A DNA stretch of 32,156 nt from Candidatus Saccharimonadota bacterium (GTDB lineage Bacteria > Patescibacteriota > Saccharimonadia > Saccharimonadales > UBA4665), in contig JAQBRT010000002.1 in NCBI GenBank assembly GCA_028286345.1, positions 1 through 32,156 on the forward strand. The letters are read 5' to 3'. The translations under genes were made by a program, and so were the position numbers. The notes beneath the pieces were generated by a model. The model was not told the origin of the DNA. It did not search any database and saw nothing but the letters and a program-made list of their open reading frames with translations. Position 1 is the first letter of the stretch, and the number at the start of each line of letters is the position of its first letter. This document shows positions 1 to 32,156 of the stretch, one piece after another.

Positions 1-3000
1 CCAAGTCAACGGCACTTATAAATTAAAAGTCGATAACACTGGTCTGATTGATACGGCCGGCGGCCTAGCCGTTGGTGCAACGACTGTTATTACAAGCGGA
101 CGAGTCCTGCAGAACGTCACGGCCAACGCCAGCATCATTACTGCCGGCAGCTTAGCAGCTACTGTTGGCGGCACCGGCCAAACTGCATACACGGCCGGCG
201 ATTTACTGTACGCAAGCAACGGGACAACCCTGACTAAACTCGGGCTTGGATTGTCTGGCCAATGTCTGCAAGCTGGTGCATCTGCTCCAACATGGAGTGG
301 CTGTGCATCGGGCTCACTGTTCAGCATTGCTGGCACCAGCGGCTCGCCACAAAGCGTTAACGGCGGCGGTACGGTTACTATTGTAGCTGGCAATAACATC
401 AGTACCACAGCCGGTGCCGGACCAAATGTCACAGTCGACACTGTCAACAACCCGAACTTTACTACTAGCGTAACCACGCCATCATTACTAGCCACGGCCG
501 CTCTGGCAATTTCGTCTGGTGGGACCGGCGGCATCACTATTAGTACCCCAGGCTCAACCAGTGCCAGCACTGGCGCCATCACCATTCAGTCTGGAAGTGC
601 AACGGTCGGGTCAAACCTTAACGCCGGCACGCTTAGCATCGATACTGGGACAACGACCGGCGCTGGCACTGCCACCCTCAACATCGGCAATACGAACGCC
701 CTGGCGCTTAATATAGGTAATGCCAGCTCAGCCTTAACGTTTAACTCAAGTGCTTTCAAAGTGACTTCAGCCGGCGCTGTTAGCGGCCTGACTACGCTCA
801 GCTTAAGCGGTGCTATCACTGGCACCACCGCCTTGTCGATTGCTGCCGGCGGCACGGCCCAGAACCTAACGCTCGACGGCTCAACCACCGGCCAGGTTCT
901 CATAGGCGGCATCAGCACAGGTGACATCTTGCTCGGTGGCGGCTCAGGTTCAACTGGATGTACACTTACGAACTCAACTGGCGCCTTAGCTTGTACGTCG
1001 ACTATCAATGGTGCAACTATTTCAGGCGGTACGCTTAGCGGCGGCAACGTGTCTGGCGGTACTTTAACTGGCACGGCCGTTAATAGCCTTAATGTCTCGG
1101 GTACAGCTATCACTGGTTCAGCTGCTCTGGCGATTGCTTCAGGCAGCACCGCCCAGAATATTTCTCTGGATGGTTCTACCACCGGCCAAGTCCTGCTTGG
1201 TGGCACGAGCACTGGTGACATTCTCCTCGGTGGCGGCTCAGGTTCAACGGGCTGTACCGTAACTAACAGTTCAGGGGCATTTGCTTGTTCATCCACGATT
1301 AACGGCGCCACACTATCCGGTGGTACACTCAGCGGTGGTAACGTATCTGGTGGTACTTTAACTGGCACAGCGGTCAATAGCCTCAGTGTCTCGGGTACAG
1401 CTATTACTGGTTCAGCTGCTCTGGCAATTGCGGCTGGCGGTACGGCTCAGAACATCTCGCTTGATGGATCAACAACCGGGCAAGTCTTAATCGGCGGCAC
1501 AAGCACTGGTGACATCTTGTTTGGCGGCGGCTCCGGTAGCACCGGTTGTACGCTCACAAATAGCACCGGCGCGCTGGCATGTACCTCAACTATCAATGGC
1601 GCCACCATCTCTGGTGGAACCCTGTCTGGCGGCTCTGTTAGCGGTGGTACGTTGACCGCCACCGCAGTCAACGGCCTGACGGTTTCTGGCACAGCCGTAA
1701 CCGGTTCTGGCGCCTTGGCTGTAGCTGCCGGCGGCACCGCTCAGAGCTTAACCCTCGACGGCAGTACTACTGGTAAAGTCCAAATTGGCGCTACGAGTAC
1801 TGGGGACATCGAATTGGGCGGTGGTTCAGGTTCAACTGGATGTACACTTACGAATTCAACTGGCGCTTTAGCTTGTACCTCAACTATTAATGGCGCAACT
1901 ATCTCAGGCGGGACAATATCTGGTGGTAATGTTAGCGGTGGTACACTCACCGCCTCAGCAGTTAACTCATTGAATGTTTCCGGCACAGCCATCTCTGGAA
2001 CAGGTGCACTGACGCTCGACGGTAACGGCGTAAACACTGTTTCTATCGGTAGCGTCAGCACTGGTGACATCCTGCTAGGTGGCGGCTCAGGTTCAACAGG
2101 TTGTACAGTAACTAACGCTACCGGCGCTTTCGCTTGTAGCTCAACTCTGAACGGCGCCACCATCTCAGGCGGTACGCTCAGCGGTGGTAACGTATCTGGT
2201 GGTACACTGACCGGCACGGCAGTTAACTCACTGAGCGTTTCCGGCACCGCAATCTCTGGAACTGGGGCATTAACAGTTACCGCCGGCAGCACCGCCCAAA
2301 ACTTATCACTTGACGGCTCAACAACCGGCCAGGTTCTCATCGGTGGCACCAGTACCGGTGACATTCTCCTCGGGGGCGGCTCAGGTTCAACTGGCTGTAC
2401 CGTAACTAACAGCTCTGGTGCGTTTGCTTGTGCCTCAACCCTGAACGGTGCGACTATATCCGGCGGCACACTCTCCGGTGGTTCTGTCAGCGGCAGTACG
2501 CTGACGGGCTCAGCCTTGACCTTTAGCGCTGCCTCAACAGCAACCATCCAGCCAGCCACCTCGCAGGCCTTAAATATTACCGCGCACGCTGCCTCAACCT
2601 TTAGTAGTGATGCCGGTGCTTTGACACTGACCTCAGCCACCGCAGCTACTTGGAGTACCGTGGCCGGCAATTTGACCTTGCAGGCTGCCGCTACCCTCAA
2701 CCTGACCGGCACGGCGATATCCCTAAACACGGACACGACAGTTGCTGCCGCTAATGACTTTACGGTTACTAGTGGCTTGACCAGCCTAACCGGCGCCACA
2801 TCAGGGGATGCGCTCAATGTTTCTAACAGTACGTCATCCGGCAATATTGCTGTGTTTAAGTCTAATGTTACCACCGTGATGACCATTAACAGCACCGGTG
2901 CAGTTACTAATACCAATAGCACAAACTCCACTGCGGCTTGGCAGGTTCAGAATTCGAGCGGCGTTAACCTTATTCAGGTTGATACAGCCAGCAATAACAC

Positions 3001-5647
3001 CAATAACTTGGTTACCAACGCTAGCTTCGAAGCTTCATTCACCAGTAACTGGATTGCCAAAGGCAGTTCCACGGTTACGCAGGTAAGTACGCCAACACCA
3101 CCTTATGGTGCCAACGCAGCTAAGGTTGTTACGACTGTAGCTGCCGGTGGTGATGGTATTAAGCAAAACGTTACATTGACCGACTCTGCCAACTACAGTA
3201 TTTCGTTCTATGCCCGGCTAGACTCAGCTTCTGCCAGCATGGCCACTCTGGCGGCCGGCTATAACAACGGCACCTCGGACACCGACTGTGCCATTAGTAG
3301 CGGCACCCTGATCAGCACCGGCTGGACTAAGTACATCTGTACCGTCACTACCGCTGCCAGCCACTCCGGCACGCCGTTCTTCTATATACGCCAAACCGAT
3401 ACTGTGGTTCATACTTTTTATGTTGACGCCGTAACCCTGGAAACAGACGCCAACGCCTCTGGTAACTACCGCGAAGGCAAGGTATACGTCAACGCAACAG
3501 TCGCTAGCCCACTAGTCTTGCAAAACACTGCTGATAGCACTAACGCTTTCCAGATTCAGAATGCTGGTGGCTCCGCAGTCCTTACAGTCGATACGACCGA
3601 TACCAACTTGGTAGGCAACTCAGGCTTTGAGGTTAACACCATTGGTTGGGCCAAGAAGGGTAGTGCTACTATTAGCCGTGACACTGGCCAGGCGATGTAC
3701 GGACAAGCAGCCCTGAAAGTTGCTTCTACTGCGGCATCGAACGACGGTGCTCAGTATTCACTCGGCTCTAACCTGACAGTCGGCGCAACATACACGTTAT
3801 CGTTCTCAGCCAAGCTTTCAAGCGTTGCTTTCGTTGCTGGAACCATGGTTGCCGGCTATGTCAACGGCGGTGGCGATAATAACTGTGTGCTAGCACCTGG
3901 AGTGACTGCGTCGATACCGACGACCACCGGCTGGGTACGATTTACGTGTACTTTCACAGTCGCTTCAACAGCCGGCACGGCCGTTTACATTAGCCAGACA
4001 TCTGCCCTGGCGCACACCTACTGGATTGACTCTGTTGAGCTGGATAGCGGCGCCACACAAGTGGCTTATGGTCTCGGTACGATTAACTTTAACGGTGTCA
4101 TTGCTTCACCGCTAACACTACAAAACAAGAGCGACTCGACGAGCGCCTTTGTAGTCAAAAACGCCGCCTCCACCACCTATCTGATTGATGCCGATACCCT
4201 CAACGGGCGTGTTGGTATTGGTAACAGTGCCCCAACTGCCACGCTTGATGTTACGGGTATAGTGAACGCTTCGACCCGTTATTCTGTGGCCGGTAGCGCT
4301 AGTTTGACTCGAAGCTGTGGCGCTGGTCAGTATCAGGACACGATGGTTGTGACAGGGGGTATAGCAGTAAGCTCCAGTGGTTGTACTACACCAGTTTCTG
4401 ACGTTCGCTTGAAGCAAAATATAGTATCCCTCGACGATTCTATCTTGGACAAGATTAAGAATGTAAGGACTGCGAGCTTTGACTTTGACTGTTCGCTCGA
4501 GGTGTTTACAGAAGCTAACCCTAACAGAATTTCCTGCCCTCAGGGACCTCAGAGCGGAGTTATCGCTCAAGAGCTGATGCAAATTTTCCCAGGCTTGGTA
4601 TTTAAAGAGCCAACTGATGATTACTATCGCGTCCACTACGATCAATTGTCGATTTATACCCTCAAGGCTGTCACAGAAATAGCCCAGCACCTTAACTCGG
4701 CTGGCGATGCTAACTTCGGTGCTGTCACTGTATCTGACTTGACCGCAGGGCTGACTATGAGCGATACGGTAGCTACCAACTACCCAATGGCCGAACAGGT
4801 TAGTGCTGGCGATGTAGTTTACCTCGATACTAACGGCAATGTCCGCGCTTCAACAGCTCCGTTCCAGCACGGCCTACTCGGCACCGTTGTTAACACGGCT
4901 AACGGCCAAGTTGCCGTTGCAACTGCCGGTAAGGTTTCCACAAAGGTTAGCGGCCCGGTTACCGTTGGTGACCTACTGACTTCATCTGGTGTGGCCGGTG
5001 TTGCCCAAGTTGCTAGCGGCTCAGGCCCAATCATCGGTATGGCGACAACAGCGTATAGCGGCTCGGGCCAGGGAACAGTCATTATGGCCGTTCAGAACAG
5101 CCAAACTGGCGGTGGCTCAGGCAGCAGCCAAGCGTTGCAAGACCAGGTTAACACCTTGGGCAGCAGCGTTGACCAGATCAAGGCCGGACTCACCGGTGCC
5201 GATGGCCAGCCTGTTGACTTCAATAACCTCAAGATTGGCGCCTTGCACATCAACCTCGACACTATTGCCGAGGGCGGACTGACCGTTGGCGGCCCAGCCG
5301 AGTTCAAGGGCAACGCATTGTTTGACCAGCTAGTAACCTTTGGTGCCCCAGTCGACTTTAACGACGAAGTCCACTTTAACGGCAACGCCAACTTTAACAA
5401 CAACACCGGTGGCTATGCCGTGATCAACGCTGGCCGCACCGCTGTCCACGTGGCCTTCACCAAGGCATACGCCCAAGCACCAATTGTCTCGCTAACGGCA
5501 GGCGACAGCAGTGGCGCCGTCTATCACTACAGCAACGTGACTGCCAATGGCTTCGACATCGTCCTCGACCACGCTTACGTCACCGATGTTCATATCTCAT
5601 GGCTGGCGCTGAGTGTTATGGGTGCTAACACTTTCATCCAGCAATAG
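1..5647 (+). CDS. Giant repetitive surface-fibre protein with S74-type chaperone motif (5' partial)
   Basis: The frame is open from the left edge (first full codon at base 2) to TAG at 5645, giving at least 1881 residues; the true start lies upstream. Seen in order: Gly/Ser/Thr-rich beta sequence; six tandem repeats (about 830-2515); two jelly-roll, CBM-like domains starting with NLVTNASFE (about 3005-3440) and NLVGNSGFE (about 3605-4065); a motif SDVRLKQNI at 4397 followed by a helical region to about 4700, matching the start of the peptidase S74 intramolecular chaperone of phage tail spikes; a beta module with GDVVYL and VGDLLTSSG (about 4807-5100); a short coiled coil (about 5116-5200); and a beta C-terminus. 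Inference: a trimeric exported fibre for adhesion or host contact. S74 is usually C-terminal, but here more than 400 residues follow it. Function is inferred from architecture only. Confidence 0.85.
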   Translation, partial: QVNGTYKLKVDNTGLIDTAGGLAVGATTVITSGRVLQNVTANASIITAGSLAATVGGTGQTAYTAGDLLYASNGTTLTKLGLGLSGQCLQAGASAPTWSGCASGSLFSIAGTSGSPQSVNGGGTVTIVAGNNISTTAGAGPNVTVDTVNNPNFTTSVTTPSLLATAALAISSGGTGGITISTPGSTSASTGAITIQSGSATVGSNLNAGTLSIDTGTTTGAGTATLNIGNTNALALNIGNASSALTFNSSAFKVTSAGAVSGLTTLSLSGAITGTTALSIAAGGTAQNLTLDGSTTGQVLIGGISTGDILLGGGSGSTGCTLTNSTGALACTSTINGATISGGTLSGGNVSGGTLTGTAVNSLNVSGTAITGSAALAIASGSTAQNISLDGSTTGQVLLGGTSTGDILLGGGSGSTGCTVTNSSGAFACSSTINGATLSGGTLSGGNVSGGTLTGTAVNSLSVSGTAITGSAALAIAAGGTAQNISLDGSTTGQVLIGGTSTGDILFGGGSGSTGCTLTNSTGALACTSTINGATISGGTLSGGSVSGGTLTATAVNGLTVSGTAVTGSGALAVAAGGTAQSLTLDGSTTGKVQIGATSTGDIELGGGSGSTGCTLTNSTGALACTSTINGATISGGTISGGNVSGGTLTASAVNSLNVSGTAISGTGALTLDGNGVNTVSIGSVSTGDILLGGGSGSTGCTVTNATGAFACSSTLNGATISGGTLSGGNVSGGTLTGTAVNSLSVSGTAISGTGALTVTAGSTAQNLSLDGSTTGQVLIGGTSTGDILLGGGSGSTGCTVTNSSGAFACASTLNGATISGGTLSGGSVSGSTLTGSALTFSAASTATIQPATSQALNITAHAASTFSSDAGALTLTSATAATWSTVAGNLTLQAAATLNLTGTAISLNTDTTVAAANDFTVTSGLTSLTGATSGDALNVSNSTSSGNIAVFKSNVTTVMTINSTGAVTNTNSTNSTAAWQVQNSSGVNLIQVDTASNNTNNLVTNASFEASFTSNWIAKGSSTVTQVSTPTPPYGANAAKVVTTVAAGGDGIKQNVTLTDSANYSISFYARLDSASASMATLAAGYNNGTSDTDCAISSGTLISTGWTKYICTVTTAASHSGTPFFYIRQTDTVVHTFYVDAVTLETDANASGNYREGKVYVNATVASPLVLQNTADSTNAFQIQNAGGSAVLTVDTTDTNLVGNSGFEVNTIGWAKKGSATISRDTGQAMYGQAALKVASTAASNDGAQYSLGSNLTVGATYTLSFSAKLSSVAFVAGTMVAGYVNGGGDNNCVLAPGVTASIPTTTGWVRFTCTFTVASTAGTAVYISQTSALAHTYWIDSVELDSGATQVAYGLGTINFNGVIASPLTLQNKSDSTSAFVVKNAASTTYLIDADTLNGRVGIGNSAPTATLDVTGIVNASTRYSVAGSASLTRSCGAGQYQDTMVVTGGIAVSSSGCTTPVSDVRLKQNIVSLDDSILDKIKNVRTASFDFDCSLEVFTEANPNRISCPQGPQSGVIAQELMQIFPGLVFKEPTDDYYRVHYDQLSIYTLKAVTEIAQHLNSAGDANFGAVTVSDLTAGLTMSDTVATNYPMAEQVSAGDVVYLDTNGNVRASTAPFQHGLLGTVVNTANGQVAVATAGKVSTKVSGPVTVGDLLTSSGVAGVAQVASGSGPIIGMATTAYSGSGQGTVIMAVQNSQTGGGSGSSQALQDQVNTLGSSVDQIKAGLTGADGQPVDFNNLKIGALHINLDTIAEGGLTVGGPAEFKGNALFDQLVTFGAPVDFNDEVHFNGNANFNNNTGGYAVINAGRTAVHVAFTKAYAQAPIVSLTAGDSSGAVYHYSNVTANGFDIVLDHAYVTDVHISWLALSVMGANTFIQQ
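830..2515 (+). repeat. Six tandem 98-aa (294-bp) coding repeats
   Basis: The motif GSGSTGC recurs with its first codon at 941, 1235, 1529, 1823, 2084 and 2378. The spacing is exactly 294 nt except between copies 4 and 5, where it is 261 nt (11 residues fewer). Each copy runs roughly LDGSTTGQV, STGDILLGG, GSGSTGC, a second Cys 11 residues later, NGATISGGTLSGG and a variable link. Copies 1 and 4 are nearly identical at DNA level around the Cys pair, which suggests recent duplication or gene conversion. The outer boundaries are approximate. Confidence 0.9.
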
Positions 5648-5648
5648 C

Positions 5649-5677
5649 TTGTCGACTCTAATCAAACTGGGTACAAT
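5649..5677 (+). promoter_or_regulatory. Promoter of the 5714 gene
   Basis: TTGTCG at 5649, a 17-nt spacer and TACAAT at 5672. Predicted start near 5684 gives a leader of about 30 nt that carries AAGGAG ahead of the GTG start. Confidence 0.55.
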
Positions 5678-5713
5678 ACGGATAAAGCATAACTACTAAG
5701 AAGGAGAGCTGTA

Positions 5714-6238
5714 GTGCCACGAGTTAAAGTGCCAGTGCCTGTACAGGTCGCGGATCCAGTGGAGCCAGTTAACGAAGTACCAAGGACGGCGCCCAGACAG
5801 CGTTTTTCCAAAGAACAATTGTTATTTGCCGCCGTAGGCGCGGTGTTCCTGGTTCTTATTATTATGCTGGCTAGCGTCATGCATTCTAAAAACCAGCTCG
5901 AGACCAAGGTCAACAAGCTTTCAACAAACACTGCAGCCAGCAGTGCTAACGAAGTTAAGAAGCTGACAGATGAAATTGGCGCTGTCTTCCAGCTGCCAAC
6001 AGGGGAAACACCAACCCTGGCCACTGTTAGTGATGCTGCTAAGGTCAAGAACCAAGCCTTTTTTAAGAACGCCCAAAACGGCGATAAGGTATTGCTGTAC
6101 TCTAAGGCCGGTGAGGCTATCTTGTACCGCCCAAGCATCAAAAAGATCATTTCTGTTGCTCCTGTGAACCTCAATGGCTCTAGCACTGATAACGGTGGTA
6201 GCTCGGCAACAAATGGTGCAACTTCGACAACGAAATAG
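5714..6238 (+). CDS. Single-pass membrane protein, paralogue of the next gene
   Basis: A 174-aa protein read from GTG at 5714, chosen because AAGGAG sits about 8 nt upstream. It has a Pro/Val-rich cytoplasmic N-terminus (about residues 1-34), one membrane segment (about 35-56), a short heptad-like stretch (about 58-85) and a conserved C-terminal module with LPTGETPTLATVSDA, NAQNGDKVLLY and AGEAILYRPS, ending in a Ser/Thr/Asn tail. The same module is in the 6317 gene, so the two are tandem paralogues. Both follow the giant fibre gene but have their own promoters. I do not recognise a named family; the exported C-terminal module may bind or anchor surface structures, but that is a guess. Confidence 0.8.
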   Translation: MPRVKVPVPVQVADPVEPVNEVPRTAPRQRFSKEQLLFAAVGAVFLVLIIMLASVMHSKNQLETKVNKLSTNTAASSANEVKKLTDEIGAVFQLPTGETPTLATVSDAAKVKNQAFFKNAQNGDKVLLYSKAGEAILYRPSIKKIISVAPVNLNGSSTDNGGSSATNGATSTTK

Positions 6239-6258
6239 CAAAGTTTTGCCTACAGGGG

Positions 6259-6287
6259 TTGAGATAAAGTTTTTTAGTGGTTATAAT
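6259..6287 (+). promoter_or_regulatory. Promoter of the 6317 gene
   Basis: TTGAGA at 6259, a 17-nt spacer and a consensus TATAAT at 6282. It is one of the strongest sigma-70-like promoters in the window, and the leader carries AGGGAGG before ATG 6317. Confidence 0.65.
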
Positions 6288-6316
6288 CAAGCATAACCAA
6301 TAAGGGAGGGAAAGAC

Positions 6317-6967
6317 ATGGCCGACATTAATGTCCAGATGCCATCAGAGAACGAGGATTTTGACGCAACGAGCACTGGTACAACTATTGCACCAACCGTT
6401 CCTGCCGAAAGTACCCCGGATTTTAGTGCGCCCGCAACAGAGGTAGCGCCGGAAACACCAGCAGTTAAGGAACCAGAGGCACCAGCCGCCGCCGAGCCAG
6501 TCGTTGCCGCGGCTGAGCCAAAAGCTCCAAAAGAGCGCAAAGCCGTACCGGTATGGCCAATTGTTACCGCTGTCTTGGCACTGGCTGTCATTGCCCTAGG
6601 CTTCTACAGCTTTACGCTGATGAATTCCAAAAAAGACCTGGAAACCAAGCTGGCTAGCGCCAATGCTAACCCGCAGCTACTGGTCCAGAAGCAAACCGAC
6701 GACCTGATCAGTAAAGTTAGCCACCTAATGACTCTGCCAAGCGGTGAAACGCCTACAGTTGCCAATGTTAGCGACGCCGCCAAAGCCAAGCAGCAATCAG
6801 CTTTCTTTGCCAACGCCCAGAACGGCGACCGTGTCCTGATGTATGTTAAGGCCGGCGAGGCAATTCTGTACCGCCCAAGCACCAACAAGATCATCCTGGT
6901 TGCCCCGTTGACTTTCAACAACACCGCAACTACCACCACTCCTACCACGTCAACGACTAAGAAATAG
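6317..6967 (+). CDS. Single-pass membrane protein with Pro/Ala-rich N-terminus, paralogue of the preceding gene
   Basis: A 216-aa protein starting at ATG 6317 behind AGGGAGG. Residues 1-75 are acidic and Pro/Ala-rich, probably disordered and cytoplasmic; residues 78-102 form one membrane helix; then comes a short coiled region and the same module as in the 5714 protein (LPSGETPTVANVSDA, NAQNGDRVLMY, AGEAILYRPS), with a Thr-rich tail. Compared with the 5714 copy, the cytoplasmic tail is longer and unrelated while the exported module is well conserved, so selection appears to act on the exported part. The family is unnamed to me. Confidence 0.82.
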   Translation: MADINVQMPSENEDFDATSTGTTIAPTVPAESTPDFSAPATEVAPETPAVKEPEAPAAAEPVVAAAEPKAPKERKAVPVWPIVTAVLALAVIALGFYSFTLMNSKKDLETKLASANANPQLLVQKQTDDLISKVSHLMTLPSGETPTVANVSDAAKAKQQSAFFANAQNGDRVLMYVKAGEAILYRPSTNKIILVAPLTFNNTATTTTPTTSTTKK

Positions 6968-7054
6968 TTATTTTTCTTACAGACTAGCTTAAGCTTTATC
7001 CGTTACGATACTTCTAACCTGGGATCTTTGTAATAACCCAGAGTAAGGAGGAAC

Positions 7055-7249
7055 ATGGCAGGAACACCTAAAGGCGGCCGTCTCGCTGCCCTCAAAAATA
7101 AGAAGAAGCATGGAGCAGACTTTTATGCCCGCATAGGCCGCATGGGCGGCCAGGCAAGTAAGTCCGGCGGCTTTGCCGCAGGCGAAGAGGGACGCAAACG
7201 CGCTTCATACTACGGTGCCATTGGCGGCTCGATCTCGCGCCGCTCATAA
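7055..7249 (+). CDS. KGG-repeat small basic protein
   Basis: A 64-aa Gly/Lys/Arg-rich protein starting at ATG 7055 behind AAGGAGG. It opens MAGTPKGGRLAALKNKKKHG and contains RIGRMGGQ, SGGFA and GAIGGSISRRS, the short Gly-Gly motifs of the KGG (GsiB/Con-10-like) stress-protein group. A close relative is encoded convergently at 7467-7664. A hairpin terminator follows at 7308. In other bacteria such proteins are hydrophilic and stress- or desiccation-linked; here the role is inferred from composition and motif only. Confidence 0.75.
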   Translation: MAGTPKGGRLAALKNKKKHGADFYARIGRMGGQASKSGGFAAGEEGRKRASYYGAIGGSISRRS

Positions 7250-7255
7250 CTTAAG

Positions 7256-7291
7256 TGTGTATCGACATTGTATATACACTGTAGATACACA
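7256..7291. repeat. AT-core palindrome A
   Basis: Perfect 8-bp arms TGTGTATC (7256-7263) and GATACACA (7284-7291) enclose the 10-bp palindrome TGTATATACA (7269-7278). The same core occurs in palindrome B at 13311. It lies just after the 7055 gene and before its terminator. Confidence 0.6.
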
Positions 7292-7307
7292 GATGAGAAG
7301 TATAAAG

Positions 7308-7336
7308 AAAAACCCGCTGCAAGAGCGAGTTTTTCT
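7308..7336 (+). terminator. Terminator after the 7055 gene
   Basis: An 11-bp stem with one mismatch (AAAAACCCGCT / AGCGAGTTTTT) around the loop GCAAG, running into a T tract. Confidence 0.75.
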
Positions 7337-7411
7337 TATGCGAGGCCTTCTAAATTAGCGTGCTTGTCGCGCGAGCGCGATAACTTCACGTTCTAATAGT
7401 GGCACGGGAGT

Positions 7412-7438
7412 GAAAATGAAGTAACGGCAAACCGTTAC
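7412..7438 (-). terminator. Terminator after the minus-strand KGG gene
   Basis: On the minus strand, GTAACGG-TTTG-CCGTTAC (plus coordinates 7421-7438) is a perfect 7-bp hairpin followed by a T-rich stretch. Confidence 0.6.
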
Positions 7439-7466
7439 GAGCCATGACGTACCCCTGCGCACCATG

Positions 7467-7664
7467 TTAGATGGTTTTCTTGGTACGGCGGCTAATACGG
7501 CCACCCTTGGCGCCAGCGGCGCGGGCAAGTTCGCGGTTAGCGAAGAAGCCACCGGTCTTACCGAGCTTACCGCCCTTAGCACCGATCTGGGCGTAGAATT
7601 CTGCGCCGTACTTCTGCTTGTTGGTTGCAGCAGCCTTTTGGCCGCCAGCTTTAGTTCCAGCCAT
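7467..7664 (-). CDS. KGG-repeat small basic protein (second copy)
   Basis: A 65-aa protein starting at ATG 7664 with AGGAG about 8 nt upstream. It opens MAGTKAGGQKAAATNKQKYG and has QIGAKGGKLGKTGGF, GAKGGRISRR and a basic tail. It shares the MAGT start, the K(Y/H)GA-FYA segment and the RISRR-like end with the 7055 protein, so they are paralogues transcribed towards each other. A general stress or nucleic-acid-associated role is plausible from charge and family resemblance, but unproven. Confidence 0.78.
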   Translation of the reverse strand: MAGTKAGGQKAAATNKQKYGAEFYAQIGAKGGKLGKTGGFFANRELARAAGAKGGRISRRTKKTI

Positions 7665-7711
7665 GTGGTTGGTCTCCTAAGTTTAGATTTACTATGCACC
7701 TCTCGAGGTAT

Positions 7712-7757
7712 AAAAAAGAAGGTTCCGCCCTTACTCATATGTGAGTAGGACAAAACC
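7712..7757 (-). terminator. Terminator of the ROK/metallopeptidase unit
   Basis: Read on the minus strand: a long interrupted stem (GGTT, GTCC, TACTCA, loop CATA, then TGAGTA, GGGC, AACC) followed by a T-rich run. The inner 6-bp arms are perfect. It sits between the 7824 gene and the KGG gene, ahead of the latter's ribosome binding site. Confidence 0.6.
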
Positions 7758-7823
7758 CTCTAATCTCTCTCGAAATTAACAGTATTGTATCACGCTATTG
7801 CTTGATTGTCAATAAGCTTGTAC

Positions 7824-8333
7824 TTATTTTGCTTGAAAGTCGTCTAACAGATGAAATACGACTGGTGTTTGGGTGACTTTCTTGGTGCTACGGTAGGAGC
7901 GGCAGAAGCGGCTAGCCGTGACGCGCCAGGTGGTGCGGCAGTTAAAACAGCGGTAGTGGGCGTAATCGTTCTGCTGAATGGATTTAGTGGAGCAGGAGGG
8001 GCAAACGCTGCGCTTGTAGAGCCAATCGCGGTAGGTATCGAGGCAATCTTGGATGTGATCTTCATCTATTGAGACACCAAGCTCCAAAGCCAGCGAGCGC
8101 GCCCGCTCCCAGGCGGCCACTTCGAGTTTCAAAAGTTCAAAATCGGCGTGGTAACTCTTGTGGTCGAGCAGGGCGTGGCCAGTTTCGTGTAGTAGTGACC
8201 AGCTGGCACGTTTGCCGCGGGCAGCCGTTTTATAAAAGATCTCGCGGGTTTCTGGCGACCAGCAAAATTGTGTGCCCGGCGTAAACTTAAGCCCAGGAAA
8301 GCGAGAGCTTAGTTGGTCAATCAGAGTGTCCAT
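7824..8333 (-). CDS. Putative HExxH zinc metallopeptidase with C-terminal zinc ribbon
   Basis: A 169-aa protein. I chose ATG 8333 (MDTLIDQLSS) over an in-frame start at 8369, because the latter would overlap the upstream gene by over 50 nt; the chosen start overlaps it by 17 nt and implies translational coupling. HETGH at residues 49-53 is a gluzincin-type zinc site, and KLEVAAWERA about 20 residues later offers the third-ligand Glu, as in ImmA/IrrE-like peptidases. The C-terminal part has CPSC and CFNC pairs (about residues 121-144), a zinc ribbon. Inference: a small intracellular protease or regulator. The substrate is unknown, and catalytic activity is supported only by the motif. Confidence 0.72.
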   Translation of the reverse strand: MDTLIDQLSSRFPGLKFTPGTQFCWSPETREIFYKTAARGKRASWSLLHETGHALLDHKSYHADFELLKLEVAAWERARSLALELGVSIDEDHIQDCLDTYRDWLYKRSVCPSCSTKSIQQNDYAHYRCFNCRTTWRVTASRFCRSYRSTKKVTQTPVVFHLLDDFQAK

Positions 8334-9132
8334 AAGTCTGCTTTGCAATGTCGTAACAGCCGTAAACAACGGCTTCTTCCGGGCGGCGGGCCTGGACTAC
8401 CTTGGGGATCTTAATGACAGGTACGGCGTGTTTGTAGAGCTCGGCCTGTAACAGATCGCCGTAACGGTCAAAATAGCTGCCAATGCTGCCGCCAACGATG
8501 ATTAAGTCAGGCTCAATAATGGCAATGTGCGCGTAAAAGCCGAGCGCCAGGTTGCGGACTATGTGCTTCCAATCGGCTTCGTCATGGATATCGGCAGCTT
8601 TTTTGCCAAAGTGCTTGTAGATAGCCCGGCCAGAGGCAAAAGCTTCCCATTTGAGCAGGTGGCCTTTGTGCGGCAGCAAGATATGGCCGCCTTCACTATT
8701 AAGCAGGGCAGGATCGAGTTGGCCGTTGCTGATAACGGCAGTGCCAATGCCCGTGCTAATCGTTATATATAAGACAGTGTGCTTGTCTTTATGTAATAGC
8801 GCCTCTGATAACCCGGCTAAATTGGCATCGTTTTCTATAACAACCGGGCACTTGGCAATCTTTTCGACGTCGGCTTGCAAGGGTATGTTGGTCCAGTTCA
8901 GGTTGCCAAAATCGATTACCCGGCCGTGTTTGCGGTCAATCTGGCCAGGGGCGGCAACGCCGGCAGCGCGAAAATCTTTGTGCTCCAGGTGGTGTATGGC
9001 GTGGGCAAGCTCGAGGATAAAATGGTCGTATTTCTTAGGGGTTGGAAACTTCCGTGTTTCTACAATTTCGCCGTCGTTAGACAGGACTGCTATTAACGTT
9101 TTTGTTCCCCCAATGTCTACCCCAAGATACAT
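8317..9132 (-). CDS. ROK-family sugar kinase-like protein
   Basis: A 271-aa protein. ATG 9132 (MYLGVDIGG) is preferred over GTG 9138 because a TAAGAT box lies 6 nt upstream, predicting a leaderless mRNA. DIGGTKT (residues 6-12) is the N-terminal phosphate-binding motif, ENDAN (100-104) holds the expected catalytic Asp102, and STGIGTAV is the second phosphate loop. EGGH (147-150) is present, but the CxCGxxGC zinc motif that usually follows in ROK glucokinases and repressors is absent, and there is no N-terminal DNA-binding domain. It is therefore most likely a hexose or amino-sugar kinase of divergent subtype. It is co-transcribed with the 7824 metallopeptidase. Confidence 0.85.
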   Translation of the reverse strand: MYLGVDIGGTKTLIAVLSNDGEIVETRKFPTPKKYDHFILELAHAIHHLEHKDFRAAGVAAPGQIDRKHGRVIDFGNLNWTNIPLQADVEKIAKCPVVIENDANLAGLSEALLHKDKHTVLYITISTGIGTAVISNGQLDPALLNSEGGHILLPHKGHLLKWEAFASGRAIYKHFGKKAADIHDEADWKHIVRNLALGFYAHIAIIEPDLIIVGGSIGSYFDRYGDLLQAELYKHAVPVIKIPKVVQARRPEEAVVYGCYDIAKQTYGHSD

Positions 9133-9138
9133 ATTCAC

Positions 9139-9144
9139 ATCTTA
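9139..9144 (-). promoter_or_regulatory. -10 box of the ROK gene (leaderless)
   Basis: TAAGAT on the minus strand, 6 nt before ATG 9132. The -35 region (TTCCCT at 9162-9167) is weak. No Shine-Dalgarno sequence is visible. Confidence 0.4.
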
Positions 9145-9222
9145 GCAGTTCGCATGCAGGTAGGGAAGCAGTATGCGTGCCTGCTGCTTGCTGTAACACT
9201 TTACTAACAGGGAAGAATAGCG

Positions 9223-9228
9223 TATACT
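9223..9228 (+). promoter_or_regulatory. -10 box upstream of rpsA
   Basis: TATACT with a poor -35 (TTACTA at 9201, 16-nt spacer). It predicts a leader of about 95 nt before rpsA, a length that would allow autogenous control by S1. Confidence 0.45.
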
Positions 9229-9330
9229 TGCTGGTAATCTTGTAAACAACTTTAAGGGATGGTGCTTGCGGGCAACTGTTCAAACGGGAAGTTTGCTAGA
9301 AAATACACTTTTTAAGGAGGCATGAACTAC

Positions 9331-10404
9331 ATGTCAAAATCAACGCTAACTATGGATGAACTGCTGGCGGGCAGTGAAGTAAAGGCTGTCAGTGCCGGCG
9401 ATGTCGTCGAAGGTACCGTTACAGCAGTCAAGAAGAACGAAGTCTGGATTGACCTCGGCGCCCAAGGTGTCGGTGTTGTCTTGCGCCGCGAAATCGGCCA
9501 TGGCCAGGTTCTCGAAGAAGGCCAGACCGTAACGGTCAGCGTCATCGACCCAGAAATGGATGAGGGCCACGCCCTCCTCAGCATGAAGCGGGCCGTTAAA
9601 GACCGTGGTTGGGACGAACTACAGCGTATTTTTGACGCCGGCGAAATCATCGAAGTTGTCGCCTACGACGCCAACCGTGGCGGTTTGCTGGTTGAACTCG
9701 AAGGTATCCGCGGCTTCTTGCCAGTTTCACAGCTGGCTGCTGGCCACTACCCACGCGTATCTGGTGCCGATAAGGACGAGATCCTGCAGAAGTTGGCCGC
9801 TTTGACCAACATCCCTCTGCGCGTCCGCGTCCTAGACGTCAGCCGCAAGGACAACAAGCTGATCTTCTCAGAAAAAGAAGCTGTTAAAGACGACATGCAG
9901 TCCCGCTTTGCGGAACTCAAGGTTGGCGACACCGTTGAAGGTGTTGTTACCGGCGTGATCGACTTTGGTGCATTCGTTAACGTAGATGGCATCGAAGGCC
10001 TGATCCACATATCTGAAATCTCCTGGGAACGCGTTGACAACCCTCGCAACTACGTAAAGGTAGGCGAGAATGTTAAAGCTAAGATCATCGCTATCGACAA
10101 AGACCGCTTGAGCCTCAGCTTGAAGCAGATGAGTGAAGACCCATGGTTGAGCGAAGTTAAGGCATTCAACAAGGGTGACGTTGTTGAGGGTAAGGTTACC
10201 CGCATCACGCCATTCGGTGCTTTTGTCCAGCTCAGTGCATCTGTCGAAGCTCTCGTCCACGTTTCAGAAATGAGCGACGACGAGACTGTTGACCCAGAAA
10301 AGCTGTTCCAGTTGAACGAAAAGAAGCAGTTTAAGGTTCTCGATGTAGACACCGAAAACCGCAAGATCGCCTTGTCGCTGAAAAGCGCCAAAGCTAGCAA
10401 ATAG
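9331..10404 (+). CDS. rpsA: 30S ribosomal protein S1
   Basis: A 357-aa protein from ATG 9331. An in-frame ATG at 9322 is rejected because it lies only 1 nt after AAGGAGG (9314-9320); 9331 gives a 10-nt spacing. There are four S1 OB-fold domains at about residues 19-85, 100-185, 195-265 and 280-352. The last two are the most canonical (FGAFV, GLIHISE, ALVHVSE). S1 binds mRNA on the 30S platform. E. coli S1 has six domains; four is common in Gram-positive-like and CPR lineages. It lies 48 nt upstream of infB and is likely co-transcribed with it. Confidence 0.93.
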   Translation: MSKSTLTMDELLAGSEVKAVSAGDVVEGTVTAVKKNEVWIDLGAQGVGVVLRREIGHGQVLEEGQTVTVSVIDPEMDEGHALLSMKRAVKDRGWDELQRIFDAGEIIEVVAYDANRGGLLVELEGIRGFLPVSQLAAGHYPRVSGADKDEILQKLAALTNIPLRVRVLDVSRKDNKLIFSEKEAVKDDMQSRFAELKVGDTVEGVVTGVIDFGAFVNVDGIEGLIHISEISWERVDNPRNYVKVGENVKAKIIAIDKDRLSLSLKQMSEDPWLSEVKAFNKGDVVEGKVTRITPFGAFVQLSASVEALVHVSEMSDDETVDPEKLFQLNEKKQFKVLDVDTENRKIALSLKSAKASK

Positions 10405-10452
10405 TATGAATACGTAAGGATAGGCCGGGAGGCCAGGAAGGAACGACTAATC

Positions 10453-12231
10453 ATGGCAGAAAACGTTGACACCACAACAATTGAAATCGAAGACATGATC
10501 ACCGTCGGGACCCTGGCCGAGCGGCTGTCTATCCCCGTATCCCGCCTGATTGGCGAGCTTATGAAGAACGGGGTCATGGCCACCGTTAACGAGCGGATCG
10601 ACTTTGACACCGCCGAAATTATTGTAGAAGAGCTGCAGCTTGGCGTCACACTTGCCAAGCGCGCAACCGCAGAACCAGCCGTAGCTGTCCGCGAAAAGCC
10701 TGTTGCCAGTGCCACAGCAGTGCCACGCGCCCCAGTTGTAGCTGTTATGGGTCATGTTGACCACGGCAAAACCACACTGCTTGACGCCATCCGTGGCGCC
10801 AACGTTGTTAAGGGCGAAGCCGGCGGTATCACCCAGCACATTAGCGCCTACCAGGTCGAGCACAATGGCCGCCCGATCACTTTCCTAGACACCCCTGGCC
10901 ACGAAGCCTTTGCCGCCATCCGTGAACACGGTGCCCACCTGACAGATATAGTTATTATTGTCGTAGCAGCTGACGACGGCATTAAGCCGCAAACCATCGA
11001 AGCCATCCGTTTTGCCCGCAAAGCCGGTGTTAAAATCATCGTGGCCGCTAACAAAATCGATAAAGAAGGTGCCGATGTTAACCGCCTCAAGCAGCAGCTA
11101 TCAGAACACGAACTGCTAGTCGAAGAGTGGGGTGGCGACACCTTTGTAGCCGAAGTTTCGGCCAAAACCCAAAAGGGTATTCCCGAACTACTCGACATGA
11201 TCATGCTAGTAACCGATGTTGAAGAACTCAAAGCCGACATTGATGTTCCGGCCCGCGGCCTAATTATCGAAGCCCACGTTGAGCAGGGCCGTGGCCCAGT
11301 CGCCCACGCCCTTATTGAAGCAGGAACCCTAAAGCCCGGCCACTTTATTGTCTCCGGCAGCAGCTACGCCAAGATCCGCAACCTCGAAACCACCGAAGGC
11401 AAGCCAGTTAAAGAAGCCTTTCCATCCCAGCCAGTAGCAATCACCGGTTTTAAGACATTGCCAGAGTTTGGCGACCCATTTGAAGTAGTTGCTAATGAAA
11501 AAGAAGCCCGCGCCCGTGCCGAAGCCGTTGCCTCAGACAAGAACGCTAGCGGCGGCCACAACAATATCGGCAGTTCCGAGCTGATCCGCCTGATCAACCG
11601 CGACAACAAAATGGAAGAGCTCAACATCATCATCAAAGCCGATGTCCAAGGTTCGCTGACCTCTGTTATTGATAGCCTCAAAGCCATGGACACAGATGAA
11701 GTAAGCGTACGTATCGTCGGCTCAGGCGTTGGCCCAATTGGCGAAAATGACCTGCACTTGGCGCACACTTCCAAAGCCATAGTTTATGGCTTTAACGTTG
11801 ACCTACCAACCAGCTCTAAGCAGCAAGCATCACGCGACAAAATACATGTCCGCATGTACCGCGTTATTTACGAGCTGATCGACGACGTCAAAGAAGAACT
11901 CAGTAAGCTCCTCAAGCCAGAAATCATCGAAACCGAGCTTGGCCGCCTCGTCGTAAAAGGCATCTTTAAGACCACTAAAACAGAGGTCATTTGTGGTGGA
12001 GAAGTCACCAAGGGCAAGCTTGTGGCACCAGCCCTGGCACGCGTCACCCGTGGCGACGAGAACCTTGGCGAAGTCGAAGTTACTGGTCTTAAGCGGGGCC
12101 CAGCCGAAGCTAAAGAAGTTTTTGAAGGCGAAATGTGCGGCATGAGCTTTAACACCACCAAGCGCATCGACCTTGTCGAAGGCGACCGTATCGAACTATT
12201 CACCCGTCAGGCGGTTACCCGCTCCCTTTAA
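10453..12231 (+). CDS. infB: Translation initiation factor IF-2
   Basis: A 592-aa GTPase that brings initiator tRNA to the 30S subunit. AGGAAGGA precedes ATG 10453. A short IF2_N-like domain (about residues 10-70) is followed directly by the G domain: G1 GHVDHGKT 100-107, G2 GGITQHI, G3 DTPGH 146-150, G4 NKID 200-203, then the beta-barrel and C-terminal tRNA-binding domains. The long charged N-terminal extension of E. coli IF-2 (890 aa) is missing, giving a minimal form typical of reduced genomes. The next gene starts 4 nt after the stop, so coupling is likely. rbfA and truB, frequent infB neighbours, do not follow. Confidence 0.97.
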
Positions 12232-12235
12232 AATT

Positions 12236-12841
12236 ATGGGTATCTTTAAAGAACAACCTCACACCGAACCCGAAGCCTTACAGTTTGAGGCCCAAATGGT
12301 CTTACCCCCAAACGCCGTGCCTGAAACCCTTGAAGACTATGCCACCGCAGTAGACATCATCCGTCAGCCAATCAGCGACGAAGCCCGCTTTGCGCATTTT
12401 TATAGCTACTGGAGCGATAACGCCTCGCCCGACCTTCCGCTGCCAACCAAGAGCGAATCGGTGCTAATTGGCCGGATGCGCGACGGTGGCCAAGAAGGCC
12501 GCAAGCTTGAAGCCGCACTGGTCCGCGAAATAATGGCTGCCGTCATTGGCGACACCATACTTCCCGCCAATGTATTTGTACCGCGCCAACCAGCGACTGC
12601 CTGGATTAAAGGCGAGGGCATGGTTATGACCCAAGAACGGCCAGTGCCACAGCTGGCAGTCCAACTATCGACCAGCATTACTGCCGAACTCAGAAAAAAG
12701 CCCGTCATGCGAACAGTCAGCAGCATACTTATTGCAACATTGGTCGGAACGCCGGTAGCAATGATCTACACCCATTCGTCGCACAACTACTCTAAAGATA
12801 CGTCACCCACACTTGCTAACGGCGTAGATGATAGCCGCTAG
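12236..12841 (+). CDS. Uncharacterised protein with C-terminal membrane segment, infB-coupled
   Basis: A 201-aa protein. The frame stays open upstream inside infB, but ATG 12236 (MGIFKEQ), 4 nt after the infB stop, is the natural coupled start; there is no clear ribosome binding site of its own. Residues 1-160 are soluble, of mixed charge and rich in Ala/Pro/Glu. A hydrophobic segment lies near the C-terminus (about 165-183, SSILIATLVGTPVAMIY) followed by a short polar tail, so it may be tail-anchored. I do not recognise the family. Position suggests a link to translation or simply a lineage-specific passenger. Confidence 0.7.
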   Translation: MGIFKEQPHTEPEALQFEAQMVLPPNAVPETLEDYATAVDIIRQPISDEARFAHFYSYWSDNASPDLPLPTKSESVLIGRMRDGGQEGRKLEAALVREIMAAVIGDTILPANVFVPRQPATAWIKGEGMVMTQERPVPQLAVQLSTSITAELRKKPVMRTVSSILIATLVGTPVAMIYTHSSHNYSKDTSPTLANGVDDSR

Positions 12842-12845
12842 ATGG

Positions 12846-12851
12846 TATAAT
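12846..12851 (+). promoter_or_regulatory. Extended -10 promoter of the 12860 gene (leaderless)
   Basis: TGGTATAAT is an extended -10 (TGn plus consensus TATAAT) only 8 nt before ATG 12860. No Shine-Dalgarno sequence fits between them. It overlaps the end region of the upstream gene. Confidence 0.6.
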
Positions 12852-12859
12852 ACGAATAT

Positions 12860-13288
12860 ATGTTGAAAATCGATAACAACTTATTACAAGATCTGGGCCT
12901 TGCAGCCCTGCCAGACGCTGAAAAAAACAGTTTGCTGAAGCACATCTATGAAACACTCGAAATGCGCGTTGGTATGCGCCTCGCCGACCAAATGAGCAAC
13001 CAGCAACTCGACGAATTTGAACAGTACTTCGAAGCCAAAGACGACGCCGGTGCTTTTAAGTGGCTAGAAACCAACTTCCCAAACTACAAAGACATAGTCC
13101 AAGAAGAGTTTGATAAGCTCAAAGCCGAAGTTGGCCAATCCGCACCACAGATCTTAGCCGCTAGCCAGCAAGCCCAGGTTGCGGCACCAGCTCCAGCGCC
13201 TTCGCCCGCTGTTGCGCCCACCGCACCAGCAGCCCCGCAGCAGTATCCAGACCAGCAACCGCCCGCTGGCTTCACTCCCGCCGCTTAG
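12860..13288 (+). CDS. DUF5663-like small protein with Pro/Ala-rich tail
   Basis: A 142-aa protein from ATG 12860. The N-terminal 95 residues are helical and acidic (LPDAEKNSLLKHIYETLEMR, MSNQQLDEF, WLETNFPNYKDIVQEEF), resembling from memory the DUF5663 family seen mainly in Patescibacteria. Residues about 100-142 are a low-complexity Ala/Pro/Gln tail, likely disordered. It has its own leaderless-type promoter rather than relying on the infB unit. The function is unknown; the family assignment should be treated as a recollection of its sequence pattern. Confidence 0.72.
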   Translation: MLKIDNNLLQDLGLAALPDAEKNSLLKHIYETLEMRVGMRLADQMSNQQLDEFEQYFEAKDDAGAFKWLETNFPNYKDIVQEEFDKLKAEVGQSAPQILAASQQAQVAAPAPAPSPAVAPTAPAAPQQYPDQQPPAGFTPAA

Positions 13289-13303
13289 TTTTTAACGCCC
13301 ACC

Positions 13304-13361
13304 CCCGCGCTGTATATACAGTGTATATACACAGAGGGCGAAACTAGGGTGAAAGCGCGGG
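13304..13361. repeat. AT-core palindrome B inside a GC hairpin
   Basis: Outer arms CCCGCGCT (13304-13311) and AGCGCGGG (13354-13361) enclose two adjacent palindromes, TGTATATACA (13311-13320) and GTGTATATACAC (13321-13332). It sits in the gap between two convergent genes and may act as a terminator, although the T tract is poor. The core matches palindrome A at 7269. Confidence 0.6.
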
Positions 13362-13362
13362 T

Positions 13363-14271
13363 TTAGCCGAGTTTATGACCTGCGAGGAAGCTGGCAGCGT
13401 CCATCTCTTTTTTACCGGCCGGGATGAGGCGGTCGATCATCAGCGTGCCCTCGGCGGCGCGGATGCCAAGCTGTTTACCGTCTATCAGCAGGGTGCCGGG
13501 AGTGCCGTTTAGGTCGGCTACATGTGCTTTAGTAATGACTACGTCCGCGGTGCCAATTTTGGCGCGGCTGCGCGGCCATTCGATAAATGCCCGGACTTCA
13601 CGTTCAAGCTCGGCGGCAGTTTTTGTGAAGTCCAAAACGCTGTCATCTTTGCTAAGTTTGCGTGAATAAGTGGGTGTTTTGCTGTCGGCAATTGATACAT
13701 CGAGTTGCGGCGCTGGCTTGGTTTCATCGCGTTCATATAATGGCAAAATTGTCTGCAATGCTTGGTCGCTTAGGTCGATTAAATCGTCCGTCAGTTCGGG
13801 CGTGGTAATGCCGGCTGGTAAGTCGTAATCGGCCTGGGCCAGCAAGTCGCCCTCGTCCATTTTGTCGTTGATCAGCATTAGGCTGATGCCAGTACGGGTT
13901 TGGCCGGAGAGGATTGAGAACGTAATTGGGTCGGCGCCGCGCCATTCCGGTAACAGGGAGAAATGGCTGTTTACAATGCCCAGCTCAAACGAATCGATGA
14001 CATCTTGCGCAATAATAATGCCAAAATCTATGACAATGCCTAGGCGGCTTTCAAATTTGTGTTCATTAAATAGGGCGCTCAGCTCGGCCTTATTACTGAC
14101 CGTAAAAACGTGCTCAAAACCAAGGCTAATGCAGGTTTCTAAAACCGGCACTGAGCCTTTGTGATGGGCCGGTCGCGGCTTGGTAATCACGGCCTCAATA
14201 TCACAATGTTTGCTTAATAGTTCGAGCGATTTTGCAGCAACCGGGCCGCTACCAAAGAATACTGTTTTCAT
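13363..14271 (-). CDS. fmt: Methionyl-tRNA formyltransferase
   Basis: A 302-aa enzyme that formylates Met-tRNAfMet from 10-formyl-THF. ATG 14271 (MKTVFFGSGP) is chosen; it lies inside the end of def (23-nt overlap), so the two are coupled. The catalytic triad is visible as N101, H103 (NSHFSLLPEWRGADP) and D142 (DEGDLL). FFGSG is the N-terminal Rossmann-type loop. The C-terminal OB-like domain (about 200-302) is present. The motif has Ser-His-Phe where most enzymes have Val-His-Pro, a mild divergence. Length is close to the usual 310-315 aa. Confidence 0.93.
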   Translation of the reverse strand: MKTVFFGSGPVAAKSLELLSKHCDIEAVITKPRPAHHKGSVPVLETCISLGFEHVFTVSNKAELSALFNEHKFESRLGIVIDFGIIIAQDVIDSFELGIVNSHFSLLPEWRGADPITFSILSGQTRTGISLMLINDKMDEGDLLAQADYDLPAGITTPELTDDLIDLSDQALQTILPLYERDETKPAPQLDVSIADSKTPTYSRKLSKDDSVLDFTKTAAELEREVRAFIEWPRSRAKIGTADVVITKAHVADLNGTPGTLLIDGKQLGIRAAEGTLMIDRLIPAGKKEMDAASFLAGHKLG

Positions 14272-14821
14272 GGACGTCCTTGTCGTAGTCGAGGCTGACC
14301 AATTTGCCATCATCGTCAAGTTTGTAGAACGCTTCCGGGTCGTCTTTGATGTGGTCTATAAAGACGATGCCGTTGGTGTGGTCGATTTCGTGCTGGAAGA
14401 TGCGTGCTAAGAAGCCTTCGGCGCTGACGCGGAACTCTTGGCCATTCAGGTCGAGGGCTTTGACCTTAACTTTTTCGTAGCGCTTTACCTTGCCGTAAAC
14501 GTCTTTGACGCTTAGGCAGCCTTCGTAGTCTTCAATTAGTTTGCCGTCGGTTTTAGTGATTTCTGGGTTAATAAAGGTGGTAAATGTGTGGTCATCTTTG
14601 TCGTCGTAGTTGTTGCGGACTACTACAATCTTATAAAGCCGGTCAATCTGGACGGCCGCTAAAGCCACGCCAACTTCGTGCGGCCGGCTCATGTCCCAAC
14701 TGATGGTGGCAGCTTCCATTTCCTGGACAATCTGCTTAATTTCATCGCTCACAATGCCAACACGCTGCGATTTTTGGCGCAGGTGCGGGTTGGGCAGGGC
14801 AATGATGTCGTCTTTTGTCAT
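14249..14821 (-). CDS. def: Peptide deformylase
   Basis: A 190-aa metallohydrolase that removes the N-formyl group from nascent proteins. All three motifs are present: motif 1 GVALAAVQ (51-58), motif 2 EGCLS (100-104) with the metal-binding Cys, and motif 3 HEIDH (144-148) with two His ligands and the catalytic Glu. Motif 1 has Ala for the usual third-position Gly (GxGLAAxQ). ATG 14821 lies 11 nt after a TATAAT box, so the leader is at most a few nt. def is upstream of fmt and near priA, as in many bacteria. Confidence 0.94.
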   Translation of the reverse strand: MTKDDIIALPNPHLRQKSQRVGIVSDEIKQIVQEMEAATISWDMSRPHEVGVALAAVQIDRLYKIVVVRNNYDDKDDHTFTTFINPEITKTDGKLIEDYEGCLSVKDVYGKVKRYEKVKVKALDLNGQEFRVSAEGFLARIFQHEIDHTNGIVFIDHIKDDPEAFYKLDDDGKLVSLDYDKDVHENSILW

Positions 14822-14832
14822 GACTTTTGCCC

Positions 14833-14838
14833 ATTATA
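14833..14838 (-). promoter_or_regulatory. Extended -10 promoter of def-fmt
   Basis: TGTTATAAT on the minus strand (TGn plus consensus TATAAT), 11 nt before ATG 14821. A start 6-7 nt downstream would leave only about 4-5 nt of leader. Confidence 0.55.
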
Positions 14839-14907
14839 ACAGATCAAACCGCCTGTGCTTGCATGGTTTTGCTCACGGGCGTACGCTTTAAGCAGTAAGG
14901 GGAAGTT

Positions 14908-15432
14908 ATGCAGATATTTGAAACATTAAAAGAACATGTGGAACTGAGCGAAGCTGAAAATAAAGCCTTGGCAGTAGCACAGGCTGAACGCAAAAGGCGG
15001 GTCACTGAGCGAGTTATTGGCGGTGCCGACGCGGCCGAGTATGTCCAGCGCCTCAAGACAGTCTGCGATATCGTAATGGCCGAAGAAGATCGGCCTGGTA
15101 TCATCGTTACACGTAAAAAAGACAAAATTGAGAAGCGTATACATGCAACCCACCTAACAACAGAGGGTATTGTGCCAACCACCGCGTCCGCCTCAGTTGC
15201 AGTTACGAGAGGGGAGTACTCAGATGGTGGCGACTACCATTTCGCTGAAGCTAGTATTCATATCAACGGCTCAAGATATGGCGACGAACTCATATTTGAA
15301 TCGCCTTGGAATGGCGAGGTTAAGCCAGAAAATTTCGTGCAGCAATTCTCCGAGCTTGTCGTCATGGAAGATATACTTCGTGCCGTCGGCATGTTACCGC
15401 CTATCGAAAACGAAGCCCTTATCGGCGCCTAA
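14908..15432 (+). CDS. Uncharacterised protein
   Basis: A 174-aa soluble protein from ATG 14908 with AAGGGGAA about 6 nt upstream. Residues about 1-75 are helical and rich in Glu/Ala/Arg (EHVELSEAENKALAVAQAER); residues 75-150 look like mixed alpha/beta (RPGIIVTRKK, FAEASIHINGSRYGDEL). There is no signal peptide, membrane segment or recognisable catalytic motif. It is transcribed away from def and converges on priA, with only 12 nt between the two stops. I do not recognise a family; it separates def-fmt from priA, which are often adjacent elsewhere. Confidence 0.68.
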   Translation: MQIFETLKEHVELSEAENKALAVAQAERKRRVTERVIGGADAAEYVQRLKTVCDIVMAEEDRPGIIVTRKKDKIEKRIHATHLTTEGIVPTTASASVAVTRGEYSDGGDYHFAEASIHINGSRYGDELIFESPWNGEVKPENFVQQFSELVVMEDILRAVGMLPPIENEALIGA

Positions 15433-15444
15433 TACGTCAAAACC

Positions 15445-17382
15445 CTACAGTAAATCGAGCGGGTCTATGTCGTAGCTGCAATTGCCGGGTAGCTGCTTTA
15501 TAACATCTAAGAGCTGGGAGCGGTCGACGGCTTTGATGACTAACTGCCACTGGTATTTGTTTTGGAAGCGCTCGTAAAAACAGGGGGCGGGACCCTCGAC
15601 GCGGACTTTGGCGCCGGATGCTTCTATGTCGGCCCGCAGTTTTTCGGCGGCTTGCTCGGCGGCGCGAACTGAGGCGCGACGGACACTGACTTTAAGCAGG
15701 TAAACGTAGGGCGGGAACAAGAATTGCTCGCGGGCAGCCAGCTCGGCCGCCAAGAACGAAGCGTAGTCATTATCTAGTACGTACTTTAATACCGGATGGT
15801 CAGGGTGATATGTCTGGATGATGGCCCGGCCGGCCACATGGCCGCGGCCGATGCGGCCCACAACCTGAGATAAAAGCTGGAAGGTCCGCTCTTGGGATGA
15901 AAAATCTGGCAAGTACAGGCTTGTGTCTGCCAGTAGGACGCCAAGGACGCTTAACTTCGGTAGGTCGAGGCCTTTGGCTAGTAGTTGGGTACCAACAAGG
16001 ATGTCGACCTCACCAGCACGGATGGCGTCGTAGTGTTGCTCAAAGCGTTCTTCACGGGTGTTATCGGTGTCAAAACGGGCAACGCGGGCGTTTGGAAATA
16101 GCCGCTCAACTTCTTCGACAATCGCTTTGGTGCCAGCAGTTTTAAACATAATGTTGGTGTGGCCGCATTCTGGGCAGCTAGTGGGTGCGGAGGCGTGGTA
16201 GTTGCAGCTGTGGCAGCGCAACTGGTGGCTGTCGCCATGATAGGTCAGGGGTACATCGCAGTGAGGGCAGGTGGCCTGCCAGCCACAGTTCTCGCACATA
16301 ATAAGGCGGGCGGTCCCGCGGCGGTTCAAATACAACAGCGATTGTTCGCCGCGCCCAAGGGCGCCACTGATGGCATCCAGTAAAGGCTGGCTCATGAATG
16401 GTGAGCGGCCAAACAGGCCGTGCTCTTTGCGGTCAACAATTACCACCTCTGAGGCGGGGTGGACTCCGGCTTGGGCTAATTGCTGAAGCTTAATGATCGG
16501 CCGGCCTTTTTGCTCTGCCAAATAGTAGTCGCTAACAGATGGTGTAGCTGAGCCAAGTACCAGTGTGGCAATGCTTTGCTGGGTTAAGTACGAGGCCACG
16601 CGGCCAGTTTGGTACTGCGGCGCTTGTTCTTGTTTGTAGGCAGTCTCATGCGATTCATCAATAACGACCAGGCCGAGCTTGGTAACCGGACAAAACAGGG
16701 CAGAACGGGGGCCAATGACCACCAGCGGCTCCTTTGAGGTGAGGCATTTAAGCCAGGCTTTTTGGCGCTCGGCCGGGGCTTGCTGGGAGTGCAAAACTAC
16801 GACGCGGTCGCCAAATACGGCTTTAAAGTTAGTGGCCAGCTGCGACGTTAGGCTAATTTCTGGCGTTAGGATGATGGCTGACTTGCCGGCGGCAACAGCT
16901 AGGGCGGCCATTTCGATGTAGATACGGGTTTTGCCGCTGCCGGTGGTGCCGTGCAATATGTATGTGTCACGGGTAGTCATAACTTGCAGGGCAGCGGTTT
17001 GTTCGGCCGTTAAAGGTGGCAATTTGGATAAATCTGGTGCCGGTAGTTTGCCGGCAACCGCGGTGGCTACGTGTTTGTCAGTAAGCTTAGCCGGAATGAG
17101 CTGCTGGGTGATGATCCCGAGCGGCGCCGGGTAGAACAATTGCAGCCACTGGGCGGTCTTAATAAGCGGCGCCGGAATTGGTGGCAACTCGTAAATACGG
17201 GCGATGGGTTTGGTCGCAAAGCGTGGCGCGGTAGTTGTACCCGTCACTACACCGAGGACAATATCTTTTTGTAAAGGCACCTCCACGATGGTGCCAACAG
17301 AAACCCGTTCGGCTGAACTGTAGGTTAAGGGCTCACTCCCGTGGTAGCGGCTCGATCGCACCCATACAAAGTAATAAAACAT
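15445..17382 (-). CDS. priA: Primosomal protein N' (PriA helicase)
   Basis: A 645-aa superfamily-2 helicase that restarts stalled replication forks. ATG 17382 (MFYYFVWVRSS) is preferred over an upstream in-frame start at 17409 because TATACT lies 6 nt before it. It has an N-terminal DNA 3'-end-binding domain (about 1-105), Walker A GTTGSGKT (145-152), Walker B DESH (242-245; DEEH in E. coli), motif III GSATPS, and eight zinc-binding Cys at about 363, 366, 372, 375, 390, 393, 403 and 406 within the C-terminal helicase lobe. It is somewhat shorter than E. coli PriA (about 730 aa). All core elements are intact. Confidence 0.95.
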   Translation of the reverse strand: MFYYFVWVRSSRYHGSEPLTYSSAERVSVGTIVEVPLQKDIVLGVVTGTTTAPRFATKPIARIYELPPIPAPLIKTAQWLQLFYPAPLGIITQQLIPAKLTDKHVATAVAGKLPAPDLSKLPPLTAEQTAALQVMTTRDTYILHGTTGSGKTRIYIEMAALAVAAGKSAIILTPEISLTSQLATNFKAVFGDRVVVLHSQQAPAERQKAWLKCLTSKEPLVVIGPRSALFCPVTKLGLVVIDESHETAYKQEQAPQYQTGRVASYLTQQSIATLVLGSATPSVSDYYLAEQKGRPIIKLQQLAQAGVHPASEVVIVDRKEHGLFGRSPFMSQPLLDAISGALGRGEQSLLYLNRRGTARLIMCENCGWQATCPHCDVPLTYHGDSHQLRCHSCNYHASAPTSCPECGHTNIMFKTAGTKAIVEEVERLFPNARVARFDTDNTREERFEQHYDAIRAGEVDILVGTQLLAKGLDLPKLSVLGVLLADTSLYLPDFSSQERTFQLLSQVVGRIGRGHVAGRAIIQTYHPDHPVLKYVLDNDYASFLAAELAAREQFLFPPYVYLLKVSVRRASVRAAEQAAEKLRADIEASGAKVRVEGPAPCFYERFQNKYQWQLVIKAVDRSQLLDVIKQLPGNCSYDIDPLDLL

Positions 17383-17388
17383 ACCCGT

Positions 17389-17394
17389 AGTATA
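17389..17394 (-). promoter_or_regulatory. -10 box of priA (leaderless)
   Basis: TATACT on the minus strand, 6 nt before ATG 17382; no Shine-Dalgarno sequence. It lies in the divergent gap shared with the 17522 regulator. Confidence 0.5.
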
Positions 17395-17447
17395 GGCCTC
17401 TGCGGGCAATTCGTCACAAAAGTTAATACAAAGTTAAGAAAACCTAT

Positions 17448-17475
17448 TGCGAAAAAAATCGTAGCTAGCTATACT
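17448..17475 (+). promoter_or_regulatory. Promoter of the 17522 regulator
   Basis: TTGCGA at 17448, a 16-nt spacer and TATACT at 17470. The -10 box is embedded in the inverted repeat 17457-17481. Confidence 0.55.
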
Positions 17476-17481
17476 ACGATT
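17457..17481. promoter_or_regulatory. Candidate operator (8-bp inverted repeat)
   Basis: AATCGTAG (17457-17464) and CTACGATT (17474-17481) are perfect arms with a 9-nt spacer. They cover the -10 box of the 17522 winged-helix gene. A dimeric regulator bound here would block the promoter. A second small palindrome, TTGTT/AACAA, follows at 17486-17500. Confidence 0.55.
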
Positions 17482-17521
17482 AACGTTGTTCGTATAACAA
17501 TAAGAGGTTTCTGGAAAAGGT

Positions 17522-17812
17522 ATGTTAGACATTTTTATCACATCCCGTGTGCGCCGCAAGATCATTGTTATCTATGCCAAATATCCGGACTTTAAAACTC
17601 ACGTCCGTGGCCTCGCCAAACTCATCAAAGAGGACGCAGGCAACATCCAGCGCGAGCTTAAGCGCCTAGAAAAAGTCGGCTTCCTGATTAGCGAACGCCA
17701 GGGCAACACCAAGGTGTACTCCACTAACAAGCAGTTCCCGATCTTTAAAGAACTCCAGAGCATCGTCTTAAAATCGCAGAGAACTACTACCCAAAAGCGC
17801 GTAACAGGGTAA
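17522..17812 (+). CDS. Small winged-helix transcriptional regulator
   Basis: A 96-aa protein from ATG 17522 with AAAAGG just upstream. Residues about 10-80 read as a winged helix: VRGLAKLIKEDAGNIQRELK looks like helix-turn-helix with the recognition helix, followed by RLEKVGFLISERQGN and KVYSTN as the wing. A basic tail follows. It has no ligand or sensor domain. It is divergent from priA and upstream of rpsU. The inverted repeat on its own promoter suggests autoregulation. It resembles ArsR- or MarR-type folds in general, but I cannot name a subfamily or its targets. Confidence 0.75.
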   Translation: MLDIFITSRVRRKIIVIYAKYPDFKTHVRGLAKLIKEDAGNIQRELKRLEKVGFLISERQGNTKVYSTNKQFPIFKELQSIVLKSQRTTTQKRVTG

Positions 17813-17818
17813 AAAGGC

Positions 17819-17847
17819 TTGCAAAAGTCACCTCTGTACGCTACAAT
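17819..17847 (+). promoter_or_regulatory. Promoter of rpsU (leaderless)
   Basis: TTGCAA at 17819, a 17-nt spacer and TACAAT at 17842. ATG 17857 is 9 nt after the -10 box, with no ribosome binding site between. Confidence 0.6.
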
Positions 17848-17856
17848 CTACTCCTG

Positions 17857-18072
17857 ATGATACAAGTAACCCGCAAAGATTCTAAAGAATCACTAGAAAA
17901 CCTACTACGCCGCTTTAACCGCAAGGTTCAGCAATCTGGCGCTGTTGCCGTTGTTAAGTCCGGCCAGTATTTTGAGAAGCCAATCAGCAAGCGTGAACGC
18001 CGCAACAAGGCAATTATCCGCACTGAACGCAAGGCTATCAAGCTCAAGAAAATGAAGCTGGGACAGCGCTAA
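17857..18072 (+). CDS. rpsU: 30S ribosomal protein S21
   Basis: A 71-aa very basic protein. SLENLLRRFNRKVQQSG near the N-terminus and the C-terminal basic helix (YFEKPISKRERRNKA) are the S21 signature. S21 lies near the 30S platform beside the anti-Shine-Dalgarno region. It is predicted to be leaderless and heads a tight unit with yqeY, adk and map; the yqeY GTG starts 3 nt after its stop. Confidence 0.93.
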   Translation: MIQVTRKDSKESLENLLRRFNRKVQQSGAVAVVKSGQYFEKPISKRERRNKAIIRTERKAIKLKKMKLGQR

Positions 18073-18075
18073 ACT

Positions 18076-18537
18076 GTGGCTCAGTCACTCGAGCAGCGAC
18101 TGACCGATGATATCAAGACTGCTATGTTGGCAGGTGATAGCACAAAGGTCACGACCCTTCGTGGCCTTAAAGCCGCACTGTTAAATGCTAAAGTCGCCGA
18201 CGGCAGCCGCGACAGCGAGATGGCCGATGACCAAGTCATCCAGATCTTCAGCAAGGAAGCCAAAAAGCGCCAAGAAAGCGCCGATTTGTTTGCCCAAGGC
18301 GGCAACCAAGCCAAAGCAGATGCCGAGTTAACAGAGAAGTCCCTGATCGAAACTTTCCTACCGGCCCAATTATCACAAGACGATATTGCCAAATTAGTAG
18401 ATGAAGCCATTGCTGCCACCGGTGCTAGCGCACCAAGCGACATGGGCAAAGTTATTGGGTTTGTTAAAGCCAAAGCCGGCGCTACCGCCGATGGTTCCGT
18501 AATTGCTAAGCTTGCCAAAGAAAGGTTGAGTGCATGA
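18076..18537 (+). CDS. yqeY: YqeY / GatB-tail-like protein
   Basis: A 153-aa protein read from GTG 18076, 3 nt after the rpsU stop. SLEQRLTDDIKTAMLAGD, TLRGLKAALLNAKV and the C-terminal TGASAPSDMGKVIGFVKAK are characteristic of the YqeY family, which shares the helical tail domain of the amidotransferase subunit GatB. The rpsU-yqeY neighbourhood is widespread. Its exact role is unsettled; a link to tRNA or aminoacylation control is suggested by the GatB-like fold. The stop overlaps the adk start (ATGA at 18534-18537). Confidence 0.88.
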   Translation: MAQSLEQRLTDDIKTAMLAGDSTKVTTLRGLKAALLNAKVADGSRDSEMADDQVIQIFSKEAKKRQESADLFAQGGNQAKADAELTEKSLIETFLPAQLSQDDIAKLVDEAIAATGASAPSDMGKVIGFVKAKAGATADGSVIAKLAKERLSA

Positions 18538-19067
18538 TTATTCTAATGGGTGTTGCCGGAGCAGGAAAGAGCATGCAGGGCCGCCTGTTTGCCGATGAAC
18601 ACGGCTACGCCTGGGTCTCCACTGGCGAACTATTCCGCGTTCTGGTCACCGGCGAACGCCGGGCCGAGATGCTCTCGGGCAAGCTCCTCAGCGACGAAGA
18701 AGTTATCGAGCTGGTCGACAAGACCCTCAAGCTCATCGACCTCAATGAAGAGTTCTTGCTAGACGGCTTCCCCCGCACCAAAGTCCAGGCTGACTGGCTG
18801 CTTAACGAAGTTAAAGCTGGCCGCCTCAACCTGACAGCTATCTTTAACCTGACCGCTACCCGTGAGGTAGTTAAGAAGCGCCTACTGGCCCGTGGCCGCC
18901 AGGACGATACCGAAGAAGCCATCGAACGCCGCTTCCAAGAATTTGAAACCATGACCATGCCAATCGTTGATTACCTCCACCAAAACGGTGCCCCCGTTTA
19001 CGAAATTGACGCCGACCAAGACCCAATCACCGTCCACGATGCCATCATGGACCTCTTAAACAAGTAA
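18534..19067 (+). CDS. adk: Adenylate kinase-like nucleoside monophosphate kinase, short-LID form
   Basis: A 177-aa P-loop kinase overlapping yqeY by 4 nt. P-loop GVAGAGKS (6-13), STGELFR (29-35) in the NMP-binding region, LLDGFPRTKVQA (75-86), and R120/R122 with DD124-125 before ERRFQEF all match adenylate kinase. The LID is of the short type, so no zinc-finger LID; full bacterial Adk is about 215 aa. The P-loop differs from the usual GxPGxGKGTQ (Ala for Pro, KSM for KGT), so a preference for another nucleotide cannot be excluded. adk-map order is conserved in many bacteria, which favours true Adk. Confidence 0.82.
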   Translation: MIILMGVAGAGKSMQGRLFADEHGYAWVSTGELFRVLVTGERRAEMLSGKLLSDEEVIELVDKTLKLIDLNEEFLLDGFPRTKVQADWLLNEVKAGRLNLTAIFNLTATREVVKKRLLARGRQDDTEEAIERRFQEFETMTMPIVDYLHQNGAPVYEIDADQDPITVHDAIMDLLNK

Positions 19068-19071
19068 CTTT

Positions 19072-19827
19072 ATGCAGACCCGCATCAAAACCAAAGCCGA
19101 AATTGCCGCCATGCGCGAAAGCGGCCGTCAGACGGCCATGGTGTTAAACGTGCTTGTCCAGAGTGTTAAACCCGGCATGAGCACGGCCGACCTGGACGCG
19201 ATTGCCGTTACCGAACTAGAAAAACTTGGCGGCAAGCCGGCCTTTTTGGGCTACCAAGGCTTTCCAGCCACACTATGCGTCTCTGTTAATGACGAAGTCG
19301 TCCACGGCATCCCATCGCCAGAGCGCATTATCCAAGAGGGCGACATTGTCAGCATGGATTACGGCGTGGTGTGGCAGGGCATGGTCACCGACGCCGCCCG
19401 CAGCGTCGTCGCCGGCAAGCCCAAGCAAAAACGCCACGCCGAGCTGGTTGAGCGCACCCGCCAATCCATGGAAGCCGGCATCATGGCTGTCCATGACCGC
19501 GTCCGCACCGGTGATATTGGCTCTTCAGTTCAAGCCGTTCTAGATAAATTTAAATACGGCATCGTCCGCGACCTAGTCGGCCACGGCGTTGGCCACGAAC
19601 TCCACGAAGATCCCAACATCCCCAACTACGGCCGCGCTAACACCGGTCCATGGCTCGACGCCGGCATGACGATTGCCATCGAACCAATGGCCACTCTCGG
19701 CACCGACCGCGTCTACGTTGCCGACGACGGCTGGACTATTTTGACCCAAGACGGCTCGTGGGCCGCCCACTTCGAAAACACCGTCCTCATCACCGCTGAT
19801 GGCGCCGAAGTCCTCACTGAACTCTAG
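19072..19827 (+). CDS. map: Methionine aminopeptidase type I
   Basis: A 251-aa dinuclear metalloprotease that removes the initiator Met after deformylation. Metal ligands are all present: D96, D107, H171, E204 and E235, with H79 in the substrate pocket (DEVVHGIPS) and GHGVGHELHEDP at 170-181. It starts 4 nt after the adk stop as the last gene of the rpsU unit. It has no N-terminal SH3-binding or zinc extension, so it is the short type Ia form. With def and fmt nearby, the window holds most of the N-terminal Met cycle. Confidence 0.95.
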   Translation: MQTRIKTKAEIAAMRESGRQTAMVLNVLVQSVKPGMSTADLDAIAVTELEKLGGKPAFLGYQGFPATLCVSVNDEVVHGIPSPERIIQEGDIVSMDYGVVWQGMVTDAARSVVAGKPKQKRHAELVERTRQSMEAGIMAVHDRVRTGDIGSSVQAVLDKFKYGIVRDLVGHGVGHELHEDPNIPNYGRANTGPWLDAGMTIAIEPMATLGTDRVYVADDGWTILTQDGSWAAHFENTVLITADGAEVLTEL

Positions 19828-19841
19828 TTTTCACTGACTTA

Positions 19842-19897
19842 AAAATAGCAAATCCCATAGATGATATATGTATATCGTATAAGGTATTTGCTGTTTT
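19842..19897 (+). terminator. Palindromic element C, terminator-like, after map
   Basis: A 44-bp element (19848-19891) starting GCAAATCCCATAG and ending ATAAGGTATTTGC, with an AT palindrome core. An A run before it and a T run after it extend the stem and make it a good intrinsic terminator for the rpsU-map unit. It is 36/44 identical to element D at 23638. Confidence 0.6.
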
Positions 19898-19949
19898 TAT
19901 GTAAGCAAAAGTGATAAGAAGTATGACAATGGAATAAGCGTGGCCGCGT

Positions 19950-19984
19950 GCGGCGGGGTGGCTTGTGGCCATGATCCCCGCCGC
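19950..19984 (-). terminator. GC-rich hairpin after the cassette gene
   Basis: GCGGCGGGG (19950-19958) and CCCCGCCGC (19976-19984) are perfect 9-bp arms with an inner TGGC/GCCA stem. It lies just past the stop of the minus-strand gene at 19996. There is no T tract, so it could be a transcript-end stabiliser rather than a classic terminator. Confidence 0.5.
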
Positions 19985-19995
19985 CGCGAGCCCAG

Positions 19996-20667
19996 TTACG
20001 AACCAGCTTCCTGGCTCATGCTTGTCGAGCCACAGCCCTCACAGACGTAGGCTTCCAGTCCGGCGGGCCGCATTTTGGTGCCACAGGTGATGCAAAGCAG
20101 GCCGTCGCCTGGGGTGGTGTCTTGCCAGACGCGGCGGGGCAGTCTTTGCGCGGGTGCCTGGTAGTAGTGCGCAAAGGGCAGCCATTGCATCATGATGGAC
20201 TTGAACGGAGCGCTCTTAGCGAGCTCTTCTGCCATCAGTACGACCCGTACTTGCATCAGGATGTTGTCCCATGAGACCTGACCGATGCGCGTACGAGGCG
20301 ATTCACCTTCGATTGCTAGACCGCTTTTCTTGTTGATTGCTGACATGAGATCACGCTCGGCGTAGCGGTAGTACTCCGAAGTGCCATACCAGCGCTCGAG
20401 CCGCTTGAACGACCAGTCTTCGAACCTGAACAGGAGCTGGTAGCGGTACTCGGGGTTGTCAGGCTCGAGCAGCCACTGAAAGTTGTCGGCGTCCTTGGAC
20501 AGGTCGATACTGCACCGAACCGGGCTTGTGCCAAACAGGCTGGCCAGCACTTCGTTGTTGGAGCTCAGATAGCTCTGAGTCCCCTCATGGCAATCGAACA
20601 TCAGCACGATCGGCGGAACAGGATTGTTGTCCTCTCCGGGATCGGGCTGTAGAACAGTTGTGGTCAT
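19996..20667 (-). CDS. Orphan protein with C-terminal zinc ribbon, inside the inverted-repeat cassette
   Basis: A 223-aa protein from ATG 20667 with AGAAGG 7 nt upstream; that is a Shine-Dalgarno start, unlike the leaderless ftsA next door. It is Trp/Tyr/Arg-rich in the middle (residues 74-105), with PPIVLMFDCHEGTQ near the start and four Cys at 192, 195, 209 and 212 forming a CxxC-x13-CxxC zinc ribbon. There is no signal peptide or membrane segment. The coding sequence looks more GC-rich than its neighbours, and the gene is isolated on the opposite strand between two housekeeping units. I recognise no family. Nucleic-acid binding through the ribbon is possible. Confidence 0.72.
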   Translation of the reverse strand: MTTTVLQPDPGEDNNPVPPIVLMFDCHEGTQSYLSSNNEVLASLFGTSPVRCSIDLSKDADNFQWLLEPDNPEYRYQLLFRFEDWSFKRLERWYGTSEYYRYAERDLMSAINKKSGLAIEGESPRTRIGQVSWDNILMQVRVVLMAEELAKSAPFKSIMMQWLPFAHYYQAPAQRLPRRVWQDTTPGDGLLCITCGTKMRPAGLEAYVCEGCGSTSMSQEAGS

Positions 20668-20705
20668 GTCTAAACCTTCTGCTAACTACTGGTGGTTCCA
20701 GTCGC

Positions 20706-20734
20706 GCTCGCAAAGCACGGTATGCGCTGCGAGC
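20706..20734. other. Hairpin upstream of the cassette gene
   Basis: GCTCGCA (20706-20712) and TGCGAGC (20728-20734) form a perfect 7-bp stem with a 15-nt loop, just inside the right inverted repeat and upstream of the gene at 20667. It could be an operator or a structural end of the cassette. Confidence 0.4.
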
Positions 20735-20818
20735 ACGGCTGGAAAGCTTATTCCATTGTCAAAGGGCGATTCTCAACCTCCCGAAGAGGGAAAATCTATT
20801 TGTATCGTAACACCTTGC

Positions 20819-20848
20819 TTGCCATGAGCGAAGCAATAGCGCTATACT
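20819..20848 (+). promoter_or_regulatory. Promoter of ftsA (leaderless)
   Basis: TTGCCA at 20819, an 18-nt spacer and TATACT at 20843. ATG 20858 lies 9 nt after the -10 box; there is no ribosome binding site. It is outside the inverted-repeat cassette. Confidence 0.6.
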
Positions 20849-20857
20849 GATGACCAG

Positions 20858-22081
20858 ATGAACCAAGAATATTTCGTTGGTCTAGACGTCGGCACTTCTG
20901 CCGTACGGTGTGTTGTCGGCATGTACGATCCGAACGGCGGAGCCATGCCGTCGATTATTGGCCATGGCACAGCGCCAAACCAGGGCATGCGCCGTGGCAC
21001 TGTGGTGCATGTTGATGACGTTGCAGATGCAATTGTTCGGGCAGTAACAGAGGCCGAGCGCATATCCGGCAAGTCGATTAAACGGGCAACAGTTAACGTT
21101 AATGGCGGCCACGTAACTGGTATTAACAGCGAGGGCGTCATTGCCATCAGCGCTGCCAACAGGGAGATATCAGCCGAAGACCGCCTGCGTGTCGAAGAAG
21201 CCGCTACCATTGTTAATCTGCCGCCTAACCGCGAGATCGTTCAGTTCTTTGCCAAAAACTACAGCCTGGACGGCCAGCGCAACATTAAAGACCCGGTTGG
21301 CATGCAAGGTGTTCGCTTAGAAGTTGACGCCCATATTGTTACAGCCAGCTCGCCAAACCTGCGTAACCTCGACATGGCGCTAGAAAAAGCCGAAATTATG
21401 CCTTCTCACCACACCGTTGCTAGCCTGGCTGCCGCTGAAGCAGTGCTGACGCGCCAGCAAAAAGAAGCCGGCGTGGCCCTGGTCGACATCGGTGCCGGCA
21501 CCACCAACATCATTGTTTTTGAAGATGGTGAGGTGCAGCACGTGGCCGTACTGCCACTTGGCGGCCAGCACATCACCAACGACTTGGCGATTGGCCTCAA
21601 AACCGACCTAGACGTGGCCGAACAGGTTAAATTGCACTACGCCGACCTCCACAAAACCCCCAAGAAGATGAATGCTATGGTCAAAGTCGGCGACAAAGCC
21701 TACAACTTTACCTTTGAAGAAATCACTATGATCATCGAAGCCCGGGTCGAAGAGCTTTTAGAATACGTCGACAAAGAGTTCCAAAAGATCAAACGCTCGC
21801 GCAAGCTGCCGGGCGGGGTAGTTCTAACTGGCGGCACAGCCAACATTCCGGGCATAGACGAGTTTGCCCGTGAGCATTTGCAACTGCCAGCCCGCATTGG
21901 CAAGCTCGAAAATATTGGCGGCCTGGTCGATACAGTGGAAGACAAAGCCTTTACAACTGTCGTTGGCTTGATGCTGCTCGACATGCTGCTGCTCCCAGCA
22001 CTGCCAGCCGGGTTTGGTACTAAGAATAGCCAAAGTGCCCGGGCCTTACTAGATGGACTATTCGGTAAGCTGAAGCGCTAA
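20858..22081 (+). CDS. ftsA: Cell division protein FtsA
   Basis: A 407-aa actin-like ATPase that tethers FtsZ to the membrane. GLDVGTSAVRCVVG at the N-terminus is the phosphate-1 motif, DIGAGTTNIIVF (about 210-221) phosphate 2, and VVLTGGTANIPGIDEFA (about 325-341) the adenosine motif. The 1C (SHS2) domain falls around residues 85-165. The C-terminal end ALLDGLFGKLKR looks like the usual amphipathic membrane-targeting helix. It is followed by a terminator and by ftsZ with its own promoter, so ftsA and ftsZ are adjacent but separately transcribed. Confidence 0.95.
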   Translation: MNQEYFVGLDVGTSAVRCVVGMYDPNGGAMPSIIGHGTAPNQGMRRGTVVHVDDVADAIVRAVTEAERISGKSIKRATVNVNGGHVTGINSEGVIAISAANREISAEDRLRVEEAATIVNLPPNREIVQFFAKNYSLDGQRNIKDPVGMQGVRLEVDAHIVTASSPNLRNLDMALEKAEIMPSHHTVASLAAAEAVLTRQQKEAGVALVDIGAGTTNIIVFEDGEVQHVAVLPLGGQHITNDLAIGLKTDLDVAEQVKLHYADLHKTPKKMNAMVKVGDKAYNFTFEEITMIIEARVEELLEYVDKEFQKIKRSRKLPGGVVLTGGTANIPGIDEFAREHLQLPARIGKLENIGGLVDTVEDKAFTTVVGLMLLDMLLLPALPAGFGTKNSQSARALLDGLFGKLKR

Positions 22082-22107
22082 CGACGAACACAAATCTGCA
22101 CGTACCC

Positions 22108-22129
22108 GCCCGCTGCAATGCGGGCTTTT
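22108..22129 (+). terminator. Terminator after ftsA
   Basis: GCCCGC, loop TGCAAT, GCGGGC, then TTTT. Confidence 0.8.
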
Positions 22130-22201
22130 GTATACAAAAATGATGCTGCCTAAAACTTGAGCACTCAGCTTAATTTCGGCTAAAACTGCCGTATAAATTT
22201 G

Positions 22202-22231
22202 TTGCACTTTACGGGGTACGTACGGTATAGT
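22202..22231 (+). promoter_or_regulatory. Promoter of ftsZ
   Basis: TTGCAC at 22202, an 18-nt spacer and TATAGT at 22226. The predicted leader of about 20 nt carries GAGGG before ATG 22259. Confidence 0.6.
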
Positions 22232-22258
22232 GTGGACATAAGTATATAAGAGGGACCT

Positions 22259-23581
22259 ATGCCACAAGTCGTCGAACCAGCTATCGAAACATTCGCACAG
22301 ATTAAAGTTATTGGTGTGGGCGGTGCTGGTGGCGCTGCCATTAACCGCATGGTTGATGCCGGCGTAGATGGCGTAGAGTTCATCGCCATCAATACAGATG
22401 CCCAAGCTTTGCACCACAGCAAAGCCAACAAAAAGATCCACATTGGCAAAGACGCCACCCGTGGCCTTGGTGCCGGTGCCGACCCAGACGTTGGTGAGCT
22501 GGCCGCAGAAGAATCATCCAACGAAATCCGTGCAGCAATCGAAGGTGCCGACATGGTCTTTATTACCATCGGGGCAGGCGGCGGCACAGGTAGTGGCGCC
22601 GGCCATGTAGTTGCCAGCCTCGCCAAAGAGCTAGACATTCTAGTCGTGGGCTTTGCTACCAAGCCATTCGCATTTGAAGGCGAAAAGCGCCGCAAGAACG
22701 CCGACATTGCCATCGACAAACTGCGTTCAGCCGTCGATACATTGATCATTATCCCTAACGACCGCTTGCTACAAACTATCGACCGCGACACCCCTTTAAT
22801 GGAAGCCTTTAAAGTTGCCGATGACGTCTTACGTCAAGGCGTCCAGGGTATCTCTGACTTGATCACCGTCCATGGCCTGATTAACCTAGACTTTGCCGAC
22901 GTTAAAGCCGTTATGAGCAACGCCGGATCAGCCCTGATGGGTATTGGCCGCGCCGCTGGCGACGACCGCGCCGTAGAGGCCGCCAAGCAAGCCATCGAAT
23001 CACCACTTTTGGAAGTTTCAATCGACGGTGCCCGCGGCATCCTGTTTAACGTCATCGGTGGCAACGACCTGGCCATGCACGAAATCAACGCCGCCGCCGA
23101 AACCATTACCACCGCCGCCGACCCAGAAGCCAATATTATCTTTGGTGCCACCATCAACCCGCAGCTTGAAGGCGAGATCATCATTACGGTTGTAGCCACC
23201 GGCTTCGATGCCAGCTACTATGCCAGTACCCGTGCCGCCGATGCCCCAGCAGCTGCACCGTCACCGTTCACCGCCACCACACCAGTTTCAACCGCCCAAG
23301 ACGAGAAGACCCTAGGCGAAATTGACATGACCCTGGATGAGAACAAAGAAGAAGACCACGCTGACTTCACCACCGACACGCCAATGCCAAACATCTGGGC
23401 GCTCCACGACCACGACGAAGAAGACAAGGAAGACAAAGACGACGGCAAGTCGTCTGACGACACAGATCCAGTTATCAGCAGCGCCATGGAAGATGACCTT
23501 GAGAAGCCATCATTCCTGCGCCGCCTAGCTAAGCGCAACCGGGACAACCCAGCCGCTAGCGACAAAAAAGACGAAGAATAG
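22259..23581 (+). CDS. ftsZ: Cell division protein FtsZ
   Basis: A 440-aa tubulin-like GTPase forming the division ring. [15 protein letters not shown] (18-32) and the tubulin signature GGGTGSG (107-113) bind [14 protein letters not shown] is the T7 catalytic loop. The globular core ends near residue 325. A long linker rich in Asp/Glu/Lys ([17 protein letters not shown]) follows, then [12 protein letters not shown], matching the conserved C-terminal peptide that binds FtsA, and a short charged tail. The linker is more acidic than usual. ATG 22259 has a GAGGG ribosome binding site. Confidence 0.97.
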
Positions 23582-23600
23582 CCTTTTTGGTCAAGCAGGA

Positions 23601-23624
23601 AGGGCCCCACAAGGGGCTCTTTTT
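23601..23624 (+). terminator. Terminator after ftsZ
   Basis: AGGGCCCC, loop ACAA, GGGGCTCT, then TTTT; an 8-bp stem with one mismatch. Confidence 0.8.
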
Positions 23625-23637
23625 ACATACAAAATGA

Positions 23638-23681
23638 GCAAATCCCTTATATGATATACATATATTACATAAGGGATTTGC
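23638..23681. repeat. Palindromic element D
   Basis: Perfect 13-bp arms GCAAATCCCTTAT (23638-23650) and ATAAGGGATTTGC (23669-23681) around an 18-nt AT core containing GATATACATATAT. Same length and layout as element C at 19848 (36/44 identical). It follows a separate terminator, so it is not needed to end ftsZ transcription. Confidence 0.75.
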
Positions 23682-23867
23682 CGTTTCCCCTCATAAAGAA
23701 GTAGTCCTTGACGGTGCCCTCCCAAAATGGAAAATGCTGGTGTTTTTATCACATCCCCAAAAACGACCCCTAAAAGGCTGTAAAATAACAGGGGTGATAC
23801 GTACTAAATAATACAATGGAAGTACCATTGCAAAACGCTACAGCTAGAGTTATATTGAATGTATCAG

Positions 23868-23883
23868 GCGCTATATGTGGAGG
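23868..23883 (+). promoter_or_regulatory. Possible NrdR box
   Basis: CTATATGTGG (23871-23880) matches 8 of the 10 central positions of the NrdR box as I recall it (CwAtATaTwG). A much weaker match (TTATAT) lies 21 bp upstream, two helical turns. NrdR boxes normally occur in pairs, so autoregulation is plausible but the match is imperfect. Confidence 0.25.
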
Positions 23884-23953
23884 GTAAATCACAGGCAAGC
23901 ACCCGTACATTAAACATAAACATCTCCAAAAAAGTAGAAAGATAGTGGGTGTG

Positions 23954-23986
23954 GGGCATACTTCGCGTTAAAAATGCGGTATGTCC
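23954..23986 (+). other. Leader hairpin before nrdR
   Basis: GGGCATAC/GTATGTCC (one G-U pair) stacks on CGCGTT/AATGCG across a 2-nt bulge, with the loop AAA. It sits about 40 nt upstream of the nrdR start. An upstream GCACCC could also pair with GGGTGT at 23947-23952. The fold could regulate or stabilise the transcript. Confidence 0.5.
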
Positions 23987-24027
23987 TGATTCGCTGTCTC
24001 TCGAAAAAATGGAGGTAGGAGGTATGC

Positions 24028-24510
24028 ATGAAATGCACCCAATGTCAGTGCGATGACGTTAAAGTCATAGAATCGCGTGATGTGGCAGAAGGACAAGCAA
24101 TTCGGCGCCGCCGCATGTGTGTAGGGTGTGGGTATCGCTTTACGACCTACGAACGCCTTGAACGACCGCAGTTAATCGTCATAAAAAACGACAAAACGCG
24201 TGAGCTGTTCAACCGTTCCAAGTTGTTGGCCGGATTGTTCCGGGCCTGCGAGAAAACCCCGGTGACCAGCATCGAGCTTGAAAAAGTTGTCGATGCCATC
24301 GAACAAGAACTCTACGCATGTGGCGAGCAGGAAGTGCGCTCGAGCCGCATTGGCGAATTGGTCATGGACCAACTCGCACCGCTCAACGAAGTTGCCTATG
24401 TGCGCTTCGCTAGCGTCTATCGTCGGTTCACCGACATCGCCAGTTTTGAAAAAGAGTTATCTTTGGTCAAGCAAGGCAAGCACATATCAACAGAGGAAAT
24501 AAAAGTTTAA
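24028..24510 (+). CDS. nrdR: Transcriptional repressor NrdR
   Basis: A 160-aa regulator of ribonucleotide reductase genes. The N-terminal zinc ribbon uses C3, C6, C31 and C34, followed by basic RRRR (26-29) for DNA contact; an ATP-cone domain covers about residues 49-139 (VIKNDKTRELFNRSKL onwards). Length matches the usual 150-160 aa. GGAGGTAGGAGGT precedes ATG 24028. It is 52 nt upstream of nrdJ and surely co-transcribed with it. The ATP cone lets it sense ATP/dATP ratios. Confidence 0.95.
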   Translation: MKCTQCQCDDVKVIESRDVAEGQAIRRRRMCVGCGYRFTTYERLERPQLIVIKNDKTRELFNRSKLLAGLFRACEKTPVTSIELEKVVDAIEQELYACGEQEVRSSRIGELVMDQLAPLNEVAYVRFASVYRRFTDIASFEKELSLVKQGKHISTEEIKV

Positions 24511-24562
24511 CAAAGGCACGCGGCCCTGAGAGCACCGCGGCAGAAAAAAGAGGGTAATTATT

Positions 24563-27316
24563 ATGGGACAAACTACAAGCTTAGGCATGACACGCCTATT
24601 CACACCAAAAGGCAGTAAAGCCTATGACGAACTAAAGTGGGTTAAGCGCGATTCAATTTTGACGAACCCGGGAACTGGCGTAAATGTTTTTGAGCAGTTT
24701 GGTGTTGAATTTCCAGAGGGCTGGTCACTAAACGCAATTAACATCGTGGCACAGAAGTACTTTAGCGGAACGCCGGGCGACCCCGACCGCGAAAGCTCAC
24801 TTAAGCACCTGATTGACCGCGTGGTCGACACTGTTGCCCGCCAAGGTGTTCAGGAAGGCTACTTTGACGAAACCGAAGCCGAAGACTTCCGTGAAGAACT
24901 CAAGTACATCCTGGCAACGCAGCGCGCAGCCTTTAACTCACCAGTCTGGTTTAACATTGGCGCCAAGGGCCGTGCCCAGCAGGCAAGTGCTTGTTTCATT
25001 CTTGGTATCGAAGACACAATGCCAGCAATTTTGAACTGGTACGTCGAAGAAGGCATGATCTTCAAGGGCGGTTCCGGTTCCGGTATTAACATCAGTCCTA
25101 TCCGCTCATCGAAGGAGCAATTGGGCAAATCTGCTGGTACTGCCAGCGGCCCCCTCAGCTTTATGCGTGGAGCCGACGCCAGCGCCGGTGCCATTAAGAG
25201 TGGTGGTAAAACCCGCCGCGCTGCCAAGATGGTTATCCTCAATGCCGACCACCCTGACGTTGAAGAGTTCATTTGGAGCAAAGCCATTGAAGAACGCAAA
25301 GCCCGTGACCTGCAAGCTCTCGGCTGGGACATGAGCCTAGATGGTAAGGACAGCTTTAGCGTCCAATACCAGAATGCCAACATCTCCGTCCGCGTCACCG
25401 ACGACTTCATGCAGGCCGTCCAGGACGACACTGACTGGAACCTCAAGGCTGTTACTTCTGGCAAGACAGTTGCCACCGTTAAGGCCCGGAAACTGTACCG
25501 CCAGTTTGCCGAAGCCGCCTGGGAATGTGCCGACCCTGGTATGCAGTTCGACACCACGATTAATAAATGGCACACCACGCCAAACGCCGGCCGCATCAAC
25601 GGTTCCAACCCTTGTTCCGAATACATGCACCTCGACAACTCCGCCTGTAACTTGGCATCCCTCAACTTGCTCAAGTACCTCAATGAAGATGGCTCATTCG
25701 ACATTAAGTCATTCATCCACACCGTAGAGCTGATCTTTACGGCCCAGGAAATCCTGGTTGGTTACAGCGAATACCCAACTGAGCGCATCACCAAGAACGC
25801 CAAAGCCTACCGTGAACTCGGTATTGGCTACGCCAACCTTGGTGCCATGCTGATGGCCCAGGGCCTGCCATACGACAGCGACGAAGGCCGTGCCCAAGCC
25901 GCAGCCATCACAGCACTGCTGACTGGCCAGAGCTACGCTACCAGCGCCAAGATCGCTAAGCGCGTTGGCCCATTTGCCGGCTTTGCCAAAGACCGCGAAG
26001 GCATGCTTAAAGTCCTGCGCATGCACCGCGCTGAAGTTTCCAATATCGACGCCTCATTCGTCGCCGAAGAACTGCTAAACGCGGCCACAACCGCCTGGGA
26101 CGAAGCCGTTGAACTCGGTGAGCTTTACGGCGTCCGTAACTCACAAGCCAGTGTGCTTGCCCCAACCGGCACCATTGGCCTAATGATGGACTGTGACACC
26201 ACCGGTATCGAACCAGACCTCGGCCTGGTTAAAGTTAAGAAACTGGTTGGCGGTGGCACTATGCACATCGTTAACCAGACCGTGCCCCGCGCCCTGAAGT
26301 GCCTCGGTTACACCAAGGCCCAGATTGACACTATCGTAGCCTACATCGACGTAGAGAAGACCATCATTGGCGCTCCAGCCCTCAAGGCAGAGCACTTGCC
26401 AGTCTTTGCTTGTTCAATGGGCGACAACTCGATCCACTACCTTGGCCACGTTAAAATGATGGCTGCTGTTCAGCCGTTCATCTCTGGCGCGATCAGCAAG
26501 ACCGTTAACATGCCAGAATCGGCAACCGTCGAAGACATTGAGCAGATTCACATCGACTCATGGAAGATGGGCCTCAAGGCCGTAGCTGTCTACCGCGACA
26601 ACTGTAAGGTCGGCCAGCCGCTCAGCATGGGCAAGAAAGAAGGCTCCGAAGACAAGGCTCCAGCCGTCAAGGAAGTCGTCACTGAAAAGATCGTTTTCAA
26701 GGGTCCAGCCCGCCGCAAACTGCCACGTATCCGCAACTCTAAGACTTACAAGTTCCAGATTGCTGACCTCGAAGGCTACTTCACGGTTGGTGAGTACGAA
26801 GACGGTAACCCTGGCGAACTATTCATTAGCGTCTCCAAGCAGGGAAGCACCCTTTCTGGCCTCATGGACTCATTCGCTATTAGCGTCAGCCACGGCTTGC
26901 AGTACGGCGTGCCCCTAAAGAGCTACGTCAAGACACTGCGTGGCACTAGCTTTGCACCATCAGGCATCACCGATGACCCAGACATCCGCACAGCCGGCTC
27001 AATCACTGATTACATCGTCCGCCGCCTGGCGCTCGACTACCTCAGTTTTGACGACCGCCTGGAACTCGGCCTGGCATCCCTGGACGACATGCCAGAAATG
27101 CAGACCACGCTGCTCGACCAGCCAGCCAGCCAGCCAGTATCGGCCCCTGAGCCAGTTGCTGTCGCTGAAGCTCCAGTCGCTGAAGCCCCAGCTGTAGCTG
27201 AAGCAGTTGTTGCTGATTCAACTGCGCCACTGTGTTACAACTGTGGTAACCAGACCCAGCGTGCCGGCTCCTGCTACGTCTGCACGTCTTGTGGCTCAAC
27301 CACCGGCTGTTCATAA
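24563..27316 (+). CDS. nrdJ: Adenosylcobalamin-dependent (class II) ribonucleotide reductase
   Basis: A 917-aa enzyme reducing ribonucleotides to deoxyribonucleotides with B12 as radical source. NPCSE (349-353) carries the thiyl-radical C351, N349 and E353; C144 and C362 are the likely redox pair. There is no N-terminal ATP cone. A C-terminal extension holds an Ala/Pro/Val linker (about 855-890) and a Cys-rich end (CYNCG, CYVCTSCGS, TGCS) that may both bind zinc and shuttle electrons to the active site. No nrdB-type subunit is adjacent, as expected for class II. AGAGGG precedes ATG 24563. A terminator follows. Confidence 0.93.
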   Translation: MGQTTSLGMTRLFTPKGSKAYDELKWVKRDSILTNPGTGVNVFEQFGVEFPEGWSLNAINIVAQKYFSGTPGDPDRESSLKHLIDRVVDTVARQGVQEGYFDETEAEDFREELKYILATQRAAFNSPVWFNIGAKGRAQQASACFILGIEDTMPAILNWYVEEGMIFKGGSGSGINISPIRSSKEQLGKSAGTASGPLSFMRGADASAGAIKSGGKTRRAAKMVILNADHPDVEEFIWSKAIEERKARDLQALGWDMSLDGKDSFSVQYQNANISVRVTDDFMQAVQDDTDWNLKAVTSGKTVATVKARKLYRQFAEAAWECADPGMQFDTTINKWHTTPNAGRINGSNPCSEYMHLDNSACNLASLNLLKYLNEDGSFDIKSFIHTVELIFTAQEILVGYSEYPTERITKNAKAYRELGIGYANLGAMLMAQGLPYDSDEGRAQAAAITALLTGQSYATSAKIAKRVGPFAGFAKDREGMLKVLRMHRAEVSNIDASFVAEELLNAATTAWDEAVELGELYGVRNSQASVLAPTGTIGLMMDCDTTGIEPDLGLVKVKKLVGGGTMHIVNQTVPRALKCLGYTKAQIDTIVAYIDVEKTIIGAPALKAEHLPVFACSMGDNSIHYLGHVKMMAAVQPFISGAISKTVNMPESATVEDIEQIHIDSWKMGLKAVAVYRDNCKVGQPLSMGKKEGSEDKAPAVKEVVTEKIVFKGPARRKLPRIRNSKTYKFQIADLEGYFTVGEYEDGNPGELFISVSKQGSTLSGLMDSFAISVSHGLQYGVPLKSYVKTLRGTSFAPSGITDDPDIRTAGSITDYIVRRLALDYLSFDDRLELGLASLDDMPEMQTTLLDQPASQPVSAPEPVAVAEAPVAEAPAVAEAVVADSTAPLCYNCGNQTQRAGSCYVCTSCGSTTGCS

Positions 27317-27336
27317 GAATAGTCGTAGCTAAAAAT

Positions 27337-27368
27337 AAAATCGGGCTGTTTCGGCAGTCCGATTTTTT
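27337..27368 (+). terminator. Terminator after nrdJ
   Basis: AAAATCGGGCTG, loop TTTCGG, CAGTCCGATTTT: a 12-bp stem with one wobble, continuing into T residues. Confidence 0.85.
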
Positions 27369-27396
27369 GTTGGCCTAGTAAACCGCAGCAGCCTGC

Positions 27397-27402
27397 TATA
27401 AT
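27397..27402 (+). promoter_or_regulatory. Extended -10 promoter of the 27412 gene (leaderless)
   Basis: TGCTATAAT (TGn plus consensus) with ATG 27412 9 nt downstream; no ribosome binding site between. Confidence 0.6.
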
Positions 27403-27411
27403 CTGACATAT

Positions 27412-28254
27412 ATGAAGCTACTGCACATATCCCGCCAACGCTCAATCAGGGCAGGGGCTTTGGTTATAGTAGGGCTTGTCTTGCTAGCAACTGTCGTGGC
27501 CCCGTTGCGGGCAGCAGCATCAACCGGACAAAGTTTCCTGGTGAACGGCCCAGCGCCAACTAAGGGCATGCTTATGAGCCTGGCGTCAAACTCCGACGTT
27601 GTTGCGCCAGCCACTACTAACACTGCCTCATCGCTGGTTGGTGTTATTGCACCAGTCGACTCCGCCTTTGGTGGGCAGTCCGGGAAAGTGAATGTGCAGA
27701 CCGACGGCGTGGCTAACACGCTCGTTAGTACGCTCGACGGCGACATCAAAGCCGGTGACCGCATCACCGTTTCGGCCGTTGCGGGTATTGGCACCAAAGC
27801 AACAACTAACGGCTGGATTGTGGGAGTAGCCCAAACAGGCTTCTCGTCCAAAAGTAGCGGTGCTGTAAAAACCGAGGTTACTACTACCAGCGGCGCCAAA
27901 ACATCGCTGTATGTCAGTACTATCCCGGTATCAATTAAGGTGACTTACTACACGAGCCCTGACACTGTAGTTAAGACAGTAGCACCAGCTTGGCTGCAGG
28001 ACCTAGCAAACAAGCTGGCTAATAAGCATGTATCGACCCAAGCCCTCATCCTTAGTTTTGTACTATTCTTGATTGGCCTAATAGCGGCGATCGTGATCGT
28101 TACTAGCGCAATTAAGAACTCATTCCTGTCCATTGCGCGCCAACCACTGGCTAAAAGCCAGATTGTAAGGATTGAGCTTCGATCGTTGGCAGTCGCCGGG
28201 GGCATCCTGCTGTTTGCCCTAATGACATCGTTTTTGCTATTACGCGTACTGTAG
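27412..28254 (+). CDS. Exported membrane-anchored protein with fibre-type beta module
   Basis: A 280-aa protein. Basic N-terminus plus a hydrophobic stretch (about 13-33) with a likely signal cleavage site near AAA (35-37). The exported part (about 45-150) contains SLVGVIAPV, GKVNVQTDG, GDIKAGDRITVS and GWIVGVAQTG, which follows the same order as GLLGTVV, GKVSTKVSG, VGDLLTSSG and IIGMATTA in the giant fibre (about 4850-5060), so the module is shared. Two C-terminal membrane helices (about 205-232 and 257-280) flank a basic loop. Function is unknown; it may anchor or assemble surface fibres. Confidence 0.78.
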   Translation: MKLLHISRQRSIRAGALVIVGLVLLATVVAPLRAAASTGQSFLVNGPAPTKGMLMSLASNSDVVAPATTNTASSLVGVIAPVDSAFGGQSGKVNVQTDGVANTLVSTLDGDIKAGDRITVSAVAGIGTKATTNGWIVGVAQTGFSSKSSGAVKTEVTTTSGAKTSLYVSTIPVSIKVTYYTSPDTVVKTVAPAWLQDLANKLANKHVSTQALILSFVLFLIGLIAAIVIVTSAIKNSFLSIARQPLAKSQIVRIELRSLAVAGGILLFALMTSFLLLRVL

Positions 28255-28259
28255 CAATA

Positions 28260-29096
28260 CTACTGCGTAATAAAGTAATTGAATATGTACGTTTCGCCAG
28301 CTGCGGGAGTAGTGCCGGTTTGGACAGTGAAGAACTTAGTACTTTGACTGACATAGTAATTTAACGCTGCGCTTGCTGCATTGACCGGTGTTAGTTGTAC
28401 GCGAGAGTTGGTCGCAAAGGCCGTGCTGTAGGTTATGATAGCCATCTCACCAGCATGTTGCGTGCCGTCACCACTAGAAATAGTAATTGTTCCCGATGTG
28501 TCTGTCCCATCAATATTCACCGTGCCGCCAGCACTAGCGACGCTTGCGGCAATGGTTGGGCGGCTGCCAGTTGGCAGAATATGCCCGCCAATGCTTAAAT
28601 CACCACTCAGCTTGATCGTCTTGGCGTTAATAGAACCAACGCCGAGGCTTGTGGCTGTCAGGAGTCCGGATACCGACAGATTACCATCAATGGTGGTGTT
28701 GCCGGCAACGCTTAGGTTGCCACCCAGCTGTACATTTTTGGCCAGGCTTGTTTCACCTTGCACGTCTACATTATTCTGAAACAGCGTTGAAGCCGAAATA
28801 GTGAGCTGCTCATTTGTGCTGCTACCGGCATTTTGCTTTTCGATTTTTTGCAGCGTACCGGCACTCAAAGTCTGGGTATTAATAACAATGTTAGTGGGTG
28901 TTTTCTTGGACGACTTAAGCGCCGGGATGACGGCAATAAGTGAGCCAATAACAGCTATGCCAATACCGATACCCAGCCAAATTAATTTACGCCGAAGTTT
29001 TTTTGTGGGCGGAGGAGGGGAATCTCGGTCTGTCGGTAATAAAAAACCGTCGACTGACTCAAGTGTCTCAATCGAACTGTTGGGGTTGTCGTCCAT
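28260..29096 (-). CDS. Type II membrane-anchored fibre-like protein
   Basis: A 278-aa protein. A short acidic, Pro-rich cytoplasmic tail (1-31), basic KKLRRK, one membrane helix (39-60), then an exported stalk with regular beta turns (GGNLSVAGNTTIDGNLSVSG, about 125-145, with similar spacing around it) suggesting a beta-helix. The C-terminal domain (about 215-278: STAFATNSRVQLTPVN, YYVSQSTKFFTVQTG, YIFNYFI) resembles the C-terminus of the giant fibre (FTKAYAQAPIVSLTAG, YHYSNV, GFDIVLD). It ends 5 nt from the convergent 27412 gene. A membrane-tethered mini-fibre is the best description. Confidence 0.75.
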   Translation of the reverse strand: MDDNPNSSIETLESVDGFLLPTDRDSPPPPTKKLRRKLIWLGIGIGIAVIGSLIAVIPALKSSKKTPTNIVINTQTLSAGTLQKIEKQNAGSSTNEQLTISASTLFQNNVDVQGETSLAKNVQLGGNLSVAGNTTIDGNLSVSGLLTATSLGVGSINAKTIKLSGDLSIGGHILPTGSRPTIAASVASAGGTVNIDGTDTSGTITISSGDGTQHAGEMAIITYSTAFATNSRVQLTPVNAASAALNYYVSQSTKFFTVQTGTTPAAGETYIFNYFITQ

Positions 29097-29105
29097 GCTC
29101 TTGCA

Positions 29106-29134
29106 ATAATAACCTTAAGCCTATTTGTAAACAA
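29106..29134 (-). promoter_or_regulatory. Promoter of the 28260 gene (leaderless)
   Basis: On the minus strand: TTGTTT (29129-29134), a 17-nt spacer and TATTAT (29106-29111), 9 nt before ATG 29096. It overlaps the divergent promoter region of the 29163 gene. Confidence 0.55.
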
Positions 29135-29150
29135 GCTTTGCCGACAATGG

Positions 29151-29156
29151 TATTAT
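29151..29156 (+). promoter_or_regulatory. Extended -10 promoter of the 29163 gene (leaderless)
   Basis: TGGTATTAT (TGn plus -10) ends 6 nt before ATG 29163. An in-frame ATG at 29157 touches the -10 box and would lie upstream of any transcript start, so it is rejected as the start. Confidence 0.55.
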
Positions 29157-29162
29157 ATGTCT

Positions 29163-30122
29163 ATGCTTCAAAAGCGCCGTTCGAGCGGCACAAAAATACT
29201 GGCAAACAAACACACCGGCAAGCTTCAACCACACCGGCACACCTCATACGTAAGCTTGCTGCTTATCATGCTTCTGGCAAGTAGCTGCGTAATGCTGACC
29301 GAACGGACAGTAGCAGCCGATGATGCTGGTAGTTACCAGGCGTTTGCAGTCGTGCCGGCACCGGCTTACAAAAATGCACCTTCTATTGGCAGTGTGCAAA
29401 ATGGCCAAACTTTTAAGTCGGCTGACCCTGTAAATATCTCGGGCAGCTGCCCAGGCACTAGCCTTGTCGAAGTCTCCCGTAATGACGTTATGGCTGGTGC
29501 GGCATTGTGTAGCGGCGGCGTTTACCAAATGAAAATAGATCTGTTGCACGGCACAAATTCACTGATTGCGCGGGCATATAATAGTAACAATATTGCCAGC
29601 CCTGACTCCGTGCCCGTTACGGTACGATTGGCAGCTGCCGCTAAGGCCCTAGGGACAAATGGCGTCAGTTTTTACATAACAGCCGACCAGACATACCAAG
29701 CGGCCAAGGCAGGGGAGCCCCTCAATTGGAATTTTACGATCAATGGGGGCCAAGCACCGTATGCTGTCAGCGTTGATTGGGGCGATGGCAAAACAGACCT
29801 ATTTAGCCGCACTGCCGCGGGAACCTATGCCCTCAGCCACTCGTACAAGTTCGCATCACCTACTGGCCACTATACGGCGGTTGTTCGGGCAACCGACCAA
29901 ACCGGACAGACAGTTTATTTACAGCTCGTGGCAATCGTCCGTGGGCAAGTCCCGACATTAGCAACAACTACTAGCTCAAGTTCAAGCCAGGGGCCAAGCA
30001 GCGCAACTATGACGCAGGTTGCTTGGGTGACCTTTGGGGCAGCAGGGCTTTCGCTGTTTGGTTTCTGGCTTGGCGAACTACGCGAAGCACGCTTGCTTGG
30101 GCACGGACTAGTTAAAATCTAA
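29163..30122 (+). CDS. Exported Ig/PKD-domain protein with C-terminal membrane anchor
   Basis: A 319-aa protein from ATG 29163. Basic N-terminus, hydrophobic segment (about 29-44) and a likely cleavage site after VAA (about 52). Next is an Ig-like beta domain (about 70-155, with SGSCPGTSLVEV and AALCSGGVY, two Cys that could pair) and a PKD-like domain (about 180-265: VSVDWGDGKTDLF, LSHSYKFASPTGHYTAVVRATD). A Ser/Thr-rich spacer, one membrane helix (about 285-305) and a basic end follow. The stop overlaps the next start (TAATG). Probably a cell-surface adhesin or scaffold; the partner is unknown. Confidence 0.78.
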   Translation: MLQKRRSSGTKILANKHTGKLQPHRHTSYVSLLLIMLLASSCVMLTERTVAADDAGSYQAFAVVPAPAYKNAPSIGSVQNGQTFKSADPVNISGSCPGTSLVEVSRNDVMAGAALCSGGVYQMKIDLLHGTNSLIARAYNSNNIASPDSVPVTVRLAAAAKALGTNGVSFYITADQTYQAAKAGEPLNWNFTINGGQAPYAVSVDWGDGKTDLFSRTAAGTYALSHSYKFASPTGHYTAVVRATDQTGQTVYLQLVAIVRGQVPTLATTTSSSSSQGPSSATMTQVAWVTFGAAGLSLFGFWLGELREARLLGHGLVKI

Positions 30123-30673
30123 TGCGCAAAATTCACTGCCAGCAAAAGACGGTTGCTATAGTTTTTTTTCTGGTCATTGCTGTCCTGTCGGTAGTTTTTT
30201 TATGGGCGCAAAGTGACAATCAAGCCAGAATTACAAGTGGCCGCGGACAAGCGCAAAAGGCAATAAAGCTGACTCCCCAAACACTTAGAAACCCAGATTT
30301 TAGCTTTGATTACCCTGGTATTTATCACATTGGCTCGCAGATAACCCAATCTCCGGACCTGGCAGACTATATACTAATTGGTAGTACTTCATACGAGAAG
30401 CGGCTAACCGTAACGCTTGAAAAAAACGATATGTATAGCCTCAGCGGCTATAGTTTACGCCGAACACGTAGTGACTTATATAGTAGCCAGACCCTTACTC
30501 TGCCGAGCGGAGTCGCATCTGTCTGGACAAAGATTGACATGACCGAAGTTACGGCCTTCTTACCTCACAATGACATGGTCGCTACAATCTCAGTCAGCGT
30601 GCAGAACACTAATGCTACCGATGGGCTGTCGGCAGAGATGGCCGATATTCTCAACTCGTTCCGTTGGCAGTGA
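30122..30673 (+). CDS. Exported single-pass hypothetical protein
   Basis: A 183-aa protein whose ATG overlaps the previous stop by 1 nt, so it is translationally coupled to the 29163 gene. Residues 1-9 are basic, 11-29 form a membrane helix or signal anchor, and the rest is exported and beta-rich (FSFDYPGIYHIGSQ, LADYILIGSTSYEKRLTV, TISVSVQNTNATDG) ending DILNSFRWQ. The F-x-F-DYP pattern and the terminal ILNSFRW recall small lipoprotein-like exported domains that sense or bind surface material, but I cannot name the family. No Cys lipobox. Confidence 0.7.
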   Translation: MRKIHCQQKTVAIVFFLVIAVLSVVFLWAQSDNQARITSGRGQAQKAIKLTPQTLRNPDFSFDYPGIYHIGSQITQSPDLADYILIGSTSYEKRLTVTLEKNDMYSLSGYSLRRTRSDLYSSQTLTLPSGVASVWTKIDMTEVTAFLPHNDMVATISVSVQNTNATDGLSAEMADILNSFRWQ

Positions 30674-30699
30674 CAACAAGCATAAGCGTGCGGTACAAT
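30670..30699 (+). promoter_or_regulatory. Promoter of the 30707 gene (leaderless)
   Basis: GTGACA at 30670, an 18-nt spacer and TACAAT at 30694. ATG 30707 is 7 nt after the -10 box. Confidence 0.5.
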
Positions 30700-30706
30700 A
30701 CGAATT

Positions 30707-31750
30707 ATGAAATGGGGATTCCTACCGGCCATTAGCCTTTTATTGGCCGCTATGCCGAGCAGCACGAACTACGGCTTGCATAACTACGGCTTTGGGTCGG
30801 GCGGCACAAGCAGCTCAACATCTTCAAGTTATAAGCTGAACGCTACAACAGGGGAGGTGTCTAATACCCAATCGACGAGCGCAACTTATCAGTCACGCCC
30901 GGGCAATCAGAATGAGCAGCAATCAAATGTACCGCCGGCACCAACTTTTACCAACCCATCAAACTATTACGACAAACTGAAATTCGTAATTAGTACCGGC
31001 AATAACGCCTCAACGGCCAAGTTTGCCGTGGCCATAAGTAGTGATAACTTTGTGACGACATTGTATGTGCACCCCGATGGCACCGCCAGTAGCACCCTCA
31101 GCCTAACTGACAGGCAAACTTACGTGGCATGGGGCGGTGCGAGTGGCCAGTTAGTAACTGGCCTTAGTAGCACCACAACGTATAAGATGAAAGTGAACGC
31201 CATGCAGGGGAACTTCACGGAAACGGAATTTGGGCCAACGGCGTCAGCAGCAACAGTCGCACCGAGCATCAGTTTTAGCATATTTACCGATACCCAGCCA
31301 ACAGCGCCGTTCACGACTTCATTCCCAAATTTATTGCCAGCTACAGTAGTAAGCACTAACGATAAGTTATGGTTTAACCTGACCACTAATGCAGATGCCG
31401 GGGCGATCATATATATATCATCACAATTCGCTGGACTAAAAAGTAACAACAACGGTAATACCATAGTTTCGGCTACGGCAGACCTAACTAGCGCCAGCTC
31501 TGGCTACGGCGCACAAAACCAGTCAGTAACCCAAACATCGGGCGGACCCTTTTCTATGGTCGCGCCGTTTAATGGTGCAGGGCAGAACGTTGGCGCCCTA
31601 ACTACTTCGTTGCAGCCAATCTTTTCTTCTTCTCTACCGGTTACAGCCGGGTCAGGGTCATTACTCATAAAAGCCAAAGCGGCTAGTACTACACCATCAT
31701 CAAATGATTATGGTGATAAGATTACCTTGACATCCGCGGCTGTTTTCTAG
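30707..31750 (+). CDS. Secreted Fn3-like beta protein
   Basis: A 347-aa protein with a short signal peptide (MKWGFLPAISLLLAAMPSS). A Ser/Thr/Gly-rich region follows (SYKLNATTGEVSNTQSTSATYQSRPG, about 41-66), then a fibronectin-III-like segment (about 75-185: APTFTNPSNYYDKLKFVIS, FAVAISSDNF, LVTGLSSTTTYKMKVNAMQG) and a second beta domain (about 190-347). There is no membrane anchor at the C-terminus, so it is probably released or held by other surface proteins. The SYKLNATTGE pattern is familiar from Patescibacteria surface proteins, from memory. Role in attachment is inferred. Confidence 0.75.
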   Translation: MKWGFLPAISLLLAAMPSSTNYGLHNYGFGSGGTSSSTSSSYKLNATTGEVSNTQSTSATYQSRPGNQNEQQSNVPPAPTFTNPSNYYDKLKFVISTGNNASTAKFAVAISSDNFVTTLYVHPDGTASSTLSLTDRQTYVAWGGASGQLVTGLSSTTTYKMKVNAMQGNFTETEFGPTASAATVAPSISFSIFTDTQPTAPFTTSFPNLLPATVVSTNDKLWFNLTTNADAGAIIYISSQFAGLKSNNNGNTIVSATADLTSASSGYGAQNQSVTQTSGGPFSMVAPFNGAGQNVGALTTSLQPIFSSSLPVTAGSGSLLIKAKAASTTPSSNDYGDKITLTSAAVF

Positions 31751-31757
31751 AAAAAGA

Positions 31758-31787
31758 TTGACAGTGCTTGTGTTTATTTGTTAAAGT
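31758..31787 (+). promoter_or_regulatory. Promoter of the 31844 gene
   Basis: Consensus TTGACA at 31758, an 18-nt spacer and TAAAGT at 31782. Unlike its neighbours, this gene has a leader of about 50 nt, AT-rich and without a clear ribosome binding site. Confidence 0.6.
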
Positions 31788-31843
31788 CCTAGCATACGGT
31801 AAATTAGATCTAAACAATAAACATAAAAAACAGGCATAAAATT

Positions 31844-32156
31844 ATGAAAAGCTCCACAACGAACTACAAGCTTATATCGCAGAGAGTAATTGCTGTAGCG
31901 TTTGTGGCAGCATCTCTACTCGGTAGTGTTAGCTTTATAAACCAAGGGCAGGCAAACGCTGCTTCTGGCGCGCCATTCGCCCAGGCGTATGTGCGCCTAG
32001 ACCGCCTAGCTGCCGTTACTGTTACCGGTGGCCGTGTTTGTATAAAGCCATCAACGGCTAACCAAGCACAAACAATTGCTAGCGTAAAAATTACTTTCCC
32101 AACCACCGGCGGTACAGACTACCTAGTTAGCGCCACAGTTGGTAACTGGGCAACCA
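31844..32156 (+). CDS. Secreted surface protein, 3' partial
   Basis: ATG 31844 opens a frame that runs off the right edge (104 codons seen). Residues 1-40 are a signal peptide: basic start, hydrophobic core (VIAVAFVAASLLGSVSF) and a likely cleavage site at ANA (about 40). The mature N-terminus reads ASGAPFAQAYVRLDRLAAVT, then VTGGRVCIKPSTANQ and a beta-rich stretch (KITFPTTGGTDYLVSA). This opening is typical, from memory, of large Patescibacteria surface or S-layer-like proteins. It is separated from the 30707 gene by its own strong promoter. Full length and function cannot be judged from the fragment. Confidence 0.72.
   Translation, partial: MKSSTTNYKLISQRVIAVAFVAASLLGSVSFINQGQANAASGAPFAQAYVRLDRLAAVTVTGGRVCIKPSTANQAQTIASVKITFPTTGGTDYLVSATVGNWAT

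Follow-up and report, generated by a model that had tools for sequence, protein, structure and literature searches.

Little is settled about the way in which ultra-small bacteria assemble and process giant proteins of the cell surface, and the locus described here raises the question in a particular form: what does a chaperone domain familiar from phage tail spikes do in the middle, and not at the end, of a giant chromosomal fibre gene? The window, i.e. the whole stretch of DNA that was analysed, is the entire 32,156-base contig C1 of a genome of 901,885 bases in three contigs. Because the window is the whole contig, the 5' end of the fibre gene stays open and the N-terminus of the protein is unseen; in a search for the gene start via contig overlaps, C2 and C3 were found to share 127 bp, and no overlap reaches the left edge of C1. 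What can be seen is one open frame, cut at its 5' end by the contig edge, which together with the two genes that follow it is laid out in Table 1.

Table 1. Positions in the window of the fibre gene, its parts and the two genes downstream.
Feature	Position	Strand	Basis or remark
Giant fibre gene, 5'-truncated	2..5647	+	ORF, at least 1881 aa
Shaft repeats, some six degenerate copies of ~98 aa (294 bp) each	839..2510	+	End placed by eye from the translation
First CBM_4_9 carbohydrate-binding domain	3002..3367	+	44.8 bits
Second CBM_4_9 carbohydrate-binding domain	3605..3982	+	47.4 bits
GRVGIG...LDVTG stretch, like the triple-β-helix stalk motif before S74 in relatives	4205..4396	+	Putative
Peptidase_S74/ICA chaperone; predicted cut before Ser1466, partner Lys1471	4397..4600	+	
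C-terminal helices of the chaperone	4601..4720	+	Structure model
β module, phi29 gp12 C-terminal / phage cement fold	4769..5095	+	Structure model
Helix, presumed coiled coil	5126..5188	+	Model, pLDDT below 50 here
Short strands, six-residue period (β spiral)	5243..5395	+	Model, low pLDDT
H-type-lectin / tailspike-tip domain	5405..5611	+	Model and profile
Small membrane protein gene	5714..6238	+	Next gene after each of the 11 homologous fibre genes examined
Paralogous gene, product 44% identical to the small membrane protein	6317..6967	+	

From N- to C-terminus, the order is one of ~98-aa repeats, two CBM_4_9 domains, a stalk-type motif (GRVGIG...LDVTG, at residue 1402 and recognised from sequence only), Peptidase_S74, and then 348 further residues. 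An earlier note on this DNA had described repeats, twin lectin-like domains and, after a chaperone motif, more than 400 residues with a β module, a helical part and a β domain, and each of these elements was recovered. The repeats appear as a tandem period of 294 bp (3.7 copies), with a TGDI-GGGSGSTGC motif occurring six times, mostly 98 aa apart; the lectin-like pair corresponds to the two carbohydrate-binding domains, both of which exceed the profile cut-off of 25.9 bits; and the C-terminal stretch, 415 residues beyond the Ser of the motif, does contain a β module, a helix and a β domain in the structure model.

Central to what follows is that the fibre contains a genuine Peptidase_S74/ICA domain. 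A profile search matched PF13884 over residues 1466-1533 at 39.9 bits (cut-off 22, E 5e-10), a modest score for this family, and the SDVRLKQNI motif singled out earlier, with its Lys five residues after its Ser, starts exactly at nucleotide 4397: its serine is Ser1466, the first residue of the domain, and its lysine Lys1471. The S74-like fold on which the earlier note had staked its reading is indeed predicted, at a pLDDT of 92-97 for most of the S74 part in the AlphaFold2 model; the two structure models that were made have mean pLDDT values of 64.9 and 59.2, with low confidence between domains. The best PDB match of the modelled S74 domain is the ICA domain of MYRF (7dc3; E 6.7e-6; VIA Z 9.6 over 118 residues at 2.9 Å), with the phage chaperones 3gw6 (endosialidase, Z 7.3) and 3gud lower down. 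MYRF was also the sole match in a PDB sequence search, a weak one (E 0.3) in which the dyad positions are aligned: the Ser of the window falls opposite MYRF position 587, which is Ala in the crystallised construct, and the Lys opposite Lys592. Cleavage of MYRF needs both Ser587 and Lys592, the equivalents of Ser911 and Lys916 in endosialidase NF (PMC8326128).

The tail after S74 is modelled as a β module, a helix, short strands at a six-residue period and a final β domain. The β module resembles phi29 gp12 (3gqh; Z 12.5, 99 residues, 2.0 Å) and the capsid (stabilisation) protein of the haloarchaeal virus HFTV1 (Z 14.1), and several phage cement proteins match it about as well as phi29 gp12 does. 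The C-terminal domain of phi29 gp12 is the other well-known self-cleaving tail-spike domain. The window β module gave no match to PF11962 (Peptidase_G2) and reached no Pfam cut-off, and PF11962 scored 21.6 bits against a cut-off of 25 in one relative (L145); some ten other Patescibacterial genes in the sample combine S74 with the β module. The last domain is matched by the Pam1, LKA1 and Sf6 tailspikes, by discoidins and by Helix agglutinins at Z ~8-9.5 (discoidin II 9.2, Helix agglutinins 8.1-8.5), with tailspike tips and H-type lectins doing so about equally, and the Pfam H_lectin profile scores 23.3 bits on it against a cut-off of 24 (E 7e-5). As modelled, this domain has the H-type-lectin/tailspike-tip fold, which on its own is no proof of sugar binding. 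Elsewhere in the window, a secreted or membrane protein (27412-28254, plus strand) carries a stretch that matches the β-module profile (E 7e-12), and a short protein of fibre-like appearance (28260-29096, minus strand), which has a hydrophobic segment early in its sequence, ends in another type of C-terminal cap, one that is found after S74 in L025-L028.

Could so long a tail simply be a quirk of the window gene? The phylum sample rules this out: a C-terminal extension after S74 is the rule in Patescibacteria, and is absent from every phage sampled. We found S74 in 14 of the 93 genomes of the window's own family. Of the Patescibacteria genomes sampled, 93 of 381 carry it, and there 93 of the 107 complete S74 genes continue for at least 100 residues past the domain and 69 for at least 200 (median 266); these loci are nearly all of the matches in the phylum, and give the same result as an earlier sample biased towards larger frames. 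Amongst viral S74 genes, by comparison, two samples contain no case with at least 100 residues past the domain (0 of 95 and 0 of 97; 31-81 residues, medians 40 and 44). The second viral sample was drawn with a long-tailed query, countering the short-tailed query of the first, and yielded the same result, although the two are not independent because several contigs recur. Matches from other bacterial genomes reach at least 100 residues past S74 in 4 of 88 cases, the sole one above 200 being a Roizmanbacteria gene; a Bacteroidota sample, mostly from one genome, does so in 3 of 30. That the phylum is Patescibacteria follows from this Candidatus Roizmanbacteria genome (L244), whose match positions are identical to those of a genome from the phylum sample (G240). 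The viral and general bacterial samples consist of best-scoring matches to a query and not of random draws. A literature search, outside which most subscription-journal papers fall, found no paper on S74 in Patescibacteria. When the protein from S74 to its end was used as a query, no close relative with a name was retrieved, and a search with alignment A4 gave no conserved stretch.

Whether the domain still cuts can be approached through the residues it has kept. Across 119 distinct Patescibacterial S74 domains, Ser1 is present in 107 of 107 aligned cells and Lys6 in 116 of 117, whereas Asp2 and Arg4, which are also found in most sequences behind the search profile, persist less often (79 of 109 and 82 of 115, respectively). 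Of the rows that lacked an aligned Ser in an earlier alignment set, several are alignment truncations in which the Ser is visible by eye. Because the dyad has held where the Asp and Arg next to it have drifted, S74 self-cleavage is probably retained in Patescibacteria, a pattern which favours cutting and is no proof of it.

We posit, with somewhat better than even confidence, that the window encodes a host-derived, probably trimeric giant surface adhesin, whose S74 domain cuts the chain into a shaft and a lectin-tipped piece. On the pattern of phage tail spikes and MYRF, the S74 domain would bring three chains together, the β-helical stalk before it would fold in register, and Ser1466, with Lys1471, would cut the Val1465-Ser1466 bond. 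The piece released would be 416 residues long and, whereas phages lose the chaperone alone, would also comprise the β module, the helical section and the H-lectin-like tip. Because the cut would free the whole of this piece, the end product would be two trimers: a shaft bearing two CBM_4_9 domains, and a lectin-tipped piece that may be separate or held non-covalently. MYRF shows that a long C-terminal half can be tolerated, and it oligomerises after cleavage (PMC3742443). The conserved dyad and the phylum-wide early placement of S74 lead to a clear prediction, i.e. two fragments, with the cut before one serine.

Not everything points the same way. Matches to the window tail, whole or in part, occur in 19 of the 93 family genomes, and because these tail relatives are mostly without S74, the domain looks like an insert that may be present or absent where shaft and tail join. 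Most of the S74-free relatives examined retain both the lectin-like end and the β module, the latter usually bearing an ADxAE motif that may be a cleavage site, as in phi29 gp12; homologues thus have the same tail without S74, and this type of fibre can therefore do without the chaperone. Such homologues count against a chaperone that cuts, as do a related S74 domain that lacks both dyad residues (L115) and the second copy in L093, which lacks the Lys, together with the modest S74 score of the window and the low confidence of the models between domains; L093 and L074 each have two S74 domains per gene. Perhaps, then, S74 acts as a trimerisation clamp that cuts rarely or never, and the mature protein is a full-length chain with the lectin domain at its tip. 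An attached tip would be workable, because S74-free tail homologues keep the lectin domain covalently attached, and the tails show elaboration and not decay, which fits continued use. We nevertheless regard a clamp as a rather unlikely, if serious, alternative: Ser and Lys, the pair important for cutting, have stayed much more constant than the Asp and Arg beside them.

If the chain is cut, as we favour, the fate of the tip could still differ. A special case of our preferred explanation has the C-terminal piece shed as a soluble trimeric lectin, with the shaft serving mainly as a delivery stalk. The fold of the tip is a lectin fold, and what follows the predicted cut is a self-contained piece of several domains, both of which suit shedding; yet there is no sign of the piece leaving, the C-terminal half of MYRF stays in its membrane after cleavage (PMC3742443), and the tip is also found in relatives that have no S74. 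On balance, we think shedding unlikely.

As for the origin of the fibre, the earlier note had seen no phage genes around it, which holds, and had taken it to be probably host-encoded, which is supported. The neighbours are ordinary chromosomal genes (ROK kinase, S1 protein, IF-2, formyltransferase, PriA and adenylate kinase, and further M24 peptidase, FtsA, FtsZ and ribonucleotide reductase), homologues occur across the family and the phylum, and the tail alone has no match in 50,697 phage records, the phage matches listed for the fibre falling within its S74 part. An identity as a tail fibre of a phage or prophage, whole or in remnants, is highly improbable. Phages do offer familiar examples of S74, of the tailspike-tip fold and of the cement-like module, but the housekeeping neighbours and the tail without phage matches lead us to reject a prophage. 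Homologues also turn up repeatedly in the family, with a conserved partner gene downstream, and neither viral S74 sample (95 and 97 complete genes, with several contigs in common) contains a long tail.

This partner lies directly downstream of the fibre gene, on the same strand and 67-176 bases away, in 11 of 11 homologous fibre genes examined, and is present whether the fibre has S74 or not. The small membrane protein it encodes probably belongs to the fibre system, perhaps with a role in anchoring or assembly. Several complete relatives start with a signal or membrane segment, and the window copy, too, may be located at the surface. One homologous fibre of 2930 aa without S74 (L138:379-9168, plus strand) begins instead with two MerR-type DNA-binding domains, separated from the fibre by one membrane span at about residue 199; it might be a regulator tethered in the membrane, with its fibre outside, and is the only frame above 700 aa with a MerR-type domain among the family matches. 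A third giant fibre-like frame, of at least 2231 aa and also cut at its 5' end, lies at the right edge of C3 (L006:5307-11999, minus strand); it gave no match to Pfam domains, S74 included, and has a QVNGTYKLKVD motif in common with the start of the window. At its right edge the window breaks off within a gene for a secreted protein (31844-32155, plus strand), and the start preserved there could be the one missing from that giant frame.

More broadly, and only tentatively, for we think it less likely to be right than wrong, S74 could be a general mid-chain processing device which splits Patescibacterial giant fibres, once assembled, into two functional trimers, one with a lectin-like tip, and which in some members works in tandem with a phi29-gp12-fold or intein-like module in a staged maturation. 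Intein/Hint-like stretches after S74 were seen at L038:1426-2157 and L087:663-1424 (E 4e-6 and 8e-7, both below the Pfam cut-off). Should the proposed cut be real, the fibre would be a bacterial counterpart of MYRF mid-chain cleavage, and would offer a route for a surface fibre to bear a detachable lectin tip.

Known systems each share part of this arrangement. The S74 proteins of Bacteroidota (e.g. Emticicia agri, 39 matches) are likewise chromosomal, but stop soon after S74 (median 68.5 residues, with a maximum of 164, mostly from one genome). Vampirococcus lugosii, a small predator from the same bacterial radiation, has giant membrane proteins, presumed fibres, that are thought to make the cell surface look fibrous (PMC8080830); the text of that paper mentions neither S74 nor a lectin. 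The Peptidase_G2 domain of phi29 gp12 and the phage cement proteins share the fold of the window β module, which differs from that of the S74-free relatives in being without their ADxAE motif. Phage tail spikes and fibres, such as endosialidase NF, have the S74 fold and the dyad in common with the window protein, and perhaps also, judging from a sequence motif, a triple-β-helix stalk upstream, but there S74 ends the protein, whereas here a long tail follows and the gene is chromosomal. The closest precedent is MYRF (human and mouse), at once the best structural match and a protein in which a mid-chain ICA cut yields two trimers: it has the same Ser/Lys dyad, the same mid-chain S74/ICA domain and a long C-terminal part. 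In MYRF a DNA-binding domain precedes the ICA and a membrane span follows it; the 1881 aa of the window fibre, its N-terminus lying beyond the contig edge, contain neither a DNA-binding domain detected by Pfam nor a hydrophobic span, and the flanks are instead those of a surface fibre, with carbohydrate-binding domains before the chaperone and a lectin-like tip after it.
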